Source: Microbacterium stercoris (GTDB lineage: Bacteria > Actinomycetota > Actinomycetes > Actinomycetales > Microbacteriaceae). Taken from it: a DNA stretch of 64,000 bases. Where the stretch lies: the NCBI RefSeq assembly GCF_017592545.1, contig NZ_JAGFOA010000005.1:186001-250000 (forward strand), given 5' to 3'. The position numbers were made by a program, and so were the translations under genes. Below, one piece after another: positions 1 to 64,000 of the stretch (positions are counted from its first letter, which is position 1; the number at the start of each line of letters is the position of its first letter). Under the pieces are notes generated by a model. The model saw nothing but the letters and a program-made list of their open reading frames with translations. It did not search any database and was not told where the DNA came from.

Positions 1-108
1 ATGGGGGAGATCTCCGACGTGGCGCGCGGCGTCGTCTATCTCGAGCAGTCGCCGTTCGTCACCGGCGAGTTCCTGCACATCGACGGCGGCCAGATCGCGG
101 GCCACTGA
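1..108 (+). CDS. Short-chain dehydrogenase/reductase, C-terminal fragment (cut by window edge)
   Basis: Open from the first base and stops with TGA at 106-108, giving 35 residues. The end FVTGEFLHIDGGQIAGH matches the usual C-terminus of NAD(P)-dependent short-chain dehydrogenases, in which VTG-x-x-hydrophobic-x-x-DGG closes the Rossmann fold. The cofactor-binding and Ser-Tyr-Lys catalytic parts lie outside the window, so neither the substrate nor the start can be judged. One base separates it from the next gene, so the two are probably co-transcribed. Confidence 0.75.
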   Translation: MGEISDVARGVVYLEQSPFVTGEFLHIDGGQIAGH

Positions 109-109
109 G

Positions 110-505
110 ATGTCCGTCCTGACCGGGGCCCGGATGGATCCGGAGTCCGTCGTCATCGTCCAGCCGCTGCTGGACGCGTGGGCGGCGGCGATCGCGGACG
201 GCGCGCCGACGGCCGTCGCCGCCCTGTTCACGCCGGATGCGCTGCTGCAGGGCTTCGATCCGGCGCCGGGCTTCGGTCGGGCGAGCATCGAGGCGTACTA
301 CGCCAAGCAGCCCGCGGGTCTGCGCGCCGACGTCGATCTGCTCGTCGCGCGTCCGCTGGGTCCGGACAGCGTGCTCGGCTACGCGCACGTCGTCTTCCAC
401 CGCCCGGAGGGACCGGTGCCCGTGCACCTGACCGCCGTCGCCGAACGGACGGCGGACGGGTGGCTGCTGAGCCACTATCACGTGTCCCGGATCACCCTGG
501 GATGA
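110..505 (+). CDS. SnoaL/NTF2-like small protein
   Basis: A 131-residue protein with the NTF2-like (SnoaL/DUF4440) pattern: a helical N-terminal part with an LLDAWAAAIADG-type segment and LFTPDALL, then alternating beta strands ending in DGWLLSHYHVSRI. Such alpha+beta cones are small isomerases, cyclases or binding proteins; no catalytic residue can be named here. It starts one base after the dehydrogenase stop, so it probably works with that enzyme. A second in-frame ATG at 134 is possible, and the first ATG overlaps the preceding gene only in spacing, so the start is not certain. Confidence 0.7.
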   Translation: MSVLTGARMDPESVVIVQPLLDAWAAAIADGAPTAVAALFTPDALLQGFDPAPGFGRASIEAYYAKQPAGLRADVDLLVARPLGPDSVLGYAHVVFHRPEGPVPVHLTAVAERTADGWLLSHYHVSRITLG

Positions 506-515
506 TCCGACCCGT

Positions 516-547
516 CCGAGACGCGGCTCAGGGGAGCCGCGTCTCGG
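516..547 (+). terminator. Hairpin terminator after the SnoaL-like gene
   Basis: A perfect 14-base-pair stem (CCGAGACGCGGCTC with its complement) closes a four-base AGGG loop. It lies between the stop at 505 and the promoter of the next gene. There is no strong U tract, as is common in high-GC actinobacteria. Confidence 0.65.
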
Positions 548-552
548 GCGGC

Positions 553-558
553 TAGGCT
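553..558 (+). promoter_or_regulatory. -10 element TAGGCT, leaderless-type promoter of the HAD gene
   Basis: TAGGCT lies six bases before the GTG at 565, so transcription would start at or next to the start codon. No ribosome-binding site lies between. Confidence 0.65.
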
Positions 559-564
559 TGCTCG

Positions 565-1257
565 GTGACTTCCCCCTCTGATCTGCCCGCCGCCGTCCTG
601 TGGGACATGGACGGAACGCTCGTCGACACGGAGCCCTACTGGATGGCGGCGGAGACGCCGCTCGTCGAGGAGTACGGCGGCACCTGGACCCACGAGGACG
701 CCCTGAAGATGGTGGGCCTCAACCTCGAGGCGTCGTCGAAGATCCTGCAGGCGGCGGGCGTCGCTCTCAGTCCGCAGGAGATCATCTCGCGTCTGTCGGC
801 CGGCGTCATCGCGAGCTGCGTCGAGAAGGGCGTGCCGTTCCGCCCCGGAGCGCTCGAGCTGCTCCGTGATCTCAAGCAGCACGGCGTGAAGACGGCGCTC
901 GTCACGATGTCGTACCGTCACATGGCCCTGGCGATCGTCGACCTGATCGGATTCGACGCCTTCGACGTGGTCGTCGCAGGCGACGACGTCGAGCGCGGCA
1001 AGCCGTTCCCCGACGCCTACCTCCAGGCGGCCGAGCAGCTGGGCGTCGACATCGCCGAGTGCGTCGCGATCGAGGACTCTCCCACGGGGCTGAGCTCCGC
1101 CATCGCCTCCGGTGCGGTGTCGCTCGGCGTCCCCAACTTCGTCTCGCTCGACGACGCGGGTGCTGACGCGCTCTGGCCTACGCTCGCCGGGCGCACGGCG
1201 GCCGACCTGGGCGTGCTGCACGCGGAGCACGCCCCTCTGAAGGAGAACCAGGCATGA
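565..1257 (+). CDS. HAD-superfamily phosphatase (beta-phosphoglucomutase-like)
   Basis: A 230-residue haloacid-dehalogenase-fold hydrolase. Motif I, DMDGTLVDTE, near residue 14 carries the nucleophile and general-acid aspartates. The threonine/serine motif is in ALVTMSYRH, the lysine follows in the GKPFPDAY segment, and the metal-binding acidic motif is AIEDSPTGL. An alpha-helical cap of subclass I lies between motifs I and II. The likely reaction is dephosphorylation of a small phospho-metabolite; the substrate is unknown. The GTG at 565 is chosen because the protein aligns from there and a -10 hexamer sits six bases upstream. The stop overlaps the trmI start (ATGA), so the two are translationally coupled. 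Confidence 0.85.
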   Translation: MTSPSDLPAAVLWDMDGTLVDTEPYWMAAETPLVEEYGGTWTHEDALKMVGLNLEASSKILQAAGVALSPQEIISRLSAGVIASCVEKGVPFRPGALELLRDLKQHGVKTALVTMSYRHMALAIVDLIGFDAFDVVVAGDDVERGKPFPDAYLQAAEQLGVDIAECVAIEDSPTGLSSAIASGAVSLGVPNFVSLDDAGADALWPTLAGRTAADLGVLHAEHAPLKENQA

Positions 1258-2294
1258 CCGCCGCTTCCCGTCCCCGCGGTCCGTTCCGCTACGGCGACCG
1301 TGTGCAGCTGACCGGCCCGAAGGCGCGGATGCACACGATCACTCTGCGGGAGGGCGGCGAGCTCCACACCCACCACGGAGTGCTCAAGCACGAGCAGCTC
1401 GTCGGGCAGCCGGATGGATCCGTGTTCGAGAACAGCTCGGGCCACGAGTATCTCGCCCTGCGTCCCCTGCTGCGCGACTTCGTGATGTCGATGCCGCGCG
1501 GCGCCGCCATCGTGTACCCCAAGGACGCCGCCCAGATCGTGTCGCAGGCCGACATCTTCCCGGGGGCCGTCGTTGTGGAGGCCGGTGTCGGATCCGGCGC
1601 GCTGACCCTCTCGCTCCTGCGCGCCGTGGGGCCCGAGGGCCGGGTCATCTCGTTCGAGCGCCGCATCGAGTTCGCGGAGGTCGCTCGCGCGAACGTCGAG
1701 ACGTTCTTCGGCGAGACGCCGGCGTACTGGGAGGTGCGAGAGGGCGACCTGGCCGAGGCGCTGCCCGAGGCCGTCGAGAGCGGATCGGTCGATCGCGTTG
1801 TGCTCGACATGCTCGCGCCGTGGGAGGTGATGGACGCGGTCGTCGATGCCCTGGCACCGGGCGGCGTGGTGATCTGCTACGTCGCGACCGCCACCCAGCT
1901 CTCGCGCGTCGCCGAGTACATCCGCGGCACCGGTGCGTTCACCGACCCCGAGGCGAACGAGACGATGGTGCGCGGCTGGCACGTCGAGGGGCTCGCCGTG
2001 CGGCCCGACCACCGGATGGTGGCCCACACCGCGTTCCTCATCACGGCGCGGCGCCTCGCGCCCGGCGTGATCCCTCCCGAGGTGAAGCGTCGCGCGTCGA
2101 AGAAGAGCTTCTCCGACGAGGACGTGGAGATCTGGACCCCCGGGGCCGTCGGCGATCGCGACATCACCGACAAGAACCTCCGCAAGCGCATCCGTGAGGC
2201 GCAGCGCGCAGCCGACGGCGCGCGTCTGGCGGCCGGTCGCGGTGAGGGCCCTGGCGCCTCGGCGGCGTCAGAGGCACCCGCATCGGACGCATAG
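1254..2294 (+). CDS. trmI: tRNA (adenine(58)-N1)-methyltransferase
   Basis: 346 residues. TrmI forms 1-methyladenosine at position 58 of the tRNA T-loop using S-adenosylmethionine. The SAM-binding loop VEAGVGSGALTLSLLRAVG is near residue 110, followed by the acidic strand end FERRIEFAEVARANVE and a DLAEALPEAVESGSVDRVVLD-like motif region. The N-terminal beta domain with the YPKDAAQIV segment is typical of the actinobacterial enzyme. The C-terminal tail is basic then Ala/Ser/Glu-rich. In mycobacteria this gene lies beside the proteasome genes; here an FKBP lipoprotein gene and then pafB follow directly. The TAG stop is part of the next gene's -10 hexamer. Confidence 0.93.
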   Translation: MTAASRPRGPFRYGDRVQLTGPKARMHTITLREGGELHTHHGVLKHEQLVGQPDGSVFENSSGHEYLALRPLLRDFVMSMPRGAAIVYPKDAAQIVSQADIFPGAVVVEAGVGSGALTLSLLRAVGPEGRVISFERRIEFAEVARANVETFFGETPAYWEVREGDLAEALPEAVESGSVDRVVLDMLAPWEVMDAVVDALAPGGVVICYVATATQLSRVAEYIRGTGAFTDPEANETMVRGWHVEGLAVRPDHRMVAHTAFLITARRLAPGVIPPEVKRRASKKSFSDEDVEIWTPGAVGDRDITDKNLRKRIREAQRAADGARLAAGRGEGPGASAASEAPASDA

Positions 2295-2297
2295 ACT
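2292..2297 (+). promoter_or_regulatory. -10 element TAGACT for the FKBP lipoprotein gene, overlapping the trmI stop
   Basis: The first three bases are the trmI stop codon. Seven bases separate the hexamer from the ATG at 2305, which fits a leaderless or near-leaderless transcript. Confidence 0.6.
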
Positions 2298-2304
2298 GAA
2301 CGGC

Positions 2305-3294
2305 ATGCGTAGGAGCTCGGCCGTCCTCTCGATCACCGCACTGCTGACCCTGGGACTCGCGGGTTGCGCGGCTCCCGCCGGCTCGGCGCTCGCCTCCTGC
2401 GACCGGGTCGCAGACAGCGACCCGGGCACGATGGGCCTCATCGATGTCTCGGGAGACCTCGCCGATGCGCCCCGCGTCGAGGCCGAGGTGCCGTTCGTCG
2501 CGCCGAGCGATGCGTACGCCGACATCGAGCGCGGCGAGGGCGCGCTCATCACGAGCGTCGACCAGCCCGGGGTCCTCGACATCACGCTGTTCGACGGCGA
2601 GACCGGCGCTCCGCTGATCGGCACCGCCTACGACGGCGACGTCAGCTCGCTCGGCCCGCTGTCGGGCTGGACCCAGCAGTTCCCGGCGTTCGAAGACGCG
2701 CTGCTGTGCGCCACCGAGGGATCGCGGATCGCCGTCGCGATCTCGGAGGACGGCATCGCCCCCGAGGTCCGGCAGCAGTACGCGCAGGCCGGCATCCCGG
2801 ATGAGGGCTCGCTCATCGCGGTGCTCGACGTGCGCAAGGTGCTGCCGCTGGCGGCGTCCGGGTCGGTGCAGTTCAACTCCGGTCTCGGCCTGCCGACCGT
2901 CGTCCGCACCCCCGACGGCGTGCCCGGCATCATCGTCCCCGACGCGAAGGCGCCCACCGACGTGGTCTCGCAGACCCTCATCAAGGGCGACGGCGAGAAG
3001 CTGACCGCGCAGGACGCCCCCCTCGTGCAGTACACGGCGGTCTCCTGGGACGGCCGCGAGGTCACCGACTCGACGTGGGGCACGGGCGATGCGGCCCCGG
3101 CTCCGATGCAGCTGACGCCCGGACTCTTCGGCGAGGGATTCGCCAAGGCGCTCGTGGGTCAGACGGTCGGCTCGCAGATCATGGTGGTCGTCCCCGACGG
3201 CCTCGGCCCGCAGCAGGGCGCGGCCCCGTTCCGCGAGGGCGAGACGATCGTGTTCGTGGTCGACATCCTCGGCACCCTTCCGACCGCACAGTGA
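2305..3294 (+). CDS. FKBP-type peptidyl-prolyl isomerase lipoprotein
   Basis: 329 residues. A basic N-terminus, a hydrophobic core and the lipobox LAGC with Cys21 make this an exported lipoprotein that would be lipidated and N-acylated on that cysteine. The C-terminal quarter reads as an FKBP domain: VQYTAVSWDGREVTDSTW, then LTPGLFGEGFAKALVGQTVGS and a final VFVVDILG strand. The middle (residues about 60-220) may be a second, degenerate FKBP-like unit. It probably assists folding of secreted proteins outside the membrane. The reading frame is open further upstream, but the ATG at 2305 is the only start that gives a signal peptide, and a -10 hexamer sits seven bases before it. Confidence 0.85.
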   Translation: MRRSSAVLSITALLTLGLAGCAAPAGSALASCDRVADSDPGTMGLIDVSGDLADAPRVEAEVPFVAPSDAYADIERGEGALITSVDQPGVLDITLFDGETGAPLIGTAYDGDVSSLGPLSGWTQQFPAFEDALLCATEGSRIAVAISEDGIAPEVRQQYAQAGIPDEGSLIAVLDVRKVLPLAASGSVQFNSGLGLPTVVRTPDGVPGIIVPDAKAPTDVVSQTLIKGDGEKLTAQDAPLVQYTAVSWDGREVTDSTWGTGDAAPAPMQLTPGLFGEGFAKALVGQTVGSQIMVVVPDGLGPQQGAAPFREGETIVFVVDILGTLPTAQ

Positions 3295-3335
3295 GGCGGG
3301 ACGTCGCGCCGCTCCTGCTGGGGCGGCGCGCGTCC

Positions 3336-3341
3336 TAGGAT
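3336..3341 (+). promoter_or_regulatory. -10 element TAGGAT, leaderless-type promoter of pafB
   Basis: The hexamer ends six bases before the GTG at 3348. There is no ribosome-binding site in between. Confidence 0.65.
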
Positions 3342-3347
3342 GGCCAG

Positions 3348-4334
3348 GTGGCACAGCGGATCCAGGCGGGTGAGCGTCAGCTCAATCTCATCGTGGCGCT
3401 GATGGCCACCGAGATCGGACTGACGAAGCAGCAGATCCTGGAGTCGGTCTCGGGCTACCGTCAGCGCAACGCCGAGAAGGTCGACGCGCTCGAGAAGATG
3501 TTCGAGCGCGACAAGGACGACCTGCGCGCGCTCGGCGTGCCGATCGAGACGATCGGCGACAGCGCCGATCCGGCCGATCTCCGGGAGGCGCGCTACCGCA
3601 TCCCCAAGGCGGAGTACGACCTGCCCGCCGACATCGACTTCACGCCCGGGGAGCTCGCCGTGCTCGCCCTCGCGGGCTCGGTGTGGAGCGAGGGCTCGCT
3701 GTCGAAGGACGCCACCACGGGGCTGCGTAAGATCCGCGCCCTCGGCATCGAGGTCGATGAGCCGATCATCGGCTTCGCCCCGCGCATGACGGTGCGCGAA
3801 CCGTCGTTCGGCCCGCTTCGGGACGCCATCGAGGCCTGCCGCATCGTGGCCTTCGACTACCTCAAGCCGGGGGAGGAGAAACCGCGTAGGCGGACCGTGC
3901 GCCCCCTCGCGCTCGTCGACTTCGAGGGGCGCTGGCACGTGTCGGCGCACGACGTCGACGCCGACGGGGAGCGGATGTTCCTGCTGGCCCGCATCGTGGG
4001 CGACGTGATGCCGACGCGCAAGGGCTTCGATCCGGCGCTGCGAGACGGCGCGGGCGAGCGCGCGATGGCAGGCCTGCGCGCGGTCGCCGAGCGCAACCGC
4101 GCGCTGCTGGAGGTCACTCCCGGCACCGAGGCCGCACTGCGTCTGCTGCGGCGCGCGCAGCCGGCTCCGCAGGGCATCCGCGTGCCGTTCGTCGACCTCC
4201 ACATCTTCGCGGACGAGCTCGCCTCGTACGGGCCGGAGGTGCGTGTGGTCGACCCTCCGGAGCTGCGCGATGCGGTCATCTCGCGGCTGCGCGCCGCCCT
4301 CGCCGCGCACTCGGCGTCGGGGAGCGCGGCATGA
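3348..4334 (+). CDS. pafB: WYL-domain transcriptional regulator, PafB type
   Basis: 328 residues. The N-terminal winged helix-turn-helix (RQLNLIVALMATEIGLTKQQILESV) is followed by a WYL domain (EACRIVAFDYLKPGEEKPRRRTVRPLALV) and a WYL C-terminal extension. With PafC it forms the heterodimeric activator of the mycobacterial LexA-independent DNA-damage response, in which WYL domains are thought to bind single-stranded nucleic acid. It overlaps pafC by four bases (ATGA), as expected for two subunits of one complex. The name comes from proximity to pafA in mycobacteria; no Pup ligase gene is present here. Confidence 0.88.
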   Translation: MAQRIQAGERQLNLIVALMATEIGLTKQQILESVSGYRQRNAEKVDALEKMFERDKDDLRALGVPIETIGDSADPADLREARYRIPKAEYDLPADIDFTPGELAVLALAGSVWSEGSLSKDATTGLRKIRALGIEVDEPIIGFAPRMTVREPSFGPLRDAIEACRIVAFDYLKPGEEKPRRRTVRPLALVDFEGRWHVSAHDVDADGERMFLLARIVGDVMPTRKGFDPALRDGAGERAMAGLRAVAERNRALLEVTPGTEAALRLLRRAQPAPQGIRVPFVDLHIFADELASYGPEVRVVDPPELRDAVISRLRAALAAHSASGSAA

Positions 4335-5293
4335 GCCGCATGGTGACGCCCGACCTCGTCACGCTGTATCTCACGCTCGTGCCGTATCTGCTGGAGCGCG
4401 GCGAGGTGTCGGTCGTCGACGCCGCGCGCGACTTCGACGTATCGCCGGCCGAGATGCGGTCGATGGTCGAGAAGCTCACGGTGATCGGCATGCCGGGCGA
4501 GGACGACTACTTCCAGATGCCGAACGAGATGTTCGACATCAACTGGGATCTGCTCGACGAGCAGGACGTCATCGAGATCACACAGTCGGTGGGACTCGAG
4601 CGCACGCCCCGCCTCACGGCGCGCGAGGCCGCCGCTCTCATCGGCGGCCTCCGTCTCACGGCGGCCCTCCCGGGCATCGCCGGCACGGAGGTGCTCGAAG
4701 GGCTCCTCGCCAAGCTCGCGCGCGGTGCGGCCTCGGCTCCGGCGGAGGTCGTGATCGTTCCCGAGCCTGTCGACGCGGTGCGGGCGCTGGTGGCTCAGGC
4801 CCTGCGCGAGCAGGTGTCGCTGTCCTTCACCTACAAGAAGCCCGACTCCGAGCCGACGATCCGCACCGTCGATCCCGTCAAGGTCACCGTCGCCGACGGC
4901 CAGTGGTATCTGCAGGGCTGGTGTCACCTGCGGCGCGCGATGCGCAACTTCCTCCTCGAGCGGGTGTCCGATCCTCGTCTCACCGACACTCCGATCACCC
5001 ACGGGCACGAACCGGTGTCGGAGCTGTTCGAACCGGGCGCGGACGACGAGATCGTCGTCGTGCGCTTCGCGGATGAGCTGGCGCCGCTCGTCGGCGACTA
5101 CCTGTCGGGCGCCGAGTCCACCTCGCACGACGGCGTGACCACGGCGCGTTTGCGGGTGTCCGATGCCCGCACCCTCAAGCGCCTCGCGGCCCGCCGGTCG
5201 GGGCGCGTCGAGATCCTCGAGCCCGCGGCGGCGCGGCGTGCGGCCGCCGACTGGGCGGCGGATGCCCTCGCGCTGTACGGCGATCGGAGCTGA
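4331..5293 (+). CDS. pafC: WYL-domain transcriptional regulator, PafC type
   Basis: 320 residues, the partner of PafB. It has an N-terminal helix-turn-helix (TLYLTLVPYLLERGEVSVVDAARDFDVSP in outline), a WYL domain near residues 150-210 (SLSFTYKKPDSEPTIRTVDP, then DGQWYLQGWC) and a C-terminal extension. The start overlaps the pafB stop. After it a separate promoter begins the tat genes, so pafBC and tatAC may be expressed independently although they are adjacent, as in mycobacteria. Confidence 0.88.
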   Translation: MSRMVTPDLVTLYLTLVPYLLERGEVSVVDAARDFDVSPAEMRSMVEKLTVIGMPGEDDYFQMPNEMFDINWDLLDEQDVIEITQSVGLERTPRLTAREAAALIGGLRLTAALPGIAGTEVLEGLLAKLARGAASAPAEVVIVPEPVDAVRALVAQALREQVSLSFTYKKPDSEPTIRTVDPVKVTVADGQWYLQGWCHLRRAMRNFLLERVSDPRLTDTPITHGHEPVSELFEPGADDEIVVVRFADELAPLVGDYLSGAESTSHDGVTTARLRVSDARTLKRLAARRSGRVEILEPAAARRAAADWAADALALYGDRS

Positions 5294-5325
5294 CGGCGCT
5301 CAGCCGGATCATCTCTCGCGACGGT

Positions 5326-5331
5326 TAGACT
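5326..5331 (+). promoter_or_regulatory. -10 element TAGACT of the tatA-tatC-helY-lnt operon
   Basis: TAGACT is followed by a leader of about 30 bases containing a GGAGAT ribosome-binding site at 5358-5363, five bases before the tatA ATG. This is a leadered promoter, unlike those of several neighbours. Confidence 0.55.
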
Positions 5332-5368
5332 GACCGAGCTTCCCCCGACACGAAGACGGAGATCCCCC

Positions 5369-5635
5369 ATGGGCAACCTGACCGGCTGGCACCTGCTGAT
5401 CCTGCTCGCTGTCATCCTGCTGCTGTTCGGAGCCGCGCGCCTTCCCGCGCTCGCGCGCAGCCTCGGCCAGTCCGCTCGCGTCTTCAAGAGCGAGGTCAAG
5501 CAGATGAAGGCCGAGGACGAAGCCGGCAAGCCCGGCACGCCTGCCGAGACGCAGGCTCCCGGCTACACGCTGAACGGCAACCCGACGGATCGCCTCCCCG
5601 GCGCCGACGAGCCGCACAAGCCGACCCAGCCGTAG
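5369..5635 (+). CDS. tatA: Sec-independent (twin-arginine) translocase subunit TatA
   Basis: 88 residues with a single N-terminal membrane helix (WHLLILLAVILLLFGAARLP) directly followed by an amphipathic helix (LARSLGQSARVFKSEVKQMK) and a polar, Pro/Gly-rich tail. This is the TatA/E design: oligomers form the pore or thin the membrane for folded Tat substrates. Seven bases separate it from tatC and the two are co-transcribed. No tatB is seen here, as is common next to actinobacterial tatA-tatC pairs. Confidence 0.93.
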   Translation: MGNLTGWHLLILLAVILLLFGAARLPALARSLGQSARVFKSEVKQMKAEDEAGKPGTPAETQAPGYTLNGNPTDRLPGADEPHKPTQP

Positions 5636-5641
5636 GCGTCC

Positions 5642-6469
5642 GTGACCGCGGACTCCGCGTCGTCCGACCTCCCCGTCTCGAAGGACGACCTCCCGTACCG
5701 CGATCGGCGGATGTCGCTCGCGGATCATCTCGTCGAACTGCGAAAGCGGCTGATGATCGGCGCAGCCGCGCTGGTGATCGGCATGATCGTCGCGGCGTTC
5801 CTGACGGATCCGATCATCCAGTTCCTGCTGGGACCGATCGAGCAGGTCGCGAAGCAGCTCGATGACCCGTTCACGCGCCTCACCTACGCGAACGCGACGG
5901 GCGCGTTCGACATGCGCCTGCGCATCGCGTTCGCGATCGGTCTGCTGATCTCCGCACCGGTGTGGCTGTGGCAGATCTGGGCCTACATCATGCCGGGGCT
6001 CACCCGGAAAGAGGTGCGCTACACGATCGGCTTCATGGCGTCGGCGATCCCGCTCTTCTTCGCGGGCTGCTACGTCGCGGTGCTGGTGCTGCCGCACATC
6101 CTTCTCGTGATGTCCTCGTTCGTGCCGCAATCCGAGGTCGCGTCGCAGATCTACGACGCCGAGAAGTACTACGACCTGGTGTTCAAGACGCTGCTCGCGA
6201 TGGGCGTGGCGTTCGTCACCCCGGTCTTCCTCGTCGCACTGAACCTGGCGGGGATCCTGTCGGCGAGCGACATCCTCAGGGGCTGGCGCGTCGCGATCGT
6301 GATCGCGACCGCGTTCGCCGCCATCGCCACACCTTCGGCGGACATCGTCTCCATGCTGGTCCTGGCGGGCATCCTGGTCGTGCTGTACTTCGCGGCCTAC
6401 GGTGTCGCATACCTGTTCGACTGGCGAAAGGCCAGACGAGAGAAGGCCCTCGAATCGGAGATCTCGTGA
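5642..6469 (+). CDS. tatC: Sec-independent protein translocase subunit TatC
   Basis: 275 residues with six membrane helices. TatC binds twin-arginine signal peptides. The hallmark MSLADHLVELRKRL lies just before the first helix, and GAFDMRLRIAF and the PVWLWQIWAYIMPGL segment match the family. The GTG at 5642 is used; it gives a cytoplasmic N-terminus of about 25 residues. The stop overlaps the GTG of the helicase gene, so translation is coupled. Confidence 0.95.
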   Translation: MTADSASSDLPVSKDDLPYRDRRMSLADHLVELRKRLMIGAAALVIGMIVAAFLTDPIIQFLLGPIEQVAKQLDDPFTRLTYANATGAFDMRLRIAFAIGLLISAPVWLWQIWAYIMPGLTRKEVRYTIGFMASAIPLFFAGCYVAVLVLPHILLVMSSFVPQSEVASQIYDAEKYYDLVFKTLLAMGVAFVTPVFLVALNLAGILSASDILRGWRVAIVIATAFAAIATPSADIVSMLVLAGILVVLYFAAYGVAYLFDWRKARREKALESEIS

Positions 6470-8865
6470 CCCTTCATCCTCAGACCGAGTCGTTCGCGGC
6501 GGCCCAGAAGTTCCGCCTCGACGAGTTCCAGGTCGAGGCGTGCAAGTCGCTGGAGAGCGGGCGCAGCGTGCTCGTGGCCGCGCCCACCGGAGCGGGCAAG
6601 ACGATCGTCGGCGAGTTCGCCATCCATCTCGCGATGCAGACATCCGATCAGAAGGCCTTCTACACAACGCCGATGAAGGCGCTGTCGAACCAGAAGTTCC
6701 GGGAGCTGCAGGAGGTGTACGGCGCCGAGCAGGTCGGGCTGCTCACCGGAGACGTCAACATCAACGGCGATGCGCGCGTGGTGGTCATGACCACCGAGGT
6801 GCTGCGCAACATGCTGTACGCCGACTCGACGGCGCTGCGCGGGCTCCGCTACGTGGTCATGGATGAGGTGCACTACCTCGCCGACCGCTTCCGCGGCGCC
6901 GTCTGGGAAGAGGTCATCATCCACCTCCCCGCGGCCGTGCGGCTGGTCTCGCTGAGCGCCACGGTGTCGAACGCGGAGGAGTTCGGCGACTGGCTCGACA
7001 CCGTGCGCGGCGACACCGAGGTCATCGTCTCCGAAACCCGTCCCGTGCCGCTCGAGCAGCACGTGCTGGTGCGCGGCGACCTGCTGCCGCTCTTCGACGA
7101 GCGCGCGGGTGCCGCCGCCGCGCAGGTCAACCACGAGCTCATGCGCATGCGCGGAGGCCAGGCGCACGCCGCCAACAGCGCGTTCTTCGACGCCCGCCGA
7201 TCGGGCAGGCGCCGCGGCTCCTACCACCGGCCCGGTCCGCCGCGACGCGCCGAGCGCATCGACCGTCCGGAGGTCGTGCACCTGCTCGAGCGGTCCAACC
7301 TGCTGCCGGCCATCTTCTTCATCTTCAGCAGGGTCGGCTGCGACGCGGCCGTGCAGCAGGTGCGTCGGTCGGGCCTGCAGCTCACGACGGCGGAGGAGCG
7401 CCGCGAGATCCGCGAGGTGATCCAGGATCGGACGGCGATGCTGCCCGACGAGGATCTCGCGGCCCTCGGCTTCTGGGAGTGGGCGGAGAACCTCGAGCGC
7501 GGGCTCGCCTCGCACCACGCGGGCCTGCTGCCCGCGTTCAAGGAGGTCGTGGAGGAGCTCTTCCAGCGCAAGCTCGTCAAGGTCGTCTTCGCGACCGAGA
7601 CCCTGGCTCTGGGCATCAACATGCCCGCGCGCACCGTCGTCCTCGAGAAGCTCGAGAAGTTCAACGGCGAGGCGCGGGTCGCGATCACCTCGGGGGAGTA
7701 CACCCAGCTCACCGGTCGCGCCGGCCGCCGTGGCATCGACGTCGAGGGCCACGCGGTTGTGCAGTGGACCGAGTCGATGGATCCGCAGGCCGTCGCCGCG
7801 CTCGCGTCGCGGCGCACCTACCCCCTCAACTCGAGCTTCCGTCCGACCTACAACATGGCGGTCAACCTCATCGACCAGTTCGGGCGCGAGCGTGCCCGAG
7901 AGGTGCTGGAGTCGTCGTTCGCGCAGTTCCAGGCCGATCGCGCGGTGGTGGGGCTGGCGCGGCAGGTGAAGGATGCCGAGGAGTCGCTCGCCGGATACCA
8001 GAAGGCCATGACCTGCGAGCTCGGCGACTTCGCCGAGTACGCGGCCATCCGCCGGGACCTCTCCGACCTTGAGAAGCTCAACCGCCGCGACACGACGGCC
8101 GGACGAGGCACGCGCGAGAAGCGCGAGCGCGAGATCAACGGCCTCCGTCGCCGGATGACCCGGCACGCGTGCCACAAGTGCCCGGACCGTGAGGAGCACG
8201 CCCGCTGGGGTGAGCGGTACTGGAAGCTCAAGCGACAGACGGACAAGACCCGTCGCCAGATCGAGAACCGCACGGGCACCGTCGCGCGCCAGTTCGACCG
8301 CATCCTCGACGTGCTCGCCGCGCTCGACTATGTCCGCTTCGAGGGATCCGACGCGACCATCACCGAGGCCGGATCCCGCATGAAGCGCATCTACGGCGAC
8401 CGCGATCTGCTGGTGGCCGAGTCGCTGCGCACGGGCATCTGGAAGAACCTCGATGCGGCTTCGCTCGCGGCTCTCGCCTGCGCCCTGGTGTACGAGCCGC
8501 GCGGGCGCGATGGTGAGCAGGTCGATCCGCGGTCGCTGCCGCGGGGCGCGTTCCGTCTCGCGCTGGAGGAGACCGAGCGCCTCTGGGCGGAGCTCGACGA
8601 TCTCGAGCAGGACTTCCGTCTCCCCGGCACCCAGCCCGTGGCCACCGGCCTGGCGGGACCCATGCACCTGTGGGCCCGCGGAGGGCAGCTCGATCGTGTT
8701 CTCGCGGAGGCCGACCTGGCCGCCGGCGACTTCGTGCGCTGGGCCAAGCAGACGATCGACCTGCTCGATCAGCTCTCGCAGGTGGCCGACGGTGAGCTGG
8801 CGCGCACCGCGAGGAGGGCTCTCGACGCCGTGCGCCGCGGCATCGTCGCCTACAGCTCGCTATGA
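6466..8865 (+). CDS. helY: Ski2/Mtr4-like DEAD/DEAH-box RNA helicase
   Basis: 799 residues. Motif I APTGAGKT at about residues 38-45, motif II DEVH at 133-136, motif III SAT, and motif VI QLTGRAGRRG near residue 415 define a superfamily 2 helicase of the Ski2-like group. A C-terminal DSHCT-type helical region follows, and a cysteine pair (HACHKC, about 566-571) lies in the insert. The role is probably RNA unwinding during turnover or processing; the partner nuclease is unknown. The GTG at 6466 overlaps the tatC stop and follows GGAGAT. The frame is open into tatC, but that part is not helicase-like. It overlaps lnt by four bases. Confidence 0.9.
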   Translation: MTLHPQTESFAAAQKFRLDEFQVEACKSLESGRSVLVAAPTGAGKTIVGEFAIHLAMQTSDQKAFYTTPMKALSNQKFRELQEVYGAEQVGLLTGDVNINGDARVVVMTTEVLRNMLYADSTALRGLRYVVMDEVHYLADRFRGAVWEEVIIHLPAAVRLVSLSATVSNAEEFGDWLDTVRGDTEVIVSETRPVPLEQHVLVRGDLLPLFDERAGAAAAQVNHELMRMRGGQAHAANSAFFDARRSGRRRGSYHRPGPPRRAERIDRPEVVHLLERSNLLPAIFFIFSRVGCDAAVQQVRRSGLQLTTAEERREIREVIQDRTAMLPDEDLAALGFWEWAENLERGLASHHAGLLPAFKEVVEELFQRKLVKVVFATETLALGINMPARTVVLEKLEKFNGEARVAITSGEYTQLTGRAGRRGIDVEGHAVVQWTESMDPQAVAALASRRTYPLNSSFRPTYNMAVNLIDQFGRERAREVLESSFAQFQADRAVVGLARQVKDAEESLAGYQKAMTCELGDFAEYAAIRRDLSDLEKLNRRDTTAGRGTREKREREINGLRRRMTRHACHKCPDREEHARWGERYWKLKRQTDKTRRQIENRTGTVARQFDRILDVLAALDYVRFEGSDATITEAGSRMKRIYGDRDLLVAESLRTGIWKNLDAASLAALACALVYEPRGRDGEQVDPRSLPRGAFRLALEETERLWAELDDLEQDFRLPGTQPVATGLAGPMHLWARGGQLDRVLAEADLAAGDFVRWAKQTIDLLDQLSQVADGELARTARRALDAVRRGIVAYSSL

Positions 8866-10463
8866 CCGGCCCTCAGGCCCGGCCCGCGCGTCCCTCGAAG
8901 CGCGGCGGCCGCCACGCGCGCGGCACCGCGCGCCCCTCCGCCCCCATGCCGCTCTGGGCGGCGGTCCTCGCGGCGGTCCTCGGCGGGCTCGCGCTGGATG
9001 CCTCGTTCCCGTCTCTGGGTATCTGGCTGCTCGCGCCCGTCGCCGTGTCCCTGTCGCTCGCCTCGCTGATCGGGCGCCGTGCGGGTGAGGCGCTGCTCGT
9101 CGGCTTGGCGTTCGGCGCCGCATTCTGGTTTCCGCACATCGACTGGATCTCCCGTTTTCTCGGCGACAATCCGCAGAGCTGGGTGCCGTGGGTCGCGCTC
9201 GCGGGCATCCAGACGCTGTTCACGGGTCTCGGGGCCATCCCGATGGCGCTGGCGTATGGGTGGTTCCCCCGAGCGCGTTGGGCTCGCCTGACGCTGCTCC
9301 CGCTCCTCATCGCCGCGCTGTGGAGCGCACGCGAACTCATCACCGGCAGCTGGCCGTACGGCGGCTTCGCGTGGGGCCGGATCGGCATGAGCCAGTCCGA
9401 GAGTCCGCTCGCGCATGTCGCCTCCTGGGTGGGGGTGACGGGGCTGACGTTCCTCATCGTGTTCCTCTGCGCCGCGGCCATCGAGCTCGTGCGACTGCGC
9501 CGAGAGCTGCAGATCGTGGCGTTCACGCCCTTCGTCGCGATCGCGGCGATCCTGCTTCTGCTGCCGGCCTGGCAGACGACGCCGGTCGGCAGCCTCCGCG
9601 TGGGCGCCGCGCAGGGCGCCGGACCGTCGGCGTACATGGACGCGCGCGAGCCGTGGGAGCTCATCCAGGCGCAGCTGGACGCGTCGAAGCCGCTGCGCGA
9701 GGAGCTGGTCGACCTCGTCGTCTGGCCCGAGGGCGGCGTCGACTACGACCCGCTCCAGGACCAGGCCACCGCGACGATGCTGTCGAATGCGGCGCGCGCT
9801 TTCCGCGCGCCGATCCTGATGAACGCGGCGTCCGAGGTGGGGGAGCAGGTCTTCAACACCTCCATGCTCTGGACGGCCGACGGCGTCGACGTCGAGGGCG
9901 GCCTGCAGACGCACGCCAAGCGGCATCCGGTGCCGTTCGGCGAGTACGTGCCGGATCGCGCGTTCTTCGCCGCGATCGTGCCCGATCTCATCGGCATGAT
10001 CGGGCGCGAGTACACCCCCGGTCGGGATGCCCCGACCGTCACAGGGGGCGATGTGGTCGTAGGCCTGGCGATCTGCTTCGACGTGATCGCGGACGACGTG
10101 ATCCGCGAGGGGCAGGAGGCAGGCGCTCAGGTGCTGGTGTTCCAGACGAACAACGCCGACTTCCGTGGAACCGACGAGAACCTGCAGCAGCTGGCCTTCG
10201 CACGGATGCGCGCGATCGAGACGGGTCGCAGCGTGGTCAACCTCTCCACCGTGGGCACGAGCCAGCTCATCGCCCCGGATGGGACGACGCAGGCGGCTCT
10301 GGCGGTGGACGAAGCCGGCCTGATGATCGGCGATGTCGAGCTGCGGGAGGGCCTGACACCCGGCGTGGTGCTCGGGCCGTGGGTGCAGCAGGGGCTGCTC
10401 TGGGGTGCGCTGAGCGGGATCGTTGCGCTCGGCATCCTGCGCCTTGTCCGCCGACGGGCCTAA
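8862..10463 (+). CDS. lnt: Apolipoprotein N-acyltransferase
   Basis: 533 residues: several N-terminal membrane helices (about residues 25-230), then an extracytoplasmic nitrilase-like (carbon-nitrogen hydrolase) domain. The Glu-Lys-Cys triad is visible in WPEGG (about 289), HAKRHPVPFGEY (about 353) and GLAICFD (about 404). A final helix ends the protein. It would N-acylate the lipid-bearing cysteine of lipoproteins such as the FKBP lipoprotein upstream. The ATG overlaps the helicase stop. Its own TAA stop lies inside the -10 hexamer of the next gene. Confidence 0.93.
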   Translation: MTGPQARPARPSKRGGRHARGTARPSAPMPLWAAVLAAVLGGLALDASFPSLGIWLLAPVAVSLSLASLIGRRAGEALLVGLAFGAAFWFPHIDWISRFLGDNPQSWVPWVALAGIQTLFTGLGAIPMALAYGWFPRARWARLTLLPLLIAALWSARELITGSWPYGGFAWGRIGMSQSESPLAHVASWVGVTGLTFLIVFLCAAAIELVRLRRELQIVAFTPFVAIAAILLLLPAWQTTPVGSLRVGAAQGAGPSAYMDAREPWELIQAQLDASKPLREELVDLVVWPEGGVDYDPLQDQATATMLSNAARAFRAPILMNAASEVGEQVFNTSMLWTADGVDVEGGLQTHAKRHPVPFGEYVPDRAFFAAIVPDLIGMIGREYTPGRDAPTVTGGDVVVGLAICFDVIADDVIREGQEAGAQVLVFQTNNADFRGTDENLQQLAFARMRAIETGRSVVNLSTVGTSQLIAPDGTTQAALAVDEAGLMIGDVELREGLTPGVVLGPWVQQGLLWGALSGIVALGILRLVRRRA

Positions 10464-10466
10464 CAT
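10461..10466 (+). promoter_or_regulatory. -10 element TAACAT overlapping the lnt stop codon
   Basis: The hexamer begins with the lnt stop TAA and ends seven bases before the ATG at 10474, again a leaderless-type arrangement. Confidence 0.55.
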
Positions 10467-10473
10467 CGGGGGC

Positions 10474-10689
10474 ATGAGCTTCGAGGACACCGGCCTGCCG
10501 GCCGACGAGTGGTGGTACAACTCCCGCACGGGTGAGGTCGAGCACGGGCCCGAGTCCGCGTCCCTTCACCGTGTCGGTCCCTTCGCGACGCGAGAGGAGG
10601 CCGAGCGCGCTCCGGAGAAACTGCAGGAGCGCTCGAAGGCCTGGGCCGCCGAGGAGGCGCGCGAGGACGGGTGGGGCGACGCGTCGTGA
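10474..10689 (+). CDS. Small SPOR-like protein of unknown function
   Basis: 71 residues, acidic, with no membrane segment or signal peptide. It begins MSFEDTGLPADEWWYNSRTG and contains GPFATREEAERAPEKL, a pattern like that of the short SPOR-type proteins seen in actinobacteria, where GPF-x-t-x-eeA ends the fold. The function is unknown. The frame is open upstream into lnt; ATG 10474 is chosen because of the hexamer at 10461-10466 and because the upstream residues look like read-through of another frame. Confidence 0.7.
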   Translation: MSFEDTGLPADEWWYNSRTGEVEHGPESASLHRVGPFATREEAERAPEKLQERSKAWAAEEAREDGWGDAS

Positions 10690-10703
10690 GCTCCTCGGCC
10701 CAC

Positions 10704-10709
10704 TAGGCT
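10704..10709 (+). promoter_or_regulatory. -10 element TAGGCT of glnA2-glnE
   Basis: It lies about 70 bases before the glnA2 ATG, giving a leader of about 60 bases that ends in an AGGAGA ribosome-binding site (10770-10775). I see no GlnR half-sites around it, in contrast to glnA1. Confidence 0.45.
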
Positions 10710-10778
10710 GATCGAGCGGCATGCCCCTGCCGTGACGGCTGGTGGCCTGCCACACGACGGATCCCGAAGAGGAGACCC

Positions 10779-12119
10779 ATGGACAAGCAGAGGGACTTCG
10801 TTCTGCGCACCATCGAAGAGCGCGGCGTCAAGTTCGTTCGCCTCTGGTTCACCGACGTCGTCGGCACGCTGAAGTCGGTCGCGATCGCTCCCGCCGAGGT
10901 CGAGGGCGCCTTCAGCGAGGGCATCGGCTTCGACGGGTCGGCCATCGAGGGCCTGACCCGCACCAATGAGTCGGATCTGCTCGCGCAGCCCGATCCGACG
11001 ACCTTCCAGATCCTGCCCTGGCGCGGGGAGATCGATCCGACCGCGCGCATGTTCTGCGATCTGTCGACGCCCGACGGGGAGCCGGCGGTGGCCGACCCGC
11101 GCAATGTGCTCAAGCGCACCCTCGCGAAGGCCGCTGACGCCGGCTTCACGTTCTACACGCACCCCGAGATCGAGTTCTACCTCTTCAAGTCGGGCAAGCC
11201 GGGGCACGACGGTCGCCTCGAGCCGGTCGACCACGCGGGGTACTTCGACAACGTGCCCGGCGGCACGGCGCACGATTTCCGCCGTCGCTCGGTGCGCATG
11301 CTCGAGGACCTGGGCATCTCGGTCGAGTACAGCCACCACGAGGGCGGCCCGGGGCAGAACGAGATCGACCTGCGCTATGCGGATGCGCTGACGATGGCGG
11401 ACAACATCATGACCTTCCGCACAGTGATCAAGGAGGTCGCGATCGAAGAGGGCGTGCACGCCTCCTTCATGCCCAAGCCGCTCGCGGGAGAGCCGGGAAG
11501 CGGCATGCACACGCACATGTCGCTCTTCGAGGGCGACACGAACGCCTTCTTCGAAGAGGGAGCCCCCCACCAGCTCTCCAAGACCGGCCGCCAGTTCATC
11601 GCCGGTCTGCTGCACCACGCGCAGGAGATCGCGCTGGTCACCAACCAGTTCGTCAACTCGTACAAGCGCCTCTGGGGCGGCGACGAGGCGCCGAGCTTCA
11701 TCACCTGGGGCCACAACAACCGCTCTGCCCTCGTGCGCGTCCCGCGGTACAAGCCGGGCAAGAGCCAGTCCGCGCGCATCGAGCACCGCGGCATCGACTC
11801 GGCCGCCAACCCCTACCTCGCCTACGCGCTGATGCTCGCCGCCGGCCTCAAGGGCATCGAGGAGGGCTACGAGCTGCCGCCTGAGGCGGAGGACAACGTC
11901 TGGGCGCTCAGCGACACGGAGCGCCGCGCGCTCGGCTACAAGCGCCTTCCCTCCAGCCTTCACGACGCGATCCGCTACATGGAGGACAGCGAGCTCGTCG
12001 CCGAGGCCCTCGGCGAGCAGGTCTTCAGCTACGTGCTCAGCAACAAGCGCCGCGAGTACGACCAGTACCGCGCGCAGGTCACGCAGTTCGAGCTGAAGCA
12101 CAGCCTCGACATCATCTGA
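10779..12119 (+). CDS. glnA2: Type I glutamine synthetase, GlnA2-like, without the adenylylation tyrosine
   Basis: 446 residues. It shows the glutamine synthetase beta-grasp and catalytic domains: GFDGSAIEGL, EIEFYLFK, HHEGGPGQNEIDL, GSGMHTHMSLF, NSYKRLWGGDEAP, RIEHRGID. The ligand residues for two metals, ATP and glutamate are present. At the place where adenylylated enzymes have NLYxLP, this protein reads DNVWALS, so the modified tyrosine is replaced by Trp375. It belongs to the shorter GlnA2 (GSI-alpha-like) branch and should not respond to the adenylyltransferase encoded seven bases downstream. Glutamine synthesis is the default role; other members of this branch act on polyamines or other amines. 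Confidence 0.9.
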   Translation: MDKQRDFVLRTIEERGVKFVRLWFTDVVGTLKSVAIAPAEVEGAFSEGIGFDGSAIEGLTRTNESDLLAQPDPTTFQILPWRGEIDPTARMFCDLSTPDGEPAVADPRNVLKRTLAKAADAGFTFYTHPEIEFYLFKSGKPGHDGRLEPVDHAGYFDNVPGGTAHDFRRRSVRMLEDLGISVEYSHHEGGPGQNEIDLRYADALTMADNIMTFRTVIKEVAIEEGVHASFMPKPLAGEPGSGMHTHMSLFEGDTNAFFEEGAPHQLSKTGRQFIAGLLHHAQEIALVTNQFVNSYKRLWGGDEAPSFITWGHNNRSALVRVPRYKPGKSQSARIEHRGIDSAANPYLAYALMLAAGLKGIEEGYELPPEAEDNVWALSDTERRALGYKRLPSSLHDAIRYMEDSELVAEALGEQVFSYVLSNKRREYDQYRAQVTQFELKHSLDII

Positions 12120-12126
12120 GCCCCGG

Positions 12127-15120
12127 ATGTCGGATCGCGCGCAGTCGTCGCTGACGAACCTCGCCCGGATCGGCTTCTCGCGCCTCGACGCGGCTGCCGG
12201 ACAGCTCGATGAGCTCTCCGAGCTGGTCGGGGTCGACCGGGAGGTGCTGCTCGCGGACGCCGCCTCGGCGGCCGATCCCGACGAGGCGCTGGCAGGCCTC
12301 CTGCGCATCGCGTTGCGCCGGAGCGAGGTCGTGAGCACCGTGCTGCAGGATCCGCACGGAAGACGCGTCGCCTGGCGGCTGCTGGGCGCGTCGTGCGGCT
12401 TCGCCGATTTCTATCTGCGACGACCGGATCAGCTCGCGCGCTTGATCGAGGCCGGCCGTCGGCTGCCATCGACCGCCGAGCTCAGGCGCGTGATGCACAG
12501 CGCGGTCGGAGCGGACGCGGACGGCTTCGCCGCGTCCGGCGACGACTCGGCGTGGATCGGGCTGCGTGTGGAGTACCGGGCCCAGCTCGCGGAGATCGCC
12601 TCGTATGACCTGATGAGCGCGGATCCGGTCGCCGTCGTCCACGAGGTCTCCGCCGCCCTGGCGGACGCCGCGGGCGCGGTGCTCGACGCCTCGCTTGCGA
12701 TCGCGCGGACGAAGGCGCTCGGCAAGGGCGGCTTCGGCGGCTTCCCGCGGGAGGAGATCGCGCAGACGCGGCTCGCGATCCTCGGCATGGGCAAGTGCGG
12801 TGCGCGCGAGCTGAACTACGTCTCGGATGTCGACGTGATCTTCGTCGGCGAGGCGGCCCCCGGCTCAGAGCTTGCGGAGTCCCGCGCCATCGAGATCGCG
12901 ACGCGGCTGGCCATCCAGACCATGCGCGGCATCGACGGCATCGAGGCGGAGCCGCCCCTTTGGGAGGTGGATCCGAACCTTCGCCCCGAGGGCAAACAGG
13001 GTGCCCTGGTGCGGACGCTCGAGTCCCACCTGGCCTATTACGACCGCTGGGCCAAGAGCTGGGAGTTCCAGGCGCTGCTGAAGGCCCGGCCTATCGCCGG
13101 CGACATCGCGCTCGGCGAGGCGTACGTGGCCGCGACGCAGCCGCTTGTGTGGTCGAGCTCAGGGCGTGAGGACTTCGTCGACAGCGCCCAGAAGATGCGC
13201 GAGCGTGTGATGGAGCACATCCCCGCCGCCGACGTCCCCCACCAGGTCAAGCTCGGCCCGGGGGGCATCCGCGACATCGAGTTCGCCGTGCAGCTGCTGC
13301 AGCTCGTGCACGGCCGCACCGACGAGGCGATCCGCGTACCTGCGACCCTGCGAGCGATCCCGGCGCTCGATGACGGAGGCTACATCGGTCGTGCGGAGGC
13401 GAAGGTCTTCGACCGGGACTACCGCGTGCTGCGTCTGATCGAGCACCGCCTGCAGCTCGTGGGACTCTCCCGCACCCACCTCATGCCGCGCACGGAGGAC
13501 GGTCTGCGTGTGCTGGCGCGCGCGACGGGGCTGGCCGAATCCGCCAGCGGCATGACCGCCGTCTGGGAGGACATCAAGCGCGAGGTGCGTGAGATCCACG
13601 TGCGGCTCTTCTACCGGCCTCTGCTGGGCGCCGTCGCCCGCCTGCCTCAGGACGAGGGGTCGCTCACGGAGGACCAGGCACGCGACCGTCTCGCCGCCAT
13701 CGGCTTCCGCGAACCCGCCGTCGCCCTGCGCCATATCGCCGCGATCACGAGTGGGCTGAGCAGGAAGGCGGTGATCCAGCGCACCCTGATGCCCGTCATG
13801 CTCCGGATGTTCGCGGACGGGGCAGATCCCGATTACGGGCTGGTCGTCTTCCGCCGCATCAGCGAGCGCCTGGGGGAGACCCCGTGGTTCCTGCGGATGC
13901 TGCGCGACTCGTCCGGGGCGGCGGAGCGGCTGACCCGGCTGCTCTCGACCTCCCGCTATGCGGGCGAGTTGATGGAGTGGATTCCCGAGTCCGTCGCATG
14001 GCTCGACAGCGACGAGCAGATGCGGCCGCGCAGTGCCGCCGCGCTAGAGGAGGAGGCGCGCGCCATCCGCACGCGCCACGAGAACCTCGAGGACGCGATG
14101 CGCGCCGTACGGGCCCTGCGTCGGCGCGAGATGCTGCGTGCCGCCATGGGCGCGGTGCTGGGGGCGACGACCGTCGAGCAGGTGGCCGATGCGCTGACCA
14201 CCATCACCGATGTGACCCTGCGCGCCACGTTGCGCGCGGTGCAGCGCGCCGTGGTGCCGGACGAGGACGTGTCGCTCGACTTCTCGATCGTCGGCATGGG
14301 CCGCTACGGCGGATCGGAGCTGGGCTTCGGATCGGACGCCGACGTGCTCTTCATCTATCGGCCGGAGAACGTGGAGCCCCACCGCGCGGAGCAGCACGCG
14401 GGGCGGATCGTCGCCGAGCTGCGCCGGGTGTCCGAGGACTTCCGTCTTCCGCTCGAGCTGGACGCAGATCTCCGCCCCGAGGGGCGCAAGGGCCCGATCG
14501 TGCGGTCGCTGGACGCCTATGCCGAGTACTACCGCCGGTGGTCGGGTTCTTGGGAGGCTCAGGCTCTGCTGCGCGCGCGCGGCGTCGCCGGCTCGCACAA
14601 GCTGCTGGAGGCGTTTATGCGGCTCGCCGACGATGTCCGCTATTCGCCCTCGCCGGACGCTCAGGCGGTGCGGGAGATCAAGCGCATCAAGGCGCGCGTC
14701 GAGAACGAGCGGGTCACCTCCCGGATGGATCCGACCCGCCACCTGAAGCTCGGCCCCGGTGGACTCAGTGACGTCGAGTGGCTTGTGCAGCTGCTGCAGC
14801 TGCAGCACGCGCATGAGATCCCGGCGCTGCGCACGACCTCGACGCTCGGCGGCCTGGATGCCGCCGTCGAAGCGGAACTCATCACAGAGGAGGACGCGGA
14901 GCTCCTGCGGGCCGCGTGGATCCTGGCGAGCCGCCTGCGGTCAGCCAACACGCTGCTCACGGGACAGACCAGCGATCTGCTTCCCACCGACCGTCGGCGC
15001 CTCGAGGGCATCGGTCGCATTCTCGAATACCCGCCGCACAGCGCCACCCAGGTCGAGCAGGACTGGCTCGGCACGGCTCGTCGCGCCCGCAAGGTCTTCG
15101 ATCGCCTGTTCTACGGGTGA
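12127..15120 (+). CDS. glnE: Glutamine synthetase adenylyltransferase / deadenylylase
   Basis: 997 residues, the full bifunctional length. Two nucleotidyltransferase domains are visible: GMGKCGARELNYVSDVD near residue 220 (deadenylylation half) and GMGRYGGSELGFGSDAD near residue 723 (adenylylation half), each followed by helical regions with KLGPGGIRDIE and KLGPGGLSDVE. It adds or removes AMP on a glutamine synthetase tyrosine. It lies seven bases after glnA2, but the target tyrosine exists only in the glnA1 product, encoded on the other strand. The short spacer has only a weak ribosome-binding site. Confidence 0.95.
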   Translation: MSDRAQSSLTNLARIGFSRLDAAAGQLDELSELVGVDREVLLADAASAADPDEALAGLLRIALRRSEVVSTVLQDPHGRRVAWRLLGASCGFADFYLRRPDQLARLIEAGRRLPSTAELRRVMHSAVGADADGFAASGDDSAWIGLRVEYRAQLAEIASYDLMSADPVAVVHEVSAALADAAGAVLDASLAIARTKALGKGGFGGFPREEIAQTRLAILGMGKCGARELNYVSDVDVIFVGEAAPGSELAESRAIEIATRLAIQTMRGIDGIEAEPPLWEVDPNLRPEGKQGALVRTLESHLAYYDRWAKSWEFQALLKARPIAGDIALGEAYVAATQPLVWSSSGREDFVDSAQKMRERVMEHIPAADVPHQVKLGPGGIRDIEFAVQLLQLVHGRTDEAIRVPATLRAIPALDDGGYIGRAEAKVFDRDYRVLRLIEHRLQLVGLSRTHLMPRTEDGLRVLARATGLAESASGMTAVWEDIKREVREIHVRLFYRPLLGAVARLPQDEGSLTEDQARDRLAAIGFREPAVALRHIAAITSGLSRKAVIQRTLMPVMLRMFADGADPDYGLVVFRRISERLGETPWFLRMLRDSSGAAERLTRLLSTSRYAGELMEWIPESVAWLDSDEQMRPRSAAALEEEARAIRTRHENLEDAMRAVRALRRREMLRAAMGAVLGATTVEQVADALTTITDVTLRATLRAVQRAVVPDEDVSLDFSIVGMGRYGGSELGFGSDADVLFIYRPENVEPHRAEQHAGRIVAELRRVSEDFRLPLELDADLRPEGRKGPIVRSLDAYAEYYRRWSGSWEAQALLRARGVAGSHKLLEAFMRLADDVRYSPSPDAQAVREIKRIKARVENERVTSRMDPTRHLKLGPGGLSDVEWLVQLLQLQHAHEIPALRTTSTLGGLDAAVEAELITEEDAELLRAAWILASRLRSANTLLTGQTSDLLPTDRRRLEGIGRILEYPPHSATQVEQDWLGTARRARKVFDRLFYG

Positions 15121-15154
15121 TCCGGCTGGCTCAGTGAGCCCGCCGCGCCGGGCC

Positions 15155-15430
15155 TCAAAGGTCGAAGGGCCCGCCGTAGGGCTCGAGGAGATCCCCCGTG
15201 TCGCGGGGGTCGTACCGCACCGTCTCGAGCGAGAACACCACGTGGGTCGCAGGCGAGACCAGCACGCTGACCGAGCGATTGCCGACCACCGTGAACTCCA
15301 CGAACCGGGTCTGCGAGGCCGCCTGTTCGATTCGCGCCTTCAGCGCCTCCACGTCCTGACCCTGAGCAAGCAGGAACGCAGAGCCGTTTACCGTGACCTC
15401 CGTACGGACCATCGTCTGCATCTCAACCAT
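15155..15430 (-). CDS. Small conserved-looking protein of unknown function
   Basis: 91 residues, predicted soluble, with alternating beta strands around one helix (DVEALKARIEQAASQ) and a hydrophobic patch (FVEFTVVGNRSVSVLVSPATHVVF). I do not recognise a family. Its codon usage matches the neighbours. It lies tail to tail with glnE, between glnE and glnA1. Three in-frame ATG codons occur near the start (positions 1, 4 and 7 of the protein); the first is chosen because TAGCGT sits six bases before it. Confidence 0.6.
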   Translation of the reverse strand: MVEMQTMVRTEVTVNGSAFLLAQGQDVEALKARIEQAASQTRFVEFTVVGNRSVSVLVSPATHVVFSLETVRYDPRDTGDLLEPYGGPFDL

Positions 15431-15436
15431 GTGGGC

Positions 15437-15442
15437 ACGCTA
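15437..15442 (-). promoter_or_regulatory. -10 element TAGCGT, leaderless-type, for the small gene
   Basis: Read on the minus strand, TAGCGT ends six bases before the ATG at 15430. Confidence 0.55.
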
Positions 15443-15549
15443 CGCCGCACCGTGCGCCGCTTCGACCGGGTTGCGGGACGTCGCCGAGCGCGCTAGACCC
15501 GCGCGTTCCCGCGTGCTTCTGGGCCCCGCCATCGCGCCCGCTGCACGAA

Positions 15550-15582
15550 AAGAGCCCCTCGAGGTGAACTCGAAGGGCTCTT
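15550..15582 (-). terminator. Rho-independent terminator of glnA1
   Basis: Arms AAGAGCCC and GGGCTCTT plus an inner TCGA/TCGA pairing around a seven-base loop. On the minus strand the stem is followed by CTTTTCG, a short U tract. It lies 66 bases after the glnA1 stop. Confidence 0.8.
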
Positions 15583-15647
15583 ATCAGGATCTGGGGAGCG
15601 TCAGCGGATGCGACCGCCTCCGCTCCCCGACGACCCGGCGGCGATTC

Positions 15648-17072
15648 TCAGACGCCGTAGTACAGCTCGTACTCGAAGGGGTGCGGACGCTGCGCGGCGG
15701 GAAGGATCTCCTTCTCGTGCTTGTAGGCGATCCACGTGTCGATCAGCTCGTCCGTGAACACACCGCCGGCAGTGAGGAACTCACGGTCGTTGTCGAGCGC
15801 CTCGAGCGAGTCGACGAGCGAGTTCGGAACCTGGGGGATGCTCTTGGCCTCCTCGGCCGGCAGCTCGTAGAGGTCCTTGTCGATCGGCTCGTGCGGCTCG
15901 ATGCGGTTCTTGATGCCGTCGAGACCGGCCATCAGCTGGGCCGCGAACGAGAGGTACGGGTTGCCCGAGGCGTCGGGAGCGCGGAACTCGATGCGCTTGG
16001 CCTTCGGGTTGGAGCCCGTGATCGGGATGCGGATCGCGGCGGAGCGGTTTCCGGCCGAGTACACGAGGTTGACCGGCGCCTCGAAGCCCTTGACCAGACG
16101 ACGGTACGAGTTGAGCGTCGGGTTCGTGAAGGCGAGCAGCGCGGGGGCGTGCTTCAGGATGCCGCCGATGTACCAGCGAGCGATGTCCGAGAGCTGCGCG
16201 TAGCCCTTCTCGTCGAAGAAGAGCGGCTTGCCCTCCGACCACAGCGACTGGTGCACGTGCATGCCCGAGCCGTTGTCGCCGAAGAGCGGCTTCGGCATGA
16301 ACGTGGCGGTCTTGCCCCACTGCTCCGCCGTGTTCTTCACGATGTACTTGAACTTCAGCACGTCGTCCGCGGCGTGGACCATCGTGTCGAAGCGGTAGTT
16401 GATCTCCGCCTGGCCCGCGGTGCCCACCTCGTGGTGCGAGCGCTCGACCTCGAGGCCGGCGTCGGCCAGCTTCAGGCAGATGTCATCGCGCAGGTCGGCC
16501 TGCTTGTCGACCGGCGAGACGGGGAAGTAGCCGCCCTTGAACGGGGTCTTGTTCGCGAGGTTGCCACCCTCCTCCTCGCGCCCGGAGTTCCACGCCGCCT
16601 CCTCGGAGTCGACCGCATAGAACGACTTGCCCTGCGAGACCTCGTAGCGCACGTCGTCGAAGACGTAGAACTCGGCCTCGGGGGCGAAGAACGCGGTGTC
16701 CGCGATGCCGGTCGAGGCGAGGTACTTCTCGGCCTTCTTGGCGACCTGGCGCGGGTCCTTCGAGTAGATCTCGCCGTTGCGCGGGTTGAAGATGTCGAAG
16801 ATCATCACCAGCGTCTTGGACTCGCGGAACGGGTCGAGGTAGGCCGTGGTCACGTCGGGGATGAGCTGGAGGTCCGACTCGTTGATGGAGGCGAAGCCGC
16901 GGATCGACGACCCGTCGAACATCTGACCGACCGTGAAGAAGTCCTCGTCGACGGACGCGGCCGGGATGTTGAAGTGCTGCTGGACACCAGGAAGGTCAGT
17001 GAAACGGATGTCGAGGAACTTGACATCGTTTTCCTTGATGTACGACAGCACCTCGGAAGAGTCGTTGAACAT
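15648..17072 (-). CDS. glnA1: Type I glutamine synthetase, adenylylatable (GlnA1)
   Basis: 474 residues, the full GSI-beta length. Core motifs are [68 protein letters not shown] and [14 protein letters not shown]. The adenylylation site DKDLYELP is present with Tyr402, the target of GlnE. It makes glutamine from glutamate, ammonia and ATP as a cytoplasmic dodecamer and is the main nitrogen-assimilation enzyme. Transcription is probably GlnR-controlled through the four half-sites at 17149-17186, and a terminator follows at 15550-15582. ATG 17072 is preceded by GGAG. Confidence 0.97.
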
Positions 17073-17132
17073 GGAGGCTCCAGAGTGGTGGGACTTAGGG
17101 TGGGGATCGCCTGGAACGCAGGTGACTCGACG

Positions 17133-17138
17133 AAAGTA
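17133..17138 (-). promoter_or_regulatory. -10 element TACTTT of the glnA1 promoter
   Basis: On the minus strand TACTTT lies ten bases downstream of the last GlnR half-site, so the operator covers the -35 region. The predicted leader is about 54 bases. Confidence 0.5.
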
Positions 17139-17148
17139 TCCCGGGGGC

Positions 17149-17186
17149 GTTGCTCGAGGGTGTCCCTCGTGTTTCCGGAATGTTAC
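17149..17186 (-). promoter_or_regulatory. GlnR-type operator upstream of glnA1
   Basis: Read on the minus strand: GTAAC, six bases, GAAAC, six bases, GACAC, six bases, GCAAC. This follows the actinobacterial GlnR pattern gTnAC-n6-GaAAC repeated twice with a constant 11-base step. The first pair matches exactly and the second pair has one or two deviations per half-site. Its place just upstream of the -10 element suits activation of glnA1 under nitrogen limitation. Confidence 0.75.
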
Positions 17187-17231
17187 GCGGGGTCAGGACG
17201 GGGGCGGACCGGTGAGGACCGCCGCGCCGCT

Positions 17232-17237
17232 TAGGCT
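17232..17237 (+). promoter_or_regulatory. -10 element TAGGCT, leaderless-type, for the RDD gene
   Basis: TAGGCT ends six bases before the ATG at 17244; no ribosome-binding site is visible. Confidence 0.65.
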
Positions 17238-17243
17238 GGAACG

Positions 17244-17639
17244 ATGAGCGATTCCGGTGACGACTACCCGGGCCACGGCCTTGGGCTTCCGAGAGACGGG
17301 CGCGGAAGCATCGCCCACCTGCCGCGAAGGATCCTGGGGCTCGCCGTCGACTGGGCCGCGACCCTGGTCATCGCGAACGCCTTCTTCGCGGGGGAGCAGC
17401 TCGCGCCGCTCGCCGTGTTCGCCGTGATCCACATCGTCTTCATCCCGACCATCGGGGGCAGCCCGGGACACCGGATCGCCGGCCTTCGGCTTCAGGCCGC
17501 AGGCGGCGGCTGGACCGGCGTGTGGCGTCCGATCGTGCGCTCGGCCCTGCTGGTCCTGGTGATCCCGGCGGTGATCTGGAACAAGGACAACCGCGGACTG
17601 CACGACCTCGTGGCGGGCACCGTGCTCGTCCGAGCCTGA
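17244..17639 (+). CDS. RDD-family membrane protein
   Basis: 131 residues with about three hydrophobic segments: LGLAVDWAATLVIANAFFA, LAVFAVIHIVFIPTI and SALLVLVIPAVIW. The Arg-Asp-Asp-type first helix reads RILGLAVDWAATL, and the loop GGSPGHRIAGLRLQ and the end NRGLHDLVAGTVLV fit RDD proteins. The role is unknown; some RDD members have been linked to ion transport. Its place beside DUF4191 and glnA1 is conserved in actinobacteria. It ends at a shared terminator with the convergent DUF4191 gene. Confidence 0.85.
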   Translation: MSDSGDDYPGHGLGLPRDGRGSIAHLPRRILGLAVDWAATLVIANAFFAGEQLAPLAVFAVIHIVFIPTIGGSPGHRIAGLRLQAAGGGWTGVWRPIVRSALLVLVIPAVIWNKDNRGLHDLVAGTVLVRA

Positions 17640-17661
17640 CCCGATCGGTTCGCGAAACCGA

Positions 17662-17689
17662 AAAGGCCCCGCCTGGTGGCGGGGCCTTT
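17662..17689. terminator. Bidirectional terminator between the RDD and DUF4191 genes
   Basis: A perfect 12-base-pair stem (AAAGGCCCCGCC and its complement) with a TGGT loop. It is flanked by A-rich sequence on one side and T-rich on the other, so it can stop transcription from both directions. Confidence 0.85.
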
Positions 17690-17712
17690 CCTCGTCTCAG
17701 GAGATCGGGATG

Positions 17713-18420
17713 TCAGCGCGGACGCGGCGCGCGCGCCTTCGTGGGGTCGATGCCCTTCGGGATCGGCAGCGATGCGAGCGACTGCGACATCGACTCGATG
17801 CGCTGGATGACGGCGCCCATGGTGGCGCGGTCGATGGCCTTGGGCAGCTTCTTGATCGTGCGCACGAGCTCGGAGATCGGCACCTCGCCCTCGCCGTGGC
17901 CCACGTACAGCTCCGTCACGGGCACACCGGCGGCGACGCGGCTCGTCTTCATCTTCTCGTCGCGCATCAGCTTCGTCAGCCGGCCGCGCGCGCCCTCGCC
18001 GACGACGACGATGCCGCCGCGACCGACCGCGCGGTACACGGCCTCCTGCGTCTTGGGGTTCACGCCCACGGGCATCTCGCTCGCACGCCAGTTGCGGCCG
18101 AGCATGGTCGAGAGGACATGGCCGGATGCGCCGGGCATGCCATCGAGCTTCTTGTACATGGCGCCGGTCGAAAAGCGCGTGAGCGTCATCATCGCTCCGA
18201 GCGCGCCGATCAGCAGGCCGGCGATGCTCCACAGAACGATGCCGAGCACATCAGGCTGCAGAAGGAAGCCGAGCGCGACGCCGATCCCGATTCCGAGGAG
18301 GGCCACCCCCACCAGCACCCAGCCGACCCACGGGTACACCTCGCGCGTGAAGGTGAACAGGGATCGGATCTGCGAGAAGAAGCCGGGGCGCTTCTCAGCC
18401 TGAGGGGTGCGTGCTGCCAT
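17713..18420 (-). CDS. DUF4191 membrane protein
   Basis: 235 residues. Two adjacent membrane helices near residues 30-75 (VYPWVGWVLVGVALLGIGI and VLGIVLWSIAGLLIGALGAM) are followed by a cytoplasmic domain containing YKKLDGMPGASGHVLSTML and AVGRGGIVVVGEG. The family is actinobacterial, located between lipoate genes and glnA in mycobacteria; its function is unknown. The frame is open far upstream on this strand, but ATG 18420 gives the family start and has TAGACT seven bases before it. Confidence 0.85.
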   Translation of the reverse strand: MAARTPQAEKRPGFFSQIRSLFTFTREVYPWVGWVLVGVALLGIGIGVALGFLLQPDVLGIVLWSIAGLLIGALGAMMTLTRFSTGAMYKKLDGMPGASGHVLSTMLGRNWRASEMPVGVNPKTQEAVYRAVGRGGIVVVGEGARGRLTKLMRDEKMKTSRVAAGVPVTELYVGHGEGEVPISELVRTIKKLPKAIDRATMGAVIQRIESMSQSLASLPIPKGIDPTKARAPRPR

Positions 18421-18427
18421 ACCCTCC

Positions 18428-18433
18428 AGTCTA
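18428..18433 (-). promoter_or_regulatory. -10 element TAGACT of the DUF4191 gene
   Basis: On the minus strand it ends seven bases before the ATG at 18420; the spacer GGAGGGT could also act as a ribosome-binding site if the transcript starts further upstream. Confidence 0.55.
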
Positions 18434-18564
18434 CCGAGGCGTGCGCTGGCGCTCGACCGCCCCCGCGGTGCTGTGGCTCGTCCACATCCGGCCGTTCGGC
18501 CCCGCTCGTTCACATCTCGACCTCCCGCCGCTGGGGCGCTCCGTCGACGCCGCAGGATGGGGGC

Positions 18565-19941
18565 ATGCCCCAGCTGCGAGCTCGTCCCGGCGCGCCGGAT
18601 CCGCCCGCGGAGACAGCGCGGTCTGCCTCCACGTCGGCACCGCTGACCGATGCCTACCGCCCGATTCGCCGGATCTCGCCGCCCGAGGCGCCTCTCGACG
18701 GCGTGCTCGCCGCGGTCGGGGAGCGGCGAGTGCTGCTCGCCGATGCCGCAATGGCGGCAGACGGTGTCTTCGCGGCGCGCGGGCAACCGCCGCAGCACCT
18801 GCTGACGCCCCGGGACGTCGTGCGTCGTGCCGACGGGCACGACCTCGAGCTGCCATGGTGCCGCGAACGGGTGACCCGCCTTCTCGATGCGCGAAGCGCA
18901 CAGGGGCGTCCCCTGGCGGGAGGGGAGATCGTCACGCTCGCGGTGAGCGTGCTTCGGGGCACCTGCGAGGCCTGGGACGACATCGGGCCGGAGGGCGAGC
19001 CGATGCCCGGCCGCTGGTGGCTCGACGACGAGGGGCGTCCGCTCTTCGCGCCGATGCCCGATGGTGGCCAGATCGCGCGGGAGGCCGCGGATCTGCTGGA
19101 GCAGGCGGCCGCGCACACGCGCGACCGCGTGATGCTCCGACTGCTCGGGCAGGCGCGCGAGGCGCTGCAGCGCCCTCGCCGGCTGTGGCGGCTGATCGGC
19201 CCCCTCGAAGACGCGCTTCTCGAAGCATTCGCGTCGCGCGGCATCGAGCAGCCCGACGCGAGACCTGCACGACGGGCGATGCTCGATGAGCCGGAAGTCG
19301 GAGCGAGGGAGGCGTTCCGACCGCCCCCGCGTGGGGCACTCACCGCGATGTCCGAGAGCTTCGCCGGCGCAGCGCTCGCGGACCTGCTCGGAGAGACCCT
19401 CGACCGCGTCCGTGGCGCGGTGCGGCGTGTTGCGACGGGCAGGAGCGAGGGTGGACGTCGTGTTCCGCTGATGGTGGGTGCGGCCGTGGCAGCCGTGGTA
19501 CTCGGCGGCGGGCTGCTCTGGCCCACGGACGTGCAACCCGCCGATGCGCGGTCCCCAGGCAGAGGTGGCCGGTCAGCCGCGCCCGGCACCACCGCACCCG
19601 CGGTGCCGACACCGGCACCGACCCAGACACCGACTCAGCGCCCGACGGCGCACCGTGAGGACGCGCGCGCTGCCGGCGAGCGTCTCCGCAGGGCGATCGT
19701 CGACTGTGCCGCACACGGCGATCCGCTGTGCGAGGTCGTGCGCGAACCGGGCGCTGAGGCGATCGACGATGGCGTGCTCGCCGCGCTGGCGGAGGCCGGT
19801 ACCACCCAACTGCTGGACGACTACGGCGATGTTGCGGTGCTGCGCGCCGATGGGCCGGAAGGCCGATCTGCGTTGCTGCAGATCGTGCGGCTCGACGGCC
19901 ACTGGATGCTGCGCGGCGCGCAGCTGCTGCCAGCCGGCTGA
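18565..19941 (+). CDS. Orphan single-pass membrane protein with a degenerate kinase-like N-terminal half
   Basis: 458 residues, not recognised as a named family. Layout: a polar N-terminus (1-35); a cytoplasmic domain (about 36-225); a helical stretch (about 255-295); one membrane helix (about 300-319, preceded by GRR so the N-terminus is inside); a Pro/Thr-rich linker (about 340-362); and an outer domain with Cys381 and Cys389 ending in a beta-rich segment. LELPWC, GGEIVTLAVSVLRGT and WWLDDEGRPLFAP resemble the hinge, helix E and the beta7-beta8 turn of Ser/Thr kinases, but HRD, DFG and the ATP lysine are missing. A pseudokinase reading is inference only. It lies where mycobacteria carry lipB-lipA. 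CAGGAT sits six bases before the ATG. Confidence 0.6.
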   Translation: MPQLRARPGAPDPPAETARSASTSAPLTDAYRPIRRISPPEAPLDGVLAAVGERRVLLADAAMAADGVFAARGQPPQHLLTPRDVVRRADGHDLELPWCRERVTRLLDARSAQGRPLAGGEIVTLAVSVLRGTCEAWDDIGPEGEPMPGRWWLDDEGRPLFAPMPDGGQIAREAADLLEQAAAHTRDRVMLRLLGQAREALQRPRRLWRLIGPLEDALLEAFASRGIEQPDARPARRAMLDEPEVGAREAFRPPPRGALTAMSESFAGAALADLLGETLDRVRGAVRRVATGRSEGGRRVPLMVGAAVAAVVLGGGLLWPTDVQPADARSPGRGGRSAAPGTTAPAVPTPAPTQTPTQRPTAHREDARAAGERLRRAIVDCAAHGDPLCEVVREPGAEAIDDGVLAALAEAGTTQLLDDYGDVAVLRADGPEGRSALLQIVRLDGHWMLRGAQLLPAG

Positions 19942-19958
19942 GATGCACGGACGCCGAA

Positions 19959-19992
19959 GGGGCCCGGCCGGCGTGATGCCGGACCGAGCCCC
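19959..19992. terminator. Terminator hairpin between the orphan membrane gene and sucB
   Basis: GGGGCCCGGCCGGC pairs with GCCGGACCGAGCCCC around a five-base loop with two imperfections. It lies between convergent stops at 19941 and 20009 and may serve both. Confidence 0.6.
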
Positions 19993-20008
19993 CTCAGGTG
20001 GACTGCTC

Positions 20009-21748
20009 TCAGATGCCGAGGTCGGCGGAGAAGTTCGCCTCCTCCAGGCGGGCCTTGACGGCCGAGAGGAAGCGAGCCGCATCCGCGCCGTCGATCGTGC
20101 GGTGGTCGTACGAGAGTGCCAGGTAGACGTACGAGCGGACCGCGATCGCCTCGACGCCGTCGACCGTCACCACGCCGGGGCGCTTGTAGACGATGCCGGT
20201 GCCCAGGATGGCCGACTGGGGCAGGAACACCACCGGCGTGTCGAAGAGCGCGCCGCGCGAACCGGTGTTGGTGAGCGTGAACGTGCCGCCGGCGAGGTCG
20301 TCGGGCTTCAGCTTGCTGTTGCGCGTGCGCTCGGCCAGATCGGCGATGCCCTGGGAGATCTCGGCGAGCGTCTTCGAACCGGCGTCACGGAGGACGGGCG
20401 TGTAGAGGCCCTTCTCGGTGTCGACCGCGATCGAGAGGTTCTCGGAAGCCGGGTAGACGATGTTCTCGCCGTCCAGCGTCGAGTTGATGATCGGGTAGGC
20501 CTGCAGTGCTTCCACGGCCGCCTTGGCGAAGAACGGCAGGAAGGACAGCTTGCCGCCGGTCGCGGCGACGAAGTCCTTCTGCACCTGCTGACGGAACGCC
20601 GCGACCTTCGTGACGTCGACCTCGACCACGGTGGTGAGCTGTGCCGTCGACGTCATCGACTCGACCGCGCGCGATGCGAGCACCTTGCGGAGGCGGCTCA
20701 TCGGCACGGTCGTACCGCGCAGCGGCGAGACCTCGAGCTTGGTGGCCGGGGCCGCGGCAGGCGCGGGCGCCGTGGCGGCGGGAGCCGACTTGCTCTCCGC
20801 GGCCTTGAGCACGTCTTCCTTGCGGATGCGTCCGCCGACACCGGTGCCCGAGACGGTGGACAGGTCCACGCCGTTCTGGGCGGCCAGGCGACGCACGAGG
20901 GGCGTCACGTAGACGTTGTCGTCATCCGCGGTCGGTGCCGGAGCGGCGGGTGCCGGAGCAGCCGGAGTCTGGGCCGGAGCGGCGGACGGAGCCGGAGCTG
21001 CGGCGGGAGCCGGGGCCGGAGCAGCGGCGGGAGCCGGAGCAGCGGCGGGTGCGGGAGCAGCGGCGGGAGCGGGAGCAGCGGCCGGAGCCTCCGGGGCGGG
21101 CGCCTCGGCGGCGGGGGCGGGGGCGCCGCTGCCGACGCGAGCGAGCACCGATCCGACCTCGACGGTCTCGTCCTCGTTCACCAGGATCTCCTGGATGACG
21201 CCGGCGACCGGCGAGGGGATCTCGGTGTCGACCTTGTCGGTCGAGATCTCCAGGAGCGCCTCGTCCACCTCGATCGAGTCGCCGACCTGCTTCAGCCAGC
21301 GCGTGACGGTGCCCTCGGTGACGCTCTCGCCGAGCTCGGGGAGCACGATGTCGGTCGCGTCGCCGGCGGGTGCAGCCGGAGCGGTTTCCGCGGCGGGAGC
21401 CGGGGCAGCCGCAGCGGCGGGAGCCTCGGCAGCCGGAGCCGCAGCAGCCGGAGCCGCGGGGGCCTCGGCCGGAGCAGCCTCGGGCGCGGCCGGGGCCGCG
21501 GGGGCTGCGGAGCCGTCACCGATCTTGGCCAGGACGGCGCCGACCTCGACGGTCTCATCCTCCTGAACGAGGATCTCCTCGATGACACCCGCGACGGGCG
21601 ACGGGATCTCGGTGTCGACCTTGTCGGTCGAGATCTCGAGCAGGGCCTCGTCGACGGCGATCGTGTCGCCGACGTTCTTCAGCCAGCGGGTGACCGTTCC
21701 CTCGGTGACGCTTTCGCCAAGCTCGGGGAGGACCACGGAAGTACTCAT
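20009..21748 (-). CDS. sucB: Dihydrolipoamide succinyltransferase-like E2 with two lipoyl domains
   Basis: 579 residues. Domains in order: lipoyl 1 (about 1-78, EISTDKVDTEIPSP with the lipoylated Lys), an Ala/Pro linker, lipoyl 2 (about 132-208, same motif), a long Ala/Pro linker, an E3-binding domain (TPLVRRLAAQNGVDLSTVSG) and the catalytic acyltransferase domain ending in SYDHRTIDGADAARFL, with the active His and Asp. It transfers acyl groups to CoA in the 2-oxoacid dehydrogenase complexes; in actinobacteria one E2 may serve both pyruvate and 2-oxoglutarate complexes. It follows lpd on the same strand. No E1 or lipoate synthesis gene is present in the window. Confidence 0.93.
   Translation of the reverse strand: MSTSVVLPELGESVTEGTVTRWLKNVGDTIAVDEALLEISTDKVDTEIPSPVAGVIEEILVQEDETVEVGAVLAKIGDGSAAPAAPAAPEAAPAEAPAAPAAAAPAAEAPAAAAAPAPAAETAPAAPAGDATDIVLPELGESVTEGTVTRWLKQVGDSIEVDEALLEISTDKVDTEIPSPVAGVIQEILVNEDETVEVGSVLARVGSGAPAPAAEAPAPEAPAAAPAPAAAPAPAAAPAPAAAPAPAPAAAPAPSAAPAQTPAAPAPAAPAPTADDDNVYVTPLVRRLAAQNGVDLSTVSGTGVGGRIRKEDVLKAAESKSAPAATAPAPAAAPATKLEVSPLRGTTVPMSRLRKVLASRAVESMTSTAQLTTVVEVDVTKVAAFRQQVQKDFVAATGGKLSFLPFFAKAAVEALQAYPIINSTLDGENIVYPASENLSIAVDTEKGLYTPVLRDAGSKTLAEISQGIADLAERTRNSKLKPDDLAGGTFTLTNTGSRGALFDTPVVFLPQSAILGTGIVYKRPGVVTVDGVEAIAVRSYVYLALSYDHRTIDGADAARFLSAVKARLEEANFSADLGI
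20935..21115 (-). repeat. Ala/Pro linker repeat in sucB (second linker)
   Basis: Imperfect short tandem units encoding Ala-Pro-Ala blocks in the linker between lipoyl domain 2 and the E3-binding domain. Such linkers are flexible swinging arms. Boundaries are approximate. Confidence 0.7.
21365..21515 (-). repeat. Ala/Pro linker repeat in sucB (first linker)
   Basis: A second low-complexity Ala/Pro/Glu coding stretch, between lipoyl domains 1 and 2. It shares unit type with the longer linker, so it may be collapsed or misjoined in short-read assemblies. Confidence 0.65.
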
Positions 21749-21847
21749 GTCGGAGTCTCCTTCAGGGTTTGATGACGTGTTACAGCTTAGTGACGTGCGG
21801 ACCGCGAATCGGACCGCCTGCGCCTGCGAGTTTCGGCGGAGCGACGC

Positions 21848-23230
21848 TCAGATCGCGTGCAGCGGCTTCCCGGCGAGCAGCAGGAAGGCTTCGCCGAGCG
21901 CTTCGCTCTGCGTCGGATGCGCGTGGATGAGGGGGGCGATGTCCTCGGGATGAGCCTCCCAGGCGACCGCGAGCTGGCCCTCGGTGATCAGCTCGCCGAC
22001 GCGATCGCCGAGCAGGTGCACACCGAGCACCGGGCCATCGACGCGTCGCACGATCTTGACGAGTCCGCTCGTGCCGATGATCTCGGACTTGCCGTTGCCC
22101 GCGAGGCTGTACTCATAGGTGGCGATGCCGTCGGCGCCGTGCGCCTCGATGGCGAGCGCCTCGGTGAGTCCGACGGAGGCCACCTCGGGGTGCGAGTAGG
22201 TGACCTTGGGGATCTGCGTCTCGGGCACCGGCACGGGGGAGAGGCCGGCGATCGCCTCGGCGACGAAGATGCCCTGCTGGAAGCCGCGGTGGGCGAGCTG
22301 GAGTCCGGGAACGATGTCGCCGACCGCCCAGACGCCCTCGGCCGAGGTGCGCAGGCTCTCGTCGACCGTGACGAAGCCGCGATCGAGCGCGACGCCCGCC
22401 TCTTCGAACCCGAGCCCGGAGGTCACGGGACCGCGACCCACAGCGACGAGCAGGTAGTCGGCGCGGATCTCGGATCCGTCCTCCAGAGCGACGGTGACAC
22501 CCTCGGCGTCCTGCGTCGCCGCGGCGAAGCGCACTCCCAGGCGGGCCTGGATGCCGCGCTTCCGGTAGGCGCGCTCGAGGCCCTTGGAGAGCGCGAGGTC
22601 CTCGTTGGGGACGAGGTGCTCGAGCGCCTCGACGATGGTGACCTCGGCACCGAAGGAGCGCCAGACGCTCGCGAACTCGACGCCGATCACGCCGCCGCCC
22701 AGGATGACGACCGACGACGGGATGTCGTCGAGCGCGAGTGCGCCCTCGCTGGTGAGGATGCGGCCGCCGATCTCGAGACCGGGCAGGCTGCGGCTGTACG
22801 AGCCGGTGGCGAGCACAACGTCCCTGCCGATGTAGGCGTCATCGCCGACGCGCACCGTGCGATCCGCCTCGAGACGGCCTCCGCCGGCCACCACGGTGAT
22901 GCCGCGCCGGGCGATCAGGCCCTCGAGGCCCTTGAACTTCTTCGCGACGATGCCCTCGCGGTAGGCGCGCAGCGCATCAGGGTCGACGCCGCCGAGCGAT
23001 GCGGTGATGCCATAGGAAGCCGCGTCGCGCACGGAGTCGGCGATCTCGGCCGCGTGCAGCAGCGCCTTCGTGGGGATGCAGCCGCGGTGCAGGCAGGTTC
23101 CGCCGACTTTGTCCTTCTCGATCAGAGCGACCGACTTGCCGAGCTCGGAGGCGCGGATCGCTGCGGCATAGCCGCCCGATCCGCCGCCGAGCACCACGAC
23201 ATCGAACTCTGCGGATCTCGACTCGGTCAC
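21848..23230 (-). CDS. lpdA: Dihydrolipoyl dehydrogenase (E3)
   Basis: 460 residues, a flavoprotein disulfide reductase. FAD-binding GGGSGGYAAAIRASELG is at the start, the redox disulfide is in GGTCLHRGCIPTK, the NAD-binding glycine loop is LGGGVIGVEFASVW, a second FAD motif is GVWAVGDI, and the His-Glu pair of the dimer interface is in HAHPTQSEALGEA. It reoxidises dihydrolipoyl groups of E2 with NAD+. The GTG at 23230 follows GAGGGAG. It lies 37 bases after pepA and 99 bases before sucB, probably in one transcript. Confidence 0.95.
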   Translation of the reverse strand: MTESRSAEFDVVVLGGGSGGYAAAIRASELGKSVALIEKDKVGGTCLHRGCIPTKALLHAAEIADSVRDAASYGITASLGGVDPDALRAYREGIVAKKFKGLEGLIARRGITVVAGGGRLEADRTVRVGDDAYIGRDVVLATGSYSRSLPGLEIGGRILTSEGALALDDIPSSVVILGGGVIGVEFASVWRSFGAEVTIVEALEHLVPNEDLALSKGLERAYRKRGIQARLGVRFAAATQDAEGVTVALEDGSEIRADYLLVAVGRGPVTSGLGFEEAGVALDRGFVTVDESLRTSAEGVWAVGDIVPGLQLAHRGFQQGIFVAEAIAGLSPVPVPETQIPKVTYSHPEVASVGLTEALAIEAHGADGIATYEYSLAGNGKSEIIGTSGLVKIVRRVDGPVLGVHLLGDRVGELITEGQLAVAWEAHPEDIAPLIHAHPTQSEALGEAFLLLAGKPLHAI

Positions 23231-23267
23231 TTCGCTCCCTCGCTTGATGTGGTCGCGCGGAGGCGCG

Positions 23268-24755
23268 TCACAGAACCTCGCCGCCCGCTGCGACGAAGTC
23301 GATCAGGGCACGGGTGGTGGCGCCCGTCGGGCCCTTGTCCGTGAAGCCGTACGCGCTGGACGTGCTCATCGCCGAGCCCGCGATGTCGAGGTGGACCCAC
23401 GGGATGCGCGGAGCGTCCTCGTGGTCGCCGGTGCGCCCGATGAAGCGCTGCAGGAACAGACCCGCGTACATCGAGCCGCCGTTGCGGTTGCCCATGTCGG
23501 CGTTTCGCATGTCGGCGACGCGCGACTCGAGCTGCTCGGCGATGTACCCCGGCAGCGGCAGGGGCCACGCGAGCTCGCCGGTGCGGTCGGCCGAGCGCAG
23601 GAAGGCGTCCACCGCGTCGCCGTGGCCCATCACACCGGTGTGGCGAGTGCCCAGGGCGACCAGGATCGCGCCGGTCAGGGTCGCCACATCGACGATCACG
23701 TCGGGGTTCTCACGGCTGGCGGCGACCAGGCCGTCGGCGAGCACAAGGCGTCCCTCGGCGTCGGTGTTGGTGACCTCGACGGTGGTGCCGTCGAGCATCG
23801 TCAGCACATCGCCGGGTCGCGTCGCGCGGCCCGAGGGCATGTTGTCGGCGATGCACATCCACGCCGTGACGCGCACGGGCAGCTCGAGCTGCGCTGCGGC
23901 GCGGACGACCGCGAGCACCTCGGCCGCGCCGGTCATGTCCTCGTTCATCCCGAGCATGGATGCGGCGGGCTTCAGCGACAGACCGCCCGTGTCGAAGGTG
24001 ATGCCCTTGCCCACGAGCGCGATGTGGCGGTCGGCGCCGTCGGGCGCCCACTCGAGGCGCACGAGGCGGGGCGGGCGATCCGATCCGCGACCCACGCCGA
24101 GGATGCCGCCGAAGCCGCCCTCCTCGAGCGCTGCCTCGTCGTACACGGTGACGTCGACGCCGAGGCCCTCGACCGCGGTGACCGCGGCGTCGGCCAGCTG
24201 CGCCGGGCTCTGGCGGTCAGCGGTCGTCGAGACGAGGTCCTTCACGAGGGCGACCGCCTCGGCGCCGGCGCGGACGGTCGCGAGGGCGCTCTCGTCGACC
24301 GGGCCGGGAACGTGGACGAGGACGGTCGACGCACGGCGCTTCTTCGCCGCCTTGTCCGGATCCGTCGTCTTGTAGGAGTCGAAGGAGTACCCGCCGAGCG
24401 CGGCTCCCTCGGCGGCGAGGCGCCAGGCGTCGTCGACGCGAGCGGCCACGTGCACCGCGACGGTGCCGAATCCGGTCAGCTGGCGGACGGCCGCGCCGAT
24501 CGCCTCGCGCACGTCGTCGCCATCCGGCTCGGCCCCGAGACCGACGACGGCGAGCGGCTTGTCGGTCACCTCGGGGGCGTAGACCCGGGCGAAGGAGTTC
24601 TTGGCGCCGGTGAAGCCGATCGCCTCCAGCGCGGGCTTCAAGCCGGGGACGTCGAGCCTTTCGCGCTCGTCGAACGACGGCAGGGCGAGGATCGCCGCCT
24701 CCGCGCTTTCCGAGGGGAACGAATCTGTGGTCAGCGCGAGCACGGGAATCGGCAT
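23268..24755 (-). CDS. pepA: Leucyl aminopeptidase (M17 cytosol aminopeptidase)
   Basis: 495 residues. The M17 catalytic domain is in the C-terminal two thirds: VGKGITFDTGGLSLKP carries metal ligands and the catalytic lysine, and NTDAEGRLVLADGL is the family signature with metal-binding Asp and Glu plus the catalytic Arg. It removes N-terminal residues from peptides as a hexamer in the cytoplasm. An ATG three codons upstream (24764) is possible, but it lies inside the -10 hexamer, so 24755 is preferred. Gene order pepA near a lipoyl E2 gene is conserved in actinobacteria. Confidence 0.93.
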   Translation of the reverse strand: MPIPVLALTTDSFPSESAEAAILALPSFDERERLDVPGLKPALEAIGFTGAKNSFARVYAPEVTDKPLAVVGLGAEPDGDDVREAIGAAVRQLTGFGTVAVHVAARVDDAWRLAAEGAALGGYSFDSYKTTDPDKAAKKRRASTVLVHVPGPVDESALATVRAGAEAVALVKDLVSTTADRQSPAQLADAAVTAVEGLGVDVTVYDEAALEEGGFGGILGVGRGSDRPPRLVRLEWAPDGADRHIALVGKGITFDTGGLSLKPAASMLGMNEDMTGAAEVLAVVRAAAQLELPVRVTAWMCIADNMPSGRATRPGDVLTMLDGTTVEVTNTDAEGRLVLADGLVAASRENPDVIVDVATLTGAILVALGTRHTGVMGHGDAVDAFLRSADRTGELAWPLPLPGYIAEQLESRVADMRNADMGNRNGGSMYAGLFLQRFIGRTGDHEDAPRIPWVHLDIAGSAMSTSSAYGFTDKGPTGATTRALIDFVAAGGEVL

Positions 24756-24762
24756 GACGTCC

Positions 24763-24768
24763 ATCCTA
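24763..24768 (-). promoter_or_regulatory. -10 element TAGGAT of pepA
   Basis: On the minus strand it ends seven bases before the ATG at 24755 and overlaps the alternative upstream ATG, which supports the downstream start. Confidence 0.6.
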
Positions 24769-24812
24769 GGTACGCGCAGAGCGGAAGAGGGCCGCGCCGC
24801 ACCGACGGCTCG

Positions 24813-24818
24813 TAGCAT
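24813..24818 (+). promoter_or_regulatory. -10 element TAGCAT, leaderless-type, for the PAC2 gene
   Basis: TAGCAT ends six bases before the ATG at 24825. Confidence 0.65.
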
Positions 24819-24824
24819 GGAGGA

Positions 24825-25757
24825 ATGCCCTTCACCGGTGACATCTACGAGCACGTCGCGAACGGACCCGAGGTCCCGCAGGGGCTGCCGCTCGTGTTCC
24901 TGCTGACCGGCTTCACGGATGCCGGTGGCGCCGTCTCCAACCTCATCGACTTCGCGCGCGAGGAGCTCGCGCCGCGGCCCGTCGTCGTGTTCTCGAACGA
25001 CGCGCTGCTCGATTACCGGGCGCGACGACCGATCGTCACCTTCGAGCAGGACCACCTCAGCGACTACCGCCCGCCGCGCCTCGAGCTCTCGCTCGCGAGG
25101 GACGCCCTCGGGCAGCCGTTCCTGCTTCTCTCGGGCTACGAGCCGGACTTCGCGTGGGATGCATTCGCCGACGCGGTGATCCGGTTCGCGGATCGGTTCG
25201 CCGTCTCCTCCGTCACCTGGGTCCATGCGATCGGCATGCCGGTGCCGCACACGCGCACGCTCGGCACCACGGTCAGTGGAAACCGCGCTCAGCTCATCGA
25301 GTCGCACTCGATCTGGCACCCGCGCACGCAGGTGCCCGCCACCGTCGGCCATCTGCTCGAATACCGCTTCATCGAGGCCGACTTCGACACCGCCGGCTTC
25401 GTGCTCCTTGTCCCGCACTATCTGGCCGAGACCGACTACCCGGCAGCGACCATCGCGGGGCTCGATCGCCTGATGGCGGCGACGGGGCTCGTATTCACGC
25501 TCGACGACCTCTACGGCGAGAACCGCGAGTACCTCGGCCGCGTCGAGGATCAGATCGCCGGCAACGACGAGCTCGGTGCGATGGTGCGTGGCCTCGAGGA
25601 GCGCTACGACGCGTACGCCGCGGGGGTTGTCGGGGGCGGTGTTCCCTCTGTGGGAGGCATCCGCGAGGGAGATCTGCCGAGCGCGGACGAACTCGCCGCC
25701 GAGCTCGAGCGCTTCCTGGCGAGCCGGCCGAACACCGACGACGACAAGAAGCCCTGA
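24825..25757 (+). CDS. PAC2-family protein
   Basis: 310 residues. LVFLLTGFTDAGGAVSNLIDF near residue 30, the SGYEPDFAWDAFADAVIRFADRF segment, VTWVHAIGMPVPHTRT and VPHYLAETDYPAATIAGLDRLMAATG match the actinobacterial PAC2 (proteasome assembly chaperone 2-like) family. The name comes from eukaryotic proteasome assembly factors; the bacterial role is unknown and these proteins occur in species without a proteasome. It is divergent from pepA and 224 bases before sigA. Confidence 0.85.
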   Translation: MPFTGDIYEHVANGPEVPQGLPLVFLLTGFTDAGGAVSNLIDFAREELAPRPVVVFSNDALLDYRARRPIVTFEQDHLSDYRPPRLELSLARDALGQPFLLLSGYEPDFAWDAFADAVIRFADRFAVSSVTWVHAIGMPVPHTRTLGTTVSGNRAQLIESHSIWHPRTQVPATVGHLLEYRFIEADFDTAGFVLLVPHYLAETDYPAATIAGLDRLMAATGLVFTLDDLYGENREYLGRVEDQIAGNDELGAMVRGLEERYDAYAAGVVGGGVPSVGGIREGDLPSADELAAELERFLASRPNTDDDKKP

Positions 25758-25885
25758 GGAATAGCACGACCGCTGCGCACGTTGACTTCAGTGTGCGAAA
25801 AGCGGGTGCGACGCCACCGCGATGATGCGGTGCGTGAGCGTCCGCAGACCTATGAGACAATGGGTGTCCGACCCGTTGTCGAGAC

Positions 25886-25902
25886 GGCGCATATGATGCG
25901 CC
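25886..25902. promoter_or_regulatory. Inverted repeat around a candidate -10 (TATGAT) upstream of sigA
   Basis: GGCGCAT, three bases, ATGCGCC is a perfect seven-base inverted repeat. TATGAT (25892-25897) lies at its centre and would start a leader of about 75-80 bases. A separate TTGACA at 25907-25912 could be a -35 for a second start (TACACA 19 bases downstream), though that spacing is long. Which promoter is used cannot be decided from sequence. Confidence 0.4.
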
Positions 25903-25981
25903 GGACTTGACAAGGGTCTTACTAGTGCCCGTACACATCCGGGGGCGCGGCGCGCGAGTGCCGCCGGTGAAAGGCGAAAAC

Positions 25982-27291
<1,310 letters not shown>

Positions 27292-27295
<4 letters not shown>

Positions 27296-27990
27296 GCGGC
27301 ACGGCGAACGAGGGCAAGGCGCTCGAGGTTCAGCTGGACGGCGAGCGTGTGCAGCGCATCCCGCTGCGCACGCGCGTCGTCATGCCGGACGACTCTCTCG
27401 ACGAGGTCATCACGACCTATGCGAAGGATGCCGTCCAGCCGGGTGATCTGCTGTTCGTGACCGAGAAGATCGTCGCGATCACGCAGGGACGCTCGTACCT
27501 GCTCACCGACATCCGGGTGCGTCCGCTCGCACGCTTCCTCTCCAAGTACGTCGTCAAGACGCCGTACGGCATCGGTCTCGGCATGCCCGAGACGATGGAG
27601 ATGGCGCTGCGTGAGTGCGGCACCCCGCGCATCCTCTTCGCGGCCGCGGTGGCCGCCGTCACGAAGGCCTTCGGGCGTCGCGGCGACTTCTACCGCATCG
27701 CCGGCGACAAGGCCCGCGCGATCGACGGTCCGACGTCCGGCACGATCCCGCCGTACAACAAGGCCGTGGTGCTCGGCCCCGAGAAGCCGCGCGAGGTGGC
27801 CCGCCACCTGCAGCAGCTGCTCGGGGGTGGCGTTGATGTCGCAGTCGTCGACATCAACGACATCGGCGGCAACATCCTCGGATCCACGCTCGACAAGGCG
27901 GGGGAGAAGCGCCTCGTGCGCATCCTCAGCGACAATCCGCTCGGCCAGGGACACCAGTCCACGCCACTCGGCATCGTCCGCCCTGCGTAA
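27292..27990 (+). CDS. Coenzyme F420-0:L-glutamate ligase-like protein
   Basis: 232 residues of the CofE/FbiB ligase-like superfamily: [62 protein letters not shown] and [16 protein letters not shown]. True CofE adds glutamate to F420-0; no other F420 gene is in the window, so the substrate may differ. The GTG at 27292 overlaps the sigA stop, so it is made with the principal sigma factor. A very strong terminator follows. Confidence 0.75.
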
Positions 27991-27996
27991 TCCGTA

Positions 27997-28034
27997 AACA
28001 GGAAAGGCCCCTCCTCGGAGGGGCCTTTCCTGTT
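27997..28034. terminator. Strong bidirectional terminator after the CofE-like gene
   Basis: An almost completely paired hairpin of about 17 base pairs (AACAGGAAAGGCCCCTC with its complement) around a CTCG loop, flanked by convergent genes that stop at 27990 and 28125. Confidence 0.9.
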
Positions 28035-28124
28035 CTCACCAGCGGGTCTGGACGGAGCCGCGACCTCCTCGGCCGATGCGGCGCAGCTCAGACCGCATCC
28101 CCGCCGGGACCGAGCCGTGCCGCG

Positions 28125-29147
28125 TCAGAACCCGATCGCCTTCTGATAGCGGGGCTTGTGACCGGTGCGGATGCCCGTGACGCTCGGCTTGTTCTCGTAG
28201 ACGCCCGCGCCCCAGTTGCCCTCGACGAGCACGGGGCCCTCGGGAGTGACGACGACGTCCCAGCCGACGTACGGCACCTCGGGCACAACGCGCGCGGCTT
28301 CCTTGATGAAAGCGATCACCTCGTCCATAAAGGGCAGCTGGAACTCGGCGATCGGGAAGCCGGTGTCGGGGTGCTTCTGGTGCACGTGGCCGTGCGAGTC
28401 ATAGCCGTCGCCGAATGCGCGGCCGTCGTCGTGCAGCATCGTGTAGAAGCCGCCGTACGACATCTGGTCGCTGACCGCCCCGCGACCGAACTTCTGGGCG
28501 ATCGCGAGGATGTGCACGTCCGTCCCGTCGTTGAACGCCGTGATGCGCGTGGTGTTGACGGTGCCAGGGCAGACCGCGGCGAGGTCATCGTGCTGGCGGA
28601 TGACCTCCTCGAGCAGCAGCTCGTCGCGCTCGAGCAGTCCGCGGTGGAACGCGTCCCAGTCGCCGACATCCGACGCGTGGTATCGGCGCACGCCGAGGCC
28701 CATGTGGCTGACGGGCACCTTCGCGATGAACGTGCCGTGCTTCTCGGCGAAGGCCTTCACCGCGTCCGCGTTGTTCTTGTCGACAATGAGCCACTCCCGC
28801 TTGAGGAAGCGGTCGAACAGCTTGTTGAACTCGATCTTGTTCTCGAACAGCACCCTCTTGTCGAGCTGCGCGGTCTGCTTGGCGATGCGGATCGAGACGG
28901 GGTGGGTCATGAAGGTGGCGCGCTCGGCCTTGGAGAGGATAGCGAAGTCGTAGTCGACGTAGTCCTGGAAGGCGACATCGTTGCGAGCGGCCGACCACAG
29001 CATGTCCGCGAGCACCTTCGGTGTCCAGCTGCCGTGCTGCTCGTGCACCTCCTTCGCGCGCTCCACCACCGACTTCACGTCGATGTTTCGGGCACGCTCC
29101 GCGAGGTAGCGGAACTTGCCGGCGAGGCCGAGTCGGTTGTCAGACAA
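28125..29147 (-). CDS. ATP-grasp protein of the sugar-transfer-associated type
   Basis: 340 residues. The ATP-grasp part runs from about residue 85 to the end: KREWLIVDKNNADAVKAFAEK, the FIAKVPVSHMGLGVRRY lysine/glycine loop, LLLEEVIRQHDDL, and the metal-binding end YVGWDVVVTPEGPVLVEGNW. This fits the ATP-grasp family found near sugar-transfer and capsule genes, although no such genes are here. The likely reaction is ATP-dependent ligation of a carboxylate; the substrate is unknown. It starts with TTG at 29147; no ATG or GTG is available in frame nearby and GGAG lies six bases upstream. Confidence 0.75.
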   Translation of the reverse strand: MSDNRLGLAGKFRYLAERARNIDVKSVVERAKEVHEQHGSWTPKVLADMLWSAARNDVAFQDYVDYDFAILSKAERATFMTHPVSIRIAKQTAQLDKRVLFENKIEFNKLFDRFLKREWLIVDKNNADAVKAFAEKHGTFIAKVPVSHMGLGVRRYHASDVGDWDAFHRGLLERDELLLEEVIRQHDDLAAVCPGTVNTTRITAFNDGTDVHILAIAQKFGRGAVSDQMSYGGFYTMLHDDGRAFGDGYDSHGHVHQKHPDTGFPIAEFQLPFMDEVIAFIKEAARVVPEVPYVGWDVVVTPEGPVLVEGNWGAGVYENKPSVTGIRTGHKPRYQKAIGF

Positions 29148-29188
29148 TGCACACTCCGTAGGTCATCGGGGCGGTTCGGCCCCCGGGT

Positions 29189-29195
29189 TAGTCTA
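29189..29195. promoter_or_regulatory. Overlapping divergent -10 elements (TAGTCT forward, TAGACT reverse)
   Basis: TAGTCT on the plus strand (29189-29194) ends six bases before the ATG at 29201. TAGACT on the minus strand (29190-29195) lies about 42 bases before the TTG at 29147, giving a leader of roughly 36 bases with GGAG. The two hexamers share five base pairs, so one open complex must exclude the other. Confidence 0.6.
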
Positions 29196-29200
29196 GGTCG

Positions 29201-29884
29201 ATGACCTGGCCGAACCCCCGGCGAGCCGCCCCGCTGGCCCGCATCTCACGCTCGGCCCTTCGCTCCAACGCCCGTCTTCTCGCGGCCGATCCGGGCGCTG
29301 TCGCCGATCTGCGACGCGACGCGTGGGGCCATGGCGTCGGCGTGGCGGCCGAGGCTGTCGCAGCCGAGGGCATCCGCTACGCCAACGCGGATCGGCGAGA
29401 CGCTGCGGTGGTGCAGGCGGCCGGCCTCGAAGCGGTCGAAGCAGACCCCGTCGGCGGCGAGCTGCTTTACGGTCTCCCGGGATCGGGGGGCACACCGGTG
29501 CTCTCGCTCGCGGCGCCCGTGCTGTCGACGAAGCCCCTGCTGGCGGGAGAGGGAGTCTCGTATGGGTACACCCATCGCGCCACCTCGGACACGCGGCTGG
29601 CGCTCATCGCGGGCGGATACGCGGAGGGCGTTGTGCGCGCCCTCGGCAACAACGCCGGTGTCGAGCTCTCGGGCGCCGTGCGGCCCATCGTGGGTCGTGT
29701 GGCCATGGACGTCTGTGTCATCGACATCGCGGATGCCGCGGTCGACGCCGGCGACACCGCGGTGTACTTCGGATCCGGTCTCGTGCGCGACGCCCTTGCC
29801 GACTGGTCGCGGATCACGGGGCTCACCCCGGCCGAGCTCGTCTGCGCCGTCGGGCTCCACGTCGAGCGGGAGGTGGTCGCGTGA
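29201..29884 (+). CDS. Alanine racemase-like protein with intact C-terminal domain and collapsed barrel (subunit A)
   Basis: 227 residues against the usual 360-390. The start of the barrel is recognisable (ARISRSALRSNARLLA, then LRRDAWGHG), but the PLP lysine of the AVVKADAYGHG motif is Arg38. About 150 residues of the barrel are missing. The C-terminal beta domain is complete: GELLYGLPG, GEGVSYGYTH with the catalytic tyrosine (Tyr121), LALIAGGYAEGVVRALG and PIVGRVAMD. In alanine racemases this tyrosine acts across the dimer on the partner's active site. The gene overlaps the next, which has the complementary parts. A canonical enzyme elsewhere cannot be excluded. Confidence 0.8.
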   Translation: MTWPNPRRAAPLARISRSALRSNARLLAADPGAVADLRRDAWGHGVGVAAEAVAAEGIRYANADRRDAAVVQAAGLEAVEADPVGGELLYGLPGSGGTPVLSLAAPVLSTKPLLAGEGVSYGYTHRATSDTRLALIAGGYAEGVVRALGNNAGVELSGAVRPIVGRVAMDVCVIDIADAAVDAGDTAVYFGSGLVRDALADWSRITGLTPAELVCAVGLHVEREVVA

Positions 29885-30912
29885 CGGCTCAGCTGCGCAT
29901 CTCTCGCGCGCGTCTCGCACAGAACATCGCCTCGGTGCGGGCGCGCGTCGCGCCCGCCGAGGTCATGGTGGTCGTGAAGGACGATGCGTATAGACACGGC
30001 GTCGAGACCGTGGCGAGTGTCGTCCGCGAAGCGGGTGTGTCGTGGCTCGGTGCGATTGATCTGCGGAGCGCCCTTCGCGCGAAGGCCGCGGTCGGCGACG
30101 CGGCACGCGTCTTCTGCTGGCTGACGCTCGGCACTGACGAGACGCACAAAGCCCTCACGGGAGGCCTCGAACTCGGCGTGGGGGATGCCGCATACCTCGA
30201 GCGCATCGCCGACGCGGCGGCGGGCACCGCCGTCGTGCACCTGAAGATCGACACGGGACTGCATCGCAACGGCGTGCGTCCCGAGCAGTGGCCGGCATTC
30301 GTCGGCCGCGCCGCGGAGCTCGAACGCGCCGGGCGCATTCGCGTCGCGGGAATCTGGAGCCACATCTCCGAGGCGAGCGACGAGGACGACGACGTCGCCC
30401 GCGCGGCGTTCGATGTGGCGGTCGAGGTCGCCCGTGAGGCGGGCCTCGCCCCCGAAGTGCGCCACCTGGCCGCCAGCGCGGCAGGGTGGGCGCGCGAGGA
30501 GTTCCGCTACGACCTGGTGCGTTTCGGTGCCTTTGTGTACGGCGTGCGATCTGCGGACGGTCCCGTGCTACCCGGCATCGTCCCCGTCGCGACTCTCGTC
30601 GCGCCTGTCGTGGCGGTGCGCGGCGACGAGGTGGAAATCGGGATCGGATCCCTTGACGGGCTCCCGTCCTCTCTCGCAGGCGTCGCTGATGTCGGCACGC
30701 CCGGCGGCAGCCGGGCCCTGCTGCGTGTCGCCCTGGGATCCAGCGTCGTGGCCGCCTGGCCGGGGGCTGCGGTCGGCGACGAGGTCGCGGTGTGGGGCGA
30801 CGGAGCGCGCGGCGAGTCGTCCTCCACGACGCTCGCGGAGGCGATCGGGACGGTCGGCGAGGAGCCGCTCCTGCGTCTGTCGCCGCTCATCCCTCGCGTC
30901 GTCGTCGACTGA
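29881..30912 (+). CDS. Alanine racemase-like protein with intact PLP barrel and degenerate C-terminal domain (subunit B)
   Basis: 343 residues. The PLP barrel is complete: VMVVVKDDAYRHG with the PLP lysine (Lys33), HLKIDTGLHRNG (Lys122, the usual carbamylated position, and the Arg), GIWSHISEASDEDD (His161), RHLAASAAGW and YDLVRFGAFVYG (Arg214). The C-terminal domain has lost the segment with the catalytic tyrosine: no VSYG motif is found, GYADG has become GSLDG, and the MDQ motif is ALG. Alone it should lack one of the two catalytic bases. The GTG overlaps the stop of the upstream gene (GTGA), consistent with 1:1 synthesis of a heterodimer. Confidence 0.85.
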   Translation: MTAQLRISRARLAQNIASVRARVAPAEVMVVVKDDAYRHGVETVASVVREAGVSWLGAIDLRSALRAKAAVGDAARVFCWLTLGTDETHKALTGGLELGVGDAAYLERIADAAAGTAVVHLKIDTGLHRNGVRPEQWPAFVGRAAELERAGRIRVAGIWSHISEASDEDDDVARAAFDVAVEVAREAGLAPEVRHLAASAAGWAREEFRYDLVRFGAFVYGVRSADGPVLPGIVPVATLVAPVVAVRGDEVEIGIGSLDGLPSSLAGVADVGTPGGSRALLRVALGSSVVAAWPGAAVGDEVAVWGDGARGESSSTTLAEAIGTVGEEPLLRLSPLIPRVVVD

Positions 30913-30957
30913 CCGAGCCAGACGGATCCCTGCCGGCGGACCCGTGGTACACGCGAA

Positions 30958-30988
30958 CGCGCCCGCCCCCTCGAGGGGGACGGGCGCG
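30958..30988. terminator. GC-rich terminator hairpin after the racemase pair
   Basis: CGCGCCCG and CCCCC pair with GGGGG and CGGGCGCG across a TCGA loop with one bulged A. It lies between convergent genes ending at 30912 and 31007. Confidence 0.7.
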
Positions 30989-31006
30989 TGATGCGTGGGG
31001 GCGGCG

Positions 31007-31216
31007 TCAGGGGGCGTCGATGAGACGCGCGGTCTCGTCGTGCCACGACGTGGCGACGGCGCGCAGCTTCTCCTCGTACTTGCGGCCGTGGTGCGCGCAG
31101 AAGAGGAGCTCGCTTCCGTTGACCTCGGCGGCGATGTAGGCCTGCGCTCCGCACGAGTCGCAGCGGTCCATCGCCGTGAGGCGGTAGGAGGGGGCGGGTG
31201 CTTCGGTGACGGTCAT
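31007..31216 (-). CDS. DUF7455-like small zinc-ribbon protein
   Basis: 69 residues. CDSCGAQAYIAAEVNGSELLFCAHHGRKYEEKL has a CxxC pair and a CAHH pair placed to bind one zinc ion. Small proteins of this type sit next to sigA or topoisomerase genes in actinobacteria; the function is unknown. ATG 31216 follows a GGAGG ribosome-binding site. It is divergent from parE. Confidence 0.8.
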   Translation of the reverse strand: MTVTEAPAPSYRLTAMDRCDSCGAQAYIAAEVNGSELLFCAHHGRKYEEKLRAVATSWHDETARLIDAP

Positions 31217-31396
31217 GGTGTCTGCCTCCTCGATGTCGGTTCGGGTCCTGCGAGTTGCATCACATGTAACCACTGCGGGCTGAGAAACCTGCCCAACCCT
31301 CGGCCTGTTTCGCTCAGCGCGTACGACGGCCCCCGCCTTGCCAGACGGGAGTAGACCGCCGGGGAGTGTCCGCCCGGGGATGTCCGTGGTCGCGAT

Positions 31397-31402
31397 TAGC
31401 AT
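31397..31402 (+). promoter_or_regulatory. -10 element TAGCAT of parE
   Basis: TAGCAT ends eight bases before the GTG at 31411; the transcript would carry at most one or two bases of leader. Confidence 0.55.
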
Positions 31403-31410
31403 CGAAGATT

Positions 31411-33498
31411 GTGACTGCCGAGTACTCCGCCCATCATCTCCAGGTCCTGGAAGGACTCGAGGCCGTCCGCAAGCGCCCGGGCATGTACATCGGCTCGAAC
31501 GGCTCGCCCGGTCTGATGCACTGCCTGTGGGAGATCATCGACAACTCCGTTGACGAGGCGGTCGCGGGCAACGGCTCGAAGATCGACGTGATCCTCCACG
31601 CCGACGGCTCCGTCGAGGTGCGCGACCGCGGGCGCGGTGTGCCGGTCGACGTCGAGCCGCGCACAGGGCTCACGGGTGTCGAGGTCGTGTACACGAAGCT
31701 GCACGCGGGTGGCAAGTTCGGCGGCGGCTCCTATGCCGCCTCTGGTGGACTGCACGGCGTGGGCGCCTCGGTGGTCAACGCGCTGTCCGAGCGCCTCGAC
31801 GTCGAGGTCGACCGCAACGGCAAGACCTATGCCATGTCGTTCCACCGCGGCGAGCCCGGAGTGTTCGCCGACGCGCGTCCGGACGCCCCGTTCACCCCCT
31901 TCGAGGAGCGCAGCGAGCTGCGGGTCATCGGCAAGGTCGCCAAGGGCGTCACCGGAACGCGGGTGCGCTACTGGGCAGACCGGCAGATCTTCACCAAGGA
32001 CGCCGCGTTCCAGCTGGACGATCTCGTCACGCGCGCGCGACAGACCGCCTTCCTCGTGTCGGGGCTCGAGATCGTGATCCGCGACGAGCGCCCGCTTGCT
32101 CAGCCGGACGGCGAGCTCGTGGAGACCTCGTACAAGTTCGACGGCGGCATCTCGGAGTTCGTCGACTTCCTGGCCACGGATGCGCCGGTCACCGACACCT
32201 GGCGACTGACCGGATCCGGCACCTTCAAGGAGACGGTGCCGATGCTCCAGGCGAACGGCCACATGGTCTCGACCGAGGTTGAGCGCGAGTGCCGTGTCGA
32301 CATCGCGCTGCGCTGGGGCACGGGCTACGACACGGCGATCCGATCGTTCGTGAACATCATCTCCACGCCCAAGGGCGGCACGCACCAGACGGGCTTCGAA
32401 CAGGAGCTGCTGAAGTTCCTGCGTGACCAGGTCTCTGCGAACGCCCGCCGCCTCAAGGTCGGCGCGAGCGAGAAGCTCGAGAAGGACGACGTGCTCGCCG
32501 GCCTCAGCGCCGTGCTCACCGTCACGCTGCCCGAGCCGCAGTTCGAAGGGCAGACGAAGGAAGTGCTCGGCACTCCCGCCGTGCGATCCATCGTCGCCAA
32601 GGTCGTGCGCGAGGCCCTCAAGGAGCGTTTCGCGTCGTCGAAGCGCGACGACAAGACGCAGACGTCCATGGTGCTCGACAAGGTCGTCTCCGAGATGAAG
32701 GCGCGTGTCTCGGCCCGCGCGCACAAGGAGACCCAGCGCCGCAAGAACGCCCTCGAGAGCTCCTCGCTGCCGACGAAGCTCGTCGACTGCCGCACGCAGG
32801 ATGTCGCGCAGTCCGAGCTGTTCATCGTCGAGGGCGACTCGGCGCTCGGCACCGCCAAGCTCGCGCGCAACAGCGAGTACCAGGCGCTGCTGCCCATCCG
32901 CGGCAAGATCCTCAACGTGCAGAAGGCCTCGGTCAGCGACATGTTGTCGAACGCCGAGTGCGCTTCGATCATCCAGGTGGTCGGTGCCGGATCCGGCCGC
33001 ACGTTCGATCTCGATGCCGCGCGCTACGGCAAGGTCATCATGATGAGTGATGCGGATGTCGACGGCGCCCACATCCGCACCCTTCTCCTCACGCTCTTCT
33101 ACCGCTACATGCGCCCGCTCGTGGAAGCCGGCCGGGTCTTCGCCGCCGTGCCCCCTCTGCACCGCGTGATCGTCGTGAACCCGGGCTCCAAGCCCAACGA
33201 GACGATCTACACGTACAGCGAGGCCGAGCTGCACAAGCTGCTCGACAAGCTGCGCAAGTCGAACCGGAAGTGGCAGGAGCCCATCCAGCGCTACAAGGGC
33301 CTCGGCGAGATGGACGCGGATCAGCTGGCGGAGACCACGATGGCCCGCGACGGCCGTCTGCTGCGTCGCGTGCGCCTGGAGGACGTCGAAGCTGCGGGCC
33401 GGGTGTTCGAGGTGCTGATGGGCAACGAGGTCGGTCCGCGTCGCGAGTTCATCGTCGACTCGGCTGATCGCCTCTCACGCGAGTCGATCGACGCCTGA
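31411..33498 (+). CDS. parE: DNA topoisomerase IV subunit B (type IIA ATPase subunit)
   Basis: 695 residues. The GHKL ATPase motif EIIDNSVDEAVAG, the ATP-lid region GGLHGVGASVVNAL, the transducer domain, and the TOPRIM domain (FIVEGDSALGTAKLARNSE near residue 474, MMSDADVDGAHI) are in order, ending with the type IIA B-subunit tail. It pairs with the parC product encoded nearby on the other strand. Assignment as ParE rather than GyrB rests on the partner and the location; gyrAB is normally next to dnaA. The GTG at 31411 aligns with the family start (AEYSAHHLQVLEGLEAVRKR). Confidence 0.88.
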   Translation: MTAEYSAHHLQVLEGLEAVRKRPGMYIGSNGSPGLMHCLWEIIDNSVDEAVAGNGSKIDVILHADGSVEVRDRGRGVPVDVEPRTGLTGVEVVYTKLHAGGKFGGGSYAASGGLHGVGASVVNALSERLDVEVDRNGKTYAMSFHRGEPGVFADARPDAPFTPFEERSELRVIGKVAKGVTGTRVRYWADRQIFTKDAAFQLDDLVTRARQTAFLVSGLEIVIRDERPLAQPDGELVETSYKFDGGISEFVDFLATDAPVTDTWRLTGSGTFKETVPMLQANGHMVSTEVERECRVDIALRWGTGYDTAIRSFVNIISTPKGGTHQTGFEQELLKFLRDQVSANARRLKVGASEKLEKDDVLAGLSAVLTVTLPEPQFEGQTKEVLGTPAVRSIVAKVVREALKERFASSKRDDKTQTSMVLDKVVSEMKARVSARAHKETQRRKNALESSSLPTKLVDCRTQDVAQSELFIVEGDSALGTAKLARNSEYQALLPIRGKILNVQKASVSDMLSNAECASIIQVVGAGSGRTFDLDAARYGKVIMMSDADVDGAHIRTLLLTLFYRYMRPLVEAGRVFAAVPPLHRVIVVNPGSKPNETIYTYSEAELHKLLDKLRKSNRKWQEPIQRYKGLGEMDADQLAETTMARDGRLLRRVRLEDVEAAGRVFEVLMGNEVGPRREFIVDSADRLSRESIDA

Positions 33499-33509
33499 GC
33501 CGCAGGGGG

Positions 33510-34262
33510 TCAGGCGAGCAGCCCCGCAAGGCCTGACCACAGCACCGACACACCGCCCAGGAACGACAGCACGAGGATGCTCCTGCGCGCCGCGCGCTCG
33601 GGAAGCCGGCTGGCGATGCGGGCGCCCACCAGCACGCCGGCGACGATCACGCTGCCCAGGATCAGCCACATCCACCAGGTCCAGGCGAGCGTCGCAGAGG
33701 GGTCGAGCAGACCTGTCGCGACGACGGTCGTCGCGCTCATGATGAGGAAGAACGGCTGGAGCGCTGCCGCGTAGGCACGCTGTGGCCAGTCGCCGAGGGC
33801 GCCGTAGATGCCGACGGCCGGGGCCGCCAGGCCGACCGAACCGTTGAGCACTCCGGCGATCAGCCCCGTCACCGCGACCGGCGCATTGCCGGCAATCGGC
33901 TCCGCCGTGCGGTGCAGCCAGGCCGAGAGGCCGACCCCGATGAGGATCATCGCGCCCATCACCGCCTTGAGCAGGGCCTCGTCGACGAGCCGTGCCAGCA
34001 GGATGCCCGGGACCACCCCCAGGAGTGCGGGCAGCAGCAGCCAGATCAGCCGCCGCCAGTGCACGAGGCGCCACACCTGTGCCAGCACGAGCAGCGACGC
34101 GACGGCTCCCATGGCGTTCATGGCTGTCACCGCTGGGAGCGGTCCGAGTACCAGCACGAGCACGGGCATCGCCACGAGTCCGAAGCCCATGCCCAAGGCA
34201 CGCTGCCCCATCGCGCCGACGAGCGTGACTGCGCAGATCGCGCCGAACCCGAGGTCGATCAA
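33510..34262 (-). CDS. Sulfite exporter TauE/SafE (TSUP) family permease
   Basis: 250 residues with about seven or eight membrane helices. Paired internal motifs GMGFGLVAMPVLVLVLGPLP and GLIAGVLNGSVGLAAPAVGIY mark the two halves of a TSUP carrier. Members move sulfite, sulfoacetate, sulfate or other organic acids; the substrate is unknown. The most sensible start is TTG 34262, four bases after the parC stop; an ATG near 34200 would remove part of the first helix. It overlaps no other gene and ends 11 bases from the parE stop. Confidence 0.8.
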   Translation of the reverse strand: MIDLGFGAICAVTLVGAMGQRALGMGFGLVAMPVLVLVLGPLPAVTAMNAMGAVASLLVLAQVWRLVHWRRLIWLLLPALLGVVPGILLARLVDEALLKAVMGAMILIGVGLSAWLHRTAEPIAGNAPVAVTGLIAGVLNGSVGLAAPAVGIYGALGDWPQRAYAAALQPFFLIMSATTVVATGLLDPSATLAWTWWMWLILGSVIVAGVLVGARIASRLPERAARRSILVLSFLGGVSVLWSGLAGLLA

Positions 34263-34266
34263 CGGA

Positions 34267-36732
34267 TCAGGCGTCGGGTGCGACGAGGGTTCGTCCGATC
34301 GAGGCGATCGAGGCCTCGAGGGGCTGGCCAGAGGCGTCTCGGCGCGCGAGGGTCTCGGGCAGCTTGCGCACAACGCCCGAGGCATCGACGGCACGGGCCG
34401 GATCGGGTCCGACCCACGCCAGCGTGATGCGGTTCTCGCCCTTGAGGAATGCGTGCGCGCGGACGCCGCCCGTGGCGCGGCCCTTCGCCGGGAACTCGGA
34501 GAAGTCCGAGATCTTCGCCCGTCCGATCTCCATCCCGGCGATGGCGTCGGACGAGCCCGACACGGTGACCACAACGGTCTCGTCACCGATGGCGGCGCCG
34601 AAGAACACCACCTCCGCCTTCGGCGCGAGCTTGATGCCCGCCATACCGCCGGCCGGCGCGCCCTGCGGACGCACGGACGCCGCCGAGAACCTCAGCAGCT
34701 GCGCGTCGGAGGTCACGAACACGAGCTCGGCCTCCTCGGGAGCTGACGCGGCGCCCACGACCGTATCGCCGGGCTTGAGGCCGATGACCTCGAGCTCGGG
34801 CTTGGGGGCGAGCGATGACGGCACGATGCGCTTGACCACACCCTGCGCCGTGCCGATCGCGACGGGCACATCGGACCCGAGATCCACGAGGGTGACGATC
34901 TTCTCGGCGCGGTCGGTGAGGCCGACGTAGTCGTGCAGACGTGCGCCGACGCCGAGCTGCACCGAGTTCGCGGGCACCGACGGCAGATCGACGGGATGGA
35001 AGCGCACCACGCGTCCCTTCGACGTCAGCGCGCCGACCTCTCCGCGGATCGTCGCCTCGACGGTCGTGAGGATCGCGTCGTGCTTGCTGCGACGCCCCGG
35101 CGCCGCCAGCTGCTGGCCTTCTGGCACCTCGATGCGCACGGCGCGGCCCGTCGTCGACAGCGCGATGGTGGTGGGCCCGTCGGCGATCTGCAGATCCGGC
35201 TCGCCCTTCTTGCTGCGCGGCGCGGCGGGCTTGCCGTTCATCAGCAGCGTTCGGCGGGGCGTCGCGTGCTTCTCGGCCGTGGCGTCGAGTTCCAGCGCGA
35301 CCTGCCGGCGCAGCAGCGTGTCCGATCCGAGCAGCTCCTCGAGCGCGGCGATCTCCGCGAGCAGCGCGTCCCGCTCCTGCTCGAGCTCGATACGCGAGAA
35401 CTTCGTGAGTCGGCGCAGACGCAGTTCCAGGATGTACTCCGCCTGGATCTCATCGAGATCGAAGACGCTGCAGAGCTTCGTCCGCGCCTGCTCCGACGTG
35501 TCGGACGAGCGGATGACCTGGATCACCTCGTCGATGTCCAGGATGGCCGTCAGAAGGCCGGCAACGAGGTGCAGGCGCTCCTGTCGCCGGGCGAGACGAT
35601 AGCGGCTGCGGCGCGTCACGACCTGGAGGCGGTGGTCGATGTAGACGCGCAGCAGATCCTTGAGGCCCAGTGTGCGCGGCTGCCCGTCGACGAGCGCCAC
35701 GTTGTTGATCGAGAACGAGTCCTCGAGCGGCGTGAGCTTGTACAGCAGCTCGAGCACGGCGTGCGGGTCGAAGCCGGTCTTGACGCCGATGACCAGCCGC
35801 AGCCCGTTGTTGCGGTCGGTGAGGTCGGCGACATCCGAGATGCCCTGCAGCTTCTTGGACTGCACGGCGTCCTTGAGCTTCTCGATGACGCGCTCGGGGC
35901 CGACCATGTACGGCAGCTCCGTGATGACGATGCCGGTGCGGCGAGGCGCGACCTGCTCGATGGACACCTTGCCGCGCAGCTTGAAGGCGCCGCGACCGGT
36001 CTCGTAGGCATCCCTGACGCCGTCGAGCCCTACGAGGATCCCGCCGGAGGGGAAATCGGGGCCGGGCACGAACTCCATGAGCTCCGCGGTCGTCGCCTCA
36101 GGGTGCTCGAGGAGGTGGGTGGCGGCCGCGACGACCTCGCTGAGGTTGTGCGGTGCCATGTTCGTCGCCATGCCGACGGCGATGCCGCTCGCCCCGTTGA
36201 CGAGCAGGTTGGGGTACGCCGCTGGAAGCACGGCGGGCTGCTGGAACTGTCCGTCGTAGTTCGGGATGAAGTCGACCGCGTCCTCGTCGATGTCCTCCGT
36301 CAGCGACAGGGCAGGGCGGTCGAGGCGCACTTCGGTGTAGCGAGCGGCCGCCGGACCGTCATCGAGCGACCCGAAGTTCCCGTGCCCGTCGACGAGGGGG
36401 ACACGCAGCGCGAAGTCCTGCGCGAGGCGCACAAGCGCGTCGTAGATCGCGCTGTCACCGTGCGGGTGGAGCTTTCCCATCACCTCGCCGACGACGCGGG
36501 CGCTCTTCACGTGCCCGCGGTCGGGGCGCAGGCCCATCTCCGCCATCTGGTAGATGATGCGCCGCTGAACGGGCTTCAGTCCGTCGCGAGCATCGGGCAG
36601 GGCACGCGAATAGATGACCGAGTAGGCGTACTCGAGGTACGAACCCTGCATCTCCTGCTCGAGGGCGATGTCCTCGATGCGCTCCGGAGCGGATCCGGAC
36701 GTGTTCGCGGATGCCGGGGTCGTGCGCGCCAT
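34267..36732 (-). CDS. parC: DNA topoisomerase IV subunit A
   Basis: 821 residues. The N-terminal breakage-reunion domain has [43 protein letters not shown] (the quinolone-resistance region) and the catalytic Tyr132 in AARYTEVRL. The C-terminal beta-pinwheel blades follow from about residue 500. I find no clear GyrA box (QRRGGKG), which favours ParC over GyrA: decatenation rather than negative supercoiling. It is convergent to parE, so the two subunits are on opposite strands, separated by the TSUP gene. Confidence 0.88.
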
Positions 36733-36812
36733 ACTGCTTCTCTCACCTGCTGTCGAAGGGCCCGGGTGCGGGTCTCTGATCGGGCAACGCGCGTCGTGCG
36801 AGACTTGCCCGG

Positions 36813-37931
36813 ATGCCTCCCATCGTACCGACGGGCCCCGCGGCGGCCCGGAGCCTCACCGATGTCGCGCCGGACATCCTGCGTTCCCTCGACGGCGGCG
36901 GCGCGCTGAAGCCCGCGCGCTCCGCGGTGCTCTTCGTCATCGACGGGCTCGGCGCGATCCAGCTGCGCGCGCACGCGGGTCACGCTCGACGTCTGGCCGC
37001 ATCGTTCGGGAAGAAGGACGTCGCACGATCCGTGTTCCCGTCGACGACGGCGGCGGCGCTCACCTCGATCCTCACGGGCGCGCATCCGGGCGAGCACGGC
37101 CTCGTCGGGTACCGCGTACTGGATCCGGCGCAGGGTCGACTGACGAATCAGCTCAACGGCTACGAGAACGACGGGCTGGATCCGGCGACCTGGCAGCGCC
37201 GCACCACGGTCTTCGAGACGGCAGTGGCAGAGGGGCGCCGGGCATTCGCCGTCGGCATGTCGGAGTACGCCAAGAGCGGTCTCACCGCGGCGGTTCTGCG
37301 GGGGGCGGAGTACGTCGGCGCCGATGAGGTGCGGATGCGCGTGCGTCTCGCCTACGAGCTGGCAGCGGGGGAGTCCGGCTCGCTCGTCTACTGCTATCTG
37401 CCGGAGATCGACAAGGCCGGGCACAGGCGAGGCGTCGATTCCGCCGCTTGGCTCGCCGCGCTCGAGGACGTCGACGCGGCATTCGCCGCCCCGGTCCCGG
37501 CGGGGGTCGGCGCGATCGTCACTGCCGACCACGGAATGGTGGACGTGCCTCGGCATCGCCACGTGCTGCTGCAGCACGGTGATCCCCGTCTCTCCGGTGT
37601 CGCGCATCTCGGCGGCGAGCCCCGCCTGCTGCATGTCTATCTCGAGCCGGGGGTCGATCCCTCGACGGCGGCATCGGTGTGGACGGAGCATTCCGGCAAG
37701 TCCGCGGAGGTGGCCACGCGCGATGAGGCGATTGCCGCCGGGCTGTTCGGGCCTGTCGACGTCGCGGTGCGCCCGCGCATCGGCGACCTGCTGATCGCGG
37801 CCCGCGGATCGTGGGCGTTCTACGACGACCGACTCGACGACAAGCGGCCGCAGGACATGGTCGGTCAGCACGGCTCCGTGAGTCCCGAGGAGACGACGGT
37901 GCCGTTCCTGCGGCTCGGGGCCTACTCCTAG
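36813..37931 (+). CDS. Alkaline-phosphatase-superfamily phosphodiesterase / nucleotide pyrophosphatase-like
   Basis: 372 residues. Metal-ligand and nucleophile motifs of the superfamily are visible: LFVIDGLG (Asp), [28 protein letters not shown] (Thr nucleophile region), LPEIDKAGH (Asp/His) and [11 protein letters not shown] (Asp-His). It likely hydrolyses phosphodiesters or pyrophosphates of nucleotides with two metals. No signal peptide is seen, so it is probably cytoplasmic. It is divergent from parC, and this neighbourhood is conserved in actinobacteria near sepH. Confidence 0.85.
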
Positions 37932-37971
37932 CCCGCGTCGGGCGCGGCCAAGACGCGAACGGCCCGAGTGG

Positions 37972-39039
37972 TCAGTCGTCGGTGCGCGCGCCGAAGACGA
38001 TGTCGTCCCAGGACGGCATGGACGCGCGGCCGCGGCGGCGCGGAGTCTCGTCCTCCTTGGGCGACTCGGCCTGCGCCTCGGGCTCGTCCTCATCGGCGAC
38101 GGACACGGGGGTGGCGGAGGGAGCCGAGAAGAGGTTCACGAGCGTGCGCCGCTCGACCTCGTGGTGCTCCTCGGGGGCCTCGGGCGTCTCGTCGCCCAGC
38201 TCGATGTCGAACGCGGGCGCGGGCTCGCGCTGACCGCGCCGGCGGCGCAGGGCCTCCAGCAGATCGGCGGTGTCGGAGCTGGGCGCCTGCGCGCCGGGTG
38301 CGCGCTTCGTCGCGAAGTCCCTGACGGTCGCGGAGGAATCCGGATCGGCGCCCGCCTCCGGCACACGTCGCGGCCCGAAGGCACCCGAATCGAAGCGATC
38401 CTCGGAATCGGGCACGTTCTCGGCCGGCGGCACGACGGTGTCGAGCGCGCGAAGACGCGGGATCAGCCCCTCCGGCATCGGGCCCTGGCGCGAGAGCTGG
38501 GTGGCGTCGCTGTTCAGCGGCGAGAGGGCGCTCCGGCGAGGTTCGAAGCTCCAGCGGGCATCGTGCTCGACGTCGTTCGCGATGAACTCGAGCTTGACGA
38601 TCCAGCCCGCCTCCTCCTTCCAGCTCGTCCAGCGCTCGCCCGTGGCGCCGAGATCGGCGAGCTTCGAGCGGATGGCGACTCCGAAGGTCGGGTTCTCGTC
38701 CTGTTGCAGCTCGATGCCCATGAGCACGGGCACGGCCAGCGCCTGGCCGACGATGTGCTCGCGCTCGGCGAGCACGGGGCCCTCGAACCGGCGCACGTCC
38801 TCGACGCGGGCGTCGAGCAGCTGTGCGACGTCCTCCGCCGACATGCCGGCGCGGATGTGGGTCTGGATCTCACGCGGGCTCGGCAGAGGGACCCGCGGCC
38901 CGGCGGGTGCCTGCGCGCGGTCGATCTTGCGGATCTCCGAGCGGAGCACATCGTCGATGGCGAGCGTGAACCGCTGGCCGGCCTCGGTGGCCAAGACCAG
39001 CTGTCCGTCCTCGGTTCCGATGATGGTGAGCGATTCCAT
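37972..39039 (-). CDS. sepH: Septation protein SepH (DUF3071)
   Basis: 355 residues. The conserved N-terminal DUF3071 part (TIIGTEDGQLVLATEAGQRFTL in outline) is followed by a helix-turn-helix (SPREIQTHIRAGMSAEDVAQL) and then a long variable, acidic and Arg-rich C-terminal region. SepH stimulates FtsZ filament assembly in actinobacteria. It is cytoplasmic, with no membrane segment. It is divergent from DUF4193. Confidence 0.9.
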   Translation of the reverse strand: MESLTIIGTEDGQLVLATEAGQRFTLAIDDVLRSEIRKIDRAQAPAGPRVPLPSPREIQTHIRAGMSAEDVAQLLDARVEDVRRFEGPVLAEREHIVGQALAVPVLMGIELQQDENPTFGVAIRSKLADLGATGERWTSWKEEAGWIVKLEFIANDVEHDARWSFEPRRSALSPLNSDATQLSRQGPMPEGLIPRLRALDTVVPPAENVPDSEDRFDSGAFGPRRVPEAGADPDSSATVRDFATKRAPGAQAPSSDTADLLEALRRRRGQREPAPAFDIELGDETPEAPEEHHEVERRTLVNLFSAPSATPVSVADEDEPEAQAESPKEDETPRRRGRASMPSWDDIVFGARTDD

Positions 39040-39294
39040 GCTCAGCCTCCTCTGGCTCGCCTCTGACGCCGCGGCAGATCACGACGCGCCGCGTGCGTTC
39101 ACGACTCGGCCATGGTTTCACGCGCCGGCGCGAACGCCGGGAATACCGTGGGCGTGCCGCGAGTTCCGTCAGCTGCACGCGCCCGTCGTGCACGCGTATT
39201 TGCGTTCACAGCAAAGGGCGTGCAGACTATCGCCGCTCCGCCGCATCTGGCGGGGTGTGCACCACAGCTGATGAAAGAAGTGTGACCCACTCAC

Positions 39295-39591
39295 ATGGCA
39301 ACCGATTACGACGCCCCCCGCAAGACCGAGGACGACGGAAACGAGTCGATCGAGGCCCTCAAGGCGCGCGTGCCCGACACCATGTCGGGTTCGGTGGACG
39401 TGGAGGACGCGGACAACCCGTCGAGCTTCGACCTTCCGGGCGCGGACCTCTCGAACGTCGAGCTGGATGTCGTGGTGCTTCCGGCGCAGGACGACGAGTT
39501 CACCTGCATGAACTGCTTCCTGGTGAAGCACCGCTCGCAGATCGACCACGAGGGCGCCAACGGCCCGATCTGCAAGGACTGCGCGGCCTGA
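39295..39591 (+). CDS. DUF4193 conserved actinobacterial protein with a zinc-binding end
   Basis: 98 residues: an acidic N-terminal half and a C-terminal zinc ribbon with CMNCFLVKHRS and CKDC (two CxxC pairs). The family is near-universal in actinobacteria and lies close to sigA; the function is unknown. The ATG at 39295 follows GAAAGAAG. The 255-base upstream gap holds the divergent starts of sepH and this gene; TTGCGT near 39200 and GACTAT about 19 bases later are a weak promoter candidate. Confidence 0.88.
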   Translation: MATDYDAPRKTEDDGNESIEALKARVPDTMSGSVDVEDADNPSSFDLPGADLSNVELDVVVLPAQDDEFTCMNCFLVKHRSQIDHEGANGPICKDCAA

Positions 39592-39614
39592 CGCCGCGGC
39601 GGGCCCGGGAGGGC

Positions 39615-40118
39615 TCAGCCGGCGCTCTGAGCGTGACGAACGGCCGCCGCCAGGCGGTCGGGAGTGCGCGATGAGAGCGTCCACGACGACACGGGGTCGT
39701 CGGGATCGATGTCCGGAAGGACGACGATCCCGGCGACCCCTCCTCGTATGAGGTGCCACCCTCGTGCGTCGAGGCCGGTCGAGCGCGCCGCGCGGGCCGC
39801 CTCGTCTGTGAGTGGGACAGGCTCCCCGAGAAGGGCGACGTCGATGTGCGCGCGGCCCGCGCGCAGCTCCCGCCCGACGACCTCGATCACCGGGGATCCC
39901 AGGATGAGCGCGGTGATGACCGCGACGCCGACGGCGAAGCCGATCGCCAGGGAGAGCGCGCCGTCCATGCGGACGAAGACGAGCGAGGCCATCGGCGCCA
40001 CGACGGCGGCGGAGCCGAGGATCCACAGGGACGGCGTGAGGCGCTCCCTGTAGAGCGGACGGGCGGACTCTGCGCGCGGGGGCTGGGAAGGCCGGGCGGG
40101 CGGCGTTGTGTTCTGCAT
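39615..40118 (-). CDS. DUF3093 membrane protein
   Basis: 167 residues with two hydrophobic segments near residues 30-75 (SLWILGSAAVVAPMASLVFV and LSLAIGFAVGVAVITALIL) and a cytoplasmic end with RTPDRLAAAVRHA. DUF3093 is an actinobacterial family adjacent to dut; its role is unknown. Only 12 bases separate its ATG from the dut GTG, so its promoter must lie inside the dut coding sequence. It is tail to tail with DUF4193. Confidence 0.82.
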   Translation of the reverse strand: MQNTTPPARPSQPPRAESARPLYRERLTPSLWILGSAAVVAPMASLVFVRMDGALSLAIGFAVGVAVITALILGSPVIEVVGRELRAGRAHIDVALLGEPVPLTDEAARAARSTGLDARGWHLIRGGVAGIVVLPDIDPDDPVSSWTLSSRTPDRLAAAVRHAQSAG

Positions 40119-40124
40119 TACCCT
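40119..40124 (+). promoter_or_regulatory. -10 element TACCCT, leaderless-type, for dut
   Basis: TACCCT occupies the first half of the 12-base gap between two divergent starts and ends six bases before the dut GTG. Confidence 0.5.
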
Positions 40125-40130
40125 CGTGGA

Positions 40131-40583
40131 GTGACCGAAACCGTGGACGTTCCCATCATCGCATCGGCCCTGCCGGTGTACGCGCACCCCGGCGACGCCG
40201 GCGCGGATCTGATGGCGTCTGAGGCCGTGCATCTCGCGCCGGGTGAGCGCGCGCTCGTCGGCACGGGCGTCCGCATCGCTCTTCCCGAGGGGTATGCCGC
40301 TTTCGTGGTTCCGCGCTCCGGCCTGGCCGCCAAGCACGGCATCACCATCGTCAACGCGCCCGGCACCATCGACGCGGGCTACCGCGGCGAGATCAAGGTG
40401 GCGCTCCTGAACACCGACCCTCGCGAGGCGTTCGACATCGCGGTGGGAGACCGGATCGCGCAGCTGATCCTCATGCCGGTGCCTCGGGCGCGATTCATCC
40501 CGGTGGACGAGCTCCCCGACAGCGTCCGCGGTGGCGGCGGGTTCGGATCCACCGGAATTCTTTCCCAGGGAGGGAACGCATGA
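40131..40583 (+). CDS. dut: Deoxyuridine 5'-triphosphate nucleotidohydrolase (dUTPase)
   Basis: 150 residues, trimeric dUTPase type. All five motifs are present: HPGDAGADLMA (1), PRSGLAAKHGI (2), NAPGTIDAGYRGEIKVALLN (3), GDRIAQLILMP (4) and the C-terminal GGGGFGSTG loop (5). It makes dUMP and removes dUTP from the DNA precursor pool. It overlaps the DUF3710 start by four bases, the usual actinobacterial pair. Confidence 0.97.
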   Translation: MTETVDVPIIASALPVYAHPGDAGADLMASEAVHLAPGERALVGTGVRIALPEGYAAFVVPRSGLAAKHGITIVNAPGTIDAGYRGEIKVALLNTDPREAFDIAVGDRIAQLILMPVPRARFIPVDELPDSVRGGGGFGSTGILSQGGNA

Positions 40584-41164
40584 GCGACGAGCTCGAGAAC
40601 GGAAAGTCCGCCCCCGGCGACCGCGCCACGGCAGGTCCGCTGGATGAGACCGAGGCCAATCCGGTCCGCCCCTACATCGACCTCGGCGGCATCAAGGTGC
40701 TTCCGCGCGAGGGACTGAACCTGCGCCTCGAGGTGGAGGAGCAGACCAAGCGCATCGTGGCGGTGGGTCTGGACTATGCCGACTCCACCCTGCAGGTGCA
40801 GCCGTTCGCGGCGCCCCGCACCTCGGGTCTCTGGGAGGAGACGCGCGCGCAGATCCGCGACCAGGTGCGTCAGCAGGGCGGCCGCGTCGAGGAGCGCGAG
40901 GGCCCTCTGGGTGCCGAGCTTCTCGCCGAGGTGCCGGTCGTCGCGGGTTCAGACGCCCAGATGCGCCTCGCACGCTTCGTCGGGGTGGACGGTCCGCGGT
41001 GGTTCCTGCGCGGTGTCATCGGCGGTGCCGGCGCGTCGGATCCGGTCGCGGCCGAGCAGGTCGAGTCGCTCTTCCGCTCGATCGTCGTCGTGCGCGGCGG
41101 GGCCCCGATGCCTCCGCGCGACCTCATCCCGCTGAAGATGCCGTCGACGCCCGCCACGGCCTGA
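40580..41164 (+). CDS. DUF3710 conserved protein
   Basis: 194 residues, predicted soluble. The N-terminus is polar; then YIDLGGIKVLPREGLNLRLEV and a beta-rich fold with RFVGVDGPRWFLRGVIGG are found. The family is actinobacterial and almost always follows dut; no activity is known. ATG overlaps the dut stop. Confidence 0.85.
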   Translation: MSDELENGKSAPGDRATAGPLDETEANPVRPYIDLGGIKVLPREGLNLRLEVEEQTKRIVAVGLDYADSTLQVQPFAAPRTSGLWEETRAQIRDQVRQQGGRVEEREGPLGAELLAEVPVVAGSDAQMRLARFVGVDGPRWFLRGVIGGAGASDPVAAEQVESLFRSIVVVRGGAPMPPRDLIPLKMPSTPATA

Positions 41165-41172
41165 GACGCGCG

Positions 41173-41919
41173 ATGACCACCGAGCCTTCCGCCGGCGACC
41201 GCGACGACCGCGCTGAGGCGCGGATGTCGGCCTCCGACGTGCTGGGCGGCGCGTTCGGCGATGCCGCCCGTCGGATCGGGGGCGACTCGGCCGAGGAGAC
41301 GACGGCCGGTGGCGTCGTCTGGAAGGCCATGGGCGGCTTCCGCGGGGTGCTGGAGTCGATCCTGCCGAGCCTCACCTTCGTGCTCGTCTACACGTTCTGG
41401 CCCGAGCCCCTCTATCTGTCCCTCGCTCTGTCTGTCGGCATGGCAGCGGTGTTCACCGTGCTGCGGTTCGCGCAGCGGTCGACGCCCGCGGCGGCTCTCG
41501 GCGGTCTTGTGGCTGCCGGCGCTGCGGCCGCACTCGCACTGTGGACCGGCGACGGGCGCGACAACTTCGTCTTCGGGCTGATCACCAACGCCGCATACGG
41601 CACCGCCTACCTGGTGTCGGCGGTGATCGGCTGGTCGCTGATCGGACTTCTCGTCGGCTTCCTCGTCGGCGAGGGTGTCGAGTGGCGCAAGGATCGCCGC
41701 AAGAGGCGCGTGTTCTTCTGGTTGGCGATCGCGTGGTCGGCGTTGTTCTTCGCGCGTCTCGCGGTGCAGCTGCCTCTCTACCTGGCCCACGAGACGGCGC
41801 TGCTGGGCACACTCAAGCTGGTGATGGGGCTGCCGCTGTTCGCCCCGCTGGTGGCGGTGACCTGGCTCGCCGCGCGATCCCTCTACCCGGGACACCGCCT
41901 GGCGGGTCGCGACTCCTGA
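41173..41919 (+). CDS. DUF3159 membrane protein
   Basis: 248 residues with about five or six membrane helices (VLESILPSLTFVLVYTF, LSLALSVGMAAVFTVL, AAALGGLVAAGAAAALAL, AVIGWSLIGLLVGFLVG, FFWLAIAWSALFFARLAVQ, and more). The cytoplasmic N-terminus contains SASDVLGGAFGDAARRIGG. The family is actinobacterial; its function is unknown. It follows DUF3710 after eight bases. In mycobacteria an OB-fold gene sits between these two; it is absent here. Confidence 0.85.
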   Translation: MTTEPSAGDRDDRAEARMSASDVLGGAFGDAARRIGGDSAEETTAGGVVWKAMGGFRGVLESILPSLTFVLVYTFWPEPLYLSLALSVGMAAVFTVLRFAQRSTPAAALGGLVAAGAAAALALWTGDGRDNFVFGLITNAAYGTAYLVSAVIGWSLIGLLVGFLVGEGVEWRKDRRKRRVFFWLAIAWSALFFARLAVQLPLYLAHETALLGTLKLVMGLPLFAPLVAVTWLAARSLYPGHRLAGRDS

Positions 41920-41936
41920 CGATGCGTACGGCGTGG

Positions 41937-41942
41937 TAGATT
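41937..41942 (+). promoter_or_regulatory. Candidate -10 element TAGATT of acnA
   Basis: It overlaps the left arm of the palindrome at 41939-41964. Transcription would start inside or just after the palindrome, giving a leader of about 130 bases. Confidence 0.45.
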
Positions 41943-41964
41943 TATCTCGACGTCAAGATAAATC
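41939..41964. promoter_or_regulatory. AT-rich palindromic operator candidate upstream of acnA
   Basis: Arms GATTTATCT and AGATAAATC are perfectly complementary around an eight-base centre that itself contains the palindrome GACGTC, so 12 of 13 positions on each side match. It is an AT-rich island in about 70% GC sequence and covers the likely start of transcription, the usual place for a repressor site. I cannot name the regulator. Confidence 0.7.
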
Positions 41965-42083
41965 CCTCATCCCGCGGTGGCGTCCCGCGCCCTCCGCCTG
42001 TTAGGTCCGCCTTGCTGGCCGTGCACTCGCACAGGAGGCAGGATGGGGAGCGCAAAGCGCGGTCGACCAGGAGGAGACAGCCC

Positions 42084-44921
<2,838 letters not shown>

Positions 44922-44932
44922 CGCATCCTGTC

Positions 44933-44976
44933 GAACGGCCCCCGGTCATCCCGCAAGGGATCGCCGGGGGTCGTTC
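44933..44976 (+). terminator. Terminator after acnA
   Basis: GAACGGCCCCCGG pairs with CCGGGGGTCGTTC (one G-U pair); inside it a second CCC-GCAA-GGG hairpin is stacked. It begins 11 bases after the acnA stop and precedes the dxs promoter. Confidence 0.75.
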
Positions 44977-45006
44977 GTCGTTCGTCGGAATCCCAGAACC
45001 CCGGCG

Positions 45007-45012
45007 TAGGCT
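45007..45012 (+). promoter_or_regulatory. -10 element TAGGCT, leaderless-type, for dxs
   Basis: TAGGCT ends six bases before the ATG at 45019. Confidence 0.65.
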
Positions 45013-45018
45013 CGGGGC

Positions 45019-46977
45019 ATGAGTCTTCTGGACGGGATCCACGGTCCGCGCGATCTCGATGCGCTCTCGCCGGCGCAGCTGACGGACCTGGCTGCGGAGA
45101 TCCGCGAGTTCCTCGTGGAGAACGTTGCGCGTACGGGCGGGCACCTCGGGCCGAACCTGGGCGTCGTGGAGCTCACGATCGCGCTTCACCGCGTCTTCGC
45201 CTCGCCGGACGACCCCATCATCTTCGACACGGGGCACCAGTCCTACGTGCACAAGCTCCTCACCGGACGCCAGGACTTCTCGGCTCTGCGGGCGCGCGGC
45301 GGCCTGGCCGGCTACCCTCAGCGCTCCGAGAGCCCTCACGATGTGGTCGAGTCCTCGCATGCCTCCAGCTCACTGAGCTGGGCCGATGGCATCTCGCGCG
45401 CCTTCGCCGCGACCGGACGTGCCGACCGCCATGTCGTGGCCGTCGTCGGCGACGGCGCCCTCACAGGCGGCATGACCTGGGAAGCGCTCAACAACATCAC
45501 CGACGACAACGAGCGCAACCTCGTGATCGTCGTGAACGACAACGGTCGCTCCTATGCGCCGACGATCGGGGGCATGGCCCGCCACCTCAATCGGGTGCGC
45601 ACCACCGAGACCTACCGCGATCTGTCGAAGAAGTCGTCGAACGTCGCCGGCCGCTTCGGGTCGGTCGGGCGCGCGATCTACCGCGGGGTCCGCGGCGGGA
45701 CCCACGGCTTCCTTTCTCGCTTCACGAACAACTCCTCGCTCTACTCCAATCTCGACGTGAAGTATCTCGGCCCCGTCGACGGGCACGACCTGCCCGCGCT
45801 GCTCGAGACGCTGGCGCTGGCGAAGTCGTACGGCGCTCCGGTGATCGTGCACGTCATCACGGAGAAGGGCCGCGGCTATCAGCCCGCCCGCGACGACGAG
45901 TTCGACCAGTTCCACGCCGTCGGGCGCATCGATCCCGCGACCGGCGGGGCGCTCGGCGGGGCTTCGGCACCCGGCTGGACAGACGTCTTCGCGGAAGAGC
46001 TCGTCAAGGTGGGGGAGCGGCGAGAGGATGTCATCGCGATGACCGCCGCGATGCTGCGACCGACCGGGCTCGCACCGTTCGCCGAGCGCTTCCCCGAGCG
46101 CGTCTACGACGTCGGCATCGCCGAGCAGCACGCGGTCGCCTCGGCAGCGGGGCTCGCCTACGGCGGGCTTCACCCGGTCGTCGCGCTCTACTCGACGTTC
46201 GTCAACCGCGCTTTCGATCAGGTGCTGATGGATGTCGCCCTGCATCGTGCAGGGGTCACGTTCGTGCTCGATCGCTCGGGCGTCACGGGACCGGACGGAC
46301 CCAGCCACCATGGCATGTGGGATCTCGCCCTGCTGCACATCGTGCCGCGGATCCGCATCGCAGCGCCGCGCGATGAGGCCCGTCTGCGCGAGGAGCTGCA
46401 GGAGGCGGTCGACGTGCGCGACGCGCCCACGGTGATCCGGTTCCCGAAGGGCGCGGTCGGGGAGGACATCCCTGCCATCGAGCGGCTGTCCGACGGTGTC
46501 GACGTCCTCGAGAGGGGCGAGACCGAAGACGTGCTGATCGTGGGCATCGGGCCGTTCGCGCGCCTGGCGCTCGACGTGGCGCAGCGTCTTCGGGCGCAGG
46601 GCATCGGCGCGACCGTGATCGACCCGCGCTGGGTGGTGCCGGTGGCCTCGTCGCTCGTCGAGCTCGCAGCCCGCCACCGTCTTGTCATCACTCTCGAGGA
46701 CGGCATCCGCGTCGGTGGCGTCGGCACGCGCGTGCGGCAGGTGCTGCGCGAGGCGGGCATCGACACGGCCGTGGACGAACTCGGCCTGCCCGATGAGTTC
46801 CTGGATCACGCCTCGCGAGAGCAGATCCTCGAGGATGCGGGTCTGACCCCCGCCAAGATCGCCCAGGACGTTGTGGCCCAGGTGCTCGGCACCCGCGTGC
46901 CGGTGGCCCGCAAAGAGCCCGGAAAAGGGCTCCCCGCCGTGACCGGCGAGTTCCGCCTGCACGCGCCGAAGAGCTGA
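45019..46977 (+). CDS. dxs: 1-deoxy-D-xylulose-5-phosphate synthase
   Basis: 652 residues. Thiamine diphosphate-binding GDGALTGGMTWEALNN, the EKGRGYQPA segment, DVGIAEQHAVASAAGLA with the catalytic Glu, and DRSGVTGPDGPSHHG define Dxs in the transketolase superfamily. It condenses pyruvate and glyceraldehyde 3-phosphate, the first step of the methylerythritol phosphate route to isoprenoids. It has its own leaderless-type promoter, and 104 bases separate it from the next gene. Confidence 0.97.
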   Translation: MSLLDGIHGPRDLDALSPAQLTDLAAEIREFLVENVARTGGHLGPNLGVVELTIALHRVFASPDDPIIFDTGHQSYVHKLLTGRQDFSALRARGGLAGYPQRSESPHDVVESSHASSSLSWADGISRAFAATGRADRHVVAVVGDGALTGGMTWEALNNITDDNERNLVIVVNDNGRSYAPTIGGMARHLNRVRTTETYRDLSKKSSNVAGRFGSVGRAIYRGVRGGTHGFLSRFTNNSSLYSNLDVKYLGPVDGHDLPALLETLALAKSYGAPVIVHVITEKGRGYQPARDDEFDQFHAVGRIDPATGGALGGASAPGWTDVFAEELVKVGERREDVIAMTAAMLRPTGLAPFAERFPERVYDVGIAEQHAVASAAGLAYGGLHPVVALYSTFVNRAFDQVLMDVALHRAGVTFVLDRSGVTGPDGPSHHGMWDLALLHIVPRIRIAAPRDEARLREELQEAVDVRDAPTVIRFPKGAVGEDIPAIERLSDGVDVLERGETEDVLIVGIGPFARLALDVAQRLRAQGIGATVIDPRWVVPVASSLVELAARHRLVITLEDGIRVGGVGTRVRQVLREAGIDTAVDELGLPDEFLDHASREQILEDAGLTPAKIAQDVVAQVLGTRVPVARKEPGKGLPAVTGEFRLHAPKS

Positions 46978-47068
46978 CGCGCAGCGCCGCGGGGGGCTTT
47001 TCCTAGCGGTTCGGAGGGTTTTGTGACGGCGCGTGTCGCGAAGCGCGCGTCGCTCGGGGCATCCTCCC

Positions 47069-47074
47069 TACGCT
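47069..47074 (+). promoter_or_regulatory. -10 element TACGCT for the TSUP gene
   Basis: TACGCT ends seven bases before the ATG at 47082, a leaderless-type spacing. Confidence 0.55.
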
Positions 47075-47081
47075 CGGGGAC

Positions 47082-48014
47082 ATGCAGACGATCATCCTCC
47101 TCGCTCTCGTCGGACTCGGAGCGCAGCTCGTCGACGGTGCGTTGGGCATGGCCTACGGCGTCACCTCGACGAGTCTGCTCCTTGCAGTGGGTCTTGCGCC
47201 CGCTGCCGCCAGTGCTTCCGTGCACCTGGCCGAGGTCGGCACCACCCTCGCCTCCGGGCTCTCGCACTGGCGCTTCGGCAACGTCGACTGGCGCGCCGCG
47301 CTGAAGATCGGCATCCCCGGCGCTGTGGGCGCGTTCGCGGGGGCGACGTTCCTTTCGGGGCTGGCCACCGACATCGCCAAGCCCTACACCAGCGCCATCC
47401 TGCTGGCTCTCGGCATCTACGTGCTCGTGCGCTTCACCATCAAGGGGCTCCCGGGCCGGCGCAGTGACAAGCCGCTCACGCTGAAGTTCCTGGCGCCCCT
47501 CGGTCTCGTCGGCGGCTTCCTCGACGCATCGGGCGGGGGTGGGTGGGGGCCGGTCGGCACCCCCGCGCTGCTGTCGAGCGGTCGCCTCGAGCCGCGGAAG
47601 GTGATCGGAACGATCGATGCGTCGGAGTTCCTCGTCGCGATCGCCGCGTCGATCGGCTTCTTCATCGGTCTCAGCGGCGCGGGCGTCGACCTCACGTGGG
47701 TCATCGCGCTGCTGGCCGGTGGTGTGATCGCCGCTCCTCTCGCTGCGTGGATCGTGCGTCTCATCCCCGCTCGCATCCTCGGATCGGCGGTCGGCGGTCT
47801 CATCGTGCTCACCAACGTGCGCACGATCCTCACCTCGCTCGAGGTCTCCGATGAGGTGCTGGGACTCTCGCTCGCGGCAATCGCCTTCATCTGGGCGGTG
47901 GCCGTCGCGTGGTCGATCAGCGAGCACCGCAAGGCCGTGGCGGCCGGTCTCGCCGAGAAGGACGCCGCCACCAAGGCCGATGAGGCCCGCGAGGCGGCCC
48001 TCGTCACGGACTGA
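47082..48014 (+). CDS. TSUP-family permease, probable sulfur-oxyanion transporter
   Basis: 310 residues with about eight membrane helices. The TSUP half-motifs are ALGMAYGVTSTSLLLAVGLAP and GGFLDASGGGGWGPVGTPALL. The second motif type is common in TauE/SafE-like carriers linked to sulfate assimilation. It lies tail to tail with the end of the cys operon, so sulfate or sulfite transport is a reasonable guess, but the cluster shows no ABC sulfate transporter and no direct evidence of direction. The C-terminus is a short charged helix. Confidence 0.82.
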   Translation: MQTIILLALVGLGAQLVDGALGMAYGVTSTSLLLAVGLAPAAASASVHLAEVGTTLASGLSHWRFGNVDWRAALKIGIPGAVGAFAGATFLSGLATDIAKPYTSAILLALGIYVLVRFTIKGLPGRRSDKPLTLKFLAPLGLVGGFLDASGGGGWGPVGTPALLSSGRLEPRKVIGTIDASEFLVAIAASIGFFIGLSGAGVDLTWVIALLAGGVIAAPLAAWIVRLIPARILGSAVGGLIVLTNVRTILTSLEVSDEVLGLSLAAIAFIWAVAVAWSISEHRKAVAAGLAEKDAATKADEAREAALVTD

Positions 48015-48029
48015 GCAGGCTGGGAACGA

Positions 48030-48065
48030 CGAAGCCCCCGCGATTCACGGATCGCGGGGGCTTCG
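48030..48065. terminator. Bidirectional terminator between the TSUP gene and fdxA
   Basis: A perfect 15-base-pair stem (CGAAGCCCCCGCGAT and its complement) with a TCACGG loop between convergent stops at 48014 and 48079. It ends the cys operon on the minus strand. Confidence 0.9.
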
Positions 48066-48078
48066 GTATTGCGCTGCG

Positions 48079-48405
48079 TCAGTGGCCCTCGCTCTGAGGG
48101 GGCAGGGCCGCGATGATCGGGTGGTCCTTGGGGGTCACGCCGGTCTTGGCGGCGCCGCCCGGGGAGCCGATCTCGTCGAAGAACTCGACGTTGGCCTTGT
48201 AGTAGTCCTGCCACTCGTCGGGCAGGTCGTCCTCGTAGTAGATGGCCTCGACGGGGCACACCGGCTCGCACGCACCGCAGTCGACGCACTCATCGGGGTG
48301 AATGTAGAGGCTGCGCTCACCCTCGTAGATGCAGTCCACGGGGCACTCGTCGATGCACGCGCGATCCTTGACGTCCACACACGGCAGGGCGATGACGTAC
48401 GTCAT
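48079..48405 (-). CDS. fdxA: 7Fe ferredoxin
   Basis: 108 residues. The first cluster region [13 protein letters not shown] and the second [16 protein letters not shown] provide ligands for one [3Fe-4S] and one [4Fe-4S] cluster, and the C-terminal extension is that of actinobacterial FdxA. It carries electrons, here most likely from FprA to sulfite reductase. It is the last gene of the cys operon and overlaps the fprA stop (ATGA). Confidence 0.94.
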
Positions 48406-49763
48406 GCGCCCGCGAGCGCGCCGGAGCGCGAGATCTCGACCTGCTCGTCGCGCGGAACGACCTTCACACGCTCCCGCGTGTAGAGATGCGTCTCGCCGAG
48501 CGCGCGCTCATGGGCGTCCAGCGCGAGCCATCCGGCCCACGTCGTGTACTCGACCTCGCGCTCGTCGAGAAGCTCGAGCAGTCCCGTCTCGAGCGGGGTC
48601 GTCAGGATGCCGGCCTGCGCGTCGGTGACGAGATGGTCGACGGTCTCCATGGCGTCCGACTTCGTGTGGCCGATGAGACCCACCGGACCGCGCTTGATCC
48701 ATCCCGTCGCGTAAAGCCCCTGGATGCCCGCGACCCGGCCCTCGATGTTCGAGATGACGCCCTTGATGGGGTCGAACGGGGCGCCGTCGATCGGCGAGCC
48801 GAAGTAGCCGACCGCACGGTACACGGCCTGAAGCGGATACTCGGCGAACTCGCCGGTGCCGACGAGGCGACCATCTTCGATGCGCGTGCGCTCGAACCGC
48901 ATCGCCTCCACCTTCTCGTCGCCGAGGATCTCGGCCGGCGCGTGCCAGAAGTGCAGGTGCACACGGCGGCTCGCCCCCGTGAGCTGCTCACCCCGCCAGG
49001 CATTGAGGGTGCGCAGCATGATCTTCATCTGGTTCGTCGACGCGGACGCCAGGTCCACCCCCTCGAAATCCGCCTCATCGAGGACGATGTCGACATCGTT
49101 CAGCTCGCCGAGCTCACGAAGCTCGATGGGGGTGAACTTGATATCGGCGGGCCCGCGGCGCCCGAAGACGTGGACGTCGGTGACCGGTGAGGACTCGAGC
49201 CCCTCGAGCACGTTGTCGGGGATCTCCGTCGAGCGCAGATCGACCGGGTGCTTGGCGAGCATCCGTGCGACGTCGAGGGCGACGTTGCCGTTGCCGATGA
49301 CCGCGATCTGCTCCGCCTCGAGCGGCCAGGTGCGCGGCACATCCGGATGACCGTCGAACCAGGAGACGAAATCGGCGGCGCCGTACGAGCCGTCCTTGTC
49401 GACGCCGGGGATGTCGAGCGCGGCGTCGCGGATCGCACCGGTCGCCAGGATCACCGCGTGGTAGCGCTCACGCAGCTCGTCAAGGGAGACGTCCTTGCCC
49501 ACTTCGATGTTTCCGAGGAAGCGGATGCGGCCGGAGTCGAGCATCTCCTCGAGGGAGTTGATGATGCCCTTGATGCGCGGGTGATCGGGCGAGACGCCGT
49601 AGCGGATCAGGCCGTACGGGGCCGGCAGCGATTCGAGCAGGTCGATCGCCACTGTGCCGCCGGCCTCCTCGACGGCGTTCGCGAGGAGGTTTCCGGCGTA
49701 GATGCCCGCCGGGCCGGCGCCGACAATGGCGACGCGCAGGTCGAGAGGGGAGTCCGAGCTCAT
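48402..49763 (-). CDS. fprA: Ferredoxin/adrenodoxin-NADP+ reductase (FprA type)
   Basis: 453 residues. The FAD motif [17 protein letters not shown] is at the start, then [19 protein letters not shown], the NADP motif [14 protein letters not shown], and [18 protein letters not shown] near the end, all as in adrenodoxin-reductase-like FprA. It passes electrons from NADPH to ferredoxin. The frame is open upstream into cobA, but ATG 49763 aligns with the family. It lies 23 bases after cobA in the cys operon. Confidence 0.93.
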
Positions 49764-49786
49764 GGGGCTTCCTTGTCGTTCGTGGA

Positions 49787-50560
49787 TCAGCCGACGCTCG
49801 GGCGCACAGCGCCGCGGAGGTCGGCGGGAGCAGAAGGGCTGAGGGTGACGACATCGCCGATGACGACGACGGCCGGGTTGCGCACCTTCGCCAGGGCGGC
49901 GATGTGCGCGATGGTGTCCAGGGTTCCGAAGGTGACGCGCTGGCCGGCCCCGTAGCCGTCCTCGACGATCGCGACGGGGCATCCGCCACCACGGCTGCGG
50001 CTGAGCACCTGCGCCGAATGGGCGAGCGTGCCCACTCCCATCAGCAGGACGACCGTGTGGTCGCGCCCACCCGGGAGATCCTCGATGAGGACGTGTCCGG
50101 ACAGCACGGTGAACCCTGCGGCGACGTCCCGGGCGGTCACGGGGATACCCGCGACGGCGGGCACCGAGATCGCGCTCGTGATGCCCGGCACGACGTCGAT
50201 GGCGATGCCGGCCTCGACGCAGCGCTGGATTTCCTCGCTCCCGCGGCCGAACACGTAGGGGTCGCCGCCCTTGAGCCGCACGACGTCCCGTCCGGCCCGC
50301 GCATGATCGACGAGCAGCTGCGAGATCTCCTCCTGGGTGACGGGATGGTGGCCCGGGTGCTTGCCGACGTCGATGACCTCGGCCGACAGCACGACGCCAT
50401 CGGCCTCCAGGCCCTCCAGCACGCTGCGGGCCCCCAACCGGTCGGCGACGATCACGTCGGCGCTCTCGAGGGCGCGCAGGCCGCGTACCGTCAGGAGGCC
50501 CGCGTCACCGGGACCCGCGCCAACCAGCGTGACGCGGCCCGCGGCGACCCTGTCAGCCAC
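49787..50560 (-). CDS. cobA: Uroporphyrinogen-III C-methyltransferase
   Basis: 257 residues. VTLVGAGPGDAGLLTVRGLRAL, VVRLKGGDPYVFGRGSEE, VVPGITSAISVPAVAGIP and VVVIGDVV are the hallmarks of the SAM-dependent CobA/CysG-A family. It makes precorrin-2, the precursor of siroheme needed by the sulfite reductase encoded upstream. It is a monofunctional form; the dehydrogenase and ferrochelatase steps are not encoded here. It overlaps cysN by eight bases. Confidence 0.95.
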   Translation of the reverse strand: MADRVAAGRVTLVGAGPGDAGLLTVRGLRALESADVIVADRLGARSVLEGLEADGVVLSAEVIDVGKHPGHHPVTQEEISQLLVDHARAGRDVVRLKGGDPYVFGRGSEEIQRCVEAGIAIDVVPGITSAISVPAVAGIPVTARDVAAGFTVLSGHVLIEDLPGGRDHTVVLLMGVGTLAHSAQVLSRSRGGGCPVAIVEDGYGAGQRVTFGTLDTIAHIAALAKVRNPAVVVIGDVVTLSPSAPADLRGAVRPSVG

Positions 50561-51869
50561 GGACGGTACCGGCGGCGATCGTGTGACCGTCGGCCGGGCG
50601 GATGACCAGGAACGATCCCGAGGTGCGCGAGGTCTCGTACGGCTCGAGGGGCAGCGCCTCGGCGAGGCGGATGCGCGCGCGGCCGATCTCGTTCACTTCG
50701 AGGCGGTCGGCGGGGACGTGCGCGAGCGAGTCGAGGTCGCGGCGGTCGACGATCTCGTCGACGATGCCCTGCACCGTCTTGGTGCCGTGCTTGACAAGGA
50801 CGCGCGTTCCTCGGACCAGCGTCTGCTCATCGAGCAGGAACAGGTTCGCGTCGAGTTCCTTGGCGACCGCCGGCTCGGATCCCTCGGCGACGAGCACGCT
50901 TCCCCGCGCGGCATCGATGTCATCCGCGAGCTGGATCGCGACCGACTGCGGCGCGGCGGCCTCGACCACCGGCACACCGGCGAGCTCGACGGCCGCGACG
51001 GTTGTGACGATGCCGGCGGGCAGCACCTTCACGCGGTCTCCCACGCGGACCGATCCGGATGAGATGCGGCCGGCGGCAGCGCGGTAGTCGCGGAGGCGCT
51101 CGGTCGCATCCGGATCGGAGGCGGTGAGCACGGGGGAGAGCCCGCCCTGCGGGCGGAGCACGAGCTGAACGGGAAGGCGGAAGGGTTCTGCCTCGCGCTG
51201 CTCGGCGTCGATCGCGGGCAGCGTCTCGAGCAGCTCGAGCAGCGACGGCCCGTCGTACCACGGCGTGCGCTCAGACCGCTCGACGATGTTGTCGCCGGCC
51301 AGGGCGGACACCGGCAGCACGCGCACGTCGGTGAGGCCGAGCTCGGCCGTGACCTCGCGCACCTGCGCGGCGACCGGGGTGAAGGCATCCTCGGCGTAGT
51401 CGAGCAGGTCGATCTTGTTCACCGCGACGATGACGTGCGGCACGCGCAGCAGCGCCGTCACCGCGAGGTGGCGTCGGGTCTGCTCGAGCACGCCCTTGCG
51501 GCCGTCGATGAGCACGACCACGGCGTCGGCCGTCGTGGCGCCGGTGACCATGTTGCGCGTGTACTGCACGTGTCCCGGGCAGTCGGCCAGGATGAACGAG
51601 CGCTCTGCGGTTGCGAAATAGCGGTAGGCGACGTCGATCGTGATGCCCTGCTCGCGCTCGGCCCGGAGGCCGTCGGTGAGCAGCGCGAAGTCGATGCCGT
51701 CCGCGCCGGCGAAGCCGCGTTCCTTCGAGGTGCGGGCGACCTGCTCGAGCTGGTCGGCGAGGATCGCCTTGGAATCGTGCAGCAGACGGCCGACGAGGGT
51801 CGACTTGCCGTCGTCGACCGAGCCGGCGGTCGCGAAGCGGAAGAGCGTCGAGGGGGCGAGCGTGGTCAT
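50553..51869 (-). CDS. cysN: Sulfate adenylyltransferase subunit 1 (GTPase)
   Basis: 438 residues. GTP-binding motifs: ATAGSVDDGKSTLVGRLL (P-loop), EREQGITIDVAYR, DCPGHVQYTRNM and VAVNKIDL, followed by two beta-barrel domains as in EF-Tu-like CysN. With CysD it activates sulfate to APS, with GTP hydrolysis driving the reaction. There is no fused CysC kinase domain, consistent with direct reduction of APS. The ATG shares a base with the cysD stop (TGATG). Confidence 0.96.
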   Translation of the reverse strand: MTTLAPSTLFRFATAGSVDDGKSTLVGRLLHDSKAILADQLEQVARTSKERGFAGADGIDFALLTDGLRAEREQGITIDVAYRYFATAERSFILADCPGHVQYTRNMVTGATTADAVVVLIDGRKGVLEQTRRHLAVTALLRVPHVIVAVNKIDLLDYAEDAFTPVAAQVREVTAELGLTDVRVLPVSALAGDNIVERSERTPWYDGPSLLELLETLPAIDAEQREAEPFRLPVQLVLRPQGGLSPVLTASDPDATERLRDYRAAAGRISSGSVRVGDRVKVLPAGIVTTVAAVELAGVPVVEAAAPQSVAIQLADDIDAARGSVLVAEGSEPAVAKELDANLFLLDEQTLVRGTRVLVKHGTKTVQGIVDEIVDRRDLDSLAHVPADRLEVNEIGRARIRLAEALPLEPYETSRTSGSFLVIRPADGHTIAAGTVRG

Positions 51870-52801
51870 CAGAAGTATCCGTCCTTCTTGCGGTCTTCCA
51901 TGGCCGCTTCGCTGATCCGGTCGTCCGCACGGGTGGCGCCGCGCTCGGTGAGGGTGGACACCGCGACCTCCGCGACGATGTCCGACACGTGCGCCGAGGT
52001 CGACTCGACGGCGCCCGTGCAGCTCATGTCGCCGACCGTGCGGTAGCGCACCACGCGCTTCTCGACCGTCTCGTCCGCGCGGGGCTCCGAGACGGGGCTG
52101 ACCGCGCGCCACATGCCGTCGCGGCGGTAGACCTCGCGCTCGTGCGCGAAGTAGAGCGGAGGCAGCGGGATGTTCTCCCGCTCGATGTAGCGCCAGATGT
52201 CGAGCTCGGTCCAGTTCGAGATGGGGAACACGCGCACGTGCTGGCCGGGGGTATGGCGGCCGTTGTAAAGGCTCCACAGCTCGGGCCGCTGGTTGCGGGG
52301 ATCCCACTGCCCGAACTCGTCGCGCAGGGAGAAGATGCGCTCCTTGGCGCGCGCCTTGTCCTCGTCTCGGCGGGCGCCGCCGAAGACGGCGTCGTGCCTC
52401 CCCGCGGCGATGCCATCCAGCAGCGGCAGGGTCTGCAGCGGATTGCGCGTGCCGTCGGCGCGCTCGTGAAGGCGACCGTCGTCGATGTAGTCCTGCACGC
52501 GCGCGACCTCCAGCGTGAGACCGAGCCGCTCGACGGTCTCGTCCCGGAAGCGGATCACTTCGGGGAAGTTGTGCCCGGTGTCGACGTGCAGCACCGGAAA
52601 CGGCACACGACCCGGCAGGAAGGCCTTCGCAGCGAGGTGGAGAACGACCACCGAGTCCTTGCCGCCCGAGAACAGCAGAACGGGGCGGTCGAATTCGGCG
52701 ACGACCTCGCGGATGACATGGATGGCCTCGGCCTCGAGAAGATCGAGGGTCGAAAGGCGCTGGCCGGTGCCCGCTCGCGGGACGGTGAGGGTGTCGCTCA
52801 T
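51869..52801 (-). CDS. cysD: Sulfate adenylyltransferase subunit 2
   Basis: 310 residues. The PP-loop LLFSGGKDSVVVLHLA binds ATP; HVDTGHNFPEVIRFRDE, FGGARRDEDKARAKERIFS and PISNWTELDIWRYIERE are typical of CysD. It forms APS and pyrophosphate from sulfate and ATP together with CysN. The ATG overlaps the cysH stop by four bases. Confidence 0.97.
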   Translation of the reverse strand: MSDTLTVPRAGTGQRLSTLDLLEAEAIHVIREVVAEFDRPVLLFSGGKDSVVVLHLAAKAFLPGRVPFPVLHVDTGHNFPEVIRFRDETVERLGLTLEVARVQDYIDDGRLHERADGTRNPLQTLPLLDGIAAGRHDAVFGGARRDEDKARAKERIFSLRDEFGQWDPRNQRPELWSLYNGRHTPGQHVRVFPISNWTELDIWRYIERENIPLPPLYFAHEREVYRRDGMWRAVSPVSEPRADETVEKRVVRYRTVGDMSCTGAVESTSAHVSDIVAEVAVSTLTERGATRADDRISEAAMEDRKKDGYF

Positions 52802-53541
52802 GTGTGGAGTCCGCATTCGGTCTTGTCGAGCCCGGCCCAGCGGCCGGAGCGGGGGTCTTCGCCGGGGGCGACGGGGCGGGTGCAGGGCTTGCAGCCGATC
52901 GACGGGAAACCGAAGTTCAGCAGCAGGTTCATCGGCACCTTGTGGAGGGCCGCGTAGGTCGAGAGGTCGTCCCAGGACCATGCGGCGACGGGATTCACCT
53001 TCACGAGACCGTTCTTCGCGTCCCACGTGACGAGCGGGGTGTTCGTGCGGGTGGGAGCCTCGTCGCGTCGGACGCCGGTGAACCAGAGCTCGTAGCCCTG
53101 GAGGGCCTCGTGGAGCGGAGCAACCTTCCGCAGGTCGCAGCATCTCGCCGCGTCGCGCCCGTGTAGGTCCTTGCCCCACGCCGCGTCCTGCTCTGCGACG
53201 GTCTGCTCGGGAAGCACATCCACCACGCGCACATCGAGGGTGCGGGACACCTCGTCGCGCGTGGCGACGGTCTCGGTGAAGTGGTAGCCCGTGTCGAGGA
53301 AGAGGACGTCCACTCCCGGCAGCCGGTCGGCGACGAGATGCGGCAGGGCCGCGTCCGCCATCGAGCAGGCGACGGCCAGGGCGCCGACGTCGAAGTTGCG
53401 GGCGACCCAGTCGATGACCTGAGCGGGAGTCGCCTCGTGGTCGGTGAGCGAACCGAGCTCCTCGTTGCCGCGGAGAGCGAGGGCCTCGAGCTCCTCGGCG
53501 GAGCGGCGCACGGTGACGCGCGGGGCGAGTGAGACGGTCAT
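52798..53541 (-). CDS. cysH: APS reductase ([4Fe-4S] type)
   Basis: 247 residues. The PAPS-reductase-like fold is present (FLDTGYHFTETVATRDEV, WFTGVRRDEAPTR). The paired cysteines ARCCDLRK and the later GCKPCTRP are the ligands of the [4Fe-4S] cluster that marks adenylylsulfate (APS) rather than PAPS reductases, and the catalytic cysteine is in the C-terminal ECGLH. It reduces APS to sulfite. The absence of cysC in the operon agrees. ATG 53541 overlaps the sir stop. Confidence 0.95.
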   Translation of the reverse strand: MTVSLAPRVTVRRSAEELEALALRGNEELGSLTDHEATPAQVIDWVARNFDVGALAVACSMADAALPHLVADRLPGVDVLFLDTGYHFTETVATRDEVSRTLDVRVVDVLPEQTVAEQDAAWGKDLHGRDAARCCDLRKVAPLHEALQGYELWFTGVRRDEAPTRTNTPLVTWDAKNGLVKVNPVAAWSWDDLSTYAALHKVPMNLLLNFGFPSIGCKPCTRPVAPGEDPRSGRWAGLDKTECGLHT

Positions 53542-55247
53542 CGCAGCTCCTCCTCGGCGGCTCGGTGCGCCCACTGGGCGAAGGTCTCGTCATCGACGCG
53601 CCCGGCCACGTAGCGGGTGGCGACCTTCTCGACGTAATCGGCGATGCCGTCCGCTGCGACCTTCAGCCCGCGAACGGTGCGCCCGAGGCCGGCCTCCTCG
53701 CGCTCGGACGAGGCGAGACCACCGCCGAGGTGCACCTGGAAGCCCGGCACCTGGTTGCCCTCGTCGTCGGTGATGATCTGGCCCTTGAGGCCGATGTCGG
53801 CCGTCTGGATGCGGGCGCAGGAGTTCGGGCAGCCGTTCACGTTGAGGCTGAGCGGGGCGCGCAGGTCCATGCCGTCGAGGCGCTTCTCGAGCTCGAAGAT
53901 CGCCTCGCGGGCGTTGTCCTTCGTGTTCACGATCGCGAGCTTGCAGAACTCGATGCCGGTGCATGCGATGGTGCCGCGGCGGATCAGGCTGGGCCGCGCG
54001 CTGAACTCGAGCTCGTCGAGTCCCTGGATGAGCGGCTCGACGTTCTCCTTCGGGATGTCGAGCACCACGATCTTCTGATGCGGAGTCAGGCGCAGGCGGG
54101 AAGAGCCCTGTGCCTCGATCAGGTCGGCGAGCTTGCCGAGGTTCTCGCCAGAGGTGCGCCCGACGATCGGCGTCGCACCGACGTAGAACAGGCCGTCCTT
54201 CTGCGCGTGCACGCCCACGTGGTCACCCGGGGTGAGCGGCTTGGGGGCCGCGGGGCCGTCGGCGAGGCGGTAACCGAGGTACTCGGTCTCCAGCACGTCG
54301 CGGAACCTCTCGACGCCCCAGTCGGCGAGCAGGAACTTCAGGCGGGCCTTGTTGCGCAGGCGGCGATATCCGTAGTCGCGGAAGATCTGCGCGACGCCGT
54401 GCCACACCTCCGCCACCTGGTCGGGGGCAGCCCAAGCGCCGAGGCGCTCTCCGAGACGCGGGACGGTGGACAGCGCGCCGCCCACCCAGACGTCGTAGCC
54501 GATGCCGAGCTCGGGGTGCTCGACGGCCACAAATGCCACGTCGTTGATCTCGTGGACGACATCGTGGCTCGGATGACCGGTGATGGCCGACTTGAACTTG
54601 CGGGGCAGGTTCGCGAGCGACTCGTCGCCGATGAAGCGGCTGGTGATCTCCTCGATCTGGGCGGTCGGATCGATCAGCTCATCGACGGCAATGCCGGCGA
54701 CGGGCGATCCGAGCACCACACGCGGCACATCGCCGCACGCCTCGGTGGTCGACAGGCCGACCGCCTCGAGGCGGCGCCAGATCTCGGGGACGTCCTCGAC
54801 CCGCACCCAGTGCAGCTGGATGTTCTGACGATCGGTGATGTCGGCGGTGCCGCGACCGAACTCGACGGAGACATCCGCGATGACGCGCAGCTGCTCGGTG
54901 CTCAGCTGCCCACCGTCCAGGCGGATCCGCATCATGAAGTACTCGTCCTCGAGCTCGTGAGGCTCGAGCGTCGCGGTCCGGCCGCCGTCGATGCCGGGCT
55001 TGCGCTGGGTGTAGAGGCCCCACCAGCGGAAGCGGCCGTGCAGATCCGTCGGGTCGATCGAGGCGAAGCCGCCCTGCGCGTACGTGCTCTCGATGCGCTC
55101 GCGGACGCTCAGGCCGCCGTCGGCCTGCTTCCACTCCTCGTTGCCGTTGAGCGGTTCCTTGCCGTCGACCAGCCATTGCCCGTTCGGCTTGCCCGACGGA
55201 CGGAGCCGTGCGCCGCGCACCGGGGGCGCGATCTCCGTGGATGTCAT
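53538..55247 (-). CDS. sir: Ferredoxin-dependent sulfite reductase
   Basis: 569 residues, of the sulfite/nitrite reductase family. Two half-domains are followed by the siroheme-[4Fe-4S] ligands in ACTGIEFCK and NGCPNSC. The tyrosine in GLYTQR and the cysteine in TEACGDVPR match the pair known to be cross-linked in mycobacterial SirA. It makes sulfide from sulfite, receiving electrons through FdxA. It is the first gene of the operon; a ribosome-binding site AGGAGA precedes the ATG, and a -10 TAGTCT lies about 34 bases upstream. Confidence 0.95.
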   Translation of the reverse strand: MTSTEIAPPVRGARLRPSGKPNGQWLVDGKEPLNGNEEWKQADGGLSVRERIESTYAQGGFASIDPTDLHGRFRWWGLYTQRKPGIDGGRTATLEPHELEDEYFMMRIRLDGGQLSTEQLRVIADVSVEFGRGTADITDRQNIQLHWVRVEDVPEIWRRLEAVGLSTTEACGDVPRVVLGSPVAGIAVDELIDPTAQIEEITSRFIGDESLANLPRKFKSAITGHPSHDVVHEINDVAFVAVEHPELGIGYDVWVGGALSTVPRLGERLGAWAAPDQVAEVWHGVAQIFRDYGYRRLRNKARLKFLLADWGVERFRDVLETEYLGYRLADGPAAPKPLTPGDHVGVHAQKDGLFYVGATPIVGRTSGENLGKLADLIEAQGSSRLRLTPHQKIVVLDIPKENVEPLIQGLDELEFSARPSLIRRGTIACTGIEFCKLAIVNTKDNAREAIFELEKRLDGMDLRAPLSLNVNGCPNSCARIQTADIGLKGQIITDDEGNQVPGFQVHLGGGLASSEREEAGLGRTVRGLKVAADGIADYVEKVATRYVAGRVDDETFAQWAHRAAEEELR

Positions 55248-55280
55248 CTCGGGGTCTCCTCTTGACTCGTCGTCAGGGAA

Positions 55281-55286
55281 AGACTA
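55281..55286 (-). promoter_or_regulatory. -10 element TAGTCT of the sir-cys operon
   Basis: On the minus strand TAGTCT gives a leader of about 26 bases ending in the AGGAGA ribosome-binding site of sir. Confidence 0.5.
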
Positions 55287-55341
55287 AAGACGACCGCCAT
55301 CGCGCCCTCGGGAAGAGACGTTGTGTGACGAATGCCCACCG

Positions 55342-55361
55342 CGACGGTAGGAATACCGTCG
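55342..55361. promoter_or_regulatory. Palindromic operator candidate upstream of sir
   Basis: CGACGGTA, four bases (GGAA), TACCGTCG: a perfect eight-base inverted repeat. It sits between the Rrf2 stop and the sir promoter, about 56-75 bases upstream of the sir -10 element, a position suited to an activator or to a regulator of a second promoter. Confidence 0.6.
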
Positions 55362-55389
55362 AGCGGTGCGCTATAGGGCGGCGCGTCCC

Positions 55390-55872
55390 TCAGATGAAGT
55401 AGTCAGGCGTGTCGAGACGCCGATCGGTGTCAGGGCTCACCCATGCCCCGGGCGACTTGACGAGGGCGTCGACGTGGGCCGGCAGGCGGCCGTTGGAGAG
55501 ATCCTGCAGCGACGTGCGCTCGAGCACGTCGCGCACGCTCGCCCGCAGTGCGACCCACAGCTCCAGCAGGATGCCGCTCGACTGCATCTCGCTCGGGCGC
55601 TGATCGCGCACGAAGACGAGCGGTCCGTCGACGGCGCGGATCACGTCGGCGACGGTGATGAGGTGTGCCGGGCGCGCCAGCTCGTACCCTCCGGACGCGC
55701 CGCGTCGGCTCGAGACCACGCCCGCGCGGGTGAGCGAGGTCAGGATCGCCTCGAGGAACTTCGGCGGAATACCTTCGGCTGTGGCGATCTCGGCGCTGGT
55801 GAGCACGCGCGTGGCGCTCACGAGGAGCACCGAGGCGCGCACGGCGTATTCGGCTCGGGCGGAGATGCGCAT
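55390..55872 (-). CDS. Rrf2-family transcriptional regulator without iron-sulfur cysteines
   Basis: 160 residues. MRISARAEYAVRASVLLV, the winged helix with IATAEGIPPKFLEAILTSLTRAGVVSSRRGASGGYELARP, and the dimerisation helix are typical of Rrf2 proteins. There is no cysteine in the whole protein, so it cannot bind a cluster like IscR or NsrR; it resembles the cysteine-metabolism regulator CymR in this respect. It lies just upstream of the cys operon in the same direction, 142 bases before sir. CAGGAT lies six bases before the ATG. Confidence 0.88.
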   Translation of the reverse strand: MRISARAEYAVRASVLLVSATRVLTSAEIATAEGIPPKFLEAILTSLTRAGVVSSRRGASGGYELARPAHLITVADVIRAVDGPLVFVRDQRPSEMQSSGILLELWVALRASVRDVLERTSLQDLSNGRLPAHVDALVKSPGAWVSPDTDRRLDTPDYFI

Positions 55873-55894
55873 GTCCTGATCCTGTCATGACGAA

Positions 55895-55928
55895 CTGAGG
55901 GCCGGATCCGTGCGGATCCGGCCCTCAG
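55895..55928 (-). terminator. Terminator after fadB
   Basis: A perfect 16-base inverted repeat (CTGAGGGCCGGATCCG) separated by TG, lying between the fadB stop and the Rrf2 start. It separates beta-oxidation from sulfur regulation. Confidence 0.85.
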
Positions 55929-55948
55929 TGCTGCCGCGTCGCGTGCGC

Positions 55949-58102
55949 TCAGCGGTGCGCGGCGCCCCGCAGCGGCGGCGTGTGGAACGTCCCGCCCGCG
56001 GCGCGCTCGGACGCGCCGGAGCGGTCCAGGTAGGCCGAGGCGCCTCCGTCGATGAACGGCCAGCCCGCGCCGAGGATGAGGCAGAGGTCGATGTCCTCGA
56101 CCTCGGGCACCACACCCTCGTCCAGCATCAGCTTGATCTCGCTGGCGAGCCCGTCCTCCACGCGGCGGAGGATCTCCGCTTCGGACGCGGGCGACTTGCC
56201 GGACTCGATGACCTTCTGCGCCTCCTTCGTCCAGCCGGTGACGCGTCCGTTCTTGTCCTTCTCGACCACAGCGCCCACCTCGGAGAGGCGATGGAGGTTC
56301 TGCGAGGCGAAGAAGCGGTCGGGGAAGTGGCGCACCATCGTGTCCTGAACGTGCGCGGCGACCTTCCATCCCACCAGATCGATCAGCTGGAACGGCGTCA
56401 TCGGGAGACCGAGAGGCGCGAACGCCTTCTCGACCGTGAGCAGCGGCGTGCCCTCGTCGACGGCCCGGGCTGCCTCTCCCATGACCTTGGCCAGCAGACG
56501 GTTGACGACGAAGCCGGGGGCATCGGCGGTCAGCACGGCGTTCTTCTTCAGGTTGCGAGCCACGACGAACGCGGTCGCGAGCGCCTCGTCACTGGACTGA
56601 GGCGTCTTCACGATCTCGATCAGCGGCATCACCGCGACGGGGTTGAAGAAGTGGAAGCCCACAAGACGCTCGGGGTGTTCGAGCACCGATCCGATCTCCT
56701 CGACGGAGAGCGACGACGTGTTGGTGGCCAGGATCGCGTCGGGAGCGATGATCTTCTCGATCTCGCGGAAGACCTGCTGCTTGACGCCGGTCTCCTCGAA
56801 GACCGCCTCGATCACGAAATCGCAGTCGGCGTACTCGCTCTTGTCGACCGTGCCGTGCACCAGCGCGTTCAGTCGGTTGGCGGTGTCCGCGTCGATGCGG
56901 CCCTTCGTGCGCAGCTGGGCGATCTCGTCACGGATGTACGCGAGCCCCTTGTCGACGCGCGCCTGGTCGATGTCCGTGATGAGCACGGGCACCTCCAGAC
57001 GCCGCACGAACAGCAGCGCGAACTGGCTCGCCATCAGGCCCGCGCCGATGACGCCCACCTTGGCGACCTTCTTGGCGAGGGCCTTGTCCGGAGCACCGAC
57101 CGGGCGCTTGGCGCGCTTCTGCACGAGATCGAACGCGTACATGGAAGCGACGAACTGGTCGCCGGAGATGAGCTCGGCGAGCGCTTCGTCCTCGCGCGCG
57201 AAACCCTCTTCGATGGATCCGGACTTCGCCTTGTCCAGCAGTTCGAGCGCAAGGTACGGCGACTTCGGCTCCGTGCCGATGCGGCTCTCCAGCATGCCGC
57301 GCGCGACCTTGATCGCGATCGGCCATTTCGTCAGGCGCTCGATCTTGCCGGGTGCGTTCTTGCGCTCGACCTTGACCGTTCCGCCCAGCACGCCGTCGGC
57401 CCAGGCGAGCGAATCCTCGAGGTAGGAGGCCGGGCCGAAGATCGCGTCGAACATCCCGAGCTCGTACGCCTGGCGCGGCTTGAGCGTGCGGTTCTGCTTG
57501 AGAGGGTTCGAGATGACCACCTCGAGGGCGTTCTCGATTCCGATCAGGTTCGGCAGCAGGGTCGCGCCACCCCAGCCGGGCACGATGCCGAGGAACACCT
57601 CGGGCAGAGCGATCGCCGCGGCCGAGGAATCGACCGTGCGATAGGTCGAGTGCAGGGCGATCTCGACGGCGCCGCCGAGAGCCAGACCGTTCACGAACGA
57701 GAACGAGGGCACCCCGAGCTTCGACAGCTTGCCGAGCACGTGGTGTCCGAGCTGGGCGATCAGGCGCGCGAAGTCCTTCGAGGGCAGGGCGCCCACGCCG
57801 GACAGATCGGCCCCTGCCGCGAAGATGTACTGCTTGCCCGTGACGGCGACCGCGTCGATCTCGCCGGCCTCGGCGCGCTTCTTGAGCTCGTCGAGGCGCT
57901 CGTCGAGCTCGGTCAGCGTGGCGGGGCCGAGGGTGTTCGGGCGGGTGTGGTCCTTGCCGTTGTGCAGCGTGATCAGCGCGATGGTGCGGCCACTGGGCAG
58001 CCGGACGTCGCTCACGAGCGAGTGCGTGACGACCTCCGCGTCCGCCATTGCGAGCAGCGGGGAGAAGTCGATGGTGCTGTAGTCGGTCACTGCGGCGCTC
58101 AC
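55949..58102 (-). CDS. fadB: 3-hydroxyacyl-CoA dehydrogenase / enoyl-CoA hydratase (FadB-like)
   Basis: 717 residues. The N-terminal crotonase domain (about 1-300) has IFAAGADLSGVG and LPEVFLGIVPGWGGA. The central NAD-binding domain (from about 340, VGVIGAGLMASQFALLFVRR) and C-terminal hydroxyacyl-CoA dehydrogenase domains (LVGFHFFNPVAVMPLIEIV, PGFVVNRLL) follow. It catalyses hydration and oxidation in fatty-acid beta-oxidation. The GTG at 58102 overlaps the fadA stop by four bases, a normal two-gene complex. The frame is open further upstream, but inside fadA. Confidence 0.93.
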   Translation of the reverse strand: MSAAVTDYSTIDFSPLLAMADAEVVTHSLVSDVRLPSGRTIALITLHNGKDHTRPNTLGPATLTELDERLDELKKRAEAGEIDAVAVTGKQYIFAAGADLSGVGALPSKDFARLIAQLGHHVLGKLSKLGVPSFSFVNGLALGGAVEIALHSTYRTVDSSAAAIALPEVFLGIVPGWGGATLLPNLIGIENALEVVISNPLKQNRTLKPRQAYELGMFDAIFGPASYLEDSLAWADGVLGGTVKVERKNAPGKIERLTKWPIAIKVARGMLESRIGTEPKSPYLALELLDKAKSGSIEEGFAREDEALAELISGDQFVASMYAFDLVQKRAKRPVGAPDKALAKKVAKVGVIGAGLMASQFALLFVRRLEVPVLITDIDQARVDKGLAYIRDEIAQLRTKGRIDADTANRLNALVHGTVDKSEYADCDFVIEAVFEETGVKQQVFREIEKIIAPDAILATNTSSLSVEEIGSVLEHPERLVGFHFFNPVAVMPLIEIVKTPQSSDEALATAFVVARNLKKNAVLTADAPGFVVNRLLAKVMGEAARAVDEGTPLLTVEKAFAPLGLPMTPFQLIDLVGWKVAAHVQDTMVRHFPDRFFASQNLHRLSEVGAVVEKDKNGRVTGWTKEAQKVIESGKSPASEAEILRRVEDGLASEIKLMLDEGVVPEVEDIDLCLILGAGWPFIDGGASAYLDRSGASERAAGGTFHTPPLRGAAHR

Positions 58103-59304
58103 TTCTTCTTCTTGCCGGTGTAGTGGGGGTTCTCCCAGATGACGGTGCCGCCCTGGCCGAGACCGACGCACATCGCGGTCATGCCGTAGCGCACCTCGGG
58201 GTGCTCGGCGAAGTGTGCCGCCAGCTGGATCATGAGCCGCACGCCGGATGCGGCGAGCGGGTGGCCGAGGGCGATCGCGCCGCCCCACGGGTTCACGCGC
58301 GGATCGTCATCGGCGATGCCGAAGTGATCCAGCAGCGAGAGCACCTGGATGCCGAAGGCCTCGTTGAGCTCGAACAGGCCGATGTCGTCGATCGTCAGTC
58401 CCGCCTTGGCGAGGGCCTTCTCGGTCGAGGGGATCGGACCGATGCCCATGATCTCGGGCTCGACGCCGGCGAACGCGAACGAGACCAGGCGCATCTTCGG
58501 CGTCAGGCCGAACTCCTTCACGGCCGCGCCGCTCGCCAGAAGACTGACGGTGGCGCCGTCCGTGAGCGGCGAGGACGTTCCCGCGGTCACGCGGCCGTGC
58601 GGGCGGAACGGGGTCTTGAGGGCGGCGAGGCCCTCCATCGTCGTCTCGGGACGACGGCCCTCGTCCTCGGTCGCGAGGCCCCACTGGCCATCCGCGCCCG
58701 TGATCGCGACCGGCACGAGATCCGGCTGGATCTTCCCGGACTCGTAGGCTGCCTGAGCCTTGTGCTGGCTCAGCATGCCGAAGCGGTCCGCACGCTCCTT
58801 GGTGAGCTGCGGGAAGCGGTCGTGGATGCGCTCCGCGGTGACGCCCATGTTGAGCGCGCCCGGGTCCACCAGGCGCTCCGCGACGAAGCGCGGGTTCGGG
58901 TCGGCATTGCCGCCGATGGGGTGGTGACCCATGTGCTCGACGCCGCCCGCGATCGCGAAGTCGTACATGCCGACGCCGATCGACGCCGCCATCGTCGTGA
59001 CGCTCGTCATGGCCCCGGCACACATGCGCTCGACCGCGAGACCGGGCACCGTCATCGGCAGCCCGGCAAGGATCCCGACGGTGCGTCCGAGGGTCAGCCC
59101 CTGGTCGCCCGTCTGCGAGGTGGCGGCGATGGCCACATCGTCGATCCGGTCCTTCGGCACCTCCGGGTTGCGCTCCAGCAGGCCCTTCAGCGCCTTGACG
59201 GCGAGGTCATCCGCTCGCGTGTTCCAATACATGCCCTTCTCGCCCGCGCGCCCGAAGGGGGTGCGCATTCCATCGACGAAATAGACATCAGCCAGCTCGG
59301 CCAC
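58099..59304 (-). CDS. fadA: Acetyl-CoA acyltransferase (3-ketoacyl-CoA thiolase)
   Basis: 401 residues. The nucleophilic cysteine is in VERMCAGAMTS, and the C-terminal catalytic motifs are NPWGGAIALGHPLAASG (His) and MCVGLGQGG (Cys). GGVEHMGHHPIGG is also typical. It cleaves 3-ketoacyl-CoA in the last step of beta-oxidation and forms a complex with FadB. It starts with GTG after GGGAGG; a -10 TAGGCT lies at 59331-59336 on this strand. Confidence 0.95.
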   Translation of the reverse strand: MAELADVYFVDGMRTPFGRAGEKGMYWNTRADDLAVKALKGLLERNPEVPKDRIDDVAIAATSQTGDQGLTLGRTVGILAGLPMTVPGLAVERMCAGAMTSVTTMAASIGVGMYDFAIAGGVEHMGHHPIGGNADPNPRFVAERLVDPGALNMGVTAERIHDRFPQLTKERADRFGMLSQHKAQAAYESGKIQPDLVPVAITGADGQWGLATEDEGRRPETTMEGLAALKTPFRPHGRVTAGTSSPLTDGATVSLLASGAAVKEFGLTPKMRLVSFAFAGVEPEIMGIGPIPSTEKALAKAGLTIDDIGLFELNEAFGIQVLSLLDHFGIADDDPRVNPWGGAIALGHPLAASGVRLMIQLAAHFAEHPEVRYGMTAMCVGLGQGGTVIWENPHYTGKKKK

Positions 59305-59330
59305 TCTGCCTCCCAGGTTCGGTTGTCTTC

Positions 59331-59336
59331 AGCCTA
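59331..59336 (-). promoter_or_regulatory. -10 element TAGGCT of fadA-fadB
   Basis: On the minus strand it lies 26 bases before the GTG; the leader of about 20 bases contains GGGAGG. Confidence 0.55.
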
Positions 59337-59378
59337 TGGAGGGGCCTGTGACCCGAGGAACCGGTTGGCCGGGATCGA

Positions 59379-60581
59379 CTAAGCGGGTTCGGGGCCCTCG
59401 TCACCCGCCTGCACGGAACGTACAAACGCATCGGCGATAAGTTGTGCGGTCTGCTCGATCTGCCATTCGCGGGCGCCGAGCCCGCGGAGGGCCTCGCCGA
59501 TGGAGAGCGCGTCGGCGGGAGCCGGAGGCGCCCACGCCACGCGGCGCAGCATCTCCGGTGTGAGCAGGTTCTCGGTGGGCATGTGCAGCTGCTCGGCACG
59601 CTCCTCGACCGCCGGGCGCGCCTGCTTCAGGCGCGCGTCGGCCTCGGGGTTGCGGTCGACCCAGGCGCGCGGCGGGGGAAGCGTGTCGCTGGGCACGCGC
59701 TCCTGCGGCAGATCGGCGCTCTCGCGACCCGCGACGATCGCGTTCCACCACCGGTCGAGCTGAGAGCGGCTGGCGCGGCCGTTGAAGTCCTTGAGCGATG
59801 CGAGCTCGCTCTTCGAAGCGGGGGCCGCGGCGATCGCGGCGACGAGCGCGCGATCCGGCACCAGGCGTCCGGGCGAGACATCCTGCTGCATCGCGTACTC
59901 CTCGCGGGCCAGCCAGAGCTGGCGCGCGATGGCGAGGTTGCGACGACCGCGCAGGGTGTGCAGGCCGCTGAGCCGGCGCCACGGGTCGGTGCGCGGCGGC
60001 TTCTGCTCCCGGATGCGCGTGGCCTCGAACTCCTGCGCGGCGAACTCGGACTTACCCGCCTCTTCGAGCGCGAGCACGAGTTCGTCCCGCACATCGATGA
60101 GGTGTTCGACATCCAGAGCGGCATACTCCAGCCAGGCCTGCGGCAGCGGGCGCGTGGACCAGTCGGCCGCGGAGTGCTCCTTTTTGAGGACGACGCCGAT
60201 CGTCGCCTCGACGACCGCGGCAAGGCCCACACGCTCCCAGCCGAGCAGCCGTGCGGCGAGCTCCGTGTCAAAGATCTCCGGCGGCAGCAGATCGAGCTCG
60301 CGCAGCGACGGGAGGTCCTGGCTTGCCGCGTGCAGCACCCATTCGACGTCTCCGATGGCGGCCTGGAGAGGGGAGAGGTCCTTCAGCGCCGGCGGGTCGA
60401 AGAGGAAGACGCCGGCGTCACGCCGGTTCACCTGCACGAGGTATGCCCGCTGCGAGTAGCGGAAGCCGGAGGCGCGCTCCACGTCGACGGCCACGGGCCC
60501 CGAGCCGGCGGCCAGGGCCGCGCAGGCGGCAGCCAGCCCCTCGGCGGTGTCGATGACGGTGTACTGGGCGGCCTCAGCCAT
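59379..60581 (-). CDS. rnd: Ribonuclease D-like 3'-5' exonuclease with HRDC domain
   Basis: 400 residues. The DEDD exonuclease domain shows VAVDVERASGFRYSQRAYL (Asp and Glu), LHAASQDLPSLREL, FDTELAARLLG and YAALDVEHLIDVRDEL (last Asp). An HRDC domain lies in the middle (ASLKDFNGRASRSQLDRWW). It trims structured RNA, probably tRNA. The start overlaps the DUF3000 stop by eight bases. This pair is conserved next to dxs in actinobacteria; here they are about 13 kb apart. Confidence 0.92.
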   Translation of the reverse strand: MAEAAQYTVIDTAEGLAAACAALAAGSGPVAVDVERASGFRYSQRAYLVQVNRRDAGVFLFDPPALKDLSPLQAAIGDVEWVLHAASQDLPSLRELDLLPPEIFDTELAARLLGWERVGLAAVVEATIGVVLKKEHSAADWSTRPLPQAWLEYAALDVEHLIDVRDELVLALEEAGKSEFAAQEFEATRIREQKPPRTDPWRRLSGLHTLRGRRNLAIARQLWLAREEYAMQQDVSPGRLVPDRALVAAIAAAPASKSELASLKDFNGRASRSQLDRWWNAIVAGRESADLPQERVPSDTLPPPRAWVDRNPEADARLKQARPAVEERAEQLHMPTENLLTPEMLRRVAWAPPAPADALSIGEALRGLGAREWQIEQTAQLIADAFVRSVQAGDEGPEPA

Positions 60582-61155
60582 TCGCGTTCCTCCGCTCTCC
60601 GAGGACGGCGATGCCCTCGGACCCCGGCGGGAGCCCCGCCAGCATGCATACGAGTTCGGCCCACGCATCCAGGTGCGCGTCGAACGGGCCGTCGGGTGTC
60701 CAGGATGCCCGCAGCTCGATCTGGGCGCCGTCACCCTCGTCGGCGAGCGCGCCGAACCCCTTGGACAGGATCTTCGTGGCCGTGCCGGACGCCGAGTGGT
60801 ACGCGGCGCCTCGCGAGTCGAGCGCGTCGGTGAGCCACGACCACGTGACGTCGGCGAGCAGCGGATCCGTGCCGATCTCCGGTTCGAGAGGAGCCTGCGC
60901 GAACGCGATCACGCGCCATGCGCCGCCCCAGGCGTCGGGTTCGGTCGGATCGTGCAGCAGGATGAACCGGCCCGTCCCGTAGGGCGAGTCGCCATGCTCC
61001 GTCGGGCGCACATCGCCCGCCAAGGCGAGACTGAACGGCGCCACCCCCGCGGGGGACGGGATCTCGCGCACGACGAAATCGCTGCGGAAGGTCGCTGCTC
61101 GAAGCTGCTCCGCAGCGGCGGCGAACGCGTCTGCCGCGCCTCCTCCTGCACTCAC
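60574..61155 (-). CDS. DUF3000 conserved protein
   Basis: 193 residues, soluble. Motifs FVVREIPSPAGVAPFSLALAGDV, DPTEPDAWGGAWRVIAFAQAPLEPEIG and a final AWAELVCMLAGLPPG mark the actinobacterial DUF3000 family, which is found with rnd. Its function is unknown. It uses GTG 61155 with TAATCT six bases before. Confidence 0.87.
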   Translation of the reverse strand: MSAGGGAADAFAAAAEQLRAATFRSDFVVREIPSPAGVAPFSLALAGDVRPTEHGDSPYGTGRFILLHDPTEPDAWGGAWRVIAFAQAPLEPEIGTDPLLADVTWSWLTDALDSRGAAYHSASGTATKILSKGFGALADEGDGAQIELRASWTPDGPFDAHLDAWAELVCMLAGLPPGSEGIAVLGERRNANG

Positions 61156-61161
61156 GGTGTC

Positions 61162-61171
61162 AGATTAGAGT
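61162..61171. promoter_or_regulatory. Overlapping divergent -10 elements (TAATCT reverse, TAGAGT forward)
   Basis: On the minus strand TAATCT (61162-61167) ends six bases before the GTG at 61155. On the plus strand TAGAGT (61166-61171) ends nine bases before the ATG at 61181, with a purine-rich GGAGGGG spacer. The hexamers share two base pairs. Confidence 0.55.
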
Positions 61172-61180
61172 GGAGGGGTC

Positions 61181-62401
61181 ATGAAGCACCTCAGGCGCGC
61201 CGCTTCCCCTGCCGTCGCATCACGATCGGATGTGGGTGGGCCTCGCGGCACCCGGGGCGCCGCTCTCGCGTCCACCATCGGCCTGAGCGTGCTGTTCGCG
61301 GGCGCCGCTGCGACCCTGGCAGTGCGCATCGCGGGCGTGGCGCGCAGCATCGTGACCCCGGCTCCGCGCAGCGCCGACACCGAGATCCTCGGCATCGATC
61401 GCGCCGCGCAGACCATCACGCTCAGCCGCACGCTCGACACGTCGCTGCCCGGGCGCTACGGCATCTTCACCAACGGCGCGGGCTACGTGAAGCTCGGTGC
61501 CGTGCTCGCGCAGGATGACGCGACCGTGACGCGCAAGCTGCTCAGCCACATCGACGAGCCGACGCGTGTCGGGCCGCACGCATCGTTCAGCGGCTGGTAC
61601 TTCGACGAGCCGGATCAGCTCCACCTGCCCTTCCACGAGGAGCTCATCGACACGCCGGTCGGCCTCGCACCGGCGTGGGCGTTCGATGCCGGACGCGGCG
61701 ACACCTGGGCGGTGCTCGTGCACGGGCGCGGAACCACTCGCTCCGAGACGCTTCGCGCCGTCCCCGTGCTGCACGCGCTCGGGATCTCTTCGCTCGTGGT
61801 CTCGTACCGCAACGACGGCGAGGCGCCCGACAGCCGCACTGGTCGCTACGGGCTGGGCGTGACGGAGTGGCGCGATGTCGACGCGGCGATCTCGTGGACG
61901 CGCGCGCGTGGCGCAGAGCGCGTGCTCCTCATGGGCTGGTCGATGGGCGGTGCCGTCGCGCTGCAGACGGCCGTGCGCTCCGAGCAGCGCGAGCGCATCG
62001 CCGGCATCCTGCTCGAATCCCCGGTGGTCGACTGGCGGCTCGTCCTCGATTTCCACCGGCGCGGGCTCGGCGTCCCCGCTTTCGCATCGCACGCGGCGAT
62101 CGGCATGCTCGAGAGAGAGTGGACAGCTCGGGTGGTGCGCGGGGGAGTGCGCATCCCATTCGACGAGCTGGACATGGTGGCGCGTGCCGACGAGCTGACG
62201 GCGCCCATCCTGATCCTGCACAGCGACGACGACGGGTTCGTGCCCTCCGACGCCTCGCACGCGCTCGCATCGGCGCGTCCCGACATCGTGCAGCTGGAGA
62301 CGTTCGCCGTGGCGCGCCACACGAAGCTGTGGAACTACGACGAGACGCGCTGGACGACGGCGATCCGGGACTGGCTCATCTCGCACGGCTTCGGCCGCTG
62401 A
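61181..62401 (+). CDS. Alpha/beta hydrolase with N-terminal membrane anchor
   Basis: 406 residues. A hydrophobic helix near residues 28-52 anchors the protein; a beta-rich region follows, then the alpha/beta hydrolase core from about 170: WAVLVHGRGTTRSE (oxyanion), LMGWSMGGAVAL (Ser nucleophile), LILHSDDDGFVP (Asp) and VARHTKLWNYD (His). Such proteins are esterases or acyl-hydrolases near the envelope; the substrate is unknown. It is divergent from DUF3000. Confidence 0.85.
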   Translation: MKHLRRAASPAVASRSDVGGPRGTRGAALASTIGLSVLFAGAAATLAVRIAGVARSIVTPAPRSADTEILGIDRAAQTITLSRTLDTSLPGRYGIFTNGAGYVKLGAVLAQDDATVTRKLLSHIDEPTRVGPHASFSGWYFDEPDQLHLPFHEELIDTPVGLAPAWAFDAGRGDTWAVLVHGRGTTRSETLRAVPVLHALGISSLVVSYRNDGEAPDSRTGRYGLGVTEWRDVDAAISWTRARGAERVLLMGWSMGGAVALQTAVRSEQRERIAGILLESPVVDWRLVLDFHRRGLGVPAFASHAAIGMLEREWTARVVRGGVRIPFDELDMVARADELTAPILILHSDDDGFVPSDASHALASARPDIVQLETFAVARHTKLWNYDETRWTTAIRDWLISHGFGR

Positions 62402-62439
62402 GGCGGCTTCGCCGATCCGCGTTGATCAACGCGCGTCGA

Positions 62440-62892
62440 TCAGCGCGCGTCGATGCGCGCCTGCACCTGGCGCTTCGCGCGCATGAGCATGCCGGTCATG
62501 CCGGCGATGCGCAGAGGCGACACCGCACGCGTGAGTCCCAGCGACTGCGGGAAGTCCGCGGGGATCGCGAGGACCTCCCGCGCCGTGAGGCCGGAGATCC
62601 CCTGAGCGAGGATGCTGGCGAAGCCGCGGGTGGTGGGTGCCTCGGCCGGGGCCGTGGCGTGCATCGTGACGATGCTGTCGGCGGATGCGCCGTCCACCTC
62701 GAGCACGATGAAGACGGGCGACTGGCACTCGGCGACGCGCTCGGTCAGTTCGGGGTGATCGGCGTACGCGGACGGGATCTCCGGCAGCTCGCGCGAGAAC
62801 TCGAGCAGCAGCTGCAGGCGCTCGGGTTCGTCGAGCTCGAGGAACTCCTCGCGGATCTCCGCGAGCGCGGCGGGGAGGACGTCAGCGGTCAT
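62440..62892 (-). CDS. sufE: SufE-family sulfur acceptor
   Basis: 150 residues. LLLEFSRELPEIP and RVAECQSPVFIVLEV place the sulfur-accepting cysteine as in SufE, and the helical end RIAGMTGMLMRAKRQVQARI is typical. It accepts persulfide sulfur and passes it on during Fe-S cluster assembly or related sulfur transfer. It lies 34 bases after the sulfurtransferase gene and is probably co-expressed with it; no sufS or sufBCD is in the window. Confidence 0.93.
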   Translation of the reverse strand: MTADVLPAALAEIREEFLELDEPERLQLLLEFSRELPEIPSAYADHPELTERVAECQSPVFIVLEVDGASADSIVTMHATAPAEAPTTRGFASILAQGISGLTAREVLAIPADFPQSLGLTRAVSPLRIAGMTGMLMRAKRQVQARIDAR

Positions 62893-62926
62893 CTGTCCAT
62901 CCTCCCACCACGCTGCGAACGGCGGG

Positions 62927-63803
62927 TCAGCGGGCGGGGACCTCACCCGGCTCGGCGCCGGTGACGATCGGCACGCGCACGGCAGAGCCCCACTCGGTCC
63001 AGGACCCGTCGTAGTTGCGCACGTTCTCGAAGCCGAGCAGGTGCTTCAGCACGAACCACGTGTGCGCCGAGCGCTCGCCGATGCGGCAGTAGGCCACGAT
63101 GTCGTCGCCATCCTGCAGCCCGACCTCGTCGCGGTAGATCGTCTCGAGCTCGGCGCGCGACTTGAACCCGCCGTTCTCGCCGACGGCGCGGGCCCACGGA
63201 ACGCTGTGGGCGGTGGGGATGTGCCCGGCCCGCAGGGCGCCCTCCTCGGGGTACGCGGGGGCGGAGGTGGGGGGGGCCGCGGACGACACCCGCCCGCGCC
63301 CCGCCCTGAGCGGGGTGGGGGGGGGGGCCCACCCCCCTCCCGGGGCCCCCGCCGGGGGGTTCGGGGCGGGCCCCCCCCCCGGCGGGGTCGGTCGTGAGCG
63401 CTCGTCCCTCCGAGATCCACCGATCGCGCCCGCCGTCGATCAGACGCACGTCCTCGTGGCCGAACAGCGAGAACACCCACAGCGCATAGGCGGCCCACCA
63501 GTTGTTCTTGTCGCCGTAGATCACGACCGTGTCGTCGCGCGAGATGCCCTTGGCGCTCATGAGCTTCGCAAAGCCCTCGCCGTCGACGTAGTCGCGCACG
63601 ACCGGGTCGTTGAGCTCGGTGTGCCAGTCGACCTTCACGGCGCCGGGGATGTGGCCGGTCTCGTAGAGCAGCACGTCCTCGTCGGACTCGACGATCACGA
63701 GGCCCGGGGCACCGAGGTGCTGCTCCACCCAGGCGGTCGAGACAAGACGGCCGGGTTCAGCGAAGTCGGCGAATTCGGGAGACGGATCGAGATCGACGCT
63801 CAC
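62927..63803 (-). pseudogene. sseA: Thiosulfate sulfurtransferase (rhodanese), reading frame broken, probably by sequence error
   Basis: Two rhodanese domains on the minus strand. The N-terminal one is intact from GTG 63803 (AGGAGGA precedes it) to about 63387, about 139 codons ending [11 protein letters not shown]. The C-terminal one runs from about 63254 to the stop at 62927, in another frame, and holds the active-site loop [12 protein letters not shown]. Between them about 130 bases are nearly pure G and C, with runs of eight, eleven and ten identical bases. The total span of about 292 codons is normal for SseA, so this looks like misread sequence rather than deletion. Product, if intact: sulfur transfer from thiosulfate or 3-mercaptopyruvate. 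Confidence 0.85.
63259..63386. repeat. G/C homopolymer-rich low-complexity tract inside sseA
   Basis: Contains G runs at 63269-63276 (8) and 63317-63327 (11), a C run at 63371-63380 (10) and very few A or T. Composition differs sharply from all other coding sequence here. Confidence 0.85.
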
Positions 63804-63836
63804 GGGTTCCTCCTGGCGATCGGGTGATGGCGGGCA

Positions 63837-63850
63837 CGCCCAGCTGGGCG
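63837..63850. promoter_or_regulatory. Perfect palindrome in the sseA upstream region
   Basis: CGCCCAGCTGGGCG, 14 bases, 34 bases upstream of the sseA start. It could be an operator or a leader hairpin; nothing else supports a role. Confidence 0.3.
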
Positions 63851-63947
63851 CAATTAGGCTTGATGCCTCCCGGATCGAGCGTAGGCGCGTCTGCGCGGCT
63901 CGGCTCCGGGGATCCGCTTCACGCGTAACGATCGGAAACCTGCGTCC

Positions 63948-64000
63948 ATGACCTCCGCCCCGGCCGGCATCGTCCATCTCACCGAGCGTCAGCCGCAGCT
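63948..64000 (+). CDS. Start of an unidentified gene (cut by window edge)
   Basis: An ATG at 63948 opens a frame that runs to the window end ([17 protein letters not shown]). It is divergent from sseA and the 144-base gap is of promoter size. Seventeen codons are too few to name a family, and it could be chance. Confidence 0.35.

Follow-up and report, generated by a model that had tools for sequence, protein, structure and literature searches.

The papers on the solved alanine racemases (Alr) assign Lys39, Tyr43, Ser204, Arg219 and Tyr354 to the PLP-binding monomer and Tyr265, Tyr284 and Arg290 to the partner monomer, the lysine and the catalytic tyrosine belonging to different subunits (PMC3485190, PMC3245724). 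Tyr354 also holds the PLP phosphate (PMC3245724), and for AlrTt it is described that the substrate side chain points at the equivalent residue, where Asp or Glu lowered alanine racemisation (PMC4517790). In Lyr and Bar, relatives of Alr with larger basic substrates, this tyrosine is replaced by Thr (Lyr) or Ala (Bar), and both enzymes are described as relying on an Asn beside the Arg (PMC3485190). A heterodimeric or split alanine racemase was not found in the literature searched, subscription journals lying mostly outside it.

In the window, the stretch of 64,000 nucleotides of Microbacterium stercoris that was analyzed, two overlapping genes (A and B, Table 1) quite probably encode a heterodimeric racemase with one composite site. 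Comparison of related loci revealed the partition of the catalytic residues, the co-occurrence of the genes, selection on both of them and intermediate stages; from this we infer that A and B associate physically and catalyze a reaction. Together they would form a PLP-dependent fold-type III racemase which works only as a heterodimer, each A-B pair holding a single active site. B would bind PLP on Lys33 and supply the cis residues Tyr37, Lys122, Arg129, His161 and Arg214, while A would contribute Tyr121 as the second acid/base and Arg146 and Met169 as other trans residues. Such an enzyme would have originated from a homodimeric racemase that was duplicated in tandem and whose copies then underwent complementary losses, in which B was deprived of the tyrosine loop and A of the lysine and then of the barrel.

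Gene pair A-B and the partition of catalytic residues

The features that the earlier note had named were found in sequence and alignment, i.e. Tyr121, Arg38 and the Met-Asp motif in the 227-residue frame of A, Lys33, Lys122, His161, Arg214 and the change of GYADG to GSLDG in B, and the overlap of the genes by the four bases GTGA. It had missed two acids of B that are absent from alanine racemases, Glu327, which aligns with Tyr354, and Glu164, which aligns with His166+3. In domain searches, A matched only Ala_racemase_C (PF00842, 99 bits) and not PF01168, B matched Ala_racemase_N (PF01168, 150.6 bits) and reached 23 bits, below the cut-off, for Ala_racemase_C. The TIGR00492 scores of 86.6 (A) and 123.8 bits (B) were both lower than the curated cut-off of 168. 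The nearest named B is that of Microbacterium paludicola (77% identical). A canonical full-length alr, which the alternative set out in the earlier note had foreseen, is located elsewhere in the same genome (G000:C3:146302-147369). It is adjoined by a TsaE P-loop motif, as are all 17 other canonical alr loci checked. The assembly itself holds the A-B region twice with identical protein B (G000:C1:687226-688637 and G000:C5:215498-216909), probably owing to an assembly duplication; its listed contamination is 7.14%.

Table 1. Features of the A-B locus, numbered from the first nucleotide of the window.
Feature	Position	Strand	Basis and remarks
CofE-like gene (F420_ligase family)	27292..27990	+	PF01996, 39.8 bits; takes the place of the MurT/GatD-like pair of other genera
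Sugar-transfer-associated ATP-grasp gene	28125..29147	-	PF14397, 107.7 bits; shares with the CofE-like gene the place of the MurT/GatD-like genes; membership in the system uncertain
Gene A	29201..29884	+	227 aa, ATG start; C-terminal racemase domain and a short piece left over from the first strands of the barrel
A residues 36-45, DLRRDAWGHG, left from the strand of the PLP lysine, which is replaced by Arg38	29306..29335	+	Conserved motif
A Tyr121 (catalytic Tyr265')	29561..29563	+	Sequence/alignment
A Met169 (Met312')	29705..29707	+	Alignment
Overlap GTGA, start of B and stop of A	29881..29884	+	Sequence
Gene B	29881..30912	+	343 aa, GTG start; full PLP barrel and C-terminal domain without the tyrosine loop
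B Lys33 (PLP Lys39)	29977..29979	+	Alignment
B Glu164 (His166+3)	30370..30372	+	Alignment
B Glu327 (position 354)	30859..30861	+	Alignment

For the comparison, a search with B as query was performed in 299 Microbacteriaceae genomes, all of which matched since canonical alr also matches. Besides the window's own match, the 80 best places were fetched; along with six Microbacterium loci and the window they gave 87 loci, which comprised 76 split pairs, four intact tandems and seven single canonical alr genes. The split pairs are those of the window, of the six Microbacterium loci and 69 from the 299 family genomes, and seven more were added later. As one A gene is cut by a contig end (L127), 75 complete pairs remained for the counts.

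Within these 75 pairs, A retained Tyr265, Met312 and Arg290 in every case, Arg309 in 73, Tyr284 in 70 (Phe in five) and Asp313 in 63 (Asn in 12), and never Lys39. B showed the counterpart: Lys39, Tyr43, Lys129, Arg136, His166 and Arg219 were each present in 75/75 sequences and the Tyr265 loop was deleted in all of them. None of the complete pairs, including that of the window, possesses both catalytic residues on one chain, which the four intact tandems and seven intact racemases termed alr2 (see below) do. The earlier note had regarded non-conservation of the two residue sets among orthologues as fatal to its proposal; instead, the reciprocal sets were kept throughout. The 137 C-domain sites common to A and B were also ranked one by one by their entropy difference. 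Met312, Arg290 and Tyr284 were among the top six sites that are conserved in A and vary freely in B, while positions 354 and 355 were among the top eleven in the opposite direction. Since position 354 is a cis residue located in the C-domain, this ranking is what the solved structures predict. The remnant strand motif DLRxDAYGHG is conserved in the 53 barrel-less A proteins that have a remnant, 41 of them with Arg at the lysine site.

Structure prediction made use of a natural A-B fusion (L084). Because MAFFT aligned the A sequences with the B part of the fusion whenever B sequences stayed there, even after lengthening of A by read-through, L084 was folded by AlphaFold2 separately with A rows (two fusions and 70 A) and with B rows (two fusions and 59 B). 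The models had pLDDT values of 83.1 and 86.7 and low pTM values of 0.57 and 0.64, respectively, without confident docking of A and B in either. The B half aligned to the alanine racemase 5fag over 355 residues (Z 44.5, rmsd 1.7).

Distribution, selection and evolutionary stages

Split pairs occur in 25 of the 78 Microbacteriaceae genera sampled. A profile of A separates the pair-type A, which matches over the whole profile, from canonical alr, which matches over the C-domain only. At E <= 3e-63 it detected 64 of the 299 genomes, an undercount as several pairs read in sequence score lower. Each of the 64 has a B gene next to A, as seen from coordinates in 57 genomes and from reading the loci in seven; among the latter, the pattern had missed the lysine motif of B in a fusion (G212), and B is cut by a contig end in G282. 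Independent occurrence of the two genes, named by the earlier note as evidence against a heterodimer, was thus not encountered for any of these A genes. In Microbacterium, 73 of 119 genomes contain A at E <= 1e-61, which is a rough lower bound and includes a match over the C-domain only (G557); another genome scored as pair-less (G543) has an A gene beside MurT. A search of the order (248 genomes, 85 genera) gave A-profile matches at E <= 1e-58 in nine genomes, all of the window's own genus, though this cut-off would miss diverged split racemases.

A and B are both under purifying selection; in 18 comparisons, dN/dS ranged from 0.12 to 0.52 for A and from 0.08 to 0.43 for B. Several stages of the split are preserved. 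Four loci (L108, L114, L115 and L124, belonging to the genera g5 and g29) are intact tandems of two full-length copies, each of which keeps Lys39 and Tyr265. Thirteen of the 75 A proteins are full-length without Lys39, 53 are barrel-less with a remnant of the first strand and nine consist of little beyond the C-domain. In the full-length A proteins, barrel residues disappear while Tyr, Arg and Met stay. Finally, A and B are naturally fused in open frames of 729 (L084), 766 (L090) and 832 residues (L270, G212).

These data bear on two readings in which A and B would not share a site. The first, close to the alternative of the earlier note with its non-racemase role, takes both proteins for decayed paralogues whose role is not catalytic, such as PLP sensing or regulation. 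It is true that neither chain is complete and that an overlap of two genes can be maintained for regulatory reasons. However, the catalytic residues are the best kept sites, they are kept reciprocally and add up to those of one complete site, full-length A loses its barrel residues and retains Tyr, Arg and Met, and the same split in another genus (g72, see below) affects the only alr found there. We consider this reading disfavoured and very unlikely. The second assumes that B, alone or as a homodimer, catalyzes another PLP reaction that needs no tyrosine, and that A is an accessory protein kept beside it. Fold-type III barrels serve other reactions, the barrel of B is complete, and the fit of the L084 B half to 5fag is compatible with an autonomous B. 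On the other hand, the most constrained sites of A are the trans catalytic ones, A-B fusions exist and A adjoins B in 64/64 genomes, all of which makes an independent B hardly credible.

A grouped with the intact A copies in a single clade of the C-domain tree (0.914). The barrel tree united B, the intact B copies and seven intact alr2 in one clade (0.989), with alr2 nested inside B (0.911). This nesting of intact enzymes with an acid at position 354 counts against a single loss of the tyrosine, which would have been lost repeatedly unless alr2 is a rebuilt gene; a support of 0.38 in the C-domain tree is too weak to choose between these histories.

The alr2 genes stand in tandem with alr and encode racemases that are intact, of full length and marked by Asp at position 354 and the motif SHLADAS (L169:206-1342 on the minus strand, L173-L177 and L197). 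They were read at seven loci, in the genera g8, g11, g24, g32, g37 and g66 and in genome G301 of g72. Their products are probably related to B, homodimeric and altered in substrate. The idea that pair-less genomes in general carry such an intact acid-354 homodimer instead was dropped; it holds for some of them only, and of 53 genomes selected as pair-less, 36 have a single racemase match.

Gene neighbourhood and putative substrate

Among the 79 relatives, a sigma-70 gene is found near the pair in 71, a DUF7455 gene in 72, a gyrB/parE-like gene in 72 and an ATP-grasp gene (PF14397) in 26. Group-B cross-bridges start at the D-Glu of the stem peptide. Of the 80 loci, 40 have a MurT-like ligase alone, 31 (the window included) a CofE-like protein alone, one has both and eight have neither; four of these eight are the intact tandems, which lie at other sites. 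The two ligases exclude each other in 79/80 loci (Fisher p 1.3e-13, uncorrected for kinship). The MurT-like ligase is composed of MurT_C and Mur_ligase_M domains and is accompanied by a GatD-like protein in 41/41 MurT loci (e.g. L066, L080, L091, L095). For S. aureus GatD, C94 is reported to be essential (PMC5871853). At this nucleophile site the GatD-like proteins have Gly (28), Ala (7), Thr (4) or Ser (1), and Cys in none of the 40 aligned, one sequence being unaligned. This suggests that the sigma-70-linked MurT/GatD-like proteins are a ligase which no longer uses glutamine ammonia.

A dead GatD is not a mark of the pair, as had been considered. Six genomes (G009, G019, G022, G046, G048 and G058) harbor sigma-70, MurT, GatD-like, DUF7455 and gyrB genes together, the pair was not found there, and these loci look like the empty site of A-B. 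Their sigma-70-linked GatD is also devoid of Cys, indicating that the dead GatD is wider in distribution than the pair. Four GatD proteins with Cys (G003, G014, G021 and G055) have no sigma-70 gene within the fetched flanks.

As to the substrate, position 354 is Glu in 47 and Asp in 28 of the 75 B proteins versus Tyr in 24 and Trp in one of 25 canonical enzymes, and His166+3 is Glu in 56 and Asp in 19 versus Asn in 19 and Gly in six. Two acids in place of Tyr and of Asn or Gly near the substrate entry of B suggest a basic substrate. With a chance of about one half, our best guess for this basic amino acid is the D-diamino acid in the wall of group B, D-ornithine or a similar one, a proposal based on two residues and the gene context. 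Counting against the composite racemase is that B has an acid where Tyr354 holds the PLP phosphate. Asn at position 137, beside Arg136, occurs in 60/80 sequences and is shared with canonical alr, and Lys129 is kept in B. According to a Microbacterium study, the diamino acid of the wall is, depending on the strain, D-ornithine, L-lysine or diaminobutyrate, and M. oxydans is placed in the D-ornithine cluster V (PMC10757982). M. oxydans strain BEL163 carries the pair (L014). With MurE as a proxy of the wall type, the substrate motif was the same in 15 pair-bearing and 15 pair-less Microbacterium genomes, groups that are impure (G543) and in which one genome gave no MurE match (G536) and another a MurE in two pieces (G539).

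The earlier note had proposed an obligate heterodimeric alanine racemase. The one-site heterodimer gained support from the partition, the co-occurrence, selection, the intermediates, the fusions and the split in g72, whereas alanine is unlikely as the substrate of the window pair. It might still be argued that the heterodimer is a second alanine racemase beside the canonical alr, given its family membership and the split enzyme of g72, which retains Tyr354 and looks like an alanine enzyme. However, acids at position 354 and His166+3 were present in 75/75 B and 0/25 canonical proteins, the effect of Asp or Glu at the equivalent position of AlrTt was a decrease of alanine racemisation (PMC4517790), and the genome already has a canonical alr. 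This alternative is therefore deemed improbable, and a heterodimer with another, presumably basic, substrate is preferred.

Split alr of genus g72 and comparison with known systems

In seven of eight g72 genomes, the alr at the glmS-alr-tsaE site is itself split into two genes, B2 and A2; all seven loci were read (L149-L151, L260-L263). In B2, Lys39, Arg136, His166, Arg219 and Tyr354 are preserved and the tyrosine loop is missing; in A2, Tyr265, Arg290, Met312 and Asp313 are preserved, the barrel is missing and position 354 is Gly. The gene order, B2 followed by A2, is the reverse of that of A-B. Purifying selection acts on both genes, whose dN/dS was 0.11-0.26 in four comparisons. A query with canonical alr recovered only the two split pairs in these seven genomes and no unsplit alr. 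The eighth genome (G301, L169; 96% complete, 260 contigs) has a tandem of intact alr and alr2 at the same site and no other match. The barrel of B2 grouped with the alr copies (0.95) and the C-domain of A2 with alr2 (0.864), while the C-domain tree placed B2 weakly (0.481) next to B. The first two groupings point to a tandem like that of G301 as the precursor and suggest that the split in g72 is independent of the A-B split. Since D-alanine is needed for the cell wall, the split site has to be functional in these seven genomes, provided that they have no racemase of another fold. This genus is the strongest support for the composite site; if g72 makes D-alanine with B2-A2, such a site must work.

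Taken together, a tentative reading, which we hold to be possible rather than probable, is that racemase homodimers of the Microbacteriaceae were split reciprocally at least twice. A-B, in the sigma-70/gyrB region, would make a D-diamino acid of the group-B wall beside a MurT/GatD-like ligase with a dead glutaminase, which would join the amino acid, rather than ammonia, to the D-Glu of the stem peptide (or beside its CofE-like replacement), and B2-A2 would be the only alanine racemase of g72.

A duplicated homomer whose copies degenerate in a complementary way is a textbook origin of obligate heteromers, though to our knowledge a complete series is rare. Here, a single bacterial family displays intact tandems, partners with a dead barrel, barrel-less partners, bare domains and fused chains, plus an apparent second case that concerns the essential alanine racemase. 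For Alr as a drug target, a heterodimeric form would alter the encounter with D-cycloserine and other inhibitors. If the substrate of A-B is a D-diamino acid of the wall, the genes of the locus become candidates for those of the group-B cross-bridge, of which none were found in the literature searched.

Compared with the MurT/GatD lipid II amidotransferase, the neighbour of the pair in other genera likewise combines a MurT-like ligase with a GatD-like partner, but this partner lacks the nucleophile cysteine (40/40 aligned) and is not located beside the window pair. The LCB1 and LCB2 subunits of serine palmitoyltransferase resemble A-B in being paralogous with the PLP lysine on one of them only, yet they are eukaryotic, belong to fold type I and are not known to show a reciprocal split of a lysine and tyrosine site. 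With Lyr and Bar, the pair has in common the replacement of the tyrosine at position 354; those enzymes, however, are homodimers of complete chains with Thr or Ala there, whereas B has Glu or Asp and keeps Lys129 in 75/75 sequences. With Alr itself, the fold type III homodimer of TIGR00492, A and B together share the fold, the domains, the PLP lysine, the trans tyrosine and most active-site residues, while each chain has half a site, scores below the family cut-off, and the pair bears an acid instead of tyrosine at position 354.
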